Origin: Propioniciclava tarda
Lineage (GTDB): Bacteria > Actinomycetota > Actinomycetes > Propionibacteriales > Propionibacteriaceae
Assembly (NCBI RefSeq): GCF_900182665.1
Contig: NZ_FXTL01000003.1
Span: 124,001 to 188,000, forward strand
DNA length: 64,000 bases
Reading direction: 5' to 3'
This document shows, one piece after another, positions 1 through 64,000 of the stretch (position 1 is the first letter of the stretch; each line of letters starts with the position of its first letter). The position numbers and the translations under genes are program-made. The notes below the pieces were generated by a model, which saw nothing but the letters and a program-made list of their open reading frames with translations, did no database searches and had not been told where the DNA came from.

Positions 1-145
1 CGGGCCCCGGCCGGAGTCTCGTCAACGTTCGCGTTCTCGATGCACGCATCGGCGCGGACTCGACTCATCGCAGCAATCCAGCCCCCGACACATGGCGGCG
101 TGCCCGACCTCGGCGCCGCACACCCGGTGGACGCACCATGGGTCC

Positions 146-610
146 GTGGAGTACCTGGCAGTCCTGCTGATCGGCGCGGTGGCGCTGACCTGGGGCCTGC
201 TCGCCGGCCGTCGGCGTCCGCCACTGCCGGTCGACCCACAGGACGCCGACGAGCTTGATCGGCTCGGACGCGAGGTCCTGCTGGAGGAGCACCTGAACCG
301 CGCCGCCGCGCTGGTGATGGCGCTCACCCGCATCCACGCTCGGCGCGTCCCGCTCGAACACGTTGACCCTGACCCCGGCATCAAGGGGCAGGGCTACCTG
401 CGGTTTGCGGACTCCACCACGATCCTGGCACGCTCGTCCGACACGGGGGACCTGGGCATGGTGGCGTCCGCGTTGCTCCTCGGACGCGTCCTCGTCGCGA
501 CCTGGGCAGACGACGGAACGGCGGTGAAGATCAACCTCGCCTGGGCGTCCGGAAGCCGAACGGTCCAGGCCGTGGCCCTCGCGGACCCGTCAGCGGTTGA
601 TCGTGAGTGA
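146..610 (+). CDS. Small single-pass membrane protein of unknown function
   Basis: I do not recognise this protein (154 residues). The chosen GTG start is followed at once by one hydrophobic segment (about residues 2-21), then an Arg-rich stop-transfer stretch and a soluble domain that begins acidic and ends in beta-rich sequence. That is consistent with a membrane-anchored cytoplasmic domain. An earlier in-frame ATG at 92 would add 18 residues unlike a signal sequence, so I prefer 146; no strong ribosome binding site supports either. Its last 21 bases overlap the convergent acetyltransferase gene tail to tail. Six copies of the GCGTCC/GGACGC motif lie within it, as in core genes. Confidence 0.5.
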   Translation: MEYLAVLLIGAVALTWGLLAGRRRPPLPVDPQDADELDRLGREVLLEEHLNRAAALVMALTRIHARRVPLEHVDPDPGIKGQGYLRFADSTTILARSSDTGDLGMVASALLLGRVLVATWADDGTAVKINLAWASGSRTVQAVALADPSAVDRE

Positions 611-1060
611 CTTGCGGAAGATGGCCTCGCGGGTCTCGGCGCCGTCCTCGTCGGTGACGACCCGGTGGTCGCCGGTCGGCGTGTAGTCGAGCCCGATGTA
701 CATCGGGATGGCCGCGGGGTTCTCCGGGTCGACGCCCAGCTTGACCGAGTTGAAGCCCTGCTGGGCGGCGATGCCCTCGATGAACCGGGTCAGCTTCACG
801 CCAAGGCCCTGGCGCCGGTACTCGGGGTAGACCCACAGCGTCAGCATCTCCGGACGCAGTTCGTTGTCGGCCCTGCAATCCAGGGCCACATAGCCGGCGA
901 CTTCGTCAGGCGTGAAAGCGCCGACGAAGAAGAAGTCGCCCGAGGCAGCCAGAGCCAGGTTGCGTTGGGCGAAGTTCGAGCCGGGCCGCACCTCGCGACT
1001 CTCCAGCAGGGCAAGGTCGTCCGGAGTGCACAGGCGCACGTCAACGGGATGATTGCTCAT
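590..1060 (-). CDS. GNAT-family N-acetyltransferase
   Basis: Protein of 156 residues with a GNAT fold. The acetyl-CoA-binding motif A is visible at about residues 78-90 (W-V-Y-P-E-Y-R-R-Q-G-L-G), followed by the beta5/alpha4 region ending in N-P-A-A-I-P-M-Y, and the usual 'G-L-x-Y' near the C terminus. The substrate cannot be told from sequence. The ATG at 1060 has a good AGGAG a few bases upstream. The gene lies downstream of pntB on the same strand, but two strong hairpins separate them, so it is probably transcribed on its own. Confidence 0.85.
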   Translation of the reverse strand: MSNHPVDVRLCTPDDLALLESREVRPGSNFAQRNLALAASGDFFFVGAFTPDEVAGYVALDCRADNELRPEMLTLWVYPEYRRQGLGVKLTRFIEGIAAQQGFNSVKLGVDPENPAAIPMYIGLDYTPTGDHRVVTDEDGAETREAIFRKSLTINR

Positions 1061-1092
1061 CGGTTTGCTCCTCGTGGGTGATGTGCTCGTGA

Positions 1093-1136
1093 GCCCTCAG
1101 TCTCCTCGCTCCGGCGCGAGGCGTCCAACTGAGGGC
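1093..1136. terminator. Nested inverted repeat between pntB and the acetyltransferase
   Basis: GCCCTCAGT (1093-1101) pairs perfectly with ACTGAGGGC (1128-1136). Inside it CCTCG (1104-1108) pairs with CGAGG (1117-1121), which itself overlaps a GCGTCC motif. There is no T tract. It may be a second terminator behind pntB or a leader structure of the acetyltransferase gene. Confidence 0.55.
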
Positions 1137-1169
1137 TTGCCCAGCGAGTGCACGGAGCCTCCCTCAAGC

Positions 1170-1229
1170 GGACGCCCCAGGCGCGCCGAGGGCCCGCCCC
1201 GCCGAAGCGGAACGGGCCCTGCGGCGTCC
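1170..1229 (-). terminator. Terminator-like hairpin after pntB flanked by inverted GGACGCC/GGCGTCC
   Basis: AGGGCCCG (1189-1196) and CGGGCCCT (1213-1220) form the stem. Outside it, GGACGCC (1170-1176) and GGCGTCC (1223-1229) form a second, outer inverted pair made of the recurring motif. It lies just after the pntB stop codon in the direction of transcription, so termination of the pntAB transcript is the simplest role. Confidence 0.6.
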
Positions 1230-1232
1230 GGA

Positions 1233-2708
1233 CTAGGACTGCGTGTTCAGCGCGGTCAGGATGTCGGTGACGGCGTTCTTGGCGTCACCGAACAGCATCT
1301 GCGAGTTCTCCTTGAAGAACAGCGGGTTCTGGACGCCGGCGTAGCCGGTCGCCATCGACCGCTTGAACACGATCACGTTCTCGGCCTTCCAGACCTCGAG
1401 CACCGGCATGCCGGCGATCGGGCTGGTCGGGTCGTCGAGGGCCGCCGGGTTGACCGTGTCGTTGGCGCCGATGACGAGCACGACGTCGGTCTCGGGGAAG
1501 TCCTCGTTGATCTCGTCCATCTCCAAGACGATGTCGTACGGCACGTGCGCCTCGGCGAGCAGGACGTTCATGTGGCCCGGGAGGCGTCCGGCGACCGGGT
1601 GGACGCCGAAGCGCACCGTGACGCCGTGGGCGCGCAGCTTGGAGGTGAGCTCCGCGACCGCGTGCTGGGCCTTGGCGGTGGCCATGCCGTAGCCGGGCGT
1701 GATGATGACGCTCTTGGAGTTCCACAGGAGCTCTGCGGCTCCGGCGGCGTCGATCTCGCGGTGCTCACCGGTGACCTCAGCTCCGGACGACACCGGCGTC
1801 GCGCCCTCGCCGAACCCGCCCGCGATGACGGACACGAACGACCGGTTCATGGCCTTGCACATGATGTAGCTCAGGATCGCGCCGGAGCTACCGACGAGCG
1901 AGCCGGTGATGATCAGCAGGTTGTTGTTGAGCATGAAGCCCGCTGCAGCCGCGGCCCAGCCCGAGTACGAGTTGAGCATCGAGACCACGACCGGCATATC
2001 GCCGCCGCCGATAGCCGCCACCATGTGGAAGCCGAGCAGGAAGCCGATGACAGCAATGGCGATGATCAGCGCCCAGCCGAGCGGTGTGGGTCCGTGCTCG
2101 CCGCCGGCGCCGATGACGACGAACCAGATCATCAGGGCGAAGAACGCCAGGAACCCGATCAGGTTCAGCATGTTGCGTCCCGGCAGCATGAGCGGCTTCG
2201 AGTTCATCTTGGCCGACAGCTTGAGGTACGCCACGACGGAGCCCGTGAACGTGTAGGCGCCGATCAGGACGCCCAGCGCCACCTCGACGAGGTGCACGGT
2301 GGGACTGGTCTGCTCGCCGGCGCCCGGGGGCACCGCGAACGAGTTGAAGCCCACCAGGACGGCCGCCATACCCACGAAGGAGTGGAAGATGGCGATCAGC
2401 TCGGGCATCTGGGTCATCTCGACCTTGCGCGCGATCGGGGTACCGATGATGGCCCCGATGGCGAGGACCGCGATGATCAGGCCGGCGGTGACCAGCACCG
2501 ACTGCCGCTCACCCGGCAGGGCGGTGGCCGACCGGTGCAGGGAGTCGATGATGACGGCCGAGAGGCCGAGGACCATGCCGACCATGCCGGCCTGGTTGCC
2601 TGCGCGGGCGGTGGTCTGCTTGGACAGCCCGGCGAGCGACAGGATGAACAGGATGCCTGCGATCAGGTACAGGCCGTTGATGAATCCCTGAATCAACGTT
2701 GCATTCAT
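1233..2708 (-). CDS. pntB: NAD(P) transhydrogenase subunit beta
   Basis: Membrane subunit (491 residues) of the proton-translocating transhydrogenase, which uses the proton gradient to transfer hydride from NADH to NADP+. The N-terminal half is a series of hydrophobic helices. The C-terminal domain III binds NADP(H), shown by the G-Y-G-M-A-x-A-x-A-Q nucleotide loop and the following V-R-F[20 protein letters not shown] block that is near invariant in the family. Length is usual. The ATG at 2708 begins three bases after the pntA stop, so the pair is co-transcribed. The product supplies NADPH, which fits the biosynthetic genes around it. Confidence 0.97.
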
Positions 2709-2711
2709 GGC

Positions 2712-4265
2712 TCAGGCCTCCTTCCGGAACATGCTGAGCATCCGGTACGAGACCAGGAAGCCGCCGAAGATGTTGATGGCCGCGATGGACGCCGCGATGA
2801 ACGACATCGCCAGCACCGCCGGATTGGTCGAGCCCAGCTGCAGGATCGCGCCGACCAGGATGATGCCCGAGATCGCGTTGGTCTGGGCCATCAGGGGCGT
2901 GTGCAGCGAGTGCGCCACGCCGCTCACGACGTAGAAGCCCACCGCCACGGCGAGGCAGAACACCGTGAAGTAACCGCCGAAGGTGGCCGGCGAGAACGCG
3001 ACGCCAGCGATCACCAGCAGCGCAGCGATCACGCTGCCCGTCAGGGTCCGCTGGGACGCCTTGGCCGCCTTCGCGGCCTCCTGCAGCGCCTTCTGAGCCG
3101 GGTCGACCGTCACGAGTGCGGCGACGGGTGCGGCAGCCGCGGAGACCTGCACCGGCGGCGGCGGCCACATGACCTCGCCATCGCGGGTGACCGTCATGCC
3201 GCGCAGAACGACGTCATCGAGGTCGAGCACGACCTCGCCGTCCTTGCCTGGTGTGAGCAGCTTGAAGAGGTTCACGACGTTGGTGCCGTAGAGCTGGGAC
3301 GCCTGCGTGGGGAGGCGTCCGGGCAGATCGGTGTAGCCCAGGATCTTGACGCCGTTGGGCGTGACGACGACCTCGTCGGGCTTCGATCCCGCGACGTTGC
3401 CGCCGTTGGACGCCGCCATGTCGACGATGACCGAGCCGGGCTTCATCGACGCCACCATCTCTTCGGTGATCAGGCGCGGGGCCGGCTTTCCGGGGATCAG
3501 GGCCGTCGTGATGATGATGTCGACGTCCTTGGCCTGCTCGGCGTAGAGGCGCTCGGCAGCCTTCTTGAAGTCGTCGCCCATCTCCTTGGCGTAGCCGTCA
3601 CTCGACACCTCGGTCTTGACGTCGACCTTGAGGAACTCGCCGCCCATCGACTCGACCTGGTCGGCGACCTCGGGGCGGGCATCCGTCGCGCGGACGATGG
3701 CGCCCAGCGACTTGGCCGTTCCGATGGCGGCGAGGCCGGCGACGCCGGCGCCCGCGACGAGCACCTTGGCTGGCGGGACCTTGCCCGCGGCGGTCACCTG
3801 GCCGGTGAAGAAGGAGCCGAACTCGCCGGCGGCCTCGATCACGGCCCGGTAGCCCGCGATGTTCGCCATGGAGGACAGCACGTCCAGGGCCTGCGCGCGG
3901 GAGATGCGCGGGACGGCGTCCATCGCCAACGCGGTCAGCTTGCGGGCGTTCAGCTTTTCGACCAGCTCAGGGTTGCGAGCGGGGGCGATCAGCGAGATCA
4001 GCGTCGCGCCCTCGCGCAGCTGCTGGATCTCAGCGTCGCTGGGCGCGTTGATCTTGGCGACCACCTCGGATGCCCACGTCGTGTCCTTGTCGGCGATCAT
4101 CGCTCCGGCCGCCTCGTAGTCGGCGTCCCGGTAGGAAGACTTGTGTCCAGCTCCCGCCTCGATGATCACCTCGTATCCCAGCTTCATCAACTGGGCGACG
4201 GTCTTGGGGGTCGCGGCGACGCGCGTCTCACCCAGGTTCGTCTCCAGTGGGATTCCGATCCTCAT
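2712..4265 (-). CDS. pntA: NAD(P) transhydrogenase subunit alpha (fused form)
   Basis: NAD(H)-binding subunit of 517 residues. Domain I begins at M-R-I-G-I-P and has the Rossmann motif G-A-G-V-A-G at about residues 172-177. The C terminus (about 425-510) carries the transmembrane helices, so this is the single-chain alpha subunit rather than the PntAa/PntAb split form known from mycobacteria. The ATG at 4265 is preceded by GGAGG, whereas the frame extends further upstream without any family similarity. It is first in the pntAB operon and divergent from rpsO. A candidate -10 (TAGGCT read on the minus strand, 4313-4318) lies about 50 bases upstream. Confidence 0.97.
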
Positions 4266-4396
4266 CGTTGAGTTCCTCCACTCCTGCGGCCGACCTTGGC
4301 CACCGCTTCCGAAGCCTAACCCGTGCGCTCGCCGCCCGTGGCGAACCCGGTATCTCGATGCCGACATTTTTTACGGGTTCAGTTCTTTCGACCAAA

Positions 4397-4414
4397 CGGA
4401 CGCCGCGGCGTCCG
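4397..4414. repeat. 18-bp perfect palindrome built from two motif copies
   Basis: CGGACGCCG is followed directly by CGGCGTCCG, giving a perfect palindrome in the divergent pntA-rpsO intergenic region. It lies next to an unusually AT-rich stretch (4366-4373). It could be a regulator site, or simply an inverted pair of the genome-wide motif. Confidence 0.7.
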
Positions 4415-4545
4415 ATTTAGTCGCCACGACAGCCGTCCGGTAGAGTTCGTCACTGCCGTCTGAACGGCCGCGGAAGCCCAAGAGCCTCCCCGCTGAAGAA
4501 GGGGAAGCGCCGCGCAACGGGAAACCGAGAGGAGTGCCTCCTTCA

Positions 4546-4809
4546 ATGGACGCCGAGACCAAGAAGAAGATCATCGACGAGTACGCGACCAAGCCGGGAG
4601 ACACCGGGTCGCCCGACGTTCAGATCGCCCTGCTCACCAAGCGCATCGCGCACCTGACCGAGCACCTCAAGGAGCACAAGGGCGACCACCACAGCCGCCG
4701 GGGTCTGCTGATCCTGGTCGGCCAGCGTCGCCGCCTGCTCAACTACGTCATGAAGGCCGACGTCGAGCACTACCGCGCGCTCATCGCGCGCCTGGGTCTG
4801 CGTCGGTGA
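4546..4809 (+). CDS. rpsO: 30S ribosomal protein S15
   Basis: Small-subunit protein of 87 residues that binds the central domain of 16S rRNA. The family signature is complete: K-x-G-D-T-G-S-P-[DE]-V-Q-I-A-L-L-T, H-L-x-x-H, H-K-x-D-H-H-S-R-R-G-L and R-R-x-L-L-x-Y. The ATG at 4546 follows GAGAGGAG (4527-4534); the GTG at 4534 would overlap that site. It is followed by pnp, the common rpsO-pnp arrangement, but a strong hairpin separates them. The leader holds a CCCC...GGGG hairpin (4488-4504) that could serve S15 autoregulation, which is only inference. Confidence 0.97.
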
Positions 4810-4821
4810 CCTACAGCCTCC

Positions 4822-4857
4822 GGTAAGGGAGTGGCCAACAACGGCCACTCCCTTACC
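4822..4857 (+). terminator. Strong hairpin between rpsO and pnp
   Basis: A perfect 15-bp stem (4822-4836 with 4843-4857) with loop AACAAC lies just after the rpsO stop. There is no T run, as is usual in actinobacteria. It may terminate or attenuate rpsO transcription, or act as a processing site ahead of pnp, since polynucleotide phosphorylase often controls its own leader. Confidence 0.85.
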
Positions 4858-5044
4858 TGCATGTCCGGGGCCCGCCCCGGTCGACAACTCAACAAGCAAC
4901 AAACCACCGCTCACCGGGCCCCGCGCCCCGGCCGGTCCTCGGTAGTGGCTTTCGGGATGCGACACGGTCGTTCCCGCGGGCCTCGATCGAAGACCGACAT
5001 CCACGACGCGGGTCCCGCCGGGCACTTTCGAAAGGAGTGCTTCC

Positions 5045-7336
5045 ATGGCTATGGAAGGACCTGACGTTCGCTTCACAGAGGCGATCATCGACAACGGTAA
5101 GTACGGCAAGCATGTCGTCCGGTTCGAGACCGGCCTGCTGGCCCGCCAGGCGTCCGGCTCGGCCGCCGTCTACCTGGACGGCGACACGATGCTGCTGTCC
5201 GCCACCACCGCCGCCAAGAACCCGCGCGACGCCATCGACTTCTTCCCGCTGACGGTCGACGTCGAGGAGCGCATGTACGCCGCGGGCCGCATCCCCGGCT
5301 CGTTCTTCCGCCGCGAGGGACGCCCCAGCGAGGGCGCCATCCTGGCGTGCCGCCTCACCGACCGCCCGCTGCGTCCGTGCTTCGTCAAGGGCCTGCGCAA
5401 CGAGGTCCAGGTCGTCATCACGGTGATGGCGCTCAACCCCAACGTCCGCTACGACGTGCTCGCGATCAACGCGGGCTCGGCGTCCACGACCCTCGCCGGA
5501 CTGCCCTTCTCGGGCCCCGTCGGCGGCGTCCGCGTTGCCCTCATCGCTGATCAGTGGGTCGGCTTCCCGACCGTCGAGCAGAGCCAGGACGCCACCTTCG
5601 AGATGGTCGTCGCCGGCCGCGTCCTCGAGGACGGCGACGTCGCGATCATGATGGTCGAGGCCGAGTCCACCGAGTACACGTGGAACCTGGTCAAGTCCGG
5701 ACGCACCGCCCCGACCGAAGAGGTCGTCGCGGCGGGCCTGGAGGCGTCCAAGGCGTTCATCAAGGCCCTGTGCGACGCGCAGGCCGAGCTGGCGGCGCAG
5801 TGCCCCAAGGCGAGCGCCGATCTGCCGATCTTCCGCGACTACGAGCCCGACGTGTACGCGGCCGTCGAGGCGGCGGCGTCCGATCGCCTGAAGGCCGTGA
5901 TGAGCATTGCCGGCAAGGCGGAGCGCGAGACGGCGACCGAGGAGCTCAAGGCCGCCATCAAGGCCGAGCTGGCGAGCCAGTTCGAGGGCCGCGAGAAGGA
6001 GATCTCGGGCGCTTTCTACGCGATCACCAAGAAGGTCGTCCGCCGCAAGGTGCTGACCGAAGAGGTGCGCATCGACGGCCGCGGCGTCCGCGACATCCGG
6101 ACGCTGTCCGCCGAGGTCGGGGTCATCCCGCGCGTGCACGGCTCGGCGCTGTTCCAGCGCGGCGAGACCCAGATCCTGGGCGTCTCCACGCTGAACATGC
6201 TCGACATGGAGCAGAAGCTCGACACGCTGGCGCCCGAGACGACGAAGCGTTACATGCACAACTACAACTTCCCGCCCTACTCGACCGGAGAGACGGGCCG
6301 CGTCGGCTCGCCGAAGCGGCGCGAGATCGGCCACGGCGCCCTCGCCGAGCGTGCGCTGGTGCCGGTGCTGCCCGGGCGCGAGGAATTCCCCTACGCCATC
6401 CGTCAGGTGTCGGAGGCGCTGGGCTCGAACGGCTCGACGTCCATGGGCTCGGTCTGCGCGTCCACGATGTCGCTGCTGAACGCGGGCGTCCCGCTGAAGG
6501 CTCCCGTGGCGGGCATCGCCATGGGCCTCATGTCCGAGGAGATCGACGGCCAGATGCGCTACCTCGCGCTGACCGACATCCTCGGCGCCGAGGACGCCCT
6601 GGGCGACATGGACTTCAAGGTCGCCGGCACGCGTGACTTCGTCACCGCGCTGCAGCTGGACACCAAGCTCGACGGCATCCCCGCCGACGTGCTGGCGTCC
6701 GCCCTGCTGCAGGCCAAGGAGGCGCGCCTGACGCTGCTCGAGGTCATGAACGAGGCCATCGATGTTCCGGACGAGATGTCGCCGTACGCTCCGCGGATCA
6801 TCACGGTGCACATCCCGGTCGACAAGATCGGCGAGGTCATCGGCCCGAAGGGCAAGATGATCAACCAGATCCAGGCCGACACGGGCGCCAACATCTCGAT
6901 CGAGGACGACGGCACGATCTACATCGGCGCCGACAACGGCGAGGCCGCAGAAGCCGCCCGCCAGATCATCAACGGCATCGCCAACCCGACGATGCCCGAG
7001 AAGGGCGAGCGCTACCTGGGCACGATCGTCAAGATCATGCCGTTCGGCGCGTTCGTGTCGCTGATGCCCGGCAAGGACGGCCTGCTGCACATCTCGAAGC
7101 TGCGGGGGCTCAACAAGGGCAACCGCGTCGAGAACGTCGAGGACGTCGTGAGCGTGGGCCAGAAGGTCCAGGTCGAGATCTCCGAGATCGACGAGAAGGG
7201 CAAGCTGTCCCTGATCCCCGTCGAGGACGAGAAGTCGGACGCCGCCGCGGAGGCGCCCTCCGAGGCGTCCGCTGAGGTCGAGTCCGAGGGCCGCTCCGAG
7301 GGTCGGACCCGCGTCCGCCAGCGTCGCGAGGACTGA
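5045..7336 (+). CDS. pnp: Polynucleotide phosphorylase
   Basis: Exoribonuclease of 763 residues that degrades RNA 3'-to-5' phosphorolytically. It shows the two RNase PH domains separated by the helical linker, with the catalytic region around F-P-P-Y-S[25 protein letters not shown] and D-I-L-G-A-E-D[12 protein letters not shown]. A KH domain ([10 protein letters not shown]) and an S1 domain (G[12 protein letters not shown]) follow. The tail is Arg/Glu-rich and low complexity. The ATG at 5045 has AAAGGAG upstream (5031-5037); a second ATG lies two codons later. It closes with a bidirectional terminator. Confidence 0.98.
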
Positions 7337-7351
7337 GCTTCGCTCGAGCTG

Positions 7352-7395
7352 AACGCAACGGCGCCGCCCCGGTTTGGGGCGGCGCCGTTTGCGTT
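7352..7395. terminator. Bidirectional terminator between pnp and the HAD phosphatase
   Basis: AACGGCGCCGCCCC (7357-7370) pairs with GGGGCGGCGCCGTT (7376-7389) around the loop GGTTT, and the stem can extend by AACGC/GCGTT with one bulged base. It sits between two convergent genes and can serve both. Confidence 0.9.
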
Positions 7396-7412
7396 GGTCG
7401 GTGGGTGCGGGC

Positions 7413-8195
7413 TCAGCCGAGCAGCGGCGTCAGGTCGGCGATCGAGTTCAGCACCCGCGAGGGGCGGTACGGGAACGCCTCGATGTCCTCGGGCTTGGTC
7501 GAGCCCGTCAGCACCAGCACGGTGTGCAGGCCGGCTTCCATCCCGGCGACGATGTCGGTGCTCATGGTGTCGCCGATCATGCCGGTCGTCTCGGAATGCG
7601 CCTGGATGCGGTTCAGGGCCGTCCGGAACATGATCGGGTTGGGCTTGCCGACCACGTAGGGCTTCCGTCCGGTCGCCGCGGTGATCATGGCCGCGAAGGC
7701 GCCCGTCGCGGGGACGAGACCGTCGGCGTCCGGACCGGCGACGTCGGGATTGGTGCTGATGAACCGAGCGCCGCCGAGGATCAGCCGGATCGCTCGCGTC
7801 GCCTGCTCGAACGACATGCCGCGGGTCTCACCCAGCACCACGAACTCGGGGTCGACGTCGGTCAGGACAAATCCCGCCTCGTGGAGCGCGGTCGTCAGCC
7901 CGGCCATGCCGAGCACGTACGCCGTCTTGGCACCGTTCTGGTTGGCCAGGAAGGCTGCGGTGGCCGTGGCGGACGTCCAGATGTGGTCCTCGTCGACGTC
8001 GAGGCCGGCGCGGGCCATCCGCGCCGACAGGTCGCGGGGCGTCTGGATCGAGTCGTTGGTGAGCACCAGGAAGCGGCGCCCTGTGTCGCGGAGCCGTTGG
8101 ATGAACTCGCGAGCTCCGGGCACGGGCACGTCCCCGTGCATGAGGACTCCGTCCTTGTCGCACAGCCAGCACTCGAGATCTTTCGGGTCACGCAT
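7413..8195 (-). CDS. HAD-superfamily (subfamily IIA, NagD-like) phosphatase
   Basis: Protein of 260 residues. Motif I is L-C-D-K-D-G-V-L with the nucleophile and acid/base pair at D13 and D15. Motif II is L-T-N-D-S (T46), motif III is K-P-N-P-I-M-F and motif IV is M-I-G-D-T-M-S-T-D-I. The spacing and the large C2 cap between motifs II and III match NagD/4-nitrophenylphosphatase relatives, which remove phosphate from small metabolites. The exact substrate is unknown. The ATG at 8195 is preceded by an AAAGG a few bases upstream. It is convergent with pnp and shares its terminator. Confidence 0.88.
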   Translation of the reverse strand: MRDPKDLECWLCDKDGVLMHGDVPVPGAREFIQRLRDTGRRFLVLTNDSIQTPRDLSARMARAGLDVDEDHIWTSATATAAFLANQNGAKTAYVLGMAGLTTALHEAGFVLTDVDPEFVVLGETRGMSFEQATRAIRLILGGARFISTNPDVAGPDADGLVPATGAFAAMITAATGRKPYVVGKPNPIMFRTALNRIQAHSETTGMIGDTMSTDIVAGMEAGLHTVLVLTGSTKPEDIEAFPYRPSRVLNSIADLTPLLG

Positions 8196-8233
8196 GGCTT
8201 CAGCCTTTCATGCCCCCATGACGAGCAGGTAAA

Positions 8234-8254
8234 CCGGACGCCGATGGCGTCCGG
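8234..8254. repeat. Inverted pair of the recurring motif (9-bp stem, 3-base loop)
   Basis: CCGGACGCC and GGCGTCCGG are separated by GAT, a perfect hairpin made of two opposed motif copies. It lies just downstream of the small minus-strand gene at 8301 and upstream of the HAD gene, a position that would suit a terminator. Confidence 0.7.
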
Positions 8255-8300
8255 ATCGCCTGCTGCCGAGTTGGGCGGGGGTCAGGGATACCCAGACGGG

Positions 8301-8594
8301 TCAGGGCTGGCACGCCTGGTCGCTGCGCAACGTGGCGCTGATCAGGTCGTGGTTGGCCGGGGTCAGCCCGTCGCCGCCGTCGGTGGTGCCGGTGAAGAAG
8401 AAGCTGTGCGCGCACCCCGCGGGGAGCGTCGCCCACGTGAGCGTGATCGACGAGTCGGCGTTGTAGGTCACGGTCGGGGCGGGCATCTCCACGGCATACT
8501 TTTGGTCGCCCTCGAAGCGCCAGAACCAGGACAGGCCGAGCGCGCTCAGGTCCTTGTTGAGGGTGACGTTGGTGCTGGCCGGGCGCAGGGTCAC
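8301..8594 (-). CDS. Small protein of unknown function (97 residues)
   Basis: I do not recognise it. The predicted product is rich in Thr, Ser, Ala and Leu with alternating hydrophobic residues, as in a small beta-sandwich. It has two Cys but no signal peptide or membrane segment from the GTG start at 8594. The frame stays open for some bases upstream with beta-like sequence, so this may be the 3' end of a longer, decayed gene. It stands alone between the divergent dapB and the HAD gene and is followed by a motif-built hairpin. It could also be non-coding. Confidence 0.4.
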   Translation of the reverse strand: MTLRPASTNVTLNKDLSALGLSWFWRFEGDQKYAVEMPAPTVTYNADSSITLTWATLPAGCAHSFFFTGTTDGGDGLTPANHDLISATLRSDQACQP

Positions 8595-8710
8595 CTTTGC
8601 AGTGGTGCGGGCGGCCCGCCACGGGAGGGGTCGTTGTTGCGCGTGGTGAGATTCGGTGCGGGGTCACGGTTGTCTCCCGAGCAGGGGACGGCGCCGGACC
8701 GTCCGCCGCC

Positions 8711-8716
8711 TACGAT
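8711..8716 (+). promoter_or_regulatory. Candidate -10 element of a leaderless dapB promoter
   Basis: TACGAT ends seven bases before the dapB ATG at 8724, so transcription would begin at the start codon itself. There is no Shine-Dalgarno sequence. Confidence 0.5.
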
Positions 8717-8723
8717 GACTGCC

Positions 8724-9458
8724 ATGAAGGTCGGTGTCATCGGATCCAAGGGACGCATGGGCGTCGAAGTGTGTAACGCGGTTCGGGCCGCCGACGACCT
8801 GGAGTTGGTGGCAGCCGTCGACGCCGGCGACGACTTCGGCCCGCTGCTTGACGCCGACGTCGTGGTGGAGTTCACGGTTCCGGACGCCTCGATGGGCAAC
8901 ATCGCGTGGTGCATCGATCACGGCCTTGATGTCGTGGTGGGCACCACGGGCTTCGACGACGCCAAGCTGGACCAAGTCAGGGCGTGGCTCGACGGCACGT
9001 CCTCGCGCGTGCTGATCGCGTCCAACTACAGCATTGGCGCCATCTTGATGATGGAGTTCGCCCGGCAGGCCGCCCCGCATTTCGAGTCCGTGGAGATCAT
9101 CGAACTGCATCACCCCCACAAGGTGGACGCCCCGTCCGGTACGGCTGCCACGACGGCCCGCAAGATCGCGACCGCGCGGGCGGCGTCCGGTCTCGGTGAG
9201 GTCCCGGACGCCACCACGCACGATCCGCACGGGGCGAGGGGCGCCGACATCGACGGGATCCGGGTGCACTCTGTGCGCCAGCGCGGCCTGTTCGCGAACC
9301 AGCAGGTGCTGTTCGGCAACCCAGGGGAGGCGCTCACGATCACGTGCAACAGCTTCGACCGGGCGTCCTACATGCCGGGTGTGCTGACGGCGGTCCGGGC
9401 GATCAAGGGCCTGTCGGGGCTCACCCTGGGCATCGAGGGTCTGCTCGGTCTCGCCTGA
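8724..9458 (+). CDS. dapB: 4-hydroxy-tetrahydrodipicolinate reductase
   Basis: Enzyme of the diaminopimelate/lysine pathway (244 residues) that reduces the dapA product with NAD(P)H. The N-terminal Rossmann motif is V-G-V-I-G-S-K-G-R-M-G (residues 3-13). The catalytic signature E-L-H-H-P-H-K-V-D-A-P-S-G-T-A sits at about 128-142 (H129, H130, K133). G-T-T-G-F and the C-terminal M-P-G-V-L-x-A-V-R-A dimer region are present. The alternative ATG at 8715 overlaps the -10-like TACGAT, so 8724 is preferred. The usual actinobacterial neighbours thyX and dapA are absent; rnj lies 14 kb away. Confidence 0.96.
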   Translation: MKVGVIGSKGRMGVEVCNAVRAADDLELVAAVDAGDDFGPLLDADVVVEFTVPDASMGNIAWCIDHGLDVVVGTTGFDDAKLDQVRAWLDGTSSRVLIASNYSIGAILMMEFARQAAPHFESVEIIELHHPHKVDAPSGTAATTARKIATARAASGLGEVPDATTHDPHGARGADIDGIRVHSVRQRGLFANQQVLFGNPGEALTITCNSFDRASYMPGVLTAVRAIKGLSGLTLGIEGLLGLA

Positions 9459-9508
9459 GTGGGGGGCGATTCTGCCTCGATCGCGTTCGACCCGCTTGGA
9501 TCCCACGC

Positions 9509-9527
9509 CTGGTCGTCAGGCGACCAG
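9509..9527 (+). terminator. Hairpin downstream of dapB
   Basis: CTGGTCG (9509-9515) pairs with CGACCAG (9521-9527) around a five-base loop. A second one, GCAGGC/GCCTGC (9571-9589), follows. They lie between convergent dapB and the saccharopine-dehydrogenase-like gene and could serve both. Confidence 0.55.
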
Positions 9528-9640
9528 AAGCGCGTCTTGGCTGCGCTTTGCCGCCCAGAAGGGGCCTTTCGCAGGCATGAAGCGCCTGCGGCGTCGGACG
9601 TCGTCGCCCCGGCAATGAAGCGCGCTCAGGCCTCAGCCGA

Positions 9641-10888
9641 TCAGCGCTCGTCCATGCCCCACGCGGAGCCGTAGCCAGCGGGCTTCGGCGCAGCGAGCAG
9701 GTCCAGGAACGGAGCGGCGTCGAAGGCCTCCGGTCCGAGGACGCCGGCGCCGGACCACACCCCGGACGCGAGCAGCTCGAGCGCCACGACCGGGTTCACG
9801 GCCGTCTGCCACACGACGCACTGCGCGCCGTACTCAGCCATCGAGGTCTGGTTGTCGACCACGTGGTAGAGGTACACACGCCGGGGGCGTCCGTCCTTGC
9901 CGGTGCCGGTGACGTACAGGCCGGCGCACGTCTTGCCCTCCATGCGGGGGCCGATGGTCGCCGGATCAGGCAGACACGCCGCCACGACGTCGCGGGGCGA
10001 CACCTCGACGCCCTTGACTTTCACCGGACGCGTCGAGTCGAGCCCGAGCGTGTGCAGCGTCTTGAGCACCCCGATGAACTCGTCGCCCAGGCCGTACTTG
10101 AAGGTGACGCGCTTCGCGTCCACCCAGCGCGGCATCAGCAGCACTTCCTCGTGCTCGACGTTCACGCACTCGACCGGACCGATGCCCTCGGGGAAGTCGA
10201 AGACCTCGGGCTCGCTGAACGGGGGAGTCGTGTACCAGCCGCGGCCCTTCTCCCAGATCACGGGCGGGTTCAGGCACTCCTCGATCGTGGTCCAGATCGA
10301 GAACGACGGCGCGAAGATCTCGTTGCCAACCTCGTCGCGCACGACGAGGTTGGCCCCGTCCCGCGTCCCGAGCTCGTCGATCTCGCTGAAGAGGTGATCG
10401 GCCGCGTAGCGGGCGAAGACGTCCGAGAGGCCCGGCTCGACGCCGATGCCGACCAGCGCGAGGCGTCCGGCTTCTTCCCAGTCGGACGCCGCCGCGAACT
10501 GCTCGTCGCCCAGCTTCACGCCCGACTGGGCGTGGGGCTCGTCCGGATGGGGCTGCGACAGGCTCATCGCCATGTCGAGGTAGTCGGCCCCGGCGGCCTT
10601 CGCTCCGTTGAAGATCGGCATGACGAAGCGGGGGTCCACGGCGTTGAATACGTGCGTAGCCCGGTGTTCGCGGGCGAGCGCGGCGACTGCGTCGGCGGAC
10701 GAGGCGTCCACCTGCGCCGCCACGAACCGGCTCTCACCCGGACGCCTCGCAGCGACGGCGTCCACCGTGCGTTGCGCGCGACCCAGGTCGTAGTCGGAGA
10801 CGATCCAGGACTCGAAGAAGTCCCGCTCGGAGGCGATGCGGGCGGCGGCGTCCCCGACGCCACCCGAGCCGATCATGAGGACGCGCAC
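9641..10888 (-). CDS. Saccharopine-dehydrogenase-family oxidoreductase in a polyamine operon
   Basis: Protein of 415 residues. An N-terminal Rossmann motif I-G-S-G-G-V-G-D-A-A (residues 6-15) and the long C-terminal domain match the saccharopine/carboxynorspermidine dehydrogenase family (Lys9/CASDH type), whose members reduce or oxidise a C-N bond using NAD(P). The GTG at 10888 follows the potC stop by one base, so it is the last gene of the aldehyde dehydrogenase-potDABC operon. That context suggests a polyamine substrate, for example a carboxyspermidine-like adduct. This is inference, and lysine-type activity cannot be excluded. Confidence 0.8.
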   Translation of the reverse strand: MRVLMIGSGGVGDAAARIASERDFFESWIVSDYDLGRAQRTVDAVAARRPGESRFVAAQVDASSADAVAALAREHRATHVFNAVDPRFVMPIFNGAKAAGADYLDMAMSLSQPHPDEPHAQSGVKLGDEQFAAASDWEEAGRLALVGIGVEPGLSDVFARYAADHLFSEIDELGTRDGANLVVRDEVGNEIFAPSFSIWTTIEECLNPPVIWEKGRGWYTTPPFSEPEVFDFPEGIGPVECVNVEHEEVLLMPRWVDAKRVTFKYGLGDEFIGVLKTLHTLGLDSTRPVKVKGVEVSPRDVVAACLPDPATIGPRMEGKTCAGLYVTGTGKDGRPRRVYLYHVVDNQTSMAEYGAQCVVWQTAVNPVVALELLASGVWSGAGVLGPEAFDAAPFLDLLAAPKPAGYGSAWGMDER

Positions 10889-10889
10889 G

Positions 10890-11708
10890 TCAGACTCCCT
10901 TGGCCGCACGGTTTTGGATGAGCTGGCCGGCCACGGTCAACAGCACCGCGATGACGAACATGGAAAAGCCGACCACGTTGGCTTCGGCTGGGATGCCGCG
11001 CAAGTAGCTGACGTAGACGAACTTCGGGAACGTCGAGGCGTCGCCGGAGACGAAGTTGGTGATGATGAAGTCGTCGAAGCTCAGCGAGAACGACAACAGG
11101 GCCGCCGCGGTGATGCCCGGCAGGGCCAGCGGGAAGGTCACCTTCCAGAACGTGGTGCGGGGGTCGGCGTACAAGTCGGACGCCGCCTCCTCCAGTTTGG
11201 GATCCATGCTCAGCAGTCGCGCTTTGACGTTCACCACGACGAAGCTGATGCAGAACATGATGTGGGCGATGAGGATCGTCCAGAAGCCCAGCTCCAGGCC
11301 GACGCGGTAGTAGCCCTGGACGAAGATCGTCAGCAGGGACGCCCCCAAGACGATCTCGGGCGTCGCCATCGGCAGGAACACGAGGGTGTTGGTGGCGCCG
11401 CGTCCGAAGAAGTTATGCCGGACGAGGGCGAACGCGATCATCGAGCCCAACACGGTGGCCACCAGCGTGGCCAGCGCGCCGATCTGCAGCGAGTTCACCA
11501 GCGACTGGCACAGGCCGGGCGGACCGCACGGGTTGAGCCAGTGCTTCAGGGTCGGGCTGCCCTCGGGCACCCAGGCGATGTTCGACTTGCCGTGGTTGTT
11601 GAAGCTGAACACGAACGTGTACGCGACCGGCAGGAACAGGTACAGCAGGACCAAGATCGCCGACATCATCACGAAGTTGTCCGCGATCCAGTAGCGAAGC
11701 CTTCTCAC
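10890..11708 (-). CDS. potC: Polyamine ABC transporter permease, PotC type
   Basis: Inner-membrane permease of 272 residues with about six hydrophobic helices. The EAA loop reads E-E-A-A-S-D-L-Y-A-D-P-x-x-T-F-W-K-V-T-F-P, the coupling site for the PotA ATPase, and S-F-D-D-F-I-I-T-N-F is typical of PotC. The GTG at 11708 overlaps the potB stop (GTGA), whereas the open frame runs much further upstream inside potB without meaning. It works with PotA, PotB and the lipoprotein PotD to import putrescine or spermidine. Confidence 0.92.
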   Translation of the reverse strand: MRRLRYWIADNFVMMSAILVLLYLFLPVAYTFVFSFNNHGKSNIAWVPEGSPTLKHWLNPCGPPGLCQSLVNSLQIGALATLVATVLGSMIAFALVRHNFFGRGATNTLVFLPMATPEIVLGASLLTIFVQGYYRVGLELGFWTILIAHIMFCISFVVVNVKARLLSMDPKLEEAASDLYADPRTTFWKVTFPLALPGITAAALLSFSLSFDDFIITNFVSGDASTFPKFVYVSYLRGIPAEANVVGFSMFVIAVLLTVAGQLIQNRAAKGV

Positions 11709-12634
11709 AGCAGGTTCTCCGTTCCGAACTTGCGCGTGTAGGCGAAGAGCATCACGAGGATGATCGCCATCAGCGTGAACGACAGGGCCGCGGCGGTGGG
11801 ATAGCCGCCCGGCACCCGGAAGAACTGGCTCTCGATCGCGTTGCCGACCATCTTGGTCGAGATGTCCGAGCCGAGCAGTTCGGCGTTGACGTAGTCGCCG
11901 GACGCCGGGATGAACGTCATCAACGTGCCGGCCAGCACGCCGGGCATCGACATCGGCAGCGTGACCTTGTGGAACGTGGTGAAGCCGTTGGCGTACAGGT
12001 CGCCGCCCGCCTCGATGATCTTCGGGTCGATGCGCTCCAAGGAGGAGTAGATCGGCAGCGTCATGAACGGCAGGAAGTTGTAGGTCAGGCCGGCCACGAC
12101 GGCCACCCAGGTCTCGGTGATGTGCCCGCCGGGCAGTAGGTGCAGCGCGTTGAGCGTCGAGGCCACCGGGCCCTCGTCCGCCAGGATCTGCCGCCAGGCG
12201 ATCGTGCGCAGGATGAACGAGGTGAAGAACGGCGCGATGACCAGGATCATCATCACGTTGCGCCACTTGCCCGCCTTGAAGGCCATCGCGTAGGCGAGGG
12301 GGTAGCCGATGATGAACGCCAGGATCGTCGCGACGCCGGCGAACACGAACGACCGGATGATGTGCGGCCAGAACTCGCTCAGGGCGTCGCGGTAGTTCCA
12401 GACGGCCAGGTCGAGGTAGTAGTAGCCCGGGTAGCCCGGGAACTTGCTCTCCAACGACACGACCGCCAGCTGCACCATCGGCACGATGAAGAACAGCACC
12501 AGCCACGCCAGGCCGGGGATCAGCAGCAGGTAGGGCGTGATCTTCCGAGCGCCGACAGCCCGGGCCTCGTCGGGCTGGTCTGCGGCCGGATGTGAGCCCG
12601 TGGCGTGCTGGGTCGCGGACGCCAGCGCGGTCAC
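11705..12634 (-). CDS. potB: Polyamine ABC transporter permease, PotB type
   Basis: Permease of 309 residues with a cytoplasmic N-terminal tail of about 30 residues, then six helices starting P-Y-L-L-L-I-P-G-L-A-W-L. The EAA loop is E-A-G-G-D-L-Y-A-N-G-x-x-T-F-H-K-V-T-L-P-M-S-M-P-G, and the motif P-A-S-G-D-Y-V-N follows, as in PotB/PotH. The GTG at 12634 overlaps the potA stop by four bases and its own stop overlaps potC in the same way, so translation of the transporter genes is probably coupled. Confidence 0.92.
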   Translation of the reverse strand: MTALASATQHATGSHPAADQPDEARAVGARKITPYLLLIPGLAWLVLFFIVPMVQLAVVSLESKFPGYPGYYYLDLAVWNYRDALSEFWPHIIRSFVFAGVATILAFIIGYPLAYAMAFKAGKWRNVMMILVIAPFFTSFILRTIAWRQILADEGPVASTLNALHLLPGGHITETWVAVVAGLTYNFLPFMTLPIYSSLERIDPKIIEAGGDLYANGFTTFHKVTLPMSMPGVLAGTLMTFIPASGDYVNAELLGSDISTKMVGNAIESQFFRVPGGYPTAAALSFTLMAIILVMLFAYTRKFGTENLL

Positions 12635-13773
12635 TTCTGCTCCTCCGGGGCGACGGCGAAGGCGTGGCTAGCGTTCCAGCGCAGCCAGACCTCGTCGCCC
12701 ACGTGCGTGACGATCGGGTCGACGTCCAGGTTCTGCTCGAACACGGACGCCGGCGGGAAGCCGGGCACCTCGACGATGTACTGCGTCGAGACGCCCGTGA
12801 ACGACACGTCGGTGACGCGTCCGGGGCCGACCAGGCACTCGTTGGGCCTGAGGTCCGTGGGCTCCGTCTCGTCGAGCCGCAGCTTCTCAGGCCGGACGCC
12901 GTAGCTGACCGTCCCCGAGGTCACGGTGGAGCGGGACTTCTTCACCCCGAAGCGCTGACCCGCGTTCTCGACGATCAGGTAGTCGCCGTCGGTCCCGACG
13001 ATCGGGGCGTCGAACAGGTTCGCCTGGCCGAGGAAGCGGGCGACGAAGCGGGTGCGGGGGAGGTCGTACAGTTCCGCCGGCGCGCCCTGCTGCTCAATGC
13101 GGCCATGGTTCATGACGGCCACGGTGTCGGCCATGGTCATGGCTTCTTCTTGGTCGTGCGTGACGTGGATGAACGTCAGGCCGACCGAGGTCTGGATGCG
13201 CTTCAGCTCGACCTGCATCTCGCGGCGGAGCTTGAGGTCGAGCGCGCCCAGCGGCTCGTCCAGCAGCAACACCTCGGGACGGTTGACCAGCGCGCGGGCC
13301 ACGGCGACGCGCTGCTGCTGGCCGCCGGACATCTGCGGGGGCTTGCGTCCGGCGAGGTGCGACATCTGCACCAGGGCGAGCGCCTCGTCCGCCTTGGCCA
13401 TCGCGCCCGACTCGCCGCGCCGCTTCGGGCCGAACGCGACGTTCTCGCGCACCGTCAGGTGCGGGAACAGGGCGTAGCTCTGGAACACGGTGTTCACCGG
13501 ACGCTGGTACGGACGCGAGCCCGTGAGGTCGACGTCGCCGATCATGACGCGGCCTGAGGTGGGCTGCTCGAGGCCGGCGATCATGCGCAGGTTCGTGGTC
13601 TTGCCGCAGCCGGAGGGGCCGAGCAGGGCGAAAAACGAGCCGCGCGGCACCGTGAGGCTGAGATCGTCGACGGCCACGAAGTCGCCGAACCTCTTCGTCA
13701 CGCGGTCGAGGTGCAGGTCACCCTTCGCCGTCCGAAGCTCACCCATCGAGGAGGAGGAGAAGAAGCCGGCCAT
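12631..13773 (-). CDS. potA: Polyamine ABC transporter ATP-binding protein
   Basis: ATPase of 380 residues energising the PotBC channel. Walker A is G-P-S-G-C-G-K-T-T (52-60), the Q-loop is F-Q-S-Y-A-L-F-P-H, the signature S-G-G-Q-Q-Q-R is at 149-155, Walker B L-L-L-D-E-P at 169-174 and the switch His in H-V-T-H-D. From about residue 285 a TOBE-like regulatory domain follows (S-Y-G-V-R-P-E-K-L). The ATG at 13773 overlaps the potD stop. The N-terminal ten residues before M-G-E-L are Ser/Phe-rich and may not be conserved, so a start at residue 10 is possible. Confidence 0.95.
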   Translation of the reverse strand: MAGFFSSSSMGELRTAKGDLHLDRVTKRFGDFVAVDDLSLTVPRGSFFALLGPSGCGKTTNLRMIAGLEQPTSGRVMIGDVDLTGSRPYQRPVNTVFQSYALFPHLTVRENVAFGPKRRGESGAMAKADEALALVQMSHLAGRKPPQMSGGQQQRVAVARALVNRPEVLLLDEPLGALDLKLRREMQVELKRIQTSVGLTFIHVTHDQEEAMTMADTVAVMNHGRIEQQGAPAELYDLPRTRFVARFLGQANLFDAPIVGTDGDYLIVENAGQRFGVKKSRSTVTSGTVSYGVRPEKLRLDETEPTDLRPNECLVGPGRVTDVSFTGVSTQYIVEVPGFPPASVFEQNLDVDPIVTHVGDEVWLRWNASHAFAVAPEEQK

Positions 13774-15005
13774 CAGTTGCCCATCACTTTCGCCCAGCGT
13801 CCGGAGAAGTCCGCGTCCTCTTCAGGGGTCAGCGCGCGGAAGGACTGCACCTTGTGTTCGGTCAAGAAGGATTCGCTGGGGAAGATCAACGGATCCTTGG
13901 CCAGCTCGGCGTCCGTCTTGGCCAGTTCATCCTGAGCGCCGATCACCGGACAGATGTAGTTCACGTAGGCGGCGACGAGGGCGGCAACGTCCGGCTGGTA
14001 GTAGTAGTCCATCAGCTTCATCGCGTTGGCCTGGTGGGTCGACGTGATCGGGATCATCAGGTTGTCGGTCCACAGCGTCGCGCCCGAGTCGGGCAGCACG
14101 AACTCCCAGTTCTCGTCGCCCGTGTCGGCCTTGAGCATCGACACATCGCCCGACCAGCAGATGCAAGCGATCGCGTTGCCCGACTTCAGGTCCTCGATGT
14201 AGGAGTTGCCCTTGATGCGCCGGATGTTGCCGTCGCTCACGCGCTTGCTGACCTCGTCCAGCCCCTTTTGGAACTGGTCGGCGGTGAACTTGCTGGTGAT
14301 GTCAACGCCCTGGCTCTGCATGATGACGCCCACGGTGTCGCGGAACTCGCTCAGGACGGTCACCTTGCCCTTGAGGTCCGGCGCCCACAGGTCGGCGATG
14401 CTCTTCAGCTCGCGTCCGACCTTGGCCTTGTTGTAGCCGATGCCGCCGTAGCCGCCCTGCCAGGGCAGCGAGAAGCGGCGTCCGGGATCGAACGACACCT
14501 CGCGCAGCGACGGAATGAGGTTCGGGGCGTGCGGCATCTGGATCAGATCCAGCGGCTGGGCGAGGTTCTGCTGCAGGACGCGGTTCGCCATCCAGTCCGT
14601 GAAGACGAAGATGTCCTTGTCGATGCTCTGGCCCTGCCGCAGCTGCGGCGCGATCTTGTTGAAGTACGAGTCGTTGTCGTCGATCGCCTCGTCGTAGCTG
14701 ACCTTGATCCCGGTGGCTTTGGTGAAGGCGTCCAGGCTCGGGTGGTTCTTGTTGTCGTCCACGTCGAGGTACAGGGTCCAGTTGGCCCAGTTGACGATCT
14801 TCTCGCTCGCGGAGACGTCCTTGGGGTACTTGATCTCGGTCTTGTTGGCGGCCGGTGGCGGCGGCGGGGCGCAGGCGCTGAGCGCGGCCAACGCCGCGGC
14901 GGAGCCGCCCAGGCCCAGCATCCGGCGCCGGCTGAAGCCGGATTGGGCCAGCTGGATCAGGGCGCGGACGGCCGGATCCGCGGGCGGTGGGACGTGCTTG
15001 GTCAT
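13773..15005 (-). CDS. potD: Polyamine-binding lipoprotein (PotD-type)
   Basis: Extracellular solute-binding protein of 410 residues. A twin-arginine-like S-R-R-R-M-L-G (25-31) precedes a hydrophobic stretch and the lipobox L-S-A-C (Cys45), followed by a Pro-rich linker, so it should be lipidated and held outside the membrane. The mature part reads V-N-W-A-N-W-x-x-Y-L-D at its start, as in PotD/PotF, and contains Y-x-x-N-N/Y-N-K-A-K-V hinge segments. The ATG at 15005 is 14 bases after the aldehyde dehydrogenase stop. Binding of putrescine versus spermidine cannot be told from sequence alone. Confidence 0.92.
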   Translation of the reverse strand: MTKHVPPPADPAVRALIQLAQSGFSRRRMLGLGGSAAALAALSACAPPPPPAANKTEIKYPKDVSASEKIVNWANWTLYLDVDDNKNHPSLDAFTKATGIKVSYDEAIDDNDSYFNKIAPQLRQGQSIDKDIFVFTDWMANRVLQQNLAQPLDLIQMPHAPNLIPSLREVSFDPGRRFSLPWQGGYGGIGYNKAKVGRELKSIADLWAPDLKGKVTVLSEFRDTVGVIMQSQGVDITSKFTADQFQKGLDEVSKRVSDGNIRRIKGNSYIEDLKSGNAIACICWSGDVSMLKADTGDENWEFVLPDSGATLWTDNLMIPITSTHQANAMKLMDYYYQPDVAALVAAYVNYICPVIGAQDELAKTDAELAKDPLIFPSESFLTEHKVQSFRALTPEEDADFSGRWAKVMGN

Positions 15006-15019
15006 CTTGCTCCTCTGCG

Positions 15020-16465
15020 TCAGGACTCGATGTTGGCCATCACATGCTTGATGCGCGTGTAGTCCTCGAAGCCGTACATGGACAGGTCCTTGCCGTAGCC
15101 GGACTTCTTGTAGCCGCCGTGGGGCATCTCGGCCACCAGCGGGATGTGGGTGTTGATCCAGACGCAGCCGAAGTCGAGCTTCTTGGAAGCCCGCATGGCG
15201 CGTCCGAAGTCTTTGGTCCAGACGCTGGACGCCAGCGCGTAGTCGACGCCGTTGGCCAGCGCCAGCGCCTCGTTCTCGTCGCTGAAGCGCTGGACGGTGA
15301 TGACTGGCCCGAAGATCTCGCTCTGGATCAGCTCGTCGTCCTGGCGCAGGCCCGCGATGACGGTGGGCTCCAGGAAGTAGCCCTTGCCCAGCGCAGCGAT
15401 GCGGTTGCCGCCCGCGACGACGGACGCGTGCTTCGGCGTCCGATCGATGAAGCCGGAGACGCGCGCGAGCTGCGCGGCGTTGTTGACCGGGCCAAACAGG
15501 GCATCCTCGTCGTCCGGCAGGCCGACCTTGGCCGAGTTCTTGGCGTACTCGGCGAGCGCCGCGACGAAATCGTCGTAGGCGGCGTCCTGGACGAGGACGC
15601 GGGTCGCGGCGGTGCAGTCCTGGCCGGCGTTGAAGTAGCCCGCGATGGCGATGCCCTCGACGGCGGCGTCCAGGTCGGCGTCCGCGAAGACGATGACGGG
15701 CGCCTTGCCGCCGAGCTCCAGGTGGACGCGCTTCACACCGGACGCCGCGCCGCGCGCAACCTCCATGCCCGCGCGGACGCTTCCGGTGATCGACACCATG
15801 GCCGGCGTCGGGTCGGCGACCATCGCCTCGCCGGTCGTCCGGTCGCCGGTGATGACGTTGAAGACGCCCGCCGGCAGGAACTCCGACGCCACCTCGGCGA
15901 GCAGCAGGGTGGTCTCGGGCGTGGTGTCGGACGGCTTGAGCACGACCGTGTTGCCGGCCGCGATCGCGGGGGCGAACTTCCAGGTGGCCATCAACAGCGG
16001 GTAGTTCCAGGGCGTGACCTGGCCGCAGACGCCCACGGGCTCGCGGCGGATCCAGGACGTGTGGCCCTTCATGTACTCGGCCGAGCCGCGGCCCTCCAGG
16101 ACGCGCGCGGCGCCAGCGAAGAAGCGGATCTGGTCGACCATGGGCGGAAGTTCCTCGGACGCCGTCAGCCCCCACGGCTTGCCGGTGTTCTCCGCCTCGA
16201 GCTTCACGAACTCGTCGGCCCGGGCCTCGACGGCGTCCGCGATCTGCAACAGGGCGTGCTGGCGCTCGGACGGGGTCGTCTCGCGCCACTCCTCGAAGGC
16301 CTTCGCGGCGACCGCGTAGGCGTCCGCGACGTCGGCCGCGGACGAGATGGGCGACGTGGCGACAGTCTCGCCGGTCACGGGGGAGACGACGTCGATCGTC
16401 TCGCTGCCGCTGGCTCGGCGGTGCTCGCCGCCGACGAAGTTGGACAGGACCCGAACGCTGCTCAT
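15020..16465 (-). CDS. Aldehyde dehydrogenase, probably 4-aminobutyraldehyde dehydrogenase
   Basis: NAD(P)-dependent enzyme of 481 residues. The conserved triad is N154 (T-P-W-N-Y-P), E250 (L-E-L-G-G-K) and the nucleophile C284 (G-Q-D-C-T-A). W-I-N-T-H near the C terminus is typical of the gamma-aminobutyraldehyde/betaine-aldehyde branch. In this operon, ahead of potDABC and opposite a putrescine-type aminotransferase, oxidation of 4-aminobutyraldehyde to GABA is the natural role (inference). The ATG at 16465 is preferred over a GTG three codons earlier. It is the first gene of the operon, divergent from the Lrp-type regulator. Confidence 0.9.
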   Translation of the reverse strand: MSSVRVLSNFVGGEHRRASGSETIDVVSPVTGETVATSPISSAADVADAYAVAAKAFEEWRETTPSERQHALLQIADAVEARADEFVKLEAENTGKPWGLTASEELPPMVDQIRFFAGAARVLEGRGSAEYMKGHTSWIRREPVGVCGQVTPWNYPLLMATWKFAPAIAAGNTVVLKPSDTTPETTLLLAEVASEFLPAGVFNVITGDRTTGEAMVADPTPAMVSITGSVRAGMEVARGAASGVKRVHLELGGKAPVIVFADADLDAAVEGIAIAGYFNAGQDCTAATRVLVQDAAYDDFVAALAEYAKNSAKVGLPDDEDALFGPVNNAAQLARVSGFIDRTPKHASVVAGGNRIAALGKGYFLEPTVIAGLRQDDELIQSEIFGPVITVQRFSDENEALALANGVDYALASSVWTKDFGRAMRASKKLDFGCVWINTHIPLVAEMPHGGYKKSGYGKDLSMYGFEDYTRIKHVMANIES

Positions 16466-16526
16466 GGGGCGCACCTTCCGTCGAGGAGAGGCTGGAACGC
16501 GACGTCAGCGGTCCGGCCGTTTGGGG

Positions 16527-16562
16527 GAGCCTAGGGGGCCAGGTTGCGGATTGGCTAGGCTC
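16527..16562. promoter_or_regulatory. Inverted repeat, candidate operator of the putrescine locus
   Basis: GAGCCTAG (16527-16534) and CTAGGCTC (16555-16562) form a perfect 8-bp inverted repeat about 28 bases apart centre to centre, in the 201-base gap between the aldehyde dehydrogenase operon and the Lrp/AsnC gene. Lrp-type regulators bind such spaced imperfect or perfect repeats. A second small palindrome, CGACGG-TTT-CCGTCG, lies at 16607-16621. Confidence 0.5.
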
Positions 16563-16666
16563 AAATCTTGACTACCTTCGGAATCCGTTGTTGCAGATCG
16601 ATAACGCGACGGTTTCCGTCGGTTCTCCCTTGCTTCCGTGACGCTTCCGGGCAAGGATGCTGAGCC

Positions 16667-17161
16667 ATGGACACCCAGGGCACAGCGGACGCGCGGCAGT
16701 CGCGCGGCGCCAACGGCGTCCTCGATGACCTCAGCAAGCGGATCATCGAGCAGTTGCAGGTCGACGGCCGCCGCAGCTACGCGTCCATCGCCAAGGACGT
16801 CGGCCTTTCGGAGGCCGCCGTGCGCCAGCGCGTGCAGCGGCTGGTGGAGACGGGGGCCATGCAGATCGTGGCCGTCACCGACCCGCTCCAGGTGGGCTTT
16901 CAGCGGCAGGCCATGATCGGCGTCCAGTGTTCGGCGGACCCGGTCGTCCTGGCCGACCAGATCGCCCAGATCGAGGCGGTCGACTACGTCGTCGTCACGG
17001 CCGGACGCTTCGACCTGCTGGTCGAGGTGGTCTGCGCCGACGACGCGGAGCTGCTCGACCTGGTCAGCCACCGCATCCGTTCGCTGCCGGAGGTCGAACG
17101 CAGCGAAATCTTCGTCTATTTGAAACTCGTCAAACAGCACTATGACTGGGGAACACGATGA
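16667..17161 (+). CDS. Lrp/AsnC-family transcriptional regulator
   Basis: DNA-binding protein of 164 residues. The helix-turn-helix (about 20-66) reads L-D-D-L-S-K-R-I-I-E-Q-L-Q-x-D-G-R-R-S-Y-A-S-I-A-K-D-V-G-L-S-E-A-A-V-R-Q-R-V-Q-R-L. The C-terminal RAM ligand-binding domain follows (G-R-F-D-L-L-V-E-V-V and the final beta strand). This is the same class as PtrR/GabR-like Lrp proteins found with putrescine genes. It is divergent from the pot operon and its stop overlaps the aminotransferase start, so local control of both operons by a polyamine or amino-acid ligand is likely (inference). Confidence 0.93.
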   Translation: MDTQGTADARQSRGANGVLDDLSKRIIEQLQVDGRRSYASIAKDVGLSEAAVRQRVQRLVETGAMQIVAVTDPLQVGFQRQAMIGVQCSADPVVLADQIAQIEAVDYVVVTAGRFDLLVEVVCADDAELLDLVSHRIRSLPEVERSEIFVYLKLVKQHYDWGTR

Positions 17162-18576
17162 CTGAAACCGACGCACTCGGTACCACGGCGTCCGGGCAGT
17201 CGTACGCGGATGCCGCGCGCGACCACCTGTGGATGCACTTCACCCGCCACTCGGTCCTCGAGCCGGTGGCGTCCGGGGGGCTCGGCGCCAAGGTGCCGAT
17301 CATCGTGAAGGGCAAGGGCCACCTCATCTACGACGACGCCGGCCGCGAGTACATCGACGGCCTGGCTGGGCTGTTCGTCGTGCAGGTCGGCCATGGCCGC
17401 GAGGAACTGGCCGAGGCCGCCGCCAGGCAGGCGCGCGAGCTCGCCTTCTTCCCGCTGTGGAGCTACGCGCACCCGCGCGCCATCGAGCTGGCCGACCGCT
17501 TGGCGGCCAACGCGCCCGGCGACCTCAACCGCGTCTTCTTCACCACGGGCGGCGGCGAGGCTGTCGAGTCGGCCTGGAAGCTGGCGAAGCAGTACCACAA
17601 GCTGACGGGCAATCCCGGCAAGTACAAGGTCATCTCCCGCTCGATCGCCTACCACGGGACGCCGCAGGGCGCATTGTCCATCACGGGCATCCCGGGCGCT
17701 CGGACGCCGTTCGAGCCGCTCGTCCCGGGCGCGTTCAAGGTGCCGAACACCAACATCTACCGCGGTCCGGAGCACCTGCGCGACGACGAGGAGGCCTTCG
17801 GCCGCTGGGCCGCCGACCGCATCGCCGAGGCGATCGAGTTCGAGGGCCCCGAGAGCGTGGCCGCGGTCTTCCTGGAGCCGGTGCAGAACTCGGGCGGCTG
17901 CTTCCCGCCGCCGAAGGGCTACTTCCAGCGCGTCCGGGAGATCTGCGACGAGTACAACGTGCTGCTGGTCTCCGACGAGGTCATCTGCAGCTTTGGACGC
18001 ATCGGCTCGATGTTCGCCTGCGACGACTTCGACTACGTCCCCGACATCATCACCTGCGCCAAGGGCATGACCTCGGGCTACAGCCCGATCGGCGCGATGA
18101 TCGCCTCGGATCGCCTGTTCGAGCCGTTCAAACACGGCACGACCTACTTCCCGCACGGCTACACGTTCGGCGGGCACCCGGTGTCGGCCGCCGTCGCGAT
18201 GGCCAACCTCGACATCTTCGAGCGCGAGGGCCTCAACGACCACGTGAAGCAGAACGCGCCGGCGTTCCGGGCGTCCCTCGAGACGCTGCTGGATCTGCCG
18301 ATCGTGGGCGACGTCCGCGGCGCGGGCTACTTCTACGGCATCGAACTGGTCAAGGACAAGGCGACCCGCGAGACGTTCAACGACGCCGAGTCCGAGCGCC
18401 TGCTGCGCGGCTTCCTGAGCAAGGCGCTGTTCGACGCCGGCCTCTACTGCCGCGCCGATGACCGTGGTGACCCCGTCATCCAGCTCTCGCCGCCGCTGAC
18501 GATCGGTCCGGCCGAGTTCGCCGACATCACCTCGCGTCTGCGTTCGGTGCTCACCGAGGCCCAGAAACTGCTGTGA
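17158..18576 (+). CDS. Class III aminotransferase, putrescine-pyruvate type
   Basis: PLP enzyme of 472 residues. The Schiff-base lysine is K302 in C-A-K-G-M-T-S-G-Y-S-P, the cofactor Asp is D273 (S-D-E-V), and G-G-G-E-A-V-E-S-A-W plus S-R-x-x-A-Y-H-G match SpuC/omega-transaminases that move the amino group of putrescine to pyruvate. With the aldehyde dehydrogenase, gabT and the SSA dehydrogenase around it, it supplies the first step of putrescine breakdown. The ATG overlaps the regulator stop (ATGA), so the two are translated together. Other diamines or beta-alanine remain possible substrates. Confidence 0.9.
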   Translation: MTETDALGTTASGQSYADAARDHLWMHFTRHSVLEPVASGGLGAKVPIIVKGKGHLIYDDAGREYIDGLAGLFVVQVGHGREELAEAAARQARELAFFPLWSYAHPRAIELADRLAANAPGDLNRVFFTTGGGEAVESAWKLAKQYHKLTGNPGKYKVISRSIAYHGTPQGALSITGIPGARTPFEPLVPGAFKVPNTNIYRGPEHLRDDEEAFGRWAADRIAEAIEFEGPESVAAVFLEPVQNSGGCFPPPKGYFQRVREICDEYNVLLVSDEVICSFGRIGSMFACDDFDYVPDIITCAKGMTSGYSPIGAMIASDRLFEPFKHGTTYFPHGYTFGGHPVSAAVAMANLDIFEREGLNDHVKQNAPAFRASLETLLDLPIVGDVRGAGYFYGIELVKDKATRETFNDAESERLLRGFLSKALFDAGLYCRADDRGDPVIQLSPPLTIGPAEFADITSRLRSVLTEAQKLL

Positions 18577-20048
18577 TGTCGGGCATGGACATCGCCGAGC
18601 TCCTGGGACGGGTCGAGAAGCGGCTGCTGATCGGGGGTGAGTGGCGGGACGCCTCGGACGGCGGCACGTTCGACGTCGAGAACCCGGCCACCGGCCAAAG
18701 GATCGCCACGCTGGCGTCCGCGACGGCGTCCGATGCCAAAGACGCCCTGAACGCGGCCTGTGCTGTGCAGGACGACTGGGCGCGGACGCCGACGCGCAAG
18801 CGCTCGGACATGCTGCGGGCGGGCTTCGAGCTGGTGCGCGCGCACGGCGAGGAACTCGCGTGGATCATGACCACCGAGATGGGTAAGCCGCTGGCCGAGG
18901 CCCGGGGCGAGGTCACCTACGGCAACGAGTTCCTGCGCTGGTTCAGCGAGGAGGCGCCGCGGCATGACGGGCGCTACGTGGATACGCCCGAAGGCAACCT
19001 GCGGATGGTCGTCCGGCACAAGCCGGTGGGTCCGTGCCTGCTGATCACGCCGTGGAACTTCCCGCTCGCGATGGCGACCCGCAAGATCGCTCCGGCGCTC
19101 GCGGCTGGCTGCACGATGGTCGTCAAGGCCGCCAAGCTCACGCCGCTGACGACGCAGTACTTTGCGCAGCTGATGATCGAGGCGGGGGTGCCGGCGGGCG
19201 TCCTCAACGTGCTGCCCGGCTCGGACGCCGCTGCGATCAGTTCGACGCTGATGGCCGACCCGCGGCTGCGCAAGGTGTCGTTCACGGGATCGACTCCGGT
19301 GGGCAAGTCGCTGCTGAAACTGGCCGCTGACAACGTCCTTCGTACGTCCATGGAGTTGGGCGGCAACGCCCCGTTCCTGGTCTTCGCGGACGCCGACCTG
19401 GACGCCGCCGTCGAGGGCGCCATCGCCGCCAAGATGCGCAACATCGGCGAGGCCTGCACCGCCGCCAACCGCTTCCTGGTCGAGGAGAGCGTGGCCCAGG
19501 AGTTCGGCTCGAAGCTCGCGGCCCGCCTCGGCGCGCTGGCCGTCGGGGACGGTACCGCCGACGGCACCCAGGTCGGACCCCTCGTCGAGGGCAAGGCACG
19601 CGACAACGTCGACCGACTCGTCCAGGACGCGACCGCGCGCGGAGGCCGGGCTCTGGCGGGCGGGCGTCCGGTGGACGGCCCCGGCTACTTCTACGAGCCC
19701 ACCGTGCTGCTGGGCATGGGCACGGACGCCGGAGTCTTCCGCGAGGAGATCTTCGGCCCGGTGGCGCCGATCTTCACCTTCCGCGACGAGGACGAGGCCG
19801 TGGCGATGGCCAACGACACCGAGTACGGGCTGGCGTCCTATGTCTACACGTCCGACCTGAAGCGGGCGCACCGCATCGGTGACCGCCTCGAGTTCGGCCT
19901 GCTGGGCCTCAACGCGGGCGTCATCTCTAACGCGGCCGCGCCGTTCGGCGGGGTCAAGCAGTCCGGTCTCGGACGCGAGGGCGGAGCTGAAGGCATCGCT
20001 GAGTACACGACCATCCAGTACATGGGGATGGCCAACCCTTGGGCCTAG
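18576..20048 (+). CDS. gabD: Succinate-semialdehyde dehydrogenase
   Basis: Enzyme of 490 residues oxidising succinic semialdehyde to succinate. Catalytic residues are N161 (T-P-W-N-F-P), E260 (M-E-L-G-G-N-A-P-F) and C294 (G-E-A-C-T-A-A-N-R). E-L-G-G-N-A-P-F-L-V-F and the ending G-x-N-x-G-V-I-S-N-x-x-A-P-F-G-G-V-K-Q-S-G-L-G-R-E-G are diagnostic of the GabD branch. The ATG at 18576 overlaps the last base of the preceding stop; a GTG one codon earlier is equally close. It is the last step linking putrescine/GABA to the TCA cycle. Confidence 0.93.
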   Translation: MSGMDIAELLGRVEKRLLIGGEWRDASDGGTFDVENPATGQRIATLASATASDAKDALNAACAVQDDWARTPTRKRSDMLRAGFELVRAHGEELAWIMTTEMGKPLAEARGEVTYGNEFLRWFSEEAPRHDGRYVDTPEGNLRMVVRHKPVGPCLLITPWNFPLAMATRKIAPALAAGCTMVVKAAKLTPLTTQYFAQLMIEAGVPAGVLNVLPGSDAAAISSTLMADPRLRKVSFTGSTPVGKSLLKLAADNVLRTSMELGGNAPFLVFADADLDAAVEGAIAAKMRNIGEACTAANRFLVEESVAQEFGSKLAARLGALAVGDGTADGTQVGPLVEGKARDNVDRLVQDATARGGRALAGGRPVDGPGYFYEPTVLLGMGTDAGVFREEIFGPVAPIFTFRDEDEAVAMANDTEYGLASYVYTSDLKRAHRIGDRLEFGLLGLNAGVISNAAAPFGGVKQSGLGREGGAEGIAEYTTIQYMGMANPWA

Positions 20049-20056
20049 CCGCCCAA

Positions 20057-20094
20057 TCCCGACTTGTGCATGGTTGTCCAGGCAGAAGTCGGGA
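20057..20094 (+). promoter_or_regulatory. Stem-loop in the gabD-gabT gap
   Basis: TCCCGACTT (20057-20065) pairs perfectly with AAGTCGGGA (20086-20094) around a 20-base loop, 25 bases before the gabT start. It could be a terminator for gabD, an attenuator or an mRNA-stability element controlling gabT. Confidence 0.55.
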
Positions 20095-20118
20095 ATGAGA
20101 TCGCCTGCAAGGAGAATC

Positions 20119-21453
20119 ATGAGCATCACCTATCGGCTGCCGCAGGTCCGCAACCTGGTGACGGCCTTCCCCGGACCCAAGTCGGCCGAGTTGGCGACCC
20201 GCCGCAAGGCCGCGATCGCCGCGGGTGTCGCGTCCTCGCTGCCGGTGTACGCAGCGGACGCCGACGGCGGCGTGATCCTCGACGTCGACGGCAACTCGCT
20301 CGTCGACCTCGGGTCCGGCATCGCGGTGACGACCGTGGGGGCGTCCAACCCGGGCGTCGTCGCGGCGGTTCAGGAGGCGGTGACCCACTTCACCCACACC
20401 TGCTTCATGATCGCCCCCTACGAGGGCTACGTCGCGGTCGCGGAGAAGCTGATCGAGCACACGCCGGGCGATCACGCCAAGAAGGTGGCCCTGTTCAACT
20501 CCGGCGCCGAGGCGGTCGAGAACGCCGTCAAGATCGCGCGCATCGCCACCAAGCGGCAGGCGATCGTCGTCTTCGATCACGCCTACCACGGACGCACCAA
20601 CCTCACGATGGCCATGACCGCCAAGGTCATGCCCTACAAGCAGGGCTTCGGACCGTTCGCGGGCGAGGTCTACCGGGTTCCGATGTCGTACCCGTACCGC
20701 GACCCCGAGGGCCTGACCGGCGCCGAGGCCGCTGCCCGGGCTCTGCTGCTCGTCGAGAAGCAGGTCGGAGCCGAGAACGTGGCTGCGGTGGTCATCGAGC
20801 CGATCCTGGGCGAGGGCGGTTTCGTGGTGCCGGCCGAGGGCTTCCTGCCGGCGCTGTCGGCCTGGTGCACCGCGAACGGGGCGGTGTTCATCGCGGACGA
20901 GATCCAGTCGGGCTTCGCCCGGACCGGCGCCTGGTTCGCCTGTGATCACGAGGGCGTCGTGCCCGACCTGATGACGGTCGCTAAGGGCCTCGCCGGCGGC
21001 ATGCCGCTGTCGGGCGTCGTCGGACGCGCCGAGTTGATGGACGCCTCGCACGCGTCCGGCCTGGGCGGCACCTACGGCGGCAACCCGGTGGCCTGTGCGG
21101 CGTCCGTGGCGGCGTTCGAGGCCGTCGAGGAGCTGAGGCTGTTGGAGCGGGCCCGGCACATCGAGGGGCTCATCCGTCAGGAACTGGGCGACCTCGTCGG
21201 CGCCGGCGTCGTCGGCGAGCTGCGCGGACGCGGCGCCATGATGGCGCTGGAGTTCGTCAAGCCCGGCACGTCCGAGCCGAATCCGGACGCCGCGAAGGCC
21301 GTCGCCGGAGCGTGCCTCGCCGAGGGCGTCCTGATCCTGACGTGCGGCACGTTTGGCAACATCGTCCGGCTCCTGCCGCCGCTGGTGATCGGAGACGACC
21401 TGCTGACCGACGCCCTCGGCGTCCTGAAGAAGGAGATCCTGGCCGCGGGCTAG
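20119..21453 (+). CDS. gabT: 4-aminobutyrate aminotransferase
   Basis: PLP-dependent enzyme of 444 residues converting GABA and 2-oxoglutarate to succinic semialdehyde and glutamate. The Schiff-base lysine is K289 (T-V-A-K-G-L-A-G-G-M-P-L), the cofactor Asp is D260 (I-A-D-E-I-Q-S-G-F-A-R-T-G), and N-S-G-A-E-A-V-E-N-A-V-K and F-D-x-A-Y-H-G-R-T are as in GabT. The start has AAGGAG (20109-20114) close upstream. A 70-base gap with a stem-loop separates it from gabD, so its expression may differ from the upstream genes. Confidence 0.95.
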   Translation: MSITYRLPQVRNLVTAFPGPKSAELATRRKAAIAAGVASSLPVYAADADGGVILDVDGNSLVDLGSGIAVTTVGASNPGVVAAVQEAVTHFTHTCFMIAPYEGYVAVAEKLIEHTPGDHAKKVALFNSGAEAVENAVKIARIATKRQAIVVFDHAYHGRTNLTMAMTAKVMPYKQGFGPFAGEVYRVPMSYPYRDPEGLTGAEAAARALLLVEKQVGAENVAAVVIEPILGEGGFVVPAEGFLPALSAWCTANGAVFIADEIQSGFARTGAWFACDHEGVVPDLMTVAKGLAGGMPLSGVVGRAELMDASHASGLGGTYGGNPVACAASVAAFEAVEELRLLERARHIEGLIRQELGDLVGAGVVGELRGRGAMMALEFVKPGTSEPNPDAAKAVAGACLAEGVLILTCGTFGNIVRLLPPLVIGDDLLTDALGVLKKEILAAG

Positions 21454-21472
21454 CCCTGATCACGGATCCGTA

Positions 21473-21491
21473 GGCTGAGCCTGTCGAAGCC
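21473..21491. repeat. Intergenic stem-like element resembling a widespread short repeat
   Basis: GGCTGAGCCTGTCGAAGCC lies in the convergent gap after gabT, next to the palindrome CGGATCCG. The core GAGCCTGTCGAAG resembles a short repeat I have seen in many bacterial intergenic regions. Copy number elsewhere cannot be judged here. Confidence 0.3.
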
Positions 21492-21539
21492 CCGAGCCGT
21501 TCGGCGTCGACACGGGTCAGCCAGCACGATTCGTCCTTC

Positions 21540-22070
21540 CTAACTCAGGGCGGTCACGAGTCGGACGAGCTTGAGGCTGGGGGCGTCGTCGTCGAGGGCC
21601 CACTGGGTGTGGGCGCCGTCGGCGATCCAGCCTGACTCGGTGACGAAGGCCCGCAGCGGGTCGTTTTTGGACGGAATCCACCAGGAAGCGCGCCGGAAGC
21701 CGTCGGTGCGCAGGGTGTCTGCCACGGCGTTCAGCAACCGCGAGCCGTGACCCTGGCGCTGGGCCTGGGGGTCGATCGTGAACTCGGCGACCTGACCGTC
21801 TTCGGACGCCACCGCGTCCGGGTCGCCGGACGGGCCGACGGCCGCGAAGCCGACGATCCGCTCGTCGCCGACGGCGACCAGCACCCGGTGCTGCGCCAGG
21901 GGCGGCTTGACGATGGCCGCGATCCAGGCGTCCGTCATCTCGGCCAGCGTGATCGAACGCTGCAACGACGTCGCGACGCCCGGCAGCGTCTGCTCCCAGG
22001 CTCGGCGCTGGATGGCTGCGATGGCCGCCGCCTCGCCGGGCAGGGCCAGCCGAACGGAATCGGCGATCAT
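21540..22070 (-). CDS. GNAT-family N-acetyltransferase
   Basis: Protein of 176 residues with a GNAT fold: beta4 (V-A-E-F-T-I-D), then the acetyl-CoA loop Q-A-Q-R-Q-G-H-G-S-R-L-L (about 100-112) and a C-terminal W-x-x-x-x-N-D-P-L-R-A-F segment. The substrate is unknown. Its ATG overlaps the stop of the YceH-methyltransferase gene (22067-22070), so the two form an operon. Confidence 0.85.
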   Translation of the reverse strand: MIADSVRLALPGEAAAIAAIQRRAWEQTLPGVATSLQRSITLAEMTDAWIAAIVKPPLAQHRVLVAVGDERIVGFAAVGPSGDPDAVASEDGQVAEFTIDPQAQRQGHGSRLLNAVADTLRTDGFRRASWWIPSKNDPLRAFVTESGWIADGAHTQWALDDDAPSLKLVRLVTALS

Positions 22071-23233
22071 GAGAGTCCTCCCGGTTGTCGAGCGAGTACG
22101 TGGAGGCGCTGTTCGGTGTCAGCCCCGCCACGCAGGTACCACTCGGTCAGTTCCAGCCCCGCCGAGCGCACCGCCGCGCGGACGGCGTCCGGCTCGTGGT
22201 TGACGAACACGAGGTCCACGGAATGTCCGAACCAGTCGTCGACGTGCCGGACGCCTCGGCCGGTCGGCAGCGACAGGCTCAGCCAGCCGCCCGGACGCAG
22301 CCGCGCCGCGAGACTGGCGACGGCGTCCGGCAGCTCAGTCGCCGCGAGATGGACGAGCGCGTCATGAGCGACGATGACGGCCCAGCCACCGTCGGGCTTG
22401 GGCAGGTGTCGCAGGTCGGCGACTTCGAAGCGGACGCCAGGGTGCTCGGCCCGGGCCCGCTCGACCATCGCGGGGGATAGGTCGAACCCGATGATCTTGG
22501 CCCCCAGCGACTTGAGCTGGCTGGTCTCGCGGCCCACCCCGCAGCCGACGTCGGCCATGGGTCCGCCCTCGGCCAGCCCGACCAGGCGACCCAGCAGCCA
22601 GTCGCCGAAAGCGTCGTCATGCACCGAGTAGTCGCCCGCAACCTCGGCGTAGGCGGCCAACACCTTGGCGTCGCGCGCGTCCGGCCCATCCACGAGGACG
22701 TCGACGGCTGGCTCCGCGCCGACCGGCAGGTCGACCGGACCCAGCAGGTGGATCCATCGCGGGTCGTGCTGGCCGGGCAGCCGAGGAAGCTCGCGCACCA
22801 GCGGCGGATCAGCCACGGCCATCGCGGCCAGGCACGACTCGACCTCGCCGCGATCCGCGAACGGGTGCAGCCGCTCGGTGCGCGTCTTCAGCTCGCCGCC
22901 CGACTGCGCGCCGCGAAGCAGGAGCACGGTCAGGAGGGACCGCTCGGGTCCGTCGATGCCCATCGTCTCGCTCAGTCGTTGGGCGTACTTGACGGTGCGT
23001 CCGCCGTGTTCACGGACCAGCCGGATCAGCCGCCGCTCCTGCAGGCGCAGGCACACGGCGCTCAGCTCAGCCTCGTCGTAGGCCGTCACGGGCTCGCGGC
23101 TGCTGGTCTGGTTGCAGCCCGACCGCAGGCCGTTCAGCGACAGGGGATAGGTCGCCGGGACGGTGATCTCCTTCTCGAGCAGCGTGCCGAGGACGCGCTG
23201 TTCGGCGGCGTCGAGGGTGGGCAGGTCAGGCAT
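22067..23233 (-). CDS. YceH (DUF480) domain fused to a class I SAM methyltransferase
   Basis: Protein of 388 residues. Residues 1 to about 170 are a full YceH/UPF0502 protein, with L-E-K-E-I-T-V-P-x-x-Y-P-L-S-L-N-G-L, C-N-Q-x-x-S-R-E-P-V and L-L-L-R-G-A-Q-S-G-G-E-L-x-x-R, a tandem winged-helix fold of unknown role. Residues 195-388 are a methyltransferase: motif I D-V-G-C-G-V-G-R-E-T (228-237), acidic D251 in G-F-D-L-S-P-A-M, and A-H-D-A-L-V-H-L. YceH usually ends near residue 215 in enterobacteria, so this is a real two-domain chain with no internal stop. The methyl acceptor is unknown. Confidence 0.88.
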   Translation of the reverse strand: MPDLPTLDAAEQRVLGTLLEKEITVPATYPLSLNGLRSGCNQTSSREPVTAYDEAELSAVCLRLQERRLIRLVREHGGRTVKYAQRLSETMGIDGPERSLLTVLLLRGAQSGGELKTRTERLHPFADRGEVESCLAAMAVADPPLVRELPRLPGQHDPRWIHLLGPVDLPVGAEPAVDVLVDGPDARDAKVLAAYAEVAGDYSVHDDAFGDWLLGRLVGLAEGGPMADVGCGVGRETSQLKSLGAKIIGFDLSPAMVERARAEHPGVRFEVADLRHLPKPDGGWAVIVAHDALVHLAATELPDAVASLAARLRPGGWLSLSLPTGRGVRHVDDWFGHSVDLVFVNHEPDAVRAAVRSAGLELTEWYLRGGADTEQRLHVLARQPGGLS

Positions 23234-23255
23234 GAGGCCTGATGCTACCCGGGGA

Positions 23256-23870
23256 TCAGGCGGGCATCCCGAGGGCGAACGACCTGCCCGCGGTGGCCGG
23301 GTCCTCGATGCAGTCCAGGATGAAGGACGCCACGTCCGCGCGCGCGACGCGCGACTGCAGCGGTCCTGGCGTTTCCAGCGCGAGGGCGCGTCCGGTCGCG
23401 GGCCCGTCGGTCAGCCCGCCGGGGCGGACCAGCGTCCAGTCGAACCCGGATGCCTGCACCAGCTTCTCCTGCCCGGTGTGGTCGGCGAGCGCCTTGCCCA
23501 GCAGCAGTTTGATGACCGGACGCGAGAGGGCGGGCAGGAACACCTCGGAGCCGTCCGCGCCGATGGACGAGTGCACCACGATCCTGCCGACCGAGCCCCG
23601 TTCGAGGGCGGCCAGGACGCCCCGCGTCGCGTCCGTTCGGGCGGTGGGGGAGCCCTTGGTGCCACCGAACGCGAGCACGACCGCGTCCGCGCCCTCGCCT
23701 ACGGCGCGCCGGACGACGGACGCGTCGCCGGCGTCCCCCGTGATGTTCTCGGCTCCACCGAAGGCCGTCCCGCGGCGGGACACCGCGACCAGCTCGTGCC
23801 CGCGCGCCAGCCCCTGCTCGACCAACAACGCGCCCGTGCCACCGCTGGCGCCCATTACGATGATTCGCAT
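23256..23870 (-). CDS. NAD(P)-binding protein of the atypical SDR / NmrA type
   Basis: Protein of 204 residues with an N-terminal G-A-S-G-G-T-G motif (7-13) of the atypical short-chain dehydrogenase class. S-S-I-G-A-D and W-T-L-V-R-P-G-G-L-T-D-G follow, as in the YwnB/BVR-B-like 'NAD(P)H-binding' proteins. These often act as redox sensors or reductases with loosely defined substrates. The ATG at 23870 begins M-R-I-I-V-M-G-A; the frame extends upstream but without similarity. It lies between the YceH fusion and the divergent rnj. Confidence 0.85.
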   Translation of the reverse strand: MRIIVMGASGGTGALLVEQGLARGHELVAVSRRGTAFGGAENITGDAGDASVVRRAVGEGADAVVLAFGGTKGSPTARTDATRGVLAALERGSVGRIVVHSSIGADGSEVFLPALSRPVIKLLLGKALADHTGQEKLVQASGFDWTLVRPGGLTDGPATGRALALETPGPLQSRVARADVASFILDCIEDPATAGRSFALGMPA

Positions 23871-23940
23871 GGGGTCATCCTGCCTGCCTTTGAGGCTGGT
23901 GGCGATCGCCCCTGATGCGGGCGCTGTCCGAGGCACGGCC

Positions 23941-23946
23941 TAGGGT
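23941..23946 (+). promoter_or_regulatory. Candidate -10 element of a leaderless rnj promoter
   Basis: TAGGGT ends six bases before the GTG start of rnj at 23953 and there is no Shine-Dalgarno sequence, pointing to a leaderless transcript. Confidence 0.5.
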
Positions 23947-23952
23947 GGCCTC

Positions 23953-25635
23953 GTGCGTGAGAATCTACGAACCCCGCCCGAGCTGGCCCCCGGCACCCTC
24001 CGCGTGACCCCGCTCGGAGGCTGCGGCGACGTCGGCCGCAACATGACCAGCTTCGAGATCGACGGACGCATCCTGCTGGTGGACGCCGGCGTCCTGTTCC
24101 CGGACGACTCGCAGCCGGGCGTCGACCTGATCCTGCCGGGCCTGCATCTCATCTCGGACCGACTGAACGACATCGAGGCCCTGATCCTCACCCACGGCCA
24201 CGAGGACCACATCGGCGCGGTCCCGTACCTGCTGCGCCGGCGTCCGAACATCCCGATCTTGGGCACGCGGCTGACGTTGGCGCTGGTCCGCAGCAAGCTC
24301 AAGGAGCACGGCATCCGCAACCACGACCTGCGCGAGGTCGCGGACGGCGAGCACGTCACCCTCGGCGGCTTCGCGTGCGAGTTCCTGCCCGTCAATCACT
24401 CGATTCCGGACGCCGTCGCGGTCGTCATCACCACCCGCGGCGGGACCGTGCTGCACTCGGGCGACTTCAAGATGGACCAGCTGCCGCTCGACAAGCGCCT
24501 CACCGACCTGCGCGGCTTCGCGCGGGCCGGCGAGAAGGGCGTCGACCTCATGCTGGTCGACTCGACGAACGCCGAGACGCCGGGTTTCACGACCTCCGAG
24601 ATCGACGTGGCCCCGGCCATGGAACGGGTCTTCGCGAAGGCGTCCGCGAAGATCATCGTGGCCTGCTTCAGCTCGCACGTGCACCGGGTGCAGCAGGTGC
24701 TCGACCTCGCCCACGCCACCCGCCGCAAGGTGTGTTACGTCGGCCGCTCGATGGTCCGCAACATGACGATCGCTGCCGAGCTGGGCTACCTGCACGTGCC
24801 CGGCGACACCCTGATCGCGCTCGACGACCTCGACCGCTACCCGGACGATCGCGTCGTCATCGTGTCGACCGGCTCGCAGGGCGAGCCGCTCAGTGCGCTG
24901 TCGCGGATCGCCGCCAAGGAGCATCCGGTCATCGAGGGATGCCCCGGCGACGTCGTGCTGCTGGCGTCCTCGCTGATCCCCGGCAACGAGATGTCGGTGT
25001 CGCGGGTGATCAACGGGCTCACGCGCAACGGCGTCAAGGTCGTTCACAAGGGCAATGCGCTCGTCCACGTCTCGGGCCACGCCTGCGCCGGCGAGCTGCT
25101 GTACGTCTACAACATCGTCAAGCCGCGCAACGTGATGCCCGTCCACGGCGAGCTGCGCCAGCTGAAGGCCAACGCCGACCTGGCGATCGCCACGGGCGTC
25201 GAGCCGCGGCACGTGTTCGTGGTCGAGGACGGCACGGTGGTCGACCTGCGCAAGGGCCGCGTCCAGGTCGTCGGACGCCTCGAGTGCGGCTACATCTTCG
25301 TCGACGGTTCGACCGTCGGCGACATCACCGACGCCGAGCTCGAACACCGCCGGATCCTCGGCGAGGAGGGGTTCATCTCGGCGATCGCCGCCGTGAACCT
25401 GCACTCGATGGAACTGGTCAGCGAGCCGCAGATCACCGCGCGCGGCTTCGTCGAGGGCGATGCCGTCTTCGACGAGATCGCGGCCGAGCTGTCGGACGCC
25501 CTCCGCGCGGCCCTGGCCGACGGCGCGGAGGACACTCATGAGCTGCAGCAGCTGATGCGCCGCCGGATCGGACGTTGGGTGAGCCGGACCTACCGGAGGC
25601 GTCCGATGATCGTGCCGGTCGTCATCGCGACCTGA
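23953..25635 (+). CDS. rnj: Ribonuclease J
   Basis: Metallo-beta-lactamase/beta-CASP ribonuclease of 560 residues with endonuclease and 5'-3' exonuclease activity in mRNA decay and rRNA maturation. The zinc motif H-G-H-E-D-H is at 81-86, the next histidine in P-V-N-H-S, the Asp in H-S-G-D-F-K-x-D, and the beta-CASP region has S-T-N-A-E, V-x-x-F-S-S-H-V-x-R and S-G-H-A. The length is full. The GTG start follows a -10-like TAGGGT at leaderless spacing. With pnp in the same window it covers both main actinobacterial exonuclease directions. Its 3' end overlaps the convergent membrane-protein gene by 14 bases. Confidence 0.96.
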   Translation: MRENLRTPPELAPGTLRVTPLGGCGDVGRNMTSFEIDGRILLVDAGVLFPDDSQPGVDLILPGLHLISDRLNDIEALILTHGHEDHIGAVPYLLRRRPNIPILGTRLTLALVRSKLKEHGIRNHDLREVADGEHVTLGGFACEFLPVNHSIPDAVAVVITTRGGTVLHSGDFKMDQLPLDKRLTDLRGFARAGEKGVDLMLVDSTNAETPGFTTSEIDVAPAMERVFAKASAKIIVACFSSHVHRVQQVLDLAHATRRKVCYVGRSMVRNMTIAAELGYLHVPGDTLIALDDLDRYPDDRVVIVSTGSQGEPLSALSRIAAKEHPVIEGCPGDVVLLASSLIPGNEMSVSRVINGLTRNGVKVVHKGNALVHVSGHACAGELLYVYNIVKPRNVMPVHGELRQLKANADLAIATGVEPRHVFVVEDGTVVDLRKGRVQVVGRLECGYIFVDGSTVGDITDAELEHRRILGEEGFISAIAAVNLHSMELVSEPQITARGFVEGDAVFDEIAAELSDALRAALADGAEDTHELQQLMRRRIGRWVSRTYRRRPMIVPVVIAT

Positions 25636-26065
25636 GCCCAATGACGGCCACCCTCGGGGCGGGGGGCGGCGGTGGCGCAGGAACCGGGGCCAAGTGACGC
25701 CACCAGCTACCCAGGACCACCCCCATCAGCGCCAGCAGGCCGTAGGCGAACCCGTAGGGCAGGGCTGACTCGTTCAGTGAGCTGAGCGCAGCGGGAATCC
25801 AGAGCAGGGCGCTGGCGAGGACCAAGGGCCAGACCCAGCCTCGTTCGCGCCCGGCGACCCCGCCGATCACGAGCGCCGCCAGCGGGCACACGACGAACAG
25901 GTAGGTGAGCTGCAGCCCGAGCGAGTCGAGTTCGGCACCGGCCTGTGGGGCAACCAGTTCAGTGAGCTTGGCTACCAGGGGCAGCGAGAAGTAGACGCCC
26001 GCGAGGACCAGGGACGGGACGATCGCGTCGCGTAGCGCTCGAGTGTGTCGTTGCATGGTGTGCAT
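25622..26065 (-). CDS. Four-helix integral membrane protein of unknown function
   Basis: I do not recognise the family. The product (147 residues) has a short basic N terminus, then hydrophobic segments at about 17-36, 55-75, 80-98 and 103-122, and a Pro-rich cytoplasmic tail (P-A-P-P-P-P-P-A-P). The ATG at 26065 has AAGGAG at ideal spacing, better than the ATG ten codons upstream. The 3' end overlaps rnj tail to tail by 14 bases. Confidence 0.7.
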   Translation of the reverse strand: MHTMQRHTRALRDAIVPSLVLAGVYFSLPLVAKLTELVAPQAGAELDSLGLQLTYLFVVCPLAALVIGGVAGRERGWVWPLVLASALLWIPAALSSLNESALPYGFAYGLLALMGVVLGSWWRHLAPVPAPPPPPAPRVAVIGLRSR

Positions 26066-26279
26066 TTGAGGCTCCTTCGTGGGGGTGATGGCCACGCTAT
26101 GGAGTCGTCGCGCGGCGCATCAGAGTCGGTGACCGCCGGGGAACCTGGGGCCGGGCAGGCGTCCCCCTGATTTCGCCACGGCTGGCCGCATCGGATACCA
26201 TCGACCGGTTCCCTGTCGTGGGGAGCCAATCCCCATCGGCCCCTCGGGCCGGTTCCGAGACTGCAAGGAGAGCTCCGAA

Positions 26280-26465
26280 GTGGCTGCCGTGTGTGACATC
26301 TGTGCCAAGGGCCCGAGCTTCGGGCACAACGTGCCTTGGTCGAAGAAGAAGACCAACCGTCGTTGGGATCCGAACATCCAGCGCGTCCGCGCCGTCGTGA
26401 ACGGCACGCCGGTGCGCATGCACGTCTGCACGTCGTGCATCAAGGCTGGCAAGGTCAGCCGCTAG
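26280..26465 (+). CDS. rpmB: 50S ribosomal protein L28, zinc-binding form
   Basis: Large-subunit protein of 61 residues. It is the C+ form: zinc ligands C5-x-x-C8 and C50-x-x-C53, with the core N-V-x-x-S-x-x-K-T-x-R-R-W-x-P-N-I-Q. Organisms with this form often hold a zinc-free paralogue elsewhere under Zur control, which cannot be seen here. The GTG at 26280 is preceded by AAGGAG (26265-26270). A strong terminator follows. Confidence 0.96.
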   Translation: MAAVCDICAKGPSFGHNVPWSKKKTNRRWDPNIQRVRAVVNGTPVRMHVCTSCIKAGKVSR

Positions 26466-26473
26466 TTCCCAGT

Positions 26474-26509
26474 CGACAAGGGCCCGCTCGTCTGAGCGGG
26501 CCCTTGTCG
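26474..26509 (+). terminator. Strong terminator after rpmB
   Basis: CGACAAGGGCCCGCTC pairs over 16 bases with GAGCGGGCCCTTGTCG around the loop GTCT. It is directly followed by a GCGTCC motif. Confidence 0.9.
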
Positions 26510-26633
26510 CGTCCGGACGGCGCCGCGCGGTCGGCGTCCGCCTGACGCCCGTGCCGCCGCGGAGGAATCCCGGGCCGCCGCGGACGGGAGGACCGCGGAG
26601 CGCGGGACGGGTCTGACTGTCCGAGCCACCCCA

Positions 26634-26639
26634 TAAACT
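26634..26639 (+). promoter_or_regulatory. Candidate -10 element of a leaderless recG promoter
   Basis: TAAACT ends seven bases before the GTG at 26647, and a TCTGAC that could be a -35 lies 16 bases upstream. This supports the GTG rather than the ATG at 26704 as the recG start. Confidence 0.5.
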
Positions 26640-26646
26640 CAGCCGC

Positions 26647-28899
<2,253 letters not shown>

Positions 28900-28902
28900 G
28901 TT

Positions 28903-29343
28903 CTAGCCGCTGGTGAGCGAGTAGTCCTTCTCGGGTTCGGGGCCGAAGTGGAACTGGCGTCCGGTGACCTCGGTCGGCACGATGCGCACCCAATGGGTCT
29001 TGACGATAGGCACCCAGGGGCGCAGGGGCAGCGTTTCGAGATGGTCGATCTCGCTGTCGCCGCGGACCTGCTCGGCCGCTCCGCGGGCGATGACGCTCCA
29101 GCCCCCCGTGCCGTCCCAGCCGTCCACCTCGAAGGCCACCTCGGAGCCGATGGTGACGGTGAAGAGCTTGGTGCCCTCGGCGGTCCGGAAGACGATCGAG
29201 CGTCCGTCGGTGACGAAGTTGATGGGGAAGATCTCGGGATGGCGGTCGACGCAGGTGACGAGGCGTCCGACCTTGCAGCCGGACAGCACGGCCCAGCACT
29301 GGTCGTCGGTGAGGTTGACAACAGGATCTGGGGCAGCGTTCAT
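28903..29343 (-). CDS. Pyridoxamine 5'-phosphate oxidase-like flavin-binding protein
   Basis: Protein of 146 residues of the split-barrel flavin-binding fold. It starts with L-x-x-x-x-C-W-x-x-L-x-x-x-x-V-G-R-L, then P-I-N-F-V and I-V-F-R-T-A-E-G-T-K-L. This is typical of actinobacterial 'pyridoxamine 5'-phosphate oxidase family' proteins, several of which bind F420 or FMN rather than making PLP. The ATG at 29343 is chosen; the frame continues upstream across the divergent rsmD without similarity. Tail-to-tail with recG. Confidence 0.8.
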   Translation of the reverse strand: MNAAPDPVVNLTDDQCWAVLSGCKVGRLVTCVDRHPEIFPINFVTDGRSIVFRTAEGTKLFTVTIGSEVAFEVDGWDGTGGWSVIARGAAEQVRGDSEIDHLETLPLRPWVPIVKTHWVRIVPTEVTGRQFHFGPEPEKDYSLTSG

Positions 29344-29391
29344 GGGGAGCTTTCTACTCCGGCTGCGTTCGCCGCGCAGGGTTTCCATCAA

Positions 29392-29397
29392 TAAGCT
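29392..29397 (+). promoter_or_regulatory. Candidate -10 element of a leaderless rsmD promoter
   Basis: TAAGCT ends seven bases before the rsmD ATG at 29405; no ribosome binding site is visible. Confidence 0.45.
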
Positions 29398-29404
29398 CAC
29401 GCCC

Positions 29405-29992
29405 ATGTCCCGGATCGTTGCGGGTCGCCGCGGCGGCCAACGGCTGGTCATGCCGCCCCACGACCGCACCCGGCCGACGTCCGACCGCGTCCGGGAGTCC
29501 GCGTTCAACCTCATCGCAGCCTGGGCCGGGACCGCGGGGGAGCCCGCCGACACCCAGCTCGACCGGTTCTCGTTCCTCGACCTGTTCGCCGGCTCGGGCG
29601 CGGTCGCCCTCGAGGCCGCCAGCCGAGGCGCCGGGCCGGTCGTGGCCGTCGAGAAGGACGCGCCCACGGCGTCCGTCGCTCGCCGGAATGTCTCCACGCT
29701 GGGGCTCGCCGTCGACGTCGTGGTCTCCTCGGTGGACGCCTACCTGGCCGAGCGGGCCCGGCGTCCGTTCGACATCGTCTGGCTGGACCCTCCGTACGCC
29801 CTCGACTCGGACGCCGTCGCTCGCGTCGGCGCCCGCATCGTCGAGAGTGGCTGGTTGGCGGGCGACGGGCTGATCGTCACCGAACGGTCCGCGCGGGACG
29901 TCGCTCCTCCGTGGCCTACGGTCCTGCGTAACACGTGGTCGCGGCGCTACGGTGAGACCACGTTGTACTTCGCCACCCAGGAGGTCGAATGA
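29405..29992 (+). CDS. rsmD: 16S rRNA (guanine966-N2)-methyltransferase
   Basis: SAM-dependent enzyme of 195 residues. The N terminus M-S-R-I-V-A-G-x-x-x-G is typical of RsmD. Motif I is F-L-D-L-F-A-G-S-G-A-V-A-L-E-A, and the catalytic N6/N2 methylation motif D-P-P-Y is at about 128-131. It methylates G966 of 16S rRNA. Its stop overlaps the coaD start (ATGA), the conserved rsmD-coaD pair. Confidence 0.94.
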   Translation: MSRIVAGRRGGQRLVMPPHDRTRPTSDRVRESAFNLIAAWAGTAGEPADTQLDRFSFLDLFAGSGAVALEAASRGAGPVVAVEKDAPTASVARRNVSTLGLAVDVVVSSVDAYLAERARRPFDIVWLDPPYALDSDAVARVGARIVESGWLAGDGLIVTERSARDVAPPWPTVLRNTWSRRYGETTLYFATQEVE

Positions 29993-30480
29993 GGGCCATC
30001 TGCCCGGGCTCGTTCGATCCTGTGACGTACGGGCACCTGGACATCATTGATCGCGCCCACGCCATGTTCGGCGAGGTCCTCGTCGCTGTCGGCCGCAACA
30101 GCGCCAAGAACTACCTGTTCGACGCTCAAGAACGGGTCGCCCTGCTCAAAGACGCCCTAGGCGCCCGGGACGGCATCGAGGTCGTCGTGCTGGAAGGCCT
30201 GTTGGTCGACTTCAGCAGAGCCCACGGGTGTGGGGTGATCGTGAAGGGCGTCCGGTTCGCGGGCGATTTCGAGTTCGAGCTGCCCATGGCGCAGATGAAC
30301 AGCCGGCTGACCGGGATCGAGACCGTGCTGCTTCCGGCGACAACTCGCTGGGGAGCCGTGTCGTCGACCATCGTTCGCGAGGTGGCGTCATACGGTGGCG
30401 ACGTGTCAGAGTTCGTTCCGGCAAGCGTGAACACCGCCATCAGGGACAGGGTCGCCCAACGCAAGGAGGCAAAGTCATGA
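29989..30480 (+). CDS. coaD: Pantetheine-phosphate adenylyltransferase
   Basis: Coenzyme A biosynthetic enzyme of 163 residues that adds AMP to 4'-phosphopantetheine. It has C-P-G-S-F-D-P-V-T-Y-G-H (5-16) with the nucleotide-binding T-Y-G-H, the substrate region K-G-V-R-x-x-x-D-F-E-x-E-x-x-M-A-x-M-N, and V-S-S-T-I-V-R-E. The length is normal. The start overlaps rsmD and the stop overlaps the next gene by four bases. Confidence 0.97.
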   Translation: MRAICPGSFDPVTYGHLDIIDRAHAMFGEVLVAVGRNSAKNYLFDAQERVALLKDALGARDGIEVVVLEGLLVDFSRAHGCGVIVKGVRFAGDFEFELPMAQMNSRLTGIETVLLPATTRWGAVSSTIVREVASYGGDVSEFVPASVNTAIRDRVAQRKEAKS

Positions 30481-30947
30481 CGCAGTCAGCAGCCGATCTG
30501 GTTGCCGCGATCAAGACGCTCGTCGAGCAGGCGAAATCCGTGCCGATGTCGGCGTCCTGCATGGTCAACCGGTCCGAGGTGGTCGGGCTCCTCGACCAGG
30601 CCATGTCGGCCGTGCGTGAGGAGCAGGACGCCGCGACCAAGGCGTCCGGTGCCGAGGCGATCGCCGCAGCCCAGGCGGAAGCCCACCAGATCGTGGCGGA
30701 CGCGCGCGCCGAGGCCGAGCGGATCGTGACCGAGGACGAGTTGCACGCCGAGGCCGTGGCGAAGGCGTCCGAGCTCACGGATCGCACGAAGTCCGAGACG
30801 GACGCCCTGAGGCGCGAAGCGGACGCCTACGTGGACCAGCGCATGGCCGAGCTTGAGGCCTACATGTCCAAGACGCTGAACCAGCTGAAGACCATGCGTT
30901 CGCGCCTGTCGGAGCGCTCCGGCCTGGACGACCCCACGGACGCCTGA
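30477..30947 (+). CDS. Coiled-coil DivIVA-like protein at the SepIVA position
   Basis: Protein of 156 residues, almost wholly alpha-helical and rich in Ala, Glu, Gln and Arg. A central coiled coil (A-A-A-Q-A-E-A-H-Q-I-V-A-D-A-R-A-E-A-E-R-I-V) runs from about residue 50 to 130. It lies between coaD and the DUF177 gene. In mycobacteria the same slot holds SepIVA (Rv2927c), a DivIVA-like septation factor, but that protein is longer. I infer a role in division or polar growth from position and shape only. ATP synthase b-like coiled coils look similar. Confidence 0.7.
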   Translation: MTQSAADLVAAIKTLVEQAKSVPMSASCMVNRSEVVGLLDQAMSAVREEQDAATKASGAEAIAAAQAEAHQIVADARAEAERIVTEDELHAEAVAKASELTDRTKSETDALRREADAYVDQRMAELEAYMSKTLNQLKTMRSRLSERSGLDDPTDA

Positions 30948-31030
30948 GCCGTTTTGCCGCCCCATCGGCGGCACGGTAGTCTTGCCCCTCGGTTATGGCG
31001 CTGTCGTGCCAAGGGTGAAGGGGCGTTACG

Positions 31031-31570
31031 GTGCATCGCGTTCTTGACCCGCGTTCCGGGCTCGTATTCGACATTCACGATATGGGTCGCCACGCGGGTG
31101 GGATGAAGCAGGTGCAACGGGAAACCCCGGCTCCCGAGGGCTTTGGCAACGACGTAATCGGGGTACCCGTGGGCTCTCCCATCCAGCTCGATCTCATGCT
31201 CGAGGCGGTCGTGGAGGGCGTCCTGGTCACCGGCGTCGCCGAAGTCCGGCTCGCCGGGGAGTGCGCTCGGTGCTTGAAGCCGCTCGTCTCGTCCGAGACG
31301 GTGGACGTTCAAGAACTGTTCCTCTTCCCGGACAAGGACTCCGAGGACGACGAGGCCAGCCGCGTCGAGGGAGACTTCGTCGATCTCGAGCCCGTCCTGA
31401 GGGACGCGGTGGTGCTCGACCTGCCGTTCATTCCGCTGTGTTCAGCGGACTGCGCAGGGCTCTGCCCCCGGTGTGGGGCCGACCTCAACGCAGATCCCGA
31501 ACACGGTCACGCCGGTGAAGTCGACCCTCGTTGGGCCGCCCTCACCGACTGGGCGAACGACAACGGATAG
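31031..31570 (+). CDS. DUF177 (YceD) family protein
   Basis: Protein of 179 residues of the YceD/DUF177 family, which nearly always precedes rpmF and in plants and bacteria is linked to 23S rRNA accumulation. The family pattern is visible: V-x-G-V-A-E-V-x-L-x-G-E-C-A-R-C-L at the centre, and C-S-A-D-C-A-G-L-C-P-R-C-G-A-D-L-N near the C terminus. The cysteines may bind zinc. The GTG at 31031 has GAAGGGG upstream. rpmF follows 42 bases later. Confidence 0.88.
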   Translation: MHRVLDPRSGLVFDIHDMGRHAGGMKQVQRETPAPEGFGNDVIGVPVGSPIQLDLMLEAVVEGVLVTGVAEVRLAGECARCLKPLVSSETVDVQELFLFPDKDSEDDEASRVEGDFVDLEPVLRDAVVLDLPFIPLCSADCAGLCPRCGADLNADPEHGHAGEVDPRWAALTDWANDNG

Positions 31571-31612
31571 TGATCCCCAGGCCTTCCGGCCGATACGAGG
31601 AAAGAGTTTGAC

Positions 31613-31804
31613 GTGGCTGTTCCCAAGCGGAGGATGTCCCGCTCCAACACGCGCTCGCGCCGCTCCCAGTGGAAGATGGCGGCCCCGACGCTCGTGACGT
31701 GCGCCAACGCGGCCTGCCGCGAGAAGCACCTGCCGCACACGGCGTGCCCCGCCTGCGGTCAGTACGGCCCCCGCGCGTCGCGTCGGCAGATCCTCGAGCC
31801 GTGA
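31613..31804 (+). CDS. rpmF: 50S ribosomal protein L32
   Basis: Large-subunit protein of 63 residues. It begins [14 protein letters not shown]-x-R-R-S-Q-W-K and has the zinc-ribbon-like cysteines C-x-x-x-x-C and C-P-A-C-G. The GTG at 31613 has GAGGAAAG upstream. Its stop overlaps the rnc start. Confidence 0.97.
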
Positions 31805-32556
31805 GCGACGCGGCTGACAGCCGCATCCAGATCTTGCTAGGCGAGCTGGGGATCGGAGTCGATCCCCAGCTCGTTGAGCTTGCCCTGACACACCGTTCGT
31901 GGGCGTTCGAGCACGACGCTGCTCCGCACAACGAGCGTTTGGAATTCCTCGGTGACTCCGTGCTCGGGCTCGTGGTCACCGAGCACCTGTACCGCCACTA
32001 CCCCGACTACACCGAGGGTCGCCTGGCCAAGTTGCGCGCCGCGGTCGTGTCGACCGCGGCCCTCGCCGTGCGGGCTCGTGAGTTGGACCTGGGCCGCCTG
32101 ATCCGCCTCGGCCGCGGCGAGATCCTGACCGGCGGTGCGAACAAGGATTCGATCCTCGCCGACACGATGGAGGCCCTGATCGGGGCCGTCTACATCTCGG
32201 CCGGCCGGGACGCCGCGACGACGTACGTCCACAGCATCGTCGACGAGATGATCACGGTCGCTGACACCAAGGGCGCCGCTTTGGAGTGGAAGATGTCGCT
32301 CCAGGACCTCTGCTCCGAACTCGGTCTGGCGATGCCCACGTACGTGCATGAGGCGTCCGGACCAGACCACGACAAGCGCTTCGAAGCGCGGGCGTCCATC
32401 GGGGGCGTCCTGTACGACGGTTCCATCGGTCGCTCGAAGAAGGAGGCTGAGCAGGGGGCTGCTCAGTTCGCCTACGAGGCCATTCTGGCCGGCCGCGCGA
32501 AGGCGTCCGAGTTGGATCAGACGGACGTCCTGCAGGACGCCGCCACCGACGGCTGA
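31801..32556 (+). CDS. rnc: Ribonuclease III
   Basis: Double-strand-specific endonuclease of 251 residues for rRNA processing. The catalytic signature [12 protein letters not shown] lies at about 44-55, the second acidic cluster is D-T-M-E-A-L-I-G-A (E), and the dsRNA-binding domain occupies about 170-235 (S-K-K-E-A-E-Q-x-A-A). The GTG at 31801 overlaps the rpmF stop (GTGA); the frame upstream belongs to rpmF in another register. mutM overlaps the stop by one base. Confidence 0.96.
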
Positions 32557-33404
32557 TGCCTGAGCTGCCCGAGGTCGAGACCGTCAGGCGCGGTCTCGCG
32601 TCCGTCGTCACGGGCCGTCGGGTGGACGCCGTGAGCGTCCTCCATCCGCGTCCGGTTCGGCGTCACGCTGCCGGGCCCGAGGACTTTGCCGCCACCTTGA
32701 CCGGACGCCGCTTCGGCGAGCCGCGCCGGCGCGGCAAGTACTTGTGGTTGCCGCTGGAGGACGGCGATGCGGTCCTGGCGCACCTCGGGATGAGCGGCCA
32801 GTTCCGGGTGGACGCCCCCGCCGCCGAGCTGCCGCGCAACACGCGCGTCCTGTTCAACCTGGACGACGGGCGTCAGCTGCGCTTCGTCGACCAGCGGATG
32901 TTCGGCGGCCTGTCGGTGAGCCCGGGCGGCGCGGAGCTACCGGACGAGGTGGCCCATATCGGACGCGACCTGTTCGATCCCGACCTCGATGTCGACGCGT
33001 TGGTCGCCCGCATCCGGCGGCGGGGGAGCGGCATCAAGCGGGTGCTGCTCGATCAGACGGTGACGTCCGGCATCGGCAACATCTACGCGGACGAGGCGCT
33101 CTGGCACTCGGGCGTCCACTACGACCATCCGGCGGACGGACTCGCGCCGCGTCGCGTCCGGGCACTGCTGGACGCCGCGCGCGACGTCATGTCGGACGCC
33201 CTCACCGTCGGCGGCACGTCGTTCGACGCGCTGTACGTCAACGTGAACGGCGAATCGGGCTACTTCGATCGGACGCTGAACGCCTACGGACGCGAGGGCC
33301 TGCCGTGCGCGCGCTGCGGGACGCCGATCGTCCGCGAGCACTTCATGAACAGGTCGTCCTTCTTCTGCCCACGCTGCCAGACCGTGCCCAGGCGCGAGAG
33401 CTGA
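32556..33404 (+). CDS. mutM: Formamidopyrimidine-DNA glycosylase
   Basis: Base-excision enzyme of 282 residues removing 8-oxoguanine. The N terminus M-P-E-L-P-E-V-E supplies the catalytic Pro and Glu after Met removal, L-G-M-S-G and D-x-R-x-F-G follow, then the helix-two-turn-helix with [12 protein letters not shown]. The C-terminal zinc finger is [10 protein letters not shown][15 protein letters not shown]. All four Cys are kept. Conserved rnc-mutM-smc context. Confidence 0.96.
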
Positions 33405-33433
33405 CTTCGTCCAAACACCAGCACCACGCAGCG

Positions 33434-33556
33434 ATGCAGTTCGTCGCGGTGAGGCTCACTGTTGATGAAGTGGCCGCCCTGGACGCCATCGCGGGTCGGG
33501 ACAGCGTCAGCCGCTCTGAGGCGATCCGACGCGAACTGGCTCACGTCGCGGCGTGA
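33434..33556 (+). CDS. Small ribbon-helix-helix (CopG/Arc-like) DNA-binding protein
   Basis: Predicted 40-residue product starting M-Q-F-V-A-V-R-L-T. A beta strand, then V-D-E-V-A-A-L-D-A-I-A and S-R-S-E-A-I-R-R-E-L fit the ribbon-helix-helix pattern of antitoxin-type repressors. No toxin gene is visible next to it: mutM lies 29 bases upstream and the GtrA-like gene starts about 120 bases downstream. The start is uncertain because there is no clear ribosome binding site. Confidence 0.6.
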   Translation: MQFVAVRLTVDEVAALDAIAGRDSVSRSEAIRRELAHVAA

Positions 33557-33676
33557 AGGTCCACCCGAACGCACTCAAGCACGGCGTCAGTCACGAGGAC
33601 GCGGTGCAGGCGGCCGACGGGGGACGAACTTGCGCCGACGGCGTCCACAGGAGGCCACCGCTAGACTCTCGCGCTT

Positions 33677-34219
33677 GTGAGGCGCCTCTACGACCAGCAT
33701 GGGATCGTGCTGCGCCAGTTTGTGAAATTCGGACTGGTCGGCGGCGCCGGCGTCGTGGTGAACATGATCGTCACGGTGATCCTCAACAAGCTCAACGGCG
33801 GCACCGTCAACGCTCAGCGCGTCCTCATCTCGCTGCCCGGCACGCCGTACAACATCCGCTACACCACCTTCGTCTGGATCGGCGCCTTCTGCGTCGCCGT
33901 GGTGTTCAACTTCGTGCTGAACCGCTACTGGACGTTTAGGCACGGCGACAAGGCGCCCTTCTGGCACGAGTTCTGGCCGTTCGTCGCGGTCGGCTCGGTG
34001 GCGGCCGTCGTCGGGATCTTCATCAAGATCGCGCTCACGAACCCGATCTCGCCGCTCGTCCTGCCCGAGCCGTACTGGCACGAAAACGCCGGCCTGCAGT
34101 CGCGCGAGTATTGGAGTCAGCTCATCACCATCGTCGTCACGATGCCGATCAACTTCATCGTGAACAAGCTCTGGACGTTCACCTCGGTCCGCGACCGCCA
34201 CTCGGCGAAGTCCGCCTGA
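33677..34219 (+). CDS. GtrA-like membrane protein
   Basis: Integral membrane protein of 180 residues with four hydrophobic helices. Q-F-V-K-F-G-L-V-G-G-A-G-V-V-V-N at the first helix and V-F-N-F-V-L-N-R-Y-W-T-F and F-I-V-N-K-L-W-T-F at the second and fourth are the GtrA/DPMS-TM signature. Family members flip polyprenyl-linked sugars for cell-envelope glycosylation. The GTG at 33677 lies nine bases after a -10-like TAGACT (33662-33667). The partner glycosyltransferase is not nearby. Confidence 0.88.
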   Translation: MRRLYDQHGIVLRQFVKFGLVGGAGVVVNMIVTVILNKLNGGTVNAQRVLISLPGTPYNIRYTTFVWIGAFCVAVVFNFVLNRYWTFRHGDKAPFWHEFWPFVAVGSVAAVVGIFIKIALTNPISPLVLPEPYWHENAGLQSREYWSQLITIVVTMPINFIVNKLWTFTSVRDRHSAKSA

Positions 34220-34233
34220 CGGCTCGCGATCGT

Positions 34234-34239
34234 TAGGGT
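34234..34239 (+). promoter_or_regulatory. Candidate -10 element of a leaderless smc promoter
   Basis: TAGGGT ends seven bases before the smc GTG start at 34247. Confidence 0.5.
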
Positions 34240-34246
34240 GTGAGCC

Positions 34247-37200
34247 GTGTATCTGAAGAGTCTGACGCTGCGGGGATTCAAGTCCTTCGCATCGGCGACG
34301 ACCCTGCTGTTCGAACCGGGGATCACCGCCATCGTCGGGCCCAACGGATCCGGTAAGTCCAACGTCGTGGACGCCCTGAGCTGGGTCATGGGCGAGCAGG
34401 GCGTCAAGTCCCTACGCGGCGGCAAGATGGAGGACGTCATCTTCGCCGGCACGGCCGGACGCGCCCCCCTCGGCCGCGCCGAGGTTGCCCTCACCATCGA
34501 CAACTCCGACGGCGCCCTGCCGATCGAGTACACCGAGGTCACGCTCAAGCGCACGATGTTCCGCTCGGGCGGCTCCGAGTACGCGATCAACGGCCACCCC
34601 GCCCGCCTCCTGGACGTCCAGGAACTCCTGTCCGACTCCGGCATCGGACGCGAGATGCACGTCATCGTCGGTCAGGGCCAGCTGGACGCGATCCTGCAGG
34701 CCACGCCCGAGACCCGCCGCGGCTTCATCGAGGAGGCCGCCGGCGTCCTGAAGCATCGCAAGCGCAAGGAGCGCGCCCTCCGCAAACTGGAGTCGACCCA
34801 GGTCAACCTCGATCGCCTCCAGGACCTGTTGGCCGAGATCCGCCGCCAGCTCAAACCTCTTGGACGCCAAGCCGAGGTCGCGCGCAAGGCGGCGGTCGTC
34901 CAGGCCGAGCTGAGGGACGCGAAGGCGCGGCTGCTCGCCGATGACTACGTGCTGGCCACCCTGGCGCTGGAGTCCGAACTGGCGGCGGAGGCGTCCCTGC
35001 GTCAGCAGCGACTCGACCTCGAGGCCGCCCTGGAACGCGCCCGCGACGACGAGGCCGCCGCCGAGCGGGCCGCTCAGGCGTCCGCTCCCGCGGTCGCCCG
35101 CGCGCAGGAGACCTGGTACGCGCTGGCAGCCCTCAAGGAGCGCATCTCGTCGACCCGCGCGATCGCGTCCGAGCGCGTCCGCAACGCGGCGAACGTGACC
35201 ATCGATGATCGCCGCGGACGCGACCCGGAGGCGATCGAGGCGGAGGCGTCCGAGATCAAGGCCGCCGAGGACGCCTTGGCGGCCGAGATCGCCCAGCTCG
35301 CCGAGGCGCTGAAGGCGGCCACCGCGGAGGTCGTCGCCACGGAGTCGGCCCATGCGGCCGCCGAGAAGACGTACGCGGCCCAGGTCCGGGCCATCGCCGA
35401 CCGCCGCGAGGGCCTCGCCCGGCTCACCGGCGAAGTGAACTCGCTCAAGTCGCGCACCGACGCTGCCGAAGGCGAGATCGGACGCCTCGCAGCGTCCGCC
35501 GCCGAGGCGCGCGATCGCGCCGGGCTGGCCCGCAAGCGGTTCACCGACCTCGAAGTCCAGATCGCGGGGCTCAGCGAGGGCGAGTCCAGCCTGGACGCCG
35601 ACTACGAGGCCGCCGAAGCTGAGCGGGGCGCGGCCGAAGCGCAGCTCACCGAGCTTCGCCACGCCGAGCAGCGGGCAGCCCAGGAGCGCGCCGCGCTGGC
35701 CGCCCGGCTGGACGCTCTCAAGCTGGGCCTCGACCGCAAGGATGCCTCGGCCGCGCTGCTGGCGGCGTCCGACCGGGTCGGGGGCGTCCTCGGCTCCGTC
35801 GCGGCCCTGTTGACCGTGCGGAACGGCTACGAACAGGCCGTCGCGGCCGCGCTGGGCGGCGCCGCGGAAGCCGTCGCCGTCGTCGGTCTCGACGCGGCCG
35901 TGACCGCGTTCGACCACCTCAAGGCGGACGACCTGGGGCGCGCGGGCCTGCTCGTGGGCGGCGCCCGCGCCGCCGACGATCGCGCGTCGTGGCCGGTTCT
36001 GCCCGCGGGGGCGTCCTATGCCGCGGATGCTGTCGAGGTCGACGAGGGGCTGCGGCCGAGCGTCGTGCGGCTGCTGCGCAAGGTGGCCGTGGTTGACGAC
36101 CTGCCCGCGGCCCGCGCGCTGGTCGCCGCCCTTCCGGACATCTCGGCGGTGACGAGGGACGGCGACCTGCTCAGCGAGTGGTTCTCCTCGGGTGGGTCGT
36201 CGGCGAAGCCCTCGCTGATCGAGATCCAAGCAGCCGTCGATGAGGCGTCCGAGCGCCTCGTCGCCGCCCACAACGAGGTCGAACGGGTCGGCTTCGCGCT
36301 GGCCGCCGCGAAGGTCGTCCTGGACGCCGCCGCCGAGCGGTCGGAGGCGGCCCTCGCGCGCCTCAACGAGTCGGACGCCGCCTTCTCGGCCCTCGCCGAG
36401 GAGTTCGGACGCCTCAAGCAGACGATGGCCGCCGCCGTCGCCGAGGCCGAGCGCTTTGACGCGGCCATCGCCAAGGCCGAGGCGTCCAGGGTCGCGGACG
36501 CCGAGCGCCTGGCTGCGCTGCAGCTGCGCCTCGAACTCGCGTCCGAGCAGACCGAGGTCGCCGAGGCGGACCCGACCGAGCGCGACCGGCTCGCCAAGGC
36601 GTCCAGCCAGAAGCGCCAAGCCGAAATGGAGGCGCGGCTCGCCCTCCGCACCACCGAGGAGCGCGCCCGCGCGCTCGCCGGACGCGCCGACTCGCTGATC
36701 CGCGCGGCCCAGGCCGAGCGCCAGGCCCGCCAGCAGGCGGCGCAGCGACGGGAGCAACTGCTGCGCGAGGCCGAGGTGGCGAAGGCCGCGGCGGCGGCGT
36801 CCGACTGGCTGTTGACGATCGTCGCCTCCTCGCAGCTCGCCGCCGGCGAGGTGCGCACGGCGGCCGAGCGCGAGCGGCAACAGGCGGACGCCCACGTGAC
36901 GGCCGCGCGCCAGGCGTCGCGCGAGCTCGCCAAGCAGTTCGAGTCGCTGGTCGACACCGTGCACCGCGACGAACTGGCCCGCGCCGAGCAGCGGATGCGG
37001 GTCGAGGCGCTGGCGTCCAAGGCCCTCGACGAACTCGGTCTGACGCCCGAGGTGCTGACCGACGACTACGGTCCGGACAGCCTGATTCCCGTGCTGACCA
37101 GGCCGGACGGGTCCGCTCTGACCGATGAGGACGAGACGCCGGATCCGGTGCCCTACGTCCGCGAGCAGCAGGAGAAGCGGCTGCGCGCCGCCGAACGCAA

Positions 37201-37810
37201 CCTGCAGACCCTCGGGCGGATCAACCCGCTGGCGCTCGAGGAGTTCGACGCCATGCAGGAGCGCCACGCGTTCCTCGCCGAGCAGCTCGAGGACCTCCGC
37301 CAGACCCGCTCCGACCTGGCCGGGATCATCGACGAGGTGGACGCCCGCGTTCAGCAGGTGTTCGCAGAGGCCTACGCCGACGTCGAGGCGGCCTTCGCGG
37401 CGTCCTTCGCGCGCCTGTTCCCGGGCGGCGAGGGACGGCTCATCCTGACCGAGCCGGGGCAGTGGCTGACGACGGGCGTCGACGTCGAGGCGCGTCCGGC
37501 GGGCAAAAAGGTCAAGCGCCTGTCGCTGCTGTCGGGCGGCGAGCGATCACTGGTGGCCGTGGCTTTCCTGGTGGCGCTCTTCAAGGCCCGCCCGAGCCCG
37601 TTCTACATCCTCGACGAGGTCGAAGCCGCCCTGGACGACGTCAACCTTGGCCGCCTGCTCGCCATCTATGAGGAATTGCGCGAGAACAGCCAGATGCTGA
37701 TCATCACCCACCAGAAGCGCACGATGGAGGTCGCCGACGCTCTCTACGGCGTCACGATGCGCGAGGACGGAGTGTCGACGGTCATCAGTTCGCGGCTCCG
37801 CGACGGGTAG
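34247..37810 (+). CDS. smc: Chromosome segregation ATPase SMC
   Basis: Condensin ATPase of 1187 residues that compacts and separates chromosomes. The N-terminal head has Walker A G-P-N-G-S-G-K-S-N (31-39) and the Q-loop W-V-M-G-E-Q. Long Ala/Glu/Arg coiled coils flank a hinge near 505-660 (G-V-L-G-S-V-A-A-L-L). The C-terminal head has the signature L-S-G-G-E-R-S (about 1095-1101) and Walker B Y-I-L-D-E-V-E-A-A-L-D-D. The GTG follows a leaderless-type promoter. About 14 GCGTCC/GGACGC copies occur in its first kilobase. ftsY follows after one gene, the usual smc-ftsY-ffh order. Confidence 0.97.
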   Translation: MYLKSLTLRGFKSFASATTLLFEPGITAIVGPNGSGKSNVVDALSWVMGEQGVKSLRGGKMEDVIFAGTAGRAPLGRAEVALTIDNSDGALPIEYTEVTLKRTMFRSGGSEYAINGHPARLLDVQELLSDSGIGREMHVIVGQGQLDAILQATPETRRGFIEEAAGVLKHRKRKERALRKLESTQVNLDRLQDLLAEIRRQLKPLGRQAEVARKAAVVQAELRDAKARLLADDYVLATLALESELAAEASLRQQRLDLEAALERARDDEAAAERAAQASAPAVARAQETWYALAALKERISSTRAIASERVRNAANVTIDDRRGRDPEAIEAEASEIKAAEDALAAEIAQLAEALKAATAEVVATESAHAAAEKTYAAQVRAIADRREGLARLTGEVNSLKSRTDAAEGEIGRLAASAAEARDRAGLARKRFTDLEVQIAGLSEGESSLDADYEAAEAERGAAEAQLTELRHAEQRAAQERAALAARLDALKLGLDRKDASAALLAASDRVGGVLGSVAALLTVRNGYEQAVAAALGGAAEAVAVVGLDAAVTAFDHLKADDLGRAGLLVGGARAADDRASWPVLPAGASYAADAVEVDEGLRPSVVRLLRKVAVVDDLPAARALVAALPDISAVTRDGDLLSEWFSSGGSSAKPSLIEIQAAVDEASERLVAAHNEVERVGFALAAAKVVLDAAAERSEAALARLNESDAAFSALAEEFGRLKQTMAAAVAEAERFDAAIAKAEASRVADAERLAALQLRLELASEQTEVAEADPTERDRLAKASSQKRQAEMEARLALRTTEERARALAGRADSLIRAAQAERQARQQAAQRREQLLREAEVAKAAAAASDWLLTIVASSQLAAGEVRTAAERERQQADAHVTAARQASRELAKQFESLVDTVHRDELARAEQRMRVEALASKALDELGLTPEVLTDDYGPDSLIPVLTRPDGSALTDEDETPDPVPYVREQQEKRLRAAERNLQTLGRINPLALEEFDAMQERHAFLAEQLEDLRQTRSDLAGIIDEVDARVQQVFAEAYADVEAAFAASFARLFPGGEGRLILTEPGQWLTTGVDVEARPAGKKVKRLSLLSGGERSLVAVAFLVALFKARPSPFYILDEVEAALDDVNLGRLLAIYEELRENSQMLIITHQKRTMEVADALYGVTMREDGVSTVISSRLRDG

Positions 37811-37853
37811 CAGGTAGAATGACCGTCGAAATCCTTCGAAGGAGCTTTGTTTC

Positions 37854-38372
37854 GTGCTGCCCACCATCGTCGCGCTGATCTTGATCGTGCTGCTGGCCAT
37901 CGCCGTCGTCGCCATGGTCGTTGTCGGCATGGAGGGCGCAGGCCGGCACCGCATCCCCGAGGTCGCACACACGCTGGCCCGCGCCGGCAAGCACCTGAAC
38001 GGTGAGGCTGATCCGCCCGCTGGCCTGGTCGCGTTCTTTGAAGAGGTGGAGGACAGCGCCGAGGCGCTGCGCCGTCGTACGGCGTCCGCGCGCTCCGCAT
38101 TGTCGGCCAAGTCGGCCAGCACGGCGCGGTCTGCTCGGACGGCGATCTCGGCTCGCTCGGCCGCGTCGGCGCGGTCCGCCGCGCGTCCGGACGAGGATCC
38201 GGTCGAGCGGCCCTCGGTCACGTCCGATGCCTCTCCGGCTCCCCGGACCTGGGCGAAGGTCGCTGACCCGGCTGTGCAGCCGACCGTCGCGTCCGTGACC
38301 GGCGAGGCGGCCGAGGCGGCCGCACCGGCGTCGTCGAACGCCTGGACCACCTGGACCGCCGAGAACTCCTAG
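37854..38372 (+). CDS. Membrane-anchored Ala/Ser/Arg low-complexity protein between smc and ftsY
   Basis: Not recognised. The product (172 residues) has one N-terminal membrane helix (about 3-26) and then a soluble stretch. From about residue 75 to 111 lies a low-complexity run in which A-R-S-A, A-S-A-R and S-A-K-S units recur, giving a basic helical segment, followed by a Pro/Ala/Ser-rich tail. The GTG at 37854 has GAAGGAG (37838-37844) upstream, and TCGAA-ATCC-TTCGA lies just before it. A surface or membrane-tethered DNA- or wall-binding role is conceivable but unsupported. Confidence 0.65.
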   Translation: MLPTIVALILIVLLAIAVVAMVVVGMEGAGRHRIPEVAHTLARAGKHLNGEADPPAGLVAFFEEVEDSAEALRRRTASARSALSAKSASTARSARTAISARSAASARSAARPDEDPVERPSVTSDASPAPRTWAKVADPAVQPTVASVTGEAAEAAAPASSNAWTTWTAENS

Positions 38373-38408
38373 CCCTTGGCGGCGCCGGGCCCTGCCCTCC
38401 CGCTCGCC

Positions 38409-38414
38409 TAAGCT
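38409..38414 (+). promoter_or_regulatory. Candidate -10 element of a leaderless ftsY promoter
   Basis: TAAGCT ends six bases before the ftsY GTG at 38421; no ribosome binding site is visible. Confidence 0.45.
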
Positions 38415-38420
38415 GACCGC

Positions 38421-39575
38421 GTGGAACTGCCTCTGCTGATAGCCGCGATCGTCGCGGTCGCCCTCGTGATCGTCGTCGCGGGCGTGATCGTCTCGATGAA
38501 CCGAACCCGTCGACTCGCGTCCCGACGCCCGTCTGAGCTTCCGTCCGCGAGCGTCCCGTCGGTCGAGCCGGACGCCGACGCGCCGGCTACGTCGTCGGCT
38601 GAGGAGCGCGCCCCCGAGCCTGCCCCGGACGCCCCTTCTATCGAGGCTCCCGAACGTGCCAGCACCCGGATGTCGCGGCTGCGCCGTCGGCTGGCCGGCA
38701 GCAACAACGCGCTGGCATCCGCGCTGCTGGGCCTGCTCGCCCGCGACCGCATCGACGAGTCCACGTGGGACGACGTCGAAGAGACGCTCATCACCTCTGA
38801 CCTCGGTGTAGGACCCACCACAGAACTGATGGGCAACCTGCGCCGCGAGCTGTCGATCGACGGCGTCCAGGATCCGGCCGTCGCCCGCGCCAAGCTGCGC
38901 GCCGAACTCATCAAGCTTGTTGACCCGACCCTTGACCGCGGCCTGCGCATCACCGGCGCGGACGGTCAGCCCGGCGTGGTCATGGTTGTCGGGGTCAACG
39001 GCACCGGCAAGACCACCACCATCGGCAAGATCGCCCGTCTGCTGGTCGCCGAGGGCAGGACCCTGGTGCTCGGCGCGGCCGACACGTTCCGCGCGGCGGC
39101 GGCCGATCAGCTGGCCACGTGGGGATCGCGCGTCGGCGTCCAGACGGTGCGAGGCCCCGAAGGTGGGGACCCGGCGTCCGTGGCGTTCGATGCCGTGGCC
39201 CAAGGCGTCGCGCAGGGCGTCGATGTGGTGCTGGTCGACACGGCCGGACGCCTCCACACCAAGACGGGCCTGATGGACGAGCTCGGCAAGATCAAGCGCG
39301 TCATCGAGAAGAAGGCACCCGTGACCGAGGTGCTGCTGGTGATCGACGCGACGACGGGCCAAAACGGCCTCATCCAGGCGCGCATCTTCTCCGACGTCGT
39401 GGCCGTGACCGGCATCGTGCTGACCAAGCTGGACGGCTCCGCCAAGGGCGGCATCGTCGTCCAGGTGCAGCGGGAGCTGGGCGTCCCGGTGAAGCTGATC
39501 GGGCTGGGAGAGGGCGCCGACGACCTGGCGCCGTTCACCGCCGAGGGCTTCGTGGACGGGCTGCTCGGCGCGTGA
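38421..39575 (+). CDS. ftsY: Signal recognition particle receptor FtsY
   Basis: SRP receptor GTPase of 384 residues that docks SRP-ribosome complexes at the membrane. An N-terminal hydrophobic helix (about 4-26) gives it a true membrane anchor, followed by an acidic/Pro linker, the N domain (from about 83) and the G domain: G-V-N-G-T-G-K-T-T-T (about 190-199), D-T-F-R-A-A-A, D-T-A-G-R (about 272), T-K-L-D-G-S-A-K-G-G and the closing G-L-G-E-G-x-D-D-L-x-P-F. A GTG start at leaderless spacing. The next gene overlaps by GTGA. Confidence 0.96.
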   Translation: MELPLLIAAIVAVALVIVVAGVIVSMNRTRRLASRRPSELPSASVPSVEPDADAPATSSAEERAPEPAPDAPSIEAPERASTRMSRLRRRLAGSNNALASALLGLLARDRIDESTWDDVEETLITSDLGVGPTTELMGNLRRELSIDGVQDPAVARAKLRAELIKLVDPTLDRGLRITGADGQPGVVMVVGVNGTGKTTTIGKIARLLVAEGRTLVLGAADTFRAAAADQLATWGSRVGVQTVRGPEGGDPASVAFDAVAQGVAQGVDVVLVDTAGRLHTKTGLMDELGKIKRVIEKKAPVTEVLLVIDATTGQNGLIQARIFSDVVAVTGIVLTKLDGSAKGGIVVQVQRELGVPVKLIGLGEGADDLAPFTAEGFVDGLLGA

Positions 39576-40087
39576 GCGTCGTGATCCGGCGAGCGACCCG
39601 GAACGATGTGCCCGCCATTTTGGCCATCTACAACGACGCCGTCGCGACGACGACCGCGACCTGGGACCACGGGCCGGTGACCCTCGACGATCGGCTTGCC
39701 CGGTTCGACGCCGCCCAGGCCAACGGCTGGGCCCTCCTCGTCGCCGAGCAGGCCGGACGCGTCGTCGGCTGGGGCGCGTGGGCGCCGTTCCGCGCCAAGG
39801 CGGGCTGGTCGAAGACCATGGAGCACTCGGTCTACCTCGCCCCGGACGCCCGCGGCGCCGGCATGGGACGCCTGATCATGGAGGCCCTCATCGACGCCGC
39901 CCGGGCGTACGGCGTCCACGTTCTGATTGGTGTCCTGGACGCCTCGAACGAGGCGTCCGTGCGGCTGCACGAGCGCCTAGGCTTCGTCGAGGTCGCCCGG
40001 ATGCCTCAGGCCGGCTTCAAGTTCGGACGTTGGCTGGACGCCACGTTCGTCCAGATGATCCTGGACGCCGACGCGCCGCCCGCCTGA
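39572..40087 (+). CDS. GNAT acetyltransferase, phosphinothricin N-acetyltransferase-like
   Basis: Protein of 171 residues. It starts V-I-R-R-A-T-R-N-D-V-P-A-I-L-A-I-Y-N-D-A-V, has T-A-T-W-D and Y-L-A-P-D-A-R-G-A-G-M-G-R-L-I-M (acetyl-CoA loop, about 93-108), then N-E-A-S-V-R-L-H-E-R-L-G-F. This is the Pat/YncA branch that acetylates phosphinothricin, methionine sulfone or sulfoximine; the physiological substrate is unclear. The GTG overlaps the ftsY stop, so it is co-translated, an unusual insertion between ftsY and ffh. Confidence 0.88.
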   Translation: MSVVIRRATRNDVPAILAIYNDAVATTTATWDHGPVTLDDRLARFDAAQANGWALLVAEQAGRVVGWGAWAPFRAKAGWSKTMEHSVYLAPDARGAGMGRLIMEALIDAARAYGVHVLIGVLDASNEASVRLHERLGFVEVARMPQAGFKFGRWLDATFVQMILDADAPPA

Positions 40088-40194
40088 GCCCGTCGACCCT
40101 TGACTGGGCGCCGTGACGTCCGCTCTGGGTGATCGGGACGCCGTCCGGCTCCACGGGTGGAACCGAGCAGATCGGAGCGTCAGCGCCCGGCCGG

Positions 40195-40200
40195 TAGGAT
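40195..40200 (+). promoter_or_regulatory. Candidate -10 element for ffh
   Basis: TAGGAT lies 34 bases before the proposed TTG start, leaving a short leader that includes the GAGG ribosome binding site (40224-40227). Confidence 0.4.
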
Positions 40201-40233
40201 GTGCGCGATTCGACCGCTACCACGAGGTGCCCG

Positions 40234-41832
40234 TTGTTCGACACACTGCAAGATCGCCTAACAGCCACGTTCCGCAACTTGCGTGGCAAGGGACGCCTCA
40301 GCGAGTCCGACGTGAACGAGGCGCTGCGCGAGATCCGCTTGGCCCTGCTCGAGGCCGACGTCAACCTCTCGGTCGTCAAGGAGTTCATCGCCGCCTGCCG
40401 CGAGAAGCTCACCGGCGCCGAGATCTCCCAGGCGCTCAACCCCACCCAGCAGATCGTCAAGGTCGTCAACGAGGAGCTGATCGGCATCCTCGGCGGCCAG
40501 ACGCGCGAGGTGCGGTTCGCGAAGAACCCGCCCACGGTCATCATGCTGGCTGGCCTGCAGGGCTCGGGCAAGACGACCCTCGCGGGCAAGCTCGGCAAGT
40601 GGCTCAAGGATTCCAAGCATCACCCGCTGCTCGTCGCCGCAGACCTCCAGCGTCCGAACGCCGTCAACCAGCTGCAGGTCGTCGGCCAGCGCGCCGGCGT
40701 GGCCGTCTTCGCTCCCGAGCCGGGCAACGGCATCGGCGACCCGGTGGCCGTCGCGCGGGCGTCCATCGAAGAGGCGAAGCGCAAGCTGTACGACGTCGTC
40801 ATCGTCGACACCGCCGGACGCCTCGGCGTGGACGCCGAGCTGATGCAGCAGGCGATCGACATCCGCAACGCGGTCAACCCGGACGAAGTGCTGTTCGTCG
40901 TCGACGCGATGATCGGCCAGGACGCCGTCAACACGGCCCAGGCCTTCGCGCAGGGCGTCGGCTTCGACGGGGTCGTCTTGTCCAAGCTGGACGGCGACGC
41001 CCGCGGCGGCGCGGCGCTCTCGATCGCGCGCGTGACCGGCAAGCCGGTCATGTTCGCGTCCAACGGCGAGAACCTCAAAGACTTCGACCTGTTCCATCCC
41101 GACCGGATGGCCTCGCGCATCCTCGACATGGGCGACCTCCTCACCCTGATCGAGCAGGCCGAGAAGACGTTCGACGCCGGGCAGGCGCAGAAGGCCGCCG
41201 AGAAGCTGATCTCGGGCAAGCAGTTCGGGCTCGACGACTTCCTCCAGCAGATGCAGGCCGTCCGCAAGATGGGTCCGATGAGCAAGATCCTCGGGATGAT
41301 GCCCGGGATGGGCCAGTACAAGGACCAAATCGGCAACATCGACGAGAAGGAGATCGACCGCATCGAGGCGATCATCTACTCGATGACGCCAGCCGAGCGC
41401 GCCAATCCAGACATCCTGAACGGCTCGCGGCGCACCCGCATCGCGAAGGGCTCCGGCACGACGGTCGCCGAAGTCAACGGGCTGGTCAACCGGTTCGCCG
41501 AGACCCGCAAGATGATGTCTCAGCTCGGCGCCATGGGCGCCCTGGGCATGCCGGGGATGGGCCGCAAGGGCAAGCAGGCGCCGCAGGCCAAGAAGAAGAG
41601 CTCCAAGGGCGTCTCGGGCAATCCGCTCAAGCGGGCCCAGCAGGCAGCAGCGGCGCAGGCCGCGCCGGCGGCGTCCGAACAGCCGAAGGCCGTCGCGCAC
41701 GACGAGTTCGGGCTCCCGAGCAGCAAGGCGCCGGGCGTCAACCCATTCGGCTTCGGCGGGGGTGCTTCGCCCGGCATGGACGAGTTCCAGCTGCCGCCCG
41801 AGCTGGCCAAGCTGTTCGACCAGAAGAAGTAG
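40234..41832 (+). CDS. ffh: Signal recognition particle protein Ffh
   Basis: SRP54 GTPase of 532 residues. From the proposed TTG start the protein reads (M)-F-D-T-L-Q-D-R-L, matching the family N terminus; a GTG 11 codons upstream would add unrelated residues. GAGG at 40224-40227 supports TTG. G domain: G-L-Q-G-S-G-K-T-T (about 108-116), D-T-A-G-R-L (about 191-196), T/S-K-L-D-G-D-A-R-G-G. The Met-rich M domain (M-G-P-M-S-K-I-L-G-M-M-P-G-M-G) binds SRP RNA. A Lys/Ala/Gln/Pro-rich tail follows. The SRP RNA gene itself was not found here. Confidence 0.95.
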   Translation: MFDTLQDRLTATFRNLRGKGRLSESDVNEALREIRLALLEADVNLSVVKEFIAACREKLTGAEISQALNPTQQIVKVVNEELIGILGGQTREVRFAKNPPTVIMLAGLQGSGKTTLAGKLGKWLKDSKHHPLLVAADLQRPNAVNQLQVVGQRAGVAVFAPEPGNGIGDPVAVARASIEEAKRKLYDVVIVDTAGRLGVDAELMQQAIDIRNAVNPDEVLFVVDAMIGQDAVNTAQAFAQGVGFDGVVLSKLDGDARGGAALSIARVTGKPVMFASNGENLKDFDLFHPDRMASRILDMGDLLTLIEQAEKTFDAGQAQKAAEKLISGKQFGLDDFLQQMQAVRKMGPMSKILGMMPGMGQYKDQIGNIDEKEIDRIEAIIYSMTPAERANPDILNGSRRTRIAKGSGTTVAEVNGLVNRFAETRKMMSQLGAMGALGMPGMGRKGKQAPQAKKKSSKGVSGNPLKRAQQAAAAQAAPAASEQPKAVAHDEFGLPSSKAPGVNPFGFGGGASPGMDEFQLPPELAKLFDQKK

Positions 41833-41891
41833 GTTCTCAGCCCGACGAACGGGTCCTTGTGCGCTGACTCGGGCATCGTCAGGCTGGGTCC

Positions 41892-43079
41892 ATGTCGCAC
41901 AGTCACGAGCCCGCCCTGGACGCCCTCGGTCAGCCCATCAGCGCCGTCACCCATACCCACGACGGCCACACGCACACCCACGTGCAGGCTGAGGTGTCGG
42001 CGTCCGGGCCCGCTCCGCGGCTGCATCTGCAGGGCACGTTCCTGCCGTCCGGCGAGGTCCGGGACGCCTGGATCGTCGACGGACGCCTGACGTTCAGCCG
42101 CGTCCCGGACGCCGTCACGGTCGCCACGGACGCCTGGATCCTGCCCGGCCTCGTGGACGCCCACTGTCACGTCGGCCTGGATCATCACGGCGCCGTCGAT
42201 GAGGCGACGGCCGAGACGCAGGCCCTCACCAACCGTGACGCGGGCACGCTGCTGATCCGCGACGCCGGCAGTCCGGCCGACACCCACTGGATTGACGACC
42301 GCGAGGACCTGCCCCGCGTCATTCGCGCCGGACGCCACATCGCGCGTCCGAGGCGCTACATCCGCAACTTCGCCGCCGAAGTCGAGCCGGACGCCCTGGT
42401 CGACGAGGTCCGGACGCAGGCTGCTCGCGGCGACGGCTGGGTGAAGATCGTGGGCGACTGGATCGACCGCGACAAGGGTGACCTGGCACCCCTGTGGCCC
42501 GCCGACGTAGCCAAGGCGGCCATCGACGCCGCGCACGAGGCCGGTGCTCGGGTGACCGCCCATTGCTTCGACGAGCAGTCCGTCGCCGAGCTCGTCGATG
42601 CCGGCATCGACGGGATCGAGCACGGCACGGGCCTGGGCGACGCCACCATCGCCGCGATGGCCGAGCGCCAGGTCGCCCTGGTGCCGACCATGGTCAACCT
42701 CGAGACGTTCCCCGACATCGCCGCTGCGGGCGAGGAGAAGTTCCCGACCTACGCCGCCCACATGCGCGACCTGCACGCACGCCGCTTCGAGACGATGAGC
42801 AAGGCCGTCGAGGCGGGCGTCCCGGTGTACGCCGGCACGGATGCCGGGGGAGCCCTGGCCCACGGGCTGATCCCGGACGAGCTGCTCCTCTTGGCGATGG
42901 TGGGCGGCAACGAGTTCGCCCTCGGTGCGGCGTCCTGGCGGGCCCGCGAGTGGCTGGGCGTCGAGGGACTGGACGAAGGGGCGTCCGCCGACCTCGTCGT
43001 CTTCGACGAGGACCCACGCTCCAACCTCGCGATCGTGCGCGAACCGAGACTGATCATCCTGCGCGGGCGCGTGAGCTAG
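41892..43079 (+). CDS. Amidohydrolase with a histidine-rich N terminus
   Basis: Metal-dependent hydrolase of 395 residues, imidazolonepropionase/DHOase-like. Metal ligands are H91 and H93 (D-A-H-C-H), the later His in T-A-H-C and I-E-H-G-T-G, and the Asp in G-T-D-A-G-G. The first 30 residues are unusual: H-S-H and T-H-T-H-D-G-H-T-H-T-H, possibly a metal-acquiring tail. Substrate unknown. An amidohydrolase also sits near ffh and rpsP in other actinobacteria, including mycobacteria. The ATG at 41892 lies six bases after a -10-like CAGGCT. Confidence 0.85.
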   Translation: MSHSHEPALDALGQPISAVTHTHDGHTHTHVQAEVSASGPAPRLHLQGTFLPSGEVRDAWIVDGRLTFSRVPDAVTVATDAWILPGLVDAHCHVGLDHHGAVDEATAETQALTNRDAGTLLIRDAGSPADTHWIDDREDLPRVIRAGRHIARPRRYIRNFAAEVEPDALVDEVRTQAARGDGWVKIVGDWIDRDKGDLAPLWPADVAKAAIDAAHEAGARVTAHCFDEQSVAELVDAGIDGIEHGTGLGDATIAAMAERQVALVPTMVNLETFPDIAAAGEEKFPTYAAHMRDLHARRFETMSKAVEAGVPVYAGTDAGGALAHGLIPDELLLLAMVGGNEFALGAASWRAREWLGVEGLDEGASADLVVFDEDPRSNLAIVREPRLIILRGRVS

Positions 43080-43088
43080 CTCCCTGAA

Positions 43089-43371
43089 TCAGGGCTGCAT
43101 CAACATGATGCAGCCATGAGAACGACCGTCGACGTGCGCTTCCAGCATGTCGTCGGAGACCGCGACGACGACGAGCCCGACGTCCGGACGCGCGCCCGAG
43201 AGGGGCAGTCCCGGGCAGCCCAGCCGCCCGGCGAGGGCGGACACGCGCGTCGGCGTCCGACCGGCGACCCAGCCCACCCGGACGCCCGCCGCGAGCGCGG
43301 CAGCACCCCAGGGCGGACGCCACGCGGCCCGCTCCGACGAGTCCGATGCTGCTCGGCAGGGAGTCGCTCAT
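43089..43371 (-). pseudogene. Remnant of a DUF2520/Rossmann-like oxidoreductase gene
   Basis: From an ATG at 43371 the minus strand encodes [22 protein letters not shown], a Rossmann start. After a run of four G's the good frame shifts by one base: [14 protein letters not shown] ... [12 protein letters not shown]. The match to the N terminus of DUF2520 proteins (beside panC in many bacteria) then ends abruptly at a stop at 43089. Full relatives are nearly three times longer. One base insertion plus a 3' deletion is the simplest explanation. Confidence 0.65.
43093..43115 (+). terminator. Hairpin downstream of the amidohydrolase gene
   Basis: GGCTGCATCA pairs perfectly with TGATGCAGCC around a three-base loop, 13 bases after the amidohydrolase stop. 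It marks the edge of the decayed gene and probably terminates the amidohydrolase transcript. Confidence 0.7.
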
Positions 43372-43628
43372 GGCCGCCATGGTGCCGCCCAAGGCCCGAC
43401 AAGCAGCCAGCCATCCCGGACGGCTCCCGGCGGCGGCAGTCCGGTTGGGTGTCCAAGCGAAAGGTGTGGAAGAATGACCGGCGCATCTGTGTCCGGATGG
43501 TGCCCTCTCTAGCCCTCCGGATGCGGTTCACCCGAGGACCCGCGTTCGGTACACCCACGCCGCACGAGGAGAATCACCCGCTCGCCCAGGCACGTGTCTG
43601 GGCTGTTCCAACAGGAGTAACCACAAAC

Positions 43629-44066
43629 GTGGCTGTCAAGATTCGCCTGAAGCGGATGGGCAAGATCCGCTCCCCGCACTACCGCATCGTCGTCATGGAC
43701 TCGCGCAGCAAGCGTGACGGCCGTGCGATCGAAGAGATCGGCATCTACCACCCGAAGAACGACCCGTCGGTGATCCGCGTCGATTCTGAGCGTGCGCAGT
43801 ACTGGCTCGGCGTGGGCGCTCAGCCCACCGAGACCGTCATCGCGCTGTTCAAGGCGTCCGGTGACTGGCAGAAGTTCTCCGGCGACAAGTCGCCGTCGGG
43901 CATCAAGCCGCAGCCGGAGCCCGTCGACAAGGTCGCGCGCTTCAACGCCGCCCTGGCCGAGGCCGACGACGAGCCGGCGACCGGGGCCATCTCGACCAAG
44001 AAGAAGAAGGCCGCCGAGGCCGAGGTCGAGACCGAGGCTGTCGAAGCTGTCGCCGACGAGGCCTGA
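43629..44066 (+). CDS. rpsP: 30S ribosomal protein S16
   Basis: Small-subunit protein of 145 residues. The S16 core is [10 protein letters not shown]-x-x-x-P-x-Y-R-I-V-V-x-D-S-R-x-x-R-D-G-R-x-I-E-E-I-G-x-Y-x-P. Beyond residue 85 an Ala/Glu/Lys tail extends it, as in other actinobacteria. The GTG at 43629 has AGGAG (43613-43617) upstream. khpA follows one base later, starting the rpsP-khpA-rimM-trmD operon. The 250 bases before it, past the decayed gene, hold no other gene. Confidence 0.97.
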
Positions 44067-44067
44067 G

Positions 44068-44322
44068 ATGCTGGCCGACGCGTTGGAGCACCTCGTCCAG
44101 GGGCTGGTTAGCCGCCCGGACGACGTGTCCATCTCTGATTCCGAGCGGCGTCGGGTGCGCACCCTTGAGGTGCGCGTCCACCCCGAGGACATCGGCAAGG
44201 TCATCGGACGCCAGGGCCGAACGGCCTCCGCGCTGCGGACGGTCATCGGCGCCCTGGCTGGGCGGGATCAGGTCCGGGTCGACTTCGTCGACGTCGACCG
44301 CGCCCCCCGCCGCCGGCACTGA
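44068..44322 (+). CDS. khpA: KH-domain RNA-binding protein KhpA
   Basis: Protein of 84 residues with a single KH domain: V-R-V-H-P-E-D-I-G-K-V-I-G-R-Q-G-R-T-A-S-A-L-R, in which G-R-Q-G is the GXXG loop that contacts RNA. KhpA works with KhpB in small-RNA and cell-division control in Gram-positive bacteria. The gene between rpsP and rimM is its conserved position. ATG at 44068, one base after the rpsP stop. Confidence 0.93.
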   Translation: MLADALEHLVQGLVSRPDDVSISDSERRRVRTLEVRVHPEDIGKVIGRQGRTASALRTVIGALAGRDQVRVDFVDVDRAPRRRH

Positions 44323-44335
44323 CGTACCAACTCTG

Positions 44336-44374
44336 GCGCCCCGCGCCCGGACGCCTCGTCCGGACGTGGGGCGT
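44336..44374 (+). promoter_or_regulatory. Long hairpin in the rimM leader
   Basis: CCGGAC (44347-44352) pairs with GTCCGG (44358-44363), and the stem continues outwards through GCGC/ACGT-side pairs to GCGCCCC/GGGGCGT with one mismatch and two G-T pairs. It lies between khpA and rimM and includes a GGACGCC motif copy in the loop. It may attenuate the downstream genes. Confidence 0.55.
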
Positions 44375-44404
44375 CTGCCGTTCACGAGGAATTGAGGACG
44401 CCGC

Positions 44405-44935
44405 ATGGCCACACCGACCGAACGCGTGCTGATCGGCACCCTGGGCAAGCCGCACGGACTCCGGGGCGAACTCACCGTCTACCTGCGCACCGATGAGCCG
44501 GAGCGCCGGTTCGCGCCCGGGGCGTCCATCGAGGTCGGCCAGGGCGGCAAGCCGATGACGGTCGCCGCCACCAAGTGGCACTCCGGCGTGTTCCTGCTCT
44601 CGCTGACGGGCGTCAGCGATCGAACGGCCGCCGAGGGTCTGCGCGGAAGCGACGTTTGGGCGCGGGTCGCGTCCGATGAGGTGCCGGACGCCGACGGCGA
44701 GTTCTACGATCGGCAGCTCATCGGGCTGTCCGTGCGGGACGCGTCCGGGGCCACGGTCGGCACGGTGGCGTCCGTGCTGCACAACCCCGGCCAGGACCTC
44801 CTGGTCATCGACATCGCCGGCGACGAGCGATTGGTGCCTTTCGTCGAGGCGCTCGTCCCCGTGCTCGATCCGGACGCCGGCTATCTGCAGGTCGCCGACG
44901 TCCGCGGCCTGTTGAGCGATGACGAGGACGCCTGA
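44405..44935 (+). CDS. rimM: Ribosome maturation factor RimM
   Basis: 30S assembly factor of 176 residues that binds S19 and the 16S head. The N domain starts [16 protein letters not shown], and the PRC-barrel C domain has F-Y-D-x-Q-L-I-G-L and the final [11 protein letters not shown]-x-D. Upstream GAGGA at about 44391-44395 supports the ATG at 44405. Its stop overlaps trmD by one base. Confidence 0.95.
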
Positions 44936-45684
44936 TGTCCCCGGCCGCGCCCGTCCTCCAGCTGGACATCATCACGATCTTCGGTGACTACTTCGCCCCG
45001 CTCGAGCTGTCGCTGCTCGGCAAGGCGCGCGAGCAGGGGCTGCTGGCGTGGCGCGTCCACGATCTGCGTGACTGGACGCACGACCGCCACCGCACCGTGG
45101 ACGACACCCCGTACGGCGGCGGGGCCGGCATGGTCATGAAGCCCGAGCCGTGGGGCGAGGCGCTGGACGCCGTGCTGGACGCCCACCCGGACGCGCGACC
45201 CACGATCGTGGTGCCCACGCCCGCCGGTGAGCCGTTCCGCCAGGCCACCGCCCACGAGCTGGCCGGCGCCGGGCACCTGATTTTCGCCTGCGGGCGCTAC
45301 GAGGGCATCGACGCCCGCGTCCTCGAGTACGCCCGGACGCGCGCCGCCGTGCGCGAGATCTCCCTGGGTGACTACGTGCTCAACGGGGGAGAGGTGGCCG
45401 TCTTGGCGATGGTCGAGGCCATCGGGCGCCTCATCCCCGGCGTCGTCGGCAACCCGGAGTCCCTGGTCGAGGAGTCCCACGCGGCCGACACCGACGGCCT
45501 GTTGGAGTACCCCGTCTACACCAAGCCGGCCTCCTGGCGCGGCCTCGACGTGCCGGAAATCCTGTTGTCGGGTCATCACGCCGCGATCGCTGCTTGGCGG
45601 CGCGAGTCCTCGATCGAGCGGACGCGGCAGAGGCGTCCGGACCTGCTCGGCGAGGCGTCCGAACCGGACCCGACCGGGGAATAG
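44935..45684 (+). CDS. trmD: tRNA (guanine37-N1)-methyltransferase
   Basis: Enzyme of 249 residues making m1G37, which prevents frameshifting. It carries the knotted-fold signature D-D[15 protein letters not shown], the SAM pocket A-C-G-R-Y-E-G-I-D and the hallmark [26 protein letters not shown] closes the domain. The usual next gene rplS is displaced by sdhCAB. Confidence 0.97.
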
Positions 45685-45760
45685 CGGGCTCGCTGCCTCG
45701 GACGCCGTCGATGTTGTTCCATTACTCGGCGTCGTAGGCCCGCGACGCGACTTCTTTGTC

Positions 45761-45766
45761 TAGGGT
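45761..45766 (+). promoter_or_regulatory. Candidate -10 element of a leaderless sdhC promoter
   Basis: TAGGGT ends seven bases before the GTG at 45774, so sdhCAB seems to have its own promoter and not to be read only from trmD. Confidence 0.5.
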
Positions 45767-45773
45767 GGGCTCC

Positions 45774-46498
45774 GTGGCGACAACTACTCTGACCCCTCAC
45801 CAGAAAGCAGTGCGGTCAACGGTCGCGATGAAGGCCCTCATGGCCGTCACCGGGATCATTCTGATCGTCTTCCTGCTCATGCACATGGTCGGCAACCTGA
45901 AGATGTTCGTGGGTGCCGATTCCTTCAACCACTACGCCGAATGGCTCAAGGGAATGACCGAGGACGGCGGCATCGCCTACCCGATTCTGCCCCAGGGCAC
46001 GTTCATCTGGCTGTTCCGGCTGGTCCTCCTTGCGTGCATCGTGGCGCACATGGTGTCGGCCTGGCAGCTCACCGTGCGCGACCGCGCGGCCCGCGGCGGC
46101 ACGAACTACGTGGTCACGAAGCGCCGGGCGCAGACCTACTCCGCGCGCACCATGCGCTGGGGCGGCGTGATCCTGGCCGGCTTCCTGGTCTTCCACCTGC
46201 TGCAGTTCACGGTGAAGGCCATCACCACCGGCTTCAAGGCCAGCGATGACCCCTACACGATGTTCGTGAAGAGCTTCAGCGGTCCCATGAGCTTCATGGT
46301 GGTTGTGTATGCGATCTGGCTCGTGTCCGTGTGCATGCACGTCCGGCACGCCGTGTGGAGTTCCCTGACCACGCTGGGCCTCAACACCTCGGAGCGGGCC
46401 CGCGGCGTCCTCAACGCCCTCGCGATGGCCGTCGCCGTGCTGTTGTTCCTCGGCTTCATCGCCGCCCCCCTGGCGTGCGCTCTCGGATGGATTCACTG

Positions 46499-46499
<1 letters not shown>
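45774..46499 (+). CDS. sdhC: Succinate dehydrogenase cytochrome b subunit
   Basis: Membrane anchor of 241 residues with five hydrophobic helices. Candidate heme-ligand histidines lie in [21 protein letters not shown] and M-H-V-R-H-A-V. This is the single-polypeptide dihaem SdhC of the Bacteroidetes/actinobacterial 'SdhCAB' type, not the SdhC/SdhD pair of E. coli. It anchors SdhAB and passes electrons to menaquinone. The GTG at 45774 fits a leaderless promoter. Its stop overlaps sdhA by one base. Confidence 0.92.
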
Positions 46500-48501
<2,002 letters not shown>

Positions 48502-48505
<4 letters not shown>

Positions 48506-49275
48506 TCATCAACCTGCGTGTTTGGCGCCAGCCGAATGCCCAGACCCCGGGCAAGATGGTCGCGTACCGGGTCGAGGACGTGTCCGAGGACATGTCGTTT
48601 CTGGACATGCTCGACCTGCTGAACGAAGACCTGACGGTCCGCGGCGAAGAGCCGGTGGCGTTCGACTCCGACTGCCGCGAGGGCATCTGCGGCATGTGTG
48701 GCGTCGTCATCAACGGCTCGGCCCACGGGCGCGCGTCCTCGCACGGCAACGTTCCGACCACCACGTGCCAGCTGCACATGCGCAGCTTCGCCGACGGTGC
48801 GACGATCGACGTCGAGCCCTGGCGTGCGGGCGGCTTCCCGGTCATCAAGGACCTGGTCGTCGACCGGTCCGCGTTCGACCGGATCATCCAGGCCGGCGGC
48901 TTCATCTCGATCAACGCGGGCTCGGCCCCCGAGGCTCACTCGGTGCCGGTCCCCAAGATGCAGGCAGACCGCGCGTTCGACGCGGCCACCTGCATCGGCT
49001 GCGGTGCGTGCGTGGCCGCCTGCCCCAACGGGTCGGCAATGCTGTTCACGTCCGCGAAGATCACCCACCTCGCGATGCTTCCCCAGGGCCAGCCCGAGCG
49101 GTACCTGCGCATCAAGAACATGGTGGGGCAGCACGACGCCGAGGGCTTCGGCGGCTGCACGAACATCGGCGAGTGCGCGGACGTCTGCCCCAAGCAGATC
49201 CCGCTCGACGCCATCTCGCAGTTGAACCGCGACCTGATCAAGTCGCTGTTCAAGGCGGACGGCAAGACGGCCTGA
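48502..49275 (+). CDS. sdhB: Succinate dehydrogenase iron-sulfur subunit
   Basis: Electron-transfer subunit of 257 residues. The [2Fe-2S] cluster is held by C58, C63, C66 and C89 ([10 protein letters not shown] ... T-C-Q-L). The [4Fe-4S] and [3Fe-4S] clusters use C164-x-x-C167-x-x-C170-x-x-x-C174 and C219, C225, C229. GTG start, GTGA overlap with sdhA. Two hairpins follow it before rplS. Confidence 0.97.
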
Positions 49276-49294
49276 CGTCTCGCTTCAAGCACGG

Positions 49295-49323
49295 CGGCGC
49301 CGGCTCCCTCGGGACCGGCGCCG
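49295..49323 (+). terminator. Terminator-like hairpin after sdhB
   Basis: CGGCGCCGG (49295-49303) pairs with CCGGCGCCG (49315-49323); the inner TCCC/GGGA continues the stem after one bulged C, with a two-base loop. Confidence 0.8.
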
Positions 49324-49324
49324 T

Positions 49325-49356
49325 CGGCGTCCGCTGAAGAAAACGATCGGACGCCG
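49325..49356. repeat. Second hairpin after sdhB made of an inverted motif pair
   Basis: CGGCGTCCG (49325-49333) and CGGACGCCG (49348-49356) flank a 14-base A-rich loop. It lies directly behind the first hairpin and may be a second terminator before rplS. Confidence 0.65.
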
Positions 49357-49527
49357 GCCGAGCCGTTGGCTTCAGGGCGGGCGGCGTCCGGATTGGCTCG
49401 GACCGGATGCCTTGTGGCAAACTTGGCCCTCGTTGTGCCGTGACGCTCCTGCCACAGGGGGTTCCGTGTCCGGACGACCACCAAGACGATTCCAAGGTGA
49501 CCTGTGGCACCGGCGAGGACTGAACTG

Positions 49528-49878
49528 ATGAACAAGCTGGTCTCCGAGATCACGCAGGCGGCGCTGCGCGACGACATCCCCGACTTCCGCCCCGGCGATT
49601 CCGTCAAGGTGCACGTCAAGGTTGTCGAAGGCAACCGCTCCCGTATCCAGGTGTTCGCAGGCAATGTCATCGCCCGCAACGGCTCCGGCATCGCCGAGGC
49701 TTTCACCGTTCGCAAGGTGAGCTTCGGCACCGGCGTCGAGCGCACCTTCCCGCTGCACTCCCCGATCATCGACAAGATCGAGATCGAGCGCCGCGGCGAC
49801 GTGCGACGCGCCAAGCTGTACTACCTCCGCGGTCTGCGCGGCAAGGCTGCCAAGATCAAGGAGAAGCGGGACCACTAG
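49528..49878 (+). CDS. rplS: 50S ribosomal protein L19
   Basis: Large-subunit protein of 116 residues at the 30S-50S interface. L-R-x-D-I-P-x-F-x-P-G-D-x-V-x-V-H-V-K-V-x-E-G, then F-T-V-R-K[16 protein letters not shown] and R-R-A-K-L-Y-Y-L-R-x-L-R-G-K are diagnostic. The ATG at 49528 has GAGGA (49515-49519) upstream; the GTG eight codons earlier is less likely. The preceding 170 bases hold no gene, only the hairpins and a probable promoter region. Confidence 0.97.
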
Positions 49879-49901
49879 CCCGCGGGATGCGGGAGGACGC
49901 C

Positions 49902-50666
49902 ATGACGGACGCGAAACGTGCGCTGAAGAAGGGCGGTGGCGTCCTCGGAGCAGTCAAAGAGATCGGCATCATCCTGGTCGGGGCGCTCGTCGCCTCGACC
50001 TTGTTGCGCATGTTCCTGCTGCAGGTCTTCGTGATCCCGTCGGGGTCCATGGAGAACACCATGCTCATCGGCGACCGGGTCGCGGTGCAGAAGGTGTCCG
50101 GCTTCCAGCGCGGCGACATCGTGGTGTTCAAAGACGATCTTGGCTGGCTACGCTCCACCACCAAACCGCCGCAGCAGTGGTGGCAGTCCGGGCTGACGTT
50201 CGTCGGCCTGCTGCCGGACGAGAGCCAGAATTACCTCATCAAGCGCGTCATCGGCATGCCCGGCGACCACATCTCCTGCTGCGACTCGGCGGGCCGGCTG
50301 GTCGTCAACGGGTTCGCGCTGGAGGAGTCTGAGTACCTGTTCAAGGACGCGTCCGGCAAGCAGGTGCAGCCCTCCGAGATGGTCTTCGACATCGTCGTGC
50401 CGCAGGGCAAGATCTTCGTGATGGGCGATCACCGCAACGCCTCGTCGGACTCGCGCTGCCACCTGGACGCTACGTATAACGGCGTGGCCGGGGCGTCCGC
50501 CTTCGTCAGCCAGTCCTCGGTCGTCGGCCAGGCGGTCGCCACCGTGTTCCCCTTCTCGCGGATCGGCGGGCATCCACGCCCGGCCACCTTCGCCGGGGTG
50601 CCGGCGGCGACGGGTACCGCTCCCGCTTCGCCCGTCATCAACGGCCAGCCGCCGCCCGCCTGTTAG
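49902..50666 (+). CDS. lepB: Signal peptidase I
   Basis: Membrane serine protease of 254 residues that cleaves secretory signal peptides outside the membrane. One N-terminal helix (about 20-44), then the catalytic Ser49 in P-S-G-S-M-E-N-T, and the general base K114 in N-Y-L-I-K-R-V-I-G-M-P-G-D. G-D-H-R-N-A-S-S-D-S-R completes box E. The C terminus is extended and Pro-rich. The ATG at 49902 has GGGAGGA just upstream; the earlier ATG at 49887 lacks it. Confidence 0.95.
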   Translation: MTDAKRALKKGGGVLGAVKEIGIILVGALVASTLLRMFLLQVFVIPSGSMENTMLIGDRVAVQKVSGFQRGDIVVFKDDLGWLRSTTKPPQQWWQSGLTFVGLLPDESQNYLIKRVIGMPGDHISCCDSAGRLVVNGFALEESEYLFKDASGKQVQPSEMVFDIVVPQGKIFVMGDHRNASSDSRCHLDATYNGVAGASAFVSQSSVVGQAVATVFPFSRIGGHPRPATFAGVPAATGTAPASPVINGQPPPAC

Positions 50667-50673
50667 GGGGGCC

Positions 50674-51312
50674 ATGGCGTTCGTGATCCGGCGGGCTGCC
50701 GGTCTGTACGGCTACGAGCGTGCGCTCGCCCGGGCCGGGTTCGTCCGCGTCGCGGGGGCCGACGAGGCCGGACGCGGGGCCTGCGCTGGCCCGCTGGTGG
50801 CCGGCGCGTGCATCCTGGGCAGCCGGGCTATCGAGGGCTTGGACGACTCCAAGAAGCTCACGGCGCCCGCCCGCGAGCGGCTGTACGACATCATCACGAA
50901 GCGCGCCGTGGCCTGGTCCGTGGTGAGCATCTCCCCAGCGGAATGCGACGCGCTCGGCATGCACGTCGCGAACCTGGAAGCCCTGCGCCGAGCGGTCTGG
51001 CGCCTCGGCGTCCAACCGGATTTTGTGCTCACCGACGGCTTCAGCGTCGACGGTCTGGGGCAGCCTTCGCTGGCGATGTGGAAGGGGGACGCCGTGGCGG
51101 CGTCCGTGGCGGCGGCGTCCATTCTGGCGAAGGTGACCCGAGACCGGATCATGGCTGATTATCACGCTGACTACCCCGATTACCGGTTCGACGTCCACAA
51201 GGGCTACTGCACCAAGCTGCACCAGGACGCGCTGGATGCGGTGGGGCCGTGCGCGATCCACCGCCTGAAGTGGGACAACGTGGCTCGGACTATTAGGCTG
51301 GGGGAGTTATGA
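50674..51312 (+). CDS. rnhB: Ribonuclease HII
   Basis: Enzyme of 212 residues removing misincorporated ribonucleotides and RNA from RNA-DNA hybrids. The type 2 signature is G-A-D-E-A-G-R-G-A-C-A-G-P with D30 and E31; further acidic residues lie in L-T-D-G-F and in the region A-A-S-I-L-A-K-V-x-R-D. H-K-G-Y near the end is typical. ATG after a G-rich ribosome binding site. It overlaps the DUF2469 gene by ATGA. Confidence 0.95.
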   Translation: MAFVIRRAAGLYGYERALARAGFVRVAGADEAGRGACAGPLVAGACILGSRAIEGLDDSKKLTAPARERLYDIITKRAVAWSVVSISPAECDALGMHVANLEALRRAVWRLGVQPDFVLTDGFSVDGLGQPSLAMWKGDAVAASVAAASILAKVTRDRIMADYHADYPDYRFDVHKGYCTKLHQDALDAVGPCAIHRLKWDNVARTIRLGEL

Positions 51313-51623
51313 GCGCCGAGGATCTTGAGCAGTACGAGAGCGAGCTGGAACTCCAGCTGTACCGCGAGTACAAGGACGTCGTCGGCATCTTCACCTACGC
51401 CGTCGAGACCGAGCGGCGCTTCTACTTATGCAACGCGGTCGACCTCAAGGTTCGCACCGAAGGCGGTGACGTCTACTACGAGGTGTCCATGGGGGATGCC
51501 TGGGTCTGGGACATGTACCGTCCGGCGCGCTTCGTGAAGTCGGCGAAGGTGTTGACCTTCCGCGACGTCTCGATCGAGGAGATCGCGCACGCGGATCTGA
51601 AGATTCCCGACGACCTCCGCTGA
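51309..51623 (+). CDS. DUF2469 family protein
   Basis: Acidic protein of 104 residues conserved in nearly all actinobacteria directly after rnhB. It reads M-S-A-E-D-L-E-x-Y-E-x-E-x-E-L-x-L-Y-R-E-Y-K-D-V-V-x-x-F-x-Y-V-V-E-T-E-R-R-F-Y-L-like with N-x-V-D-L-K-V and V-Y-Y-E-V-x-M-x-D-A-W-V-W-D-M-Y-R-x-x-R-F-V. Function is unknown. A -10-like TAGGCT (51294-51299) inside the rnhB end may give it extra transcription. Confidence 0.92.
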   Translation: MSAEDLEQYESELELQLYREYKDVVGIFTYAVETERRFYLCNAVDLKVRTEGGDVYYEVSMGDAWVWDMYRPARFVKSAKVLTFRDVSIEEIAHADLKIPDDLR

Positions 51624-51649
51624 GCTTGAGCCGGGTAACTGAACAAGAG

Positions 51650-51658
51650 TTATCCACA
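51650..51658 (+). promoter_or_regulatory. Perfect DnaA-box sequence in the DUF2469-yraN gap
   Basis: TTATCCACA matches the strict DnaA-box consensus. It stands alone in an 85-base intergenic gap and is followed by a short AT-rich stretch (51664-51672). It may titrate DnaA or place yraN-comM-dprA under DnaA control. Confidence 0.5.
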
Positions 51659-51708
51659 GGCTGCAAATATTCGCCCTCCCGCGCCCAATGTGTGCGCGGA
51701 GGTGGCAG

Positions 51709-52086
51709 ATGACACATGGGGTGAGTGACCGGCGCGAGACCGGCGTTTCGGGCGAGGACATCGCGGCCGTGCACCTGGCGCGTCGCGGCTGGCTGATCGT
51801 GGCCCGCAACTGGCGGTGCAGGTCCGGCGAGATCGACATCATCGCGAGGGATCCCGACGGCGTGCTGGTCGTCGTCGAGGTCAAGACGCGGCGCGGGCTC
51901 GGCTTCGGCGACCCGTTGGAGTCGTTGACCTACGCCAAGGTCCGCCGACTCAAGGGCCTGGCCATGGAGTGGGTCCGATCGCAGGAGGACGCCGTCGGCC
52001 CGGTTCGCCTGGACGCCATCGGGGTCTTGTTGGACGCCGACGCGGCTCCCCGGCTGCGGCACGTCCGCAACCTGGAGCAGCCGTGA
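51709..52086 (+). CDS. YraN family (UPF0102) predicted nuclease-fold protein
   Basis: Protein of 125 residues with the PD-(D/E)XK-like YraN pattern: G-E-D-I-A-A-x-H-L-x-R-R-G-W-x-I-x-x-R-N-W-R-C-R-x-G-E-I-D-I-I-A-R-D, then V-V-V-E-V-K-T-R. The acidic and Lys residues E41, D43, E57 and K59 form the putative active site. Its role is unproven, although it is consistently linked to comM and dprA. The ATG at 51709 has GGAGG upstream. Its stop overlaps the comM GTG. Confidence 0.88.
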   Translation: MTHGVSDRRETGVSGEDIAAVHLARRGWLIVARNWRCRSGEIDIIARDPDGVLVVVEVKTRRGLGFGDPLESLTYAKVRRLKGLAMEWVRSQEDAVGPVRLDAIGVLLDADAAPRLRHVRNLEQP

Positions 52087-53623
52087 GGCTCGCGCGGGCG
52101 TGGTCGATCGCGCTGGTCGGCATGGAGGCGACACTGGTCGAAGTCGAGGTGTCGATCGGTGGCGGCCTGCCCAACACGATGATCGTCGGGCTGGGTGACA
52201 CGGCCGTGAAGGAAGCGAGCCAGCGGTGTCGGTCCGCGGTCGCAGCGGCCGGTTTCGCCTGGCCGCCGTCGTCGGTCACCGTCAACCTCACCCCCGCGGA
52301 CATGCCCAAGAGCGGATCGCATTACGACCTGCCCCTGGTGGCGGCCACGATGGCCGCGTCCGGTGTGGTGCCCCGGCGCGCGCTGGAGGCGACGCTGTTC
52401 CTGGGCGAGCTGGGTCTGGACGGGCGGGTGCGATCGGTCCGCGGGGTGCTGCCGGCGGTGCTGGGCGCGAGCCGGTCCGGGTTCGAGCGGGCGGTGGTGC
52501 CGCTGGGCCAGATCCGTGAGGCGCAGCTCGTCGAGGGCATCGGCGTGGTGGGTGTGGAGTCGCTGGGGCACCTCGTGGCGGTTCTGACGGGCGAGCCCTA
52601 TGACGTGGACGTGGTCGATCCTGCCGCTGGCAGTGACGAGGTGGCGGGGAGCAAAGACCTGGCCGACGTCGTCGGTCAGCCCGAGGCGCGGTGGGCGCTC
52701 GAGGTCGCTGCGGCAGGGGGCCATCACCTGTCGATGGTCGGCCCTCCTGGGGTGGGCAAGACGCTGCTGGCCGAGCGGCTGCCGGGCATCCTTCCCGATC
52801 TGGCCGTGGACGAGGCTCTCGAAGTGTCGGCGATCCACTCGATGCTGGGTGCGTCCCTCGAGGGCGGACTCATTCGGCGGCCCCCCTATGCCGACCCCAC
52901 CACTCGGCGTCCCTCCCCGCGCTGGTGGGCGGGGGTCCGCACCTGGCACGTCCGGGAGCGGTGTCGAGGGCCCACCGAGGCGTCCTGTTCCTGGATGAGG
53001 CGTCAGAGTTCTCGCCGGCGGCCCTGGAGGCGCTGCGGACGCCGTTGGAGAAGGGGGTGATCGTGCTGGCGCGGTCCCAGGGGGCAGCCGCGTACCCCGC
53101 CCGGTTCCAGCTGGTGTTGGCCTCCAACCCGTGCCCGTGTGGCTGGTACAACGTGGCGGGATTCGCGTCCCGGTGCCGGTGCCAGCCGTACGCGATCAAG
53201 CGGTACTCGAGCCGACTCTCCGGGCCGATCATCGATCGGATCGACATCCAGCTGCGGCTGCAGCCCTTGAGCAAGTCTCACCTGCGGGGCAACCACCCCA
53301 CCGAAGAGACCTCTGCCGTCGTGGCGCAGCGAGTGCTGGAGGCCAGGTCGCGGCAGCGACACCGCCTCGACCGGCACGGGTTCTCGCGCAACGCGGAGGT
53401 CCCCGGCTCTCTGCTTCATCGGGACCTGCCCAACCCGACCGGTGTGGAGGACGTCGACGCCGCCGTTCGGCGGGGCGTGCTCAGTTCGAGAGGCGTCGAC
53501 AAGGTGCTCCGGCTGGCCTGGACGATCGCCGATCTCATGGGGCACGGGGTTCCCGATCGGGGCGACGTACACACCGCGCTGGCCATGAGACAGGGCGAGA
53601 CCGAGGAGGTGAACTGTGCCTGA
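52083..53623 (+). pseudogene. comM: ComM-type Mg-chelatase-like ATPase interrupted by a one-base frameshift
   Basis: From GTG at 52083 the protein is a normal ComM/YifB: R-L-A-R-A-W-S-I-A-L-V-G, L-P-N-T-M-I-V-G-L-G-D, and Walker A G-P-P-G-V-G-K-T (about 220-227). At 52895-52898 the codon run for D-P-H-H-S-A-S has four C's where five are needed, so translation leaves the good frame near residue 271. The good frame continues in another register from H-H-S-A-S-L-P to 53623 with G-V-L-F-L-D-E-A-S-E-F, N-P-C-P-C-G-W and the C-terminal region intact. ComM is a branch-migration helicase used in natural transformation. A sequencing error in the C run is equally possible. Confidence 0.85.
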
Positions 53624-54863
53624 CGAAGAGCGAGAGGCACGCAGGGCTCTCGCCTGCGTGGTGGAGGCGGGTGAGCCGCGGCTGGCGTCCGCGCTGGGCA
53701 AGGCGGAGCCGCAGGTGATCTGGGAGCGCGTCGCGGCCATGGCGGGCAGACGGCTGGAGGATGGGAGCCACGACCCTTGGGTGCGCCGGGCGTCCGCGAT
53801 CGATCTGGACGCGGTCCGTGCAGGTGAGGTGGCCCATGGGCTGCGGTTCATCATCCCTGGCGACGACGAGTGGCCGGCTGGTCTGTCCGCTCTCGAGGGG
53901 TGCCCCGCGGTTCAGGGCATCGCAGGGGCGCCGATCGGTCTGTGGGTGCGTGGTCCCCGTCCACTGGCGGCGTTGTCGGAGGTGTCGGTGTCCATCGTGG
54001 GGTCGCGGGCTGCGACGTCCTACGGGGAGCGGGTCGCGTCCTCGCTGGCGGGAGGGCTCGCCGAAGCCGGCGTCTGCGTGATCTCCGGTGGCGCGTACGG
54101 CATCGATGCCGCCGCGCACCGGGGCGCACTGGGGGAGAAGGGGACGACGGTCGCGATGCTGGCCTGCGGGCTCGATGATCCGTATCCGAAGCTCAACGTG
54201 GGACTCCTGGAGTCGGTGGCGCGGGCGGGGGCGTTGGTGTCCGAGTACCCGCCCGGAGCACATCCCACGAGACCCCGGTTCCTAGCCCGCAATCGCCTGA
54301 TCGCGGCTCTATCCCAGGGCACGGTGCTCGTCGAGGCCGCCGCCAGGAGCGGCGCCCGCAACACCGTGAGCTGGGCGACCGGGTGCGGTCGCCCCGTGAT
54401 GGCCGTGCCGGGGCCCATCGGCAATGCGACGTCCTACACGCCCCATCGGCTGATCCGGGAGGGCGAGGCGGTGCTGGTCAGCAGCGTCGACGAGGTGCGG
54501 GAGCTGATCGCTCCGCTCGGAACGGTCGCGCTGGGGCGGCCTCGTGCCGGACGCCTCCTCGACACGCTGACCGACGATCAGCGGTCGGTCTACGAGGCCC
54601 TTCCTGCGCGCGGAGGACGCACCGTCGACGACCTCGCGATGCGCGCCGGCCTGCGGATGCCGCTGTGCCTAGCGGCCTTGTCGATCTTGGGCGACGCCGG
54701 GCTGGCGACCTGCCGCTCGGACGGCCGATGGCGGCTCGGATCGGTCTCCGACCAGCCGGTCTTGATCCCCGACGTAGCGACCCCGCCGGCCCTGCAGCCC
54801 GGGAGTCGTCCAACCGAACCGACGATGCCGCGCTCGGTCGCGCCGAAGGAGTCACAGCGATGA
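53616..54863 (+). CDS. dprA: DNA-processing protein A
   Basis: ssDNA-binding RecA loader of 415 residues, needed for natural transformation and recombination. The Rossmann core has V-S-I-V-G-S-R-A-A-T-x-Y-G, V-I-S-G-G-A-Y-G-I-D-A-A-A-H-R-G-A-L, A-C-G-L-D-x-x-Y-P, L-V-S-E-Y-P-P-G, R-F-x-A-R-N-R-L-I-A-A-L-S and V-E-A-A-x-x-S-G-A-x-N-T. A winged-helix C domain (about 325-370) and a Pro/Thr tail follow. The GTG overlaps the comM stop. It is apparently intact although comM is not. Confidence 0.95.
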   Translation: MPDEEREARRALACVVEAGEPRLASALGKAEPQVIWERVAAMAGRRLEDGSHDPWVRRASAIDLDAVRAGEVAHGLRFIIPGDDEWPAGLSALEGCPAVQGIAGAPIGLWVRGPRPLAALSEVSVSIVGSRAATSYGERVASSLAGGLAEAGVCVISGGAYGIDAAAHRGALGEKGTTVAMLACGLDDPYPKLNVGLLESVARAGALVSEYPPGAHPTRPRFLARNRLIAALSQGTVLVEAAARSGARNTVSWATGCGRPVMAVPGPIGNATSYTPHRLIREGEAVLVSSVDEVRELIAPLGTVALGRPRAGRLLDTLTDDQRSVYEALPARGGRTVDDLAMRAGLRMPLCLAALSILGDAGLATCRSDGRWRLGSVSDQPVLIPDVATPPALQPGSRPTEPTMPRSVAPKESQR

Positions 54864-57484
54864 GTACGTTCCGACCCAGGCCCCGACTCACGCTTCGTCA
54901 CGCGGTGGTCTTCGTCGCACTCGTGCTGGTCTGGCAGCTGACCGGGGCGCTGGGCGCCCTCGCCTTGGTCGTGCCCTATGGCTACTCCGGCTACAACAGC
55001 ATCGGCATCTCCGACACTCCGGCCGGCCAGGACCAGTCGTCCGCCACCCACATGGGCACCTTCTTCGGCCGCGTCGCGTCGAACGGGGGAGCTGGGACGG
55101 GCGCCGACCGCGTGGTGTGCATCAACGCCGACCGCAGCACTCCGACCTATCTCGATGCTCACAAGGACGTGTCGACCAACAGCCAGCTCGGCTACCTCGT
55201 CAACAGGTACGTCAACGTGGGAGACGACCGCACCCTCTGGACGCCAGGGGGAGCGGTCAACAGGAACCACCTGTCCTACCCGGCCGGAGGCGCCGCAGCG
55301 CTGCAAGCGGGGGCGCTGCAGTACATCCTTCGAAACGCCCTCGATTCGTCCGCGACCTGGACGGGGATCAAGGCCACGTTCGCACGCGGGAACCCCATGG
55401 CGTACAACGCGATGGTCGACCAGGCTGCCCAGCTGTCCGCAGAGGCGATCAGCATGACCTCACTCTCGGCGGGCCCGGCCGTGGCGGACGTCAACGCGAA
55501 GCACTCGGGCGGCACCGTGACCGGCATCGGCGTCCGCACAGGAACGGGTGACTTCCTGGCGGGCCAGACCTACACCGCCAAGCTGGTGGCCACGCCCGAG
55601 GGGTCTGCCACGTTCCACGGCGGCAAGACGACCCTCACCGGTACGACATCCGCGACGCCCATCCCCCTGGCGTGGGCGGTGACCGACCTGGCCGTCGGGA
55701 CCAACGTGACGTTCGAGATCACCTATACGGGGCCCCTGATCGGTTCGCACTCGTACAAGGTCTACTCGTCGAACGTGGCTGGTCAGCAGGACATGGTGTC
55801 GGCCGGCGCTTTCGCCCCCTCCAGGCTGTCGGCGCAGGCGCAGGCGACCGTCGCACCAGTCGTTCTTACCCCCACGGTGGACTCCAAGGCCGCCGTCCGT
55901 GTCGACCTCCCAGGGGCCGCCTTGAGCGACACCGTGACCGTTGCGGGGCTGGAGCTCCTGGCTGGTCATGAGGTGGCCGTGGTCAACACGATGTACGGGC
56001 CGTTCGCGAGTCGTCCGCCCGCCGGCGGGCCAGTCCCGGACGGGGCGCCGGTGTTCGCGCGGCTGACCAAGACCGTCGTGCCCGAGGCGTCCGGTGCCGG
56101 CACGGTGACGTTCACGAGCCCGGAGGTGACCGCCAAGGGCGGCTACTACGTCTTCGTGGAGTCGGTTCCCGAGCAGCGGGTCGCCGGCTTCCTCGTGAAC
56201 GGCGTGGTGGGGTCGTTTGGTCGGGACGCCGAGACCACCCTCGTCCGGGACGCCGAGGTCACGACCACCGTGTCGCGGCAGGACGCTGTTCTTGGACAGT
56301 CGGTCGCCGACGCCGTTGTCGTGAAGAACGCCGATGGACTCTCAGGCAAAATCGTGGCTCGCCTGTACGGACCCTTCCCCGGACAGGTGACAGCGCCGCC
56401 CACGGATGCGGACTGGCGCAAGGTGGTCGCGGCGGGTCTCGCCCCGGTGACCTCCGAGACGCTGGCCTTCCACGGAAGCGGCACCTACACGACCAAAGCG
56501 GTCAAGCTCAGCTCACCCGGCTACTGGACCTGGCATGAGACGTTGATCGTGCAGGAGACCGGCAGGAAACTCGAGACCGCGTACGGGGTTCCAACCGAGA
56601 CGACACTCGTGATGCGACCGGCGCTGGCGACGAAGGCCAGCGCGCGGGTGGTGCTCATCCGCGGCGCCGCCGTCACCGACGAGGTCATGGTGACCGGGCT
56701 CGGCGAGCAGACCGGGCACGTCGTGGCCAAGCTCTATGGCCCCTTTCCCGAGAGCCGACCAGCAAGCACTGTCCAACCGACTGACACGGAGTGGCGCGAC
56801 GCCATCAAGGCCGGACTAGCGCCCGTCTTCGTCACGTCGCTGGACGCCGTGGGTGACGGCACCGTGACGACAGCGGGGTTCGCGCCGCTGCTGCCGGGCG
56901 TCTACACGTGGTACGAGTCCATGACGGTCGAGGGATCATCTGAGGAGTTCGAGACCCCACTCGGTGTCAGCTCCGAGACCTTCAGCGCCATTGAGCCGCG
57001 CCTCACGACCGTGGCGAAGGCGACCACGACGATGGTCGGCGGCCACCTCTCGGACACCATCGTGCTGTCGGGCACCGGTGGACAGCCCGGGACCATTCTG
57101 GGCGAGCTCCTGCACGCGGAGGGCGTTGACTGCACCCGCGTCGACTGGGCGACGGCGACCCGCCAGCGGATCAAGAGCATCACGACGTCAGGGGACGGAA
57201 CGTTCCAGACCGAGTCGTTCACCGCCGATCGAGCCGGCTGCTGGACCTTCGTCGAGACCTGGACCGCAGACGTCGACCCGGCTGTCACGGTCGCCACGTC
57301 GCCGGGGGAGCCGTCCGAAACGGTGCGGATCTCCCCCAAGCCGAGCGCCGAGGGCGCGGGTGCCGCCACCGGCTGGTCGCCCGACGCGCCGAACGAGGTG
57401 CTCGTCGGGGTCGGCGCGGCCGCGGGCACCGTCGGGGTGGCCCTCCTCCTGGCTCCCAGCTTCCACTCCCGGCGGAAACCGTGA
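54860..57484 (+). CDS. Large secreted, membrane-anchored surface protein with tandem repeats
   Basis: Product of 874 residues. A basic N terminus and hydrophobic helix (about 10-38) form a signal peptide; a C-terminal hydrophobic helix ends in S-R-R-K-P. No LPXTG is present; the sequence before the helix is T-G-W-S-P-D-A-P-N. An N-terminal domain (about 45-190) contains a single C-I-N and a later A-L-Q-A-G-A-L-Q helix, vaguely like thioester adhesin domains. From about 335 four repeats of roughly 120-140 residues recur, with L-S-D-T-V/I, G-H-V/E-V-A-x-L-Y-G-P-F and Y-T-W-Y/H-E. It starts ATGA-overlapped with dprA. Probably an adhesin or wall-surface stalk (inference). Confidence 0.85.
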   Translation: MSTFRPRPRLTLRHAVVFVALVLVWQLTGALGALALVVPYGYSGYNSIGISDTPAGQDQSSATHMGTFFGRVASNGGAGTGADRVVCINADRSTPTYLDAHKDVSTNSQLGYLVNRYVNVGDDRTLWTPGGAVNRNHLSYPAGGAAALQAGALQYILRNALDSSATWTGIKATFARGNPMAYNAMVDQAAQLSAEAISMTSLSAGPAVADVNAKHSGGTVTGIGVRTGTGDFLAGQTYTAKLVATPEGSATFHGGKTTLTGTTSATPIPLAWAVTDLAVGTNVTFEITYTGPLIGSHSYKVYSSNVAGQQDMVSAGAFAPSRLSAQAQATVAPVVLTPTVDSKAAVRVDLPGAALSDTVTVAGLELLAGHEVAVVNTMYGPFASRPPAGGPVPDGAPVFARLTKTVVPEASGAGTVTFTSPEVTAKGGYYVFVESVPEQRVAGFLVNGVVGSFGRDAETTLVRDAEVTTTVSRQDAVLGQSVADAVVVKNADGLSGKIVARLYGPFPGQVTAPPTDADWRKVVAAGLAPVTSETLAFHGSGTYTTKAVKLSSPGYWTWHETLIVQETGRKLETAYGVPTETTLVMRPALATKASARVVLIRGAAVTDEVMVTGLGEQTGHVVAKLYGPFPESRPASTVQPTDTEWRDAIKAGLAPVFVTSLDAVGDGTVTTAGFAPLLPGVYTWYESMTVEGSSEEFETPLGVSSETFSAIEPRLTTVAKATTTMVGGHLSDTIVLSGTGGQPGTILGELLHAEGVDCTRVDWATATRQRIKSITTSGDGTFQTESFTADRAGCWTFVETWTADVDPAVTVATSPGEPSETVRISPKPSAEGAGAATGWSPDAPNEVLVGVGAAAGTVGVALLLAPSFHSRRKP

Positions 57485-58326
57485 GGCGGGCACGTGGCCG
57501 GCGGGTGCTGGGTGCAGCCACCGGGCTCCAGTCTGCGGGACTCGGTCGAGCGGGGTGCCCTCCGCGACGGGCCGTGAGCGGCTGGCCGGTCCCGGGCCCG
57601 CCGAGGTGGGGACGGCTCATCCGGATGGCCGGCGTCGGACTGGTTCTGGCCGGTGCGGTGCTGGTCGGGCTGGGGCAGTGGTGGCTCAGGGTTCCCGGCA
57701 TCGAGCCTCCCGCGCTGCCGTACGCCTTCGATCTGGACGCGTCCCAGTCCACGACGCCAACGACCGATGCCTCCCCGGCATCGTCGTCGCCAGAGGACGG
57801 GGCCAACGCCGGCATTGTCCAACCGACGCCATCGGCCGCGCCGGAGCGGATGTCGGTGAGCATCCCGGCTCTAGCGCTCAAGGCGAGAATCGTGCCCGCG
57901 GACTCGTTCGAGCAGGTCGGCGCCCTGAGGTCCCTGTCGATCCCATCGGACGCCAGCGCGGCGGCCTGGTTCAGCGGCGGCGGGACCGTGGCCAACCTGG
58001 GCCGCGGTACGACGCTCGTCGCCGGCCACGTGGTCAACGACGGGCGGCGAGGGGCCTTCTTCTCGTTGTCCCTGGCCAAACCCGGCATGCTCGTCTACAC
58101 CACGGACGCGGACGGCCGACGACGCGAGTGGTCCGTCGCCGGGTCGCGCCAGACCCCCAAGGCCCCGTTTCCCGCCGACTTCTGGTCGGCCGAAGGCCCG
58201 GCGCGACTGGTCCTGGTGACGTGCGGTGGCCGAGTTCTCCCGGACGGTCATTTCGAGGACAACATCATCGTGACCGCGGTGCCGACCGGACGACTCGAAC
58301 CGGGCGCCGCAACCGGGGGGGCCTAG
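57481..58326 (+). CDS. Sortase-like transpeptidase (class E/F type)
   Basis: Membrane protein of 281 residues: a basic N tail, one transmembrane helix (about 47-68), a Ser/Thr/Pro linker and a sortase barrel from about 122. The catalytic His is H183 (V-A-G-H-V-V) and the Cys is C248 (V-L-V-T-C-G-G). The expected Arg before the N-I/V-V strand is replaced: the sequence reads D-G-H-F-E-D-N where relatives have R-H-Y-x-D-N, leaving only R251 near. GTG start overlaps the surface protein stop. It most likely attaches that protein to the wall, but both the substrate motif and the Arg are atypical. Confidence 0.85.
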   Translation: MRRARGRRVLGAATGLQSAGLGRAGCPPRRAVSGWPVPGPPRWGRLIRMAGVGLVLAGAVLVGLGQWWLRVPGIEPPALPYAFDLDASQSTTPTTDASPASSSPEDGANAGIVQPTPSAAPERMSVSIPALALKARIVPADSFEQVGALRSLSIPSDASAAAWFSGGGTVANLGRGTTLVAGHVVNDGRRGAFFSLSLAKPGMLVYTTDADGRRREWSVAGSRQTPKAPFPADFWSAEGPARLVLVTCGGRVLPDGHFEDNIIVTAVPTGRLEPGAATGGA

Positions 58327-58546
58327 TGGACGCCGCAGCCGGGCTGTCGTCGCGCAGACTGGTCTCCTGCCGGCGGCGCGCCCCGCCCGCGGTCAGTACA
58401 TCCGCGCGCAGGGATGGCTCTTCGGGCGACTCCACCCGGCTCATCCGCCGGCGATGCGTTGCTCAGCGAGGCGCGTCGGGTGGCGGGGGCCGATGCAAGC
58501 CACCACTGTCGCCAGGCGTACCGGGGCTTCGGCCAAAGAGCAGGCC
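58327..58546. other. Intergenic gap with no recognisable gene
   Basis: About 220 bases between the convergent sortase and nucleotidyltransferase-like genes. I see no conserved protein, RNA gene or clear hairpin here. Confidence 0.5.
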
Positions 58547-59470
58547 TCAGTGTTCGAACTCCGCTGCCTCTTCGTTCGTGTAGAAGGTGACCTCTTCGGG
58601 CCCCGGCAACCGGTCGTCGGGAAGGGCGAGCAGGCGCTGTCGCCGCGCCTCCCGGTTGGTCGTGGCCAGCGCTTCGAGGGCGCGGAGGCGTCCAGGGACG
58701 TCGTTGTCGCGGAGCAGCGCCAAGCCCTCTTCATAGACCGCGGCGCTGCCATAGATCAGCTCCGCTTCGTCGAAGACCTTGCAGGCGACCATCGTGGTGA
58801 AGCTGTCGAAGGACGCCTGATCGGCGAGGCGAGCCATCGGCTTGATCACGTAGTCGACCTCTTCCCGAAACGCCGGGTTCCGCAGGTAGAGCCACTTGCG
58901 ACCGAGCAAGGCCTCGTCCAGCACGGGCATCAGGGCCGCGGCGTCGGCGTCCCGAACGAGCACGATGATGTCGAGGTCGGAGCCCTCCACGACCGACTGC
59001 GTGCTGGTCTCCCGCCGCGCCACATCGTGCGACATCCCGTACACGATGTCCCCGGCGACCAGCGCGCAGAAGGCGTCCAGGTTCGCGCGTCCGGCTCGGA
59101 CCAGTGGCCCGAACGCCTCCTGGACGATCCGGGTGGCGAGGCGGTGTTTGTTACGGCTGATCACGGTGATCCGAGCCTGCAGTCGTCGGGCCGCCTCGTC
59201 GACCGCGTCGGCATCGGACGCCAGCCCCACGATCGTGTAGGTCATGAACTCGCGCAGGATCGAGGGCGACAGGCGGGCGAAGCCCTCGATGGTGCGGTCG
59301 AGGCGGACGTAGCGGCGTCCCACGGTCTTCAGCAGCAATGCGTCAGCGGTCGTACACGCCTTCCACAACGCGAAGATCTCCCCGCCCACGGCCTCGTGCA
59401 GCTGAGCTCCGGTCAACGGACCCTGCTCAGCCAGGACCTTGAGCACGTCATCGATCGCCGCACCGGCCAC
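58547..59470 (-). CDS. Winged-helix plus nucleotidyltransferase-like protein
   Basis: Protein of 307 residues from the GTG at 59470. The first 60 residues look like a winged helix (V-L-K-V-L-A-E-Q-G-P-L-T-G-A-Q-L-H-E-A). At about 163-170 is G-S-D-L-D-I-I-V, the Gly-Ser and paired Asp pattern of nucleotidyltransferase-fold enzymes, and a third acidic residue in E-E-V-D-Y follows. The C-terminal part is helical, and Arg-rich. I cannot name the substrate; tRNA, antibiotic and toxin-type transferases share this pattern. It starts five bases after the glmM stop, so it is in the glmM operon. Confidence 0.7.
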   Translation of the reverse strand: MAGAAIDDVLKVLAEQGPLTGAQLHEAVGGEIFALWKACTTADALLLKTVGRRYVRLDRTIEGFARLSPSILREFMTYTIVGLASDADAVDEAARRLQARITVISRNKHRLATRIVQEAFGPLVRAGRANLDAFCALVAGDIVYGMSHDVARRETSTQSVVEGSDLDIIVLVRDADAAALMPVLDEALLGRKWLYLRNPAFREEVDYVIKPMARLADQASFDSFTTMVACKVFDEAELIYGSAAVYEEGLALLRDNDVPGRLRALEALATTNREARRQRLLALPDDRLPGPEEVTFYTNEEAAEFEH

Positions 59471-59475
59471 GACCG

Positions 59476-60825
59476 TCAGCCGATCGCCGCGCGCACCACG
59501 TCCGCGATCTGCTCGGCGTAGCGGTCGGTGACGTCTTCGCTCGGCCCCTCCACCATGACTCGGCACATGTTCTGGGTGCCCGAGTAGCGCACCAGCACGC
59601 GTCCGCGTCCCTCGAGCTCCGACTCGACCCGGGCGATGGCGTCGGTGAGACCGGCGATGTCCTCGACGGGCGGCTTCGACGTGACGTCGATGTTGATCAG
59701 CTTCTGCGGGAAAATCGCCATGACTGTTGCCAGCTCCGACAGCGGACGGCCCGACTTCAGCATCGTCGCCACCAGTTGCAGCGCGCTCAGGGTGCCGTCG
59801 CCCGTCGTGTGGTGCTTGAGGAAGATCATGTGGCCGGAATCCTCGCCACCGAGCACTCCGCCGAGCCGCTGCATGTCCTCCAGGACGTTGCGGTCGCCCA
59901 CCCCGGACGCGTGGTGCACTATGTCGAACGTGCGGCAGGCCTCGCGCAGGCCCAGGTTGCTCATCACGGTCGTGACGAGGAGGTCTTTGACCAGCTTCCC
60001 CTCGAGCTGCAGCTGACGGGCGCAGATCATCAGCACCTGGTCGCCCCGGATCTCTTGGCCGCGCTCGTCCACCGCGATCAGTCGGTCGCCGTCGCCGTCG
60101 AACGCGAGCCCCACGACCGAGCCGGTGTCCAGCACGACCTGGCGCAGCCGCTCGGTGTGCTGGGAGCCGCAGTTGTCGTTGATGTTGTAGCCGTTCGGCT
60201 CGTCGTTGATGACGGTCACGTCGGCGCCCAGCTCGGCGAACACGGCCGGCGCCACCTTGTAGGTCGCACCGTGGCCCACATCGAGCGCGATTTTCACGCC
60301 GTCGAGCGACAGCGATCGCGGGAACGTGTTCTTGAGGAAGACGACGTAGCGCCCCATGGCGTCCTCGAGCCGGTGCGCGCGGCCCATGTCGCGGGCATGC
60401 GGCACCATCGTCGACAGCTGCCCGCCCAGGATCAGCTCCTCGATGTGCGCCTCCTCCTCGTCCGACAGCTTGAAGCCGGAGCCGGAGAAGATCTTGATGC
60501 CGTTGTCCTGGAAGGGGTTGTGGGACGCCGACACGACGACTCCGGCGTCCGCGCGCATGCTTTCGGTGATGTAGGCGATGCCGGGCGTGGGCAGCACCCC
60601 GACCATCTCGACCGACCCACCCATCGAGGTGATGCCTGCTTCCAGCGCGCTTTCGATCATGTAGCCGGAGATGCGCGTGTCTTTGCCGACGACGACCCGG
60701 CCGTGCTTGCCCTCGTCCTTCAGGACCCTTGTGAGCGCCTGGCCGACGTCGAACGCCATCGTGGCGTTCATCGGGTACTGATTGGCCTCGCCGCGGATTC
60801 CGTCCGTGCCGAAGAGCTTGCCCAT
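59476..60825 (-). CDS. glmM: Phosphoglucosamine mutase (unusual, non-actinobacterial-looking)
   Basis: Enzyme of 449 residues converting glucosamine-6-phosphate to glucosamine-1-phosphate for peptidoglycan precursors. Phosphoserine S101 in V-S-A-S-H-N-P-F-Q-D-N-G, metal loop D-G-D-G-D-R (243-248) and phosphate site R-Y-S-G-T-Q-N are all present. The N terminus (M-G-K-L-F-G-T-D-G-I-R-G-E-A-N-Q-Y-P-M) and P-F-Q-D-N-G-I-K-I-F resemble the delta-proteobacterial type more than the actinobacterial G-x-N-A-L-A-F type. rplM-rpsI, its usual actinobacterial neighbours, are absent. GGAGG lies before the ATG at 60825. Confidence 0.92.
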   Translation of the reverse strand: MGKLFGTDGIRGEANQYPMNATMAFDVGQALTRVLKDEGKHGRVVVGKDTRISGYMIESALEAGITSMGGSVEMVGVLPTPGIAYITESMRADAGVVVSASHNPFQDNGIKIFSGSGFKLSDEEEAHIEELILGGQLSTMVPHARDMGRAHRLEDAMGRYVVFLKNTFPRSLSLDGVKIALDVGHGATYKVAPAVFAELGADVTVINDEPNGYNINDNCGSQHTERLRQVVLDTGSVVGLAFDGDGDRLIAVDERGQEIRGDQVLMICARQLQLEGKLVKDLLVTTVMSNLGLREACRTFDIVHHASGVGDRNVLEDMQRLGGVLGGEDSGHMIFLKHHTTGDGTLSALQLVATMLKSGRPLSELATVMAIFPQKLINIDVTSKPPVEDIAGLTDAIARVESELEGRGRVLVRYSGTQNMCRVMVEGPSEDVTDRYAEQIADVVRAAIG

Positions 60826-60846
60826 CGCGCCTCCTGACTAGTGCGC

Positions 60847-62052
60847 TCAGCCGAACAGCCCAAGGTCAGGTGCGAGGGCCGCGCTGCGCGCACGCAACGC
60901 CGACACGATACCGGTCAGCCAGGCGGTCCCGTCGGCCTTGACCGAGGGCTCGAGTGCACGAACGGCGTCGACATAGGCGAGGCCGCTCGCTGCGGCGTCC
61001 GATAGCGAGGCCACCAGCGAGACTGGAGCGACGGCGTCCGAGGGGTCGAAGAGTCCGGGCAAGTCGGACGCCGCAGCCACGAGTTGCGCGCGTCCAGGAT
61101 CGCCGTCGGCGGGCACTTTCGCGATCATCGCCAGGAGCCGCTTGATGCGTTCCGCACGGCCGGCCGCGAGGGCATCCAGGGCGCCCTGCAACACGAGCGG
61201 TCCGAGGTCGACGGCGTCGAAGAAGGGACGCCGCGCCGCCCGGTACCACGCGTCGAGGGCCACCAGGGAGGCCAGGTAGTCGACGTTGTGCTCCAGGACG
61301 CGCCGTAAGGCTCGGTAGGACGCCTTCGCCGCCGGACGCCGCAGGTCGCGGTGGACGCCTTCGAGGACCAGCAGTCCGTCCTCGTCGACGTCGCCGCGCA
61401 GGATGCTGCCGGCCCCGACGATCGTTCCGAAGCCGGTGTGGACGGGCCCGACCGCGCCGCCTTGGCCGCCGAGGAAGATGGGCGGCTGATCCAGCATGAC
61501 GCCGCGCGGCACGTCGCCGAACAGGGACGCCGTCGTCTTGTCACCGTCCGGGGTGAAGTTGAAGTGGATGTAGGAGGAGCCGACCTCGCTGTGGTCCGAT
61601 CGGCTCGTGCCGCCCGACAGGAGGCAGTCGCAGAAGTTGATGAGCGAGCCCAGGGTGACGAACGGGAACAGGATCGTCTGCTTGAGCCCGACGCAGTGCG
61701 CCCCGGACGCCTCCTCCTCGAGGATGCAGCCCTCGCGCACGTGGGCCCCCAGGCCCAGGTTCGCTCCGTCCAGGAACGTCGAGTTGGCGACGTAGCCGCC
61801 CTTGAGGTGGACGCCGCCGCCGAGTTGGCAGTTCTCGACGGTGACCGGGGTCTCGGCGCCCAGGACACAGCCGGCGGAGATCACGGTCTTCGCGCCGCGG
61901 AGTCGGGTTCCGGGGTGGAGCACCACCCCGTCGCCCGAGATGCGGTCGATGTCGACGTCGTCGTCGACGTCGAGGCTGCCGGGGTTGGGGATGACGACGC
62001 CTTTGGCGAGAAGGTCCGCGACCGCGGTCTGGCCGCGTGGCAAAAGGGTCAT
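60847..62052 (-). CDS. Left-handed beta-helix protein, GlmU/UDP-GlcNAc-pyrophosphorylase-like
   Basis: Protein of 401 residues. About 15-230 are hexapeptide repeats of a left-handed beta helix (V-V-L-H-P-G-T-R-L-R-G-A-K-T-V-I, G-A-E-T-P-V-T-V-E-N, N-L-G-L-G-A-H-V), the fold of the GlmU acetyltransferase domain, with a conserved S-x-x-x-F-N insert (H-S-E-V-G-S-S-Y-I-H-F-N-F-T). The C-terminal 170 residues are helical. No nucleotidyl-transfer motif is seen. Beside glmM it suggests a UDP-GlcNAc pair. Leader: TACACT at 62091-62096 on the minus strand and GAGGAC before the ATG. Confidence 0.8.
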   Translation of the reverse strand: MTLLPRGQTAVADLLAKGVVIPNPGSLDVDDDVDIDRISGDGVVLHPGTRLRGAKTVISAGCVLGAETPVTVENCQLGGGVHLKGGYVANSTFLDGANLGLGAHVREGCILEEEASGAHCVGLKQTILFPFVTLGSLINFCDCLLSGGTSRSDHSEVGSSYIHFNFTPDGDKTTASLFGDVPRGVMLDQPPIFLGGQGGAVGPVHTGFGTIVGAGSILRGDVDEDGLLVLEGVHRDLRRPAAKASYRALRRVLEHNVDYLASLVALDAWYRAARRPFFDAVDLGPLVLQGALDALAAGRAERIKRLLAMIAKVPADGDPGRAQLVAAASDLPGLFDPSDAVAPVSLVASLSDAAASGLAYVDAVRALEPSVKADGTAWLTGIVSALRARSAALAPDLGLFG

Positions 62053-62106
62053 GTGGGCGTCCTCACTACGTCGTCTGCGCCGGACGAGGGGAGTGTATCG
62101 CCGGGC

Positions 62107-62345
62107 TCAGCGCACGATCAGGAGGCTGGCCCCGACGGCGGTTGCTGCCAGCGTGGCGTATTCGAACTGCCGCTGCGAGACGCGGTGGATCGCCGCCCGC
62201 CCGGCTGCGGCGCCGATCAGAACAGCGGGCACGGTCAGCGCAGCGATCGTGAGGACCTGCGGCGTGAACAGGCCGAGGGACGCCGAGAACGGCACCTTGC
62301 AGACGTTGACGATCCCGAGGTCGTTGCCACGATCGACGATGAGGC
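62107..62345 (-). pseudogene. 3' remnant of a TauE/SafE-type membrane transporter gene
   Basis: The minus strand reads L-G-I-V-N-V-C-K-V-P-F-S-A-S-L-G-L, then a hydrophobic helix and V-L-I-G-A-A-A-G-R-A-A-I-H-R-V-S-Q-R-Q-F-E-Y and a last helix, matching the C-terminal third of TauE/SafE (DUF81) exporters. No start or N-terminal two thirds can be found upstream, where tRNA and terminator sequences lie. The 260 bases between it and the tRNA terminator contain nothing else recognisable. Confidence 0.55.
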
Positions 62346-62603
62346 GGCTAAACGGGGGACGGGCGGTCGTGGGCGCTCCTGGATGAATGCCAGCGGACGG
62401 GACCTAGCCCTCCGGCCGGTGGGTTCCCGGACCTTCAGCCCGCGTCTCGACCTCCTGATACCAAGTGCGCGAACGCAGGGGCTTACCGAACGATCGGTGG
62501 TCATGCACGCCGGGATCAGCGTCCGATGTCGTGCACTCTACGTGCACTTCGGGGCAGTCAAACCCGGACGACTCCGATCGAATCCGGACGCACGAAAAGA
62601 GCG

Positions 62604-62636
62604 AACCCCCGGTCAACGTGCGTTGACTAGGGGTTT
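62604..62636 (-). terminator. Terminator of the tRNA-Leu gene
   Basis: GTCAAC (62612-62617) and GTTGAC (62622-62627) around GTGC form the inner stem; CCCC/GGGG and AA/TT extend it after a two-base internal loop. On the minus strand it is followed by CTCTTTT, a typical T tract. Confidence 0.75.
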
Positions 62637-62642
62637 CTCTAG

Positions 62643-62728
62643 TGCGCGAGAGAGGACTTGAACCTCCACGCCCAATCAAGGGCACTAGCACCTCAAGCTA
62701 GCGCGTCTACCTATTCCGCCACCCGCGC
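62643..62728 (-). tRNA. tRNA-Leu (anticodon GAG)
   Basis: On the minus strand, acceptor arm GCGCGGG pairs with CTCGCGC, and the anticodon stem CTAGC/GCTAG encloses TTGAGGT with GAG as anticodon. A long variable arm (class II) is built on GCCC...GGGC, and the T arm contains GGTTCAAGTCC. CCA is not encoded. About 86 bases. Confidence 0.95.
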
Positions 62729-62762
62729 AGGTGGTGACCCGGTTCCCCGGAGCAGCCCGGCA

Positions 62763-62792
62763 ACTATAGCAATCCCGTCCGGCCAAGACGAA
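62763..62792 (-). promoter_or_regulatory. Promoter of the tRNA-Leu gene
   Basis: On the minus strand TTCGTC (62787-62792) and a strong -10 TATAGT (62763-62768) are 18 bases apart, about 35 bases before the mature tRNA. Confidence 0.6.
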
Positions 62793-63779
62793 TCACGCCG
62801 AGGCCGCGACGTCGGCGTCCGGACGCCCCAAGTTGGGACCACCCGAGACGTCGTCCAGCGCCAGCGCGATTTCGGCGGGCAGGTCGACGTCGTCGAGGCC
62901 GAGGTACGTGTCCAACTGCTCCACCGTGCGGGCGCCGAGCAGGGGAGCGGTGACGCCGGGGGCGTCACGGACCCACAGCAGCGAGACCTCGGCCGGCGTG
63001 AAGCCCAGCCCGGACGCCGCCGTGGCGACCGCCTCCACGACGGCCCGGGAGCGCGCCTCGAGATAAGGGGTGACATACCAACTGAAGTGCTCCATCGAGG
63101 CCCGCGACCCCTTCGGGATCGACGCCCGATACTTGCCGGTCAACACACCCCGTCCGAGCGGCGAATAGGGGAAGAACCCCAGCTCGAAGTGCCGGATGCA
63201 CGGCAGCACCTCGACCTCGGCCCGCCGCGCCAGCAACGAGTACTCGACCTGGGCCGAGACGATCGGCGTCCGGCCGGGGAACGCCGCTTGCCAGGTCACG
63301 GCTGCGGCCGTCTGCCAGCCGACGAAGTTCGACACCCCGGCATACCTCACGGCGCCTGTGGCGACCGCATGATCGATGGCAGCCAGCGACTCCTCCAAGG
63401 GCGCCTGCCCCCAGGTGTGCAGCTGCCACAGGTCAATGTGGTCGGTGCCCAAGCGCCGCAACGAGTCGTGCAGATCGGCCAGCAACGCCCCCCGCGAGGT
63501 GTCGACGATGCGCGAGCCGTCCCGAATGCTGAAGCCGGCCTTCGTCGCGATGACCAGATCGTCCCGCCGGACCACGGTCCGCATCAGCTTGGCGAGCATC
63601 CGCTCCGCATCGCCCTGGGCGTACGCCGCCGCGGTGTCCACCAGGTCGCCGCCGGCGTCCACGAAGGCCTTGATCAGCCCGCGGGCATCGTCCATGCCGG
63701 TGTCCCGACCCCAGGTCATCGTCCCGAGCCCGAGGCGTCCGACCGCAAGACCGGACGCCCCCACCGACCGCCGTCGCAC
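62793..63779 (-). CDS. Aldo/keto reductase
   Basis: NADPH-dependent oxidoreductase of 328 residues with a TIM-barrel AKR fold. It starts L-G-L-G-T-M-T-W-G, and has catalytic D48, Y53 (D-T-A-A-A-Y), K80 and the His in W-Q-L-H. G-V-S-N-F-x-G-W-Q and the closing L-L-G-A-R-T-V-E-Q-L-D complete the pattern of the YhdN/general-stress subfamily. Substrate unknown. The GTG at 63779 follows the uppP stop by one base, so they share a transcript. Its last codons contain a perfect GGCGTCC-GGACGCC palindrome (62814-62827). Confidence 0.9.
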   Translation of the reverse strand: MRRRSVGASGLAVGRLGLGTMTWGRDTGMDDARGLIKAFVDAGGDLVDTAAAYAQGDAERMLAKLMRTVVRRDDLVIATKAGFSIRDGSRIVDTSRGALLADLHDSLRRLGTDHIDLWQLHTWGQAPLEESLAAIDHAVATGAVRYAGVSNFVGWQTAAAVTWQAAFPGRTPIVSAQVEYSLLARRAEVEVLPCIRHFELGFFPYSPLGRGVLTGKYRASIPKGSRASMEHFSWYVTPYLEARSRAVVEAVATAASGLGFTPAEVSLLWVRDAPGVTAPLLGARTVEQLDTYLGLDDVDLPAEIALALDDVSGGPNLGRPDADVAASA

Positions 63780-63780
63780 G

Positions 63781-64000
63781 CTAGACCGCCAGGATCGTGC
63801 CTTGCCAGAGCAGGGCAGCGATGGCCAGACCGACCAGGATGCGGTAGACCACGAAGGCCGTGAAGTTGTTGGACGCCACGAACTTGAGCAGCCAGGCGAT
63901 CGACGCGTACGCCACCACGAACGACACCAGGATGCCCACGACGGTGGCCCCCCAGCCGACGCCGGCCGAGATGTTCTTCGCCTGCGTAACGGCCTCGAAA
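63781..64000 (-). CDS. uppP: Undecaprenyl-diphosphatase (3' part only)
   Basis: The window cuts this gene; only the last 72 codons are present. The C-terminal sequence F-E-A-V-T-Q-A-K-N-I-S-A-G-V-G-W-G-A-T-V-V-G-I-L-V-S-F and the final helices (F-T-A-F-V-V-Y-R-I-L-V-G, then L-L-W) match UppP/BacA, the membrane enzyme that recycles the lipid carrier for peptidoglycan. It is upstream of the aldo/keto reductase in the same operon. Confidence 0.85.
   Translation of the reverse strand, partial: FEAVTQAKNISAGVGWGATVVGILVSFVVAYASIAWLLKFVASNNFTAFVVYRILVGLAIAALLWQGTILAV

Follow-up and report, generated by a model that had tools for sequence, protein, structure and literature searches.

How is a surface protein attached to the cell wall when its tail carries no LPXTG motif and the sortase encoded with it appears to lack the catalytic arginine? 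This question is raised by a gene pair of Propioniciclava tarda (genome size 2.97 Mb) in the stretch of 64,000 nucleotides that we analyzed, here called the window. The surface-protein and sortase genes overlap by 4 bp (Table 1) and, because the ATG of the surface-protein gene overlaps the stop codon of dprA on its 5' side (53616-54863; PF02481, E 1.5e-62), the three may form one co-translated unit. Searches of 12 further genomes of the genus find dprA, with no relatives of the surface protein or sortase beside it in flanks of up to 1.5 kb. The pair 3' of dprA is unique to this genome among 13 genomes of the genus and looks like an accessory insertion. Promoter and terminator scans gave nothing above chance expectation. 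At 51816-53623 of the window a ComM/YifB-like gene is apparently split, by a frameshift or a sequencing error, into two overlapping ORFs in different frames; the second ORF matches Mg_chelatase and the first was judged by eye.

Table 1. Features of the surface-protein and sortase genes, in window coordinates.
Feature	Coordinates	Strand	Basis
Surface protein, 874 aa	54860..57484	+	ATG start; 4-bp overlap with dprA stop
Signal-peptide-like hydrophobic segment, about residues 14-38	54899..54973	+	Hydropathy
N-terminal domain with Cys87	54974..55474	+	Alignment with relatives
Four beta-sandwich repeats, residues 345-471, 472-594, 595-719, 720-833	55892..57358	+	Model, fold search
Putative sorting-signal core A835-A836-T837-G838, predicted cut between T837 and G838	57362..57373	+	Spacing to hydrophobic segment; relatives
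Surface-protein stretch spanning the predicted Thr-Gly site: SAEGAGAATGWSPDAP			
C-terminal hydrophobic segment and basic tail ending SRRKP	57398..57481	+	Hydropathy, sequence
Class-F-like sortase, 281 aa	57481..58326	+	GTG start; PF04203 E 4.5e-11
N-terminal membrane segment of sortase, about residues 45-64	57613..57672	+	Hydropathy
Catalytic His183	58027..58029	+	His in 238/238 aligned rows
Lys227, beta6/beta7 loop; commonest basic residue of the sortase family	58159..58161	+	K 177/238, R 14/238
Thr247-Cys248, catalytic Cys	58219..58224	+	Thr 237/238, Cys 238/238 rows
Arg251, beta7/beta8 loop, candidate substitute Arg	58231..58233	+	Loop-Arg counts; no significance on tree
Glu259, site of Arg in YRDN relatives	58255..58257	+	Alignments
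Asn261, aligned to canonical catalytic Arg	58261..58263	+	Alignments; Asn in 233/238 rows

The surface protein has the layout given in the original prediction: a signal peptide, four repeats, a C-terminal helix followed by S-R-R-K-P, and no LPXTG-like motif. The C-terminal hydrophobic stretch covers about residues 847-865, the four repeats (residues 345-833) have diverged from one another, and LPXT[GA], [NSP]PXTG and LAXTG are absent across the whole protein, whose tail reads GAATG at 834-838. Neither Pfam nor NCBIfam yields a family at E<=1; with the repeats alone, Pfam gives zero matches for the window and scattered weak ones for relatives, a PDB sequence search gives a single chance-like match, and DNA-level repeats inside the gene are short or weak. 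A model of the repeats built from 16 sequences has beta-sandwich domains at moderate confidence (pLDDT 83, pTM 0.57). Fold searches with it return many beta-sandwich proteins and no specific family; the nearest solved structures are beta-sandwich repeat proteins of a generic kind, including two bacterial adhesin stalks, 4mkm (Z 12.0, rmsd 10.5 over 212) and 6xi3 (Z 11.1, rmsd 11.9 over 366), at Z values that are frequent among repeat proteins. The window repeats share the tandem beta-sandwich arrangement of these stalks and differ from them in matching no sequence family. In the N-terminal domain, Cys87 stands in the context VCIN, and most aligned relatives have FCID or WCID. Together with Gln149 this cysteine suggested a Cys-Gln thioester adhesin domain, a reading that we did not adopt, as the aligned separate-gene relatives do not conserve the Gln that a thioester needs.

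The sortase exceeds the PF04203 cut-off (43 bits against 26.6), and its sole NCBIfam match is the class F family NF033748, at 67.4 bits over the full length and 69.4 for the domain against a curated cut-off of 166. Because this is its only match and yet falls below the cut-off, we call the enzyme class-F-like. An AlphaFold model from 76 sequences has a confident sortase fold (pLDDT 88, pTM 0.82) and, among the 50 matches listed, resembles solved class A, C and E sortases with Z of 13.8-17.0, for instance SrtE of T. fusca (Z 16.2, rmsd 2.1 over 130). PDB entry 5UUS, whose database name is SrtF of Corynebacterium diphtheriae and which serves as a class F structure in two papers, is 29th among the matches listed to the model; it is not among the sequence matches of the class F profiles built here. 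The window enzyme retains His183, Thr247, Cys248, Gly250, Asn261 and Ala266, which are among the most conserved residues of the sortase family, and His183 and Cys248, the two that the original prediction had named as kept, align with those of all relatives. Elsewhere in the same genome, a second class-E-like sortase is split across two reading frames (contig C1:49246-49636; loci L002 and L004), and a 71-residue frame on contig C7 (24521-24652) has short similarity to the 229-269 region of the window sortase.

Where, then, does the canonical Arg belong? It had been expected near residue 256 and reported as replaced by Gly. Residue 256 is indeed Gly and the Arg is indeed missing, but the site was misplaced: the position derives from class A loop spacing (eight residues from Cys), and the class F loop is longer than the class A loop. 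When class A sortase chains are aligned, their catalytic Arg pairs with Asn261 of a Y-x-x-N motif. In the first such alignment it is a class A chimera carrying the S. aureus loop that extends as far as the strand; the chains of the second (2mlm, 1t2p and 1ija) we take to be S. aureus SrtA, and the paired residue is presumably its Arg197. When 30 class-E-like sortases are aligned by profile in global mode, their invariant Arg likewise falls on Asn261, whereas a low-threshold local profile alignment puts that Arg in the loop column before Phe258 and leaves Asn261 unpaired; further profile-profile alignments ended early, one short of the strand. Five residues past the Asn261/Arg place, Ala or Gly is found in 198 of 208 sortases (among the matches listed and the best 80 of 206). 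Provided that there is no gap in the strand, the ends of the structural range, read against SrtE1 Arg329 and S. pyogenes SrtA Arg216, bring the Arg to Asn261 or a directly adjacent residue. Judged by these alignments, Asn261 most likely occupies the canonical Arg place and the window Arg is truly absent, at a site other than Gly256. On strand beta8 there is no active-site Arg: Asn261 stands at the aligned place, and Glu259 at the place, two residues before the Asn, where some relatives have the Arg of a YRDN motif.

None of the alignments run places another Arg in the active site, an outcome that agrees with the original prediction, and Arg251 is a candidate only. As a replacement Arg251 was rejected: a loop Arg is found in 32/143 Arg-less against 2/65 Arg-bearing sortases, in a sample partly picked by a pattern that limits that place to R, P or E, and independent tree pairs give a median p of 1. 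There is likewise no universal alternative basic residue, Lys227 being the commonest. A stricter requirement for Asn where the YRDN Arg is lacking (138/138 against 61/64 distinct rows; Fisher p 0.03, uncorrected for relatedness) was considered weak and set aside.

We find that Asn in place of Arg is widespread. In 202 distinct related sortases among the matches listed (208 rows, six of which repeat others), His and Cys are found in 202/202, Asn261 in 199/202 and the YRDN Arg in 64/202, about a third of relatives. The samples behind these counts were drawn differently. His and Cys are kept in all of 121 sortases, among the matches listed, from the window and 120 order-level loci, and the YRDN Arg is present in 27/121; these loci are the top of a profile listing together with earlier matches, and the profile derives from sequences related to the Arg-less window enzyme. 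Eighty named Actinomycetota loci, the best 80 of 206 picked by the pattern R[LV][VIA][LV]VTCGG[RPE], contain 87 sortases, of which 38 have the YRDN Arg. Three contigs were sampled twice (L215/L160, L199/L156 and L202/L159). The only sample independent of the window, the best match in 30 of the 68 genomes over the class F cut-off, has His in 30/30, Cys in 30/30, Asn in 29/30 and the YRDN Arg in 6/30. The alignment of class E and class F families that the original prediction had suggested sets Asn in 29 of 30 class F enzymes against Arg in 30 of 30 class-E-like controls; in the one control whose class E label was checked, class E is the best match (154.3 bits, just below the cut-off of 160). The catalytic Cys is present in 27 of the 30 controls; three class-E-like paralogues (L295, L297 and L300) have the Arg but Ala or Ser for the Cys. 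A tree computed with the loop and Arg columns left out requires at least 23 changes of Arg state and gives nine independent pairs on supported branches.

These counts agree with a report that in Streptomyces class F the Arg is replaced by Asn, which cites Malik and Kim 2019 for Actinobacteria (PMC6998099); a 2026 paper states that all sortases carry His-Cys-Arg (PMC13257024). Because Asn for Arg is a published property of class F (PMC6998099), the lack of the Arg in the window enzyme is not exceptional. The suggestion of a different chemistry special to this pair is therefore not borne out, as class F as a whole has Asn for Arg and the window enzyme retains His, Cys and the Thr that precedes Cys. 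Ordinary cysteine transpeptidase chemistry is the most likely one for the class-F-like sortase.

The second part of the question concerns the sorting signal, for which T-G-W-S-P-D-A-P-N had been put forward. A noncanonical signal is supported, with the likely cleavage at the TG of that string, within A-A-T-G. T837-G838 stands eight residues ahead of a 17-residue hydrophobic window with the basic tail SRRKP behind it, at the place that the TG takes in an LPXTG signal, a spacing that the original prediction left unremarked. The sorting signal is probably A835-A-T-G838, and it looks like an unusual, weakened version of LPXTG.

A search for co-occurring substrates was also proposed at the outset. 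Among the matches listed, an ORF that lies no more than 700 nt upstream and ends in a hydrophobic stretch plus basic tail accompanies 128 of the 208 related sortases (46/65 of those with the YRDN Arg and 82/143 of those without it), and 80 have no partner by these criteria, which are distance, hydrophobic stretch and basic tail alone. Only 3 of 123 distinct partner tails have a classical pentapeptide; their cores include VPGGTGG, VDAGTSG, VNTGTGG, VETGG, INSG, IRAG, IPAG and HPATG. The pattern [VILP].[TSAG]G occurs in the last 25 residues of 118/123 tails, against 60.9 after shuffling and 17/80 other such ORFs, and the wider [VILPA].[TSAG]G in 121/123, against 81.1 after shuffling and 24/80 other such ORFs of the same loci, although shuffling overstates independence because the partner tails are mutually related. 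The window signal fits the wider core only. The spacing from core to hydrophobic window is most commonly 10-13 residues, and five other partners share the window's spacing of 8. Two partners adjoining class F sortases (L322 and L323) both bear GGAATGGGG. The class is not uniform in its signal, since the enzyme of Cutibacterium acnes, said to be the only characterized class F enzyme, is said to recognize LPXTG (PMC13257024). Two repeat proteins that adjoin class-F-like sortases (L164, on the reverse strand, and L167, the genes of L020 and L024) end in LRIPSG and a few residues, without a hydrophobic segment or basic tail; here the signal is the extreme C-terminus.

The repeats were also searched for in 246 genomes of the phylum, and 15 (own genome included) gave matches. 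Of the other repeat ORFs, six distinct ones have LPFTG, LPATG, LPRTG or LPVTG followed by a hydrophobic stretch and basic tail. Three have [VS]RTG, two more are clearly sortase-fused, and the rest are cut or signal-less; the nine signal-bearing matches range in E from 4e-10 to 2e-38, some of them distant. The lack of LPXTG-like motifs does not extend to all surface proteins with similar repeats, an outcome that the original prediction had named as evidence against it, and the comparison suggests that the window TG occupies the LPXTG place of its repeat relatives.

Of the 208 rows, 26 have window-like repeats next to or inside the sortase gene, on 25 distinct contigs (L156 and L199 being the same). 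At 17 of these 26 loci, repeats and sortase domain form one ORF (L192, L195-L198, L201, L203, L205, L206, L210, L214, L218, L221, L249 and L269, with weaker matches at L092 and L146). Going by record title, nine of the 17 are from Thermoleophilia or from genera that we take to belong there; one of these nine, L205, is on a complete chromosome (Svornostia abyssi). These fusions support a working pair of surface protein and sortase. None of the 17 fused ORFs has a hydrophobic window between the repeats and the sortase domain, so they cannot work exactly like a textbook pair.

Based on these data, we propose, with a probability of roughly 0.7, that the genes encode a sortase and its own substrate, a dedicated pair of the class F kind, in which the sortase cuts the surface protein between Thr and Gly of A-A-T-G and joins it to the wall. 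The surface protein would be exported via its signal peptide and kept in the membrane by its C-terminal helix until the co-encoded sortase cuts between T837 and G838 of the diverged signal. Cys248, acting with His183, would form the acyl-enzyme, the oxyanion would be held by Thr247 and backbone amides, with Asn261 at the place of the Arg of other classes, and the acyl group would be handed to an acceptor in the cell wall, presumably lipid II. The four beta-sandwich repeats and the N-terminal domain would then project out of the wall. What the data show directly are the gene pair, a predicted sortase fold, the conserved residues, the family of signals and the fusions among relatives; the activity, the cleavage site, the acceptor and the role of Asn261 are what we infer. 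Several observations weigh against this proposal: the sortase scores 67 bits where class F requires 166, the signal misses the stricter core and 80 of 208 sortases have no partner, and the pair is unique 3' of dprA in the 13 genomes. Published results also count against it, namely the reported LPXTG reading of the C. acnes enzyme (PMC13257024), the inactivity of R216A in a class A enzyme (PMC9520033) and the report that quadruple class F deletion in A. missouriensis brought no phenotypic change (PMC13251363).

The absence of relatives beside dprA in the 12 other genomes, the signal without its usual hydrophobic residue and the class F score far under the cut-off would all fit a sortase that is degenerate or inactive and a surface protein that remains a plain membrane protein. 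We consider this rather unlikely, given that both ORFs are open, the six conserved residues from His183 to Ala266 are all retained and the fold model is confident. The fused ORFs, all 17 of which have no hydrophobic window between repeats and sortase domain, raise another idea, that the Cys serves a different reaction on the surface protein, for example proteolytic release or a lasting covalent tether; but in the window the two proteins are separate and the surface protein has its hydrophobic segment and basic tail, and Asn for Arg is common to the whole class, which makes this quite improbable. Very improbable, finally, is anchoring of the surface protein by the intact class-E-like sortase of contig C9 (best NCBIfam match class E, 154.3 bits against 160), which adjoins a protein ending in LPQTGG, a hydrophobic stretch and a basic tail and would leave some other job to the class-F-like enzyme, as the surface-protein and class-F-like genes overlap, repeats are fused to class-F-like sortase domains at 17 of 26 loci and AATG is unlike LPQTG. 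The LPQTGG protein (L001, 21-1217) is presumably DUF11-like.

We return to the dedicated class F-kind pair. The window pair is a somewhat outlying member of this known kind, and a more general picture can be drawn tentatively, at a little under even odds: class F and class-F-like enzymes would form a His-Cys-Asn branch that reads x-x-[T/S/A/G]-G from one dedicated neighbor, with the Arg two residues before the Asn optional and repeatedly gained or lost, the stalk fused to the sortase in some lineages, Thermoleophilia foremost, and the window pair an outlying AATG case. We did not find the class-wide signal core or the stalk-sortase fusions in the open-access papers that we searched, and they seem to be less known. 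If true, the shared core and the natural fusions would provide candidate substrates for many class F enzymes, whose function or physiological role is called unknown in two reports (PMC6998099, PMC13251363).

Natural Asn-for-Arg enzymes, if active, would also be relevant to the question of what the sortase Arg is for, chemistry or the choice of substrate. For a class A enzyme, Arg216 is reported to contact the P4 and P3 carbonyls and not the P1 carbonyl, Thr207 is proposed for the oxyanion, and R216A abolished activity (PMC9520033). The same work describes an evolved SaSrtA for LMVGG that is active with Ser replacing the Arg, and its authors argue that the Arg serves substrate choice (PMC9520033). 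The natural pattern in the sortases compared here, in which Thr, Cys and His are fixed, the Arg is absent and the signal is changed, would fit that argument.

Among known systems, the window enzyme is most readily compared with class F sortases (NF033748; SrtF1-4 of Actinoplanes missouriensis; Streptomyces), which likewise have His, Cys and Asn for Arg (PMC6998099). As in the window, SrtF1 and SrtF4 of A. missouriensis have a neighbor protein with a signal peptide, a helix, a basic tail and no classical pentapeptide, and the authors name these neighbors as possible class F substrates, while describing no phenotypic change on deletion of all four class F sortases (PMC13251363). Unlike class F, the window sortase lies below the cut-off, has Glu259 and Arg251, and is paired with an AATG core without V, I, L or P ahead of it, where the characterized C. 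acnes enzyme is said to take LPXTG (PMC13257024). SrtE1 of Streptomyces coelicolor shares the fold of the window sortase (Z 15.8, rmsd 2.7 over 137) and reads LAXTG, which the window AATG resembles minus the Leu; unlike the window sortase, SrtE1 keeps its Arg329 (PMC5148588), as 30 of 30 class-E-like relatives keep theirs. The evolved SaSrtA for LMVGG differs from the window sortase in being made in the laboratory from a class A enzyme and in having Ser for Arg; like the window enzyme it combines the loss of the Arg with an altered signal, and in this form it is active (PMC9520033).
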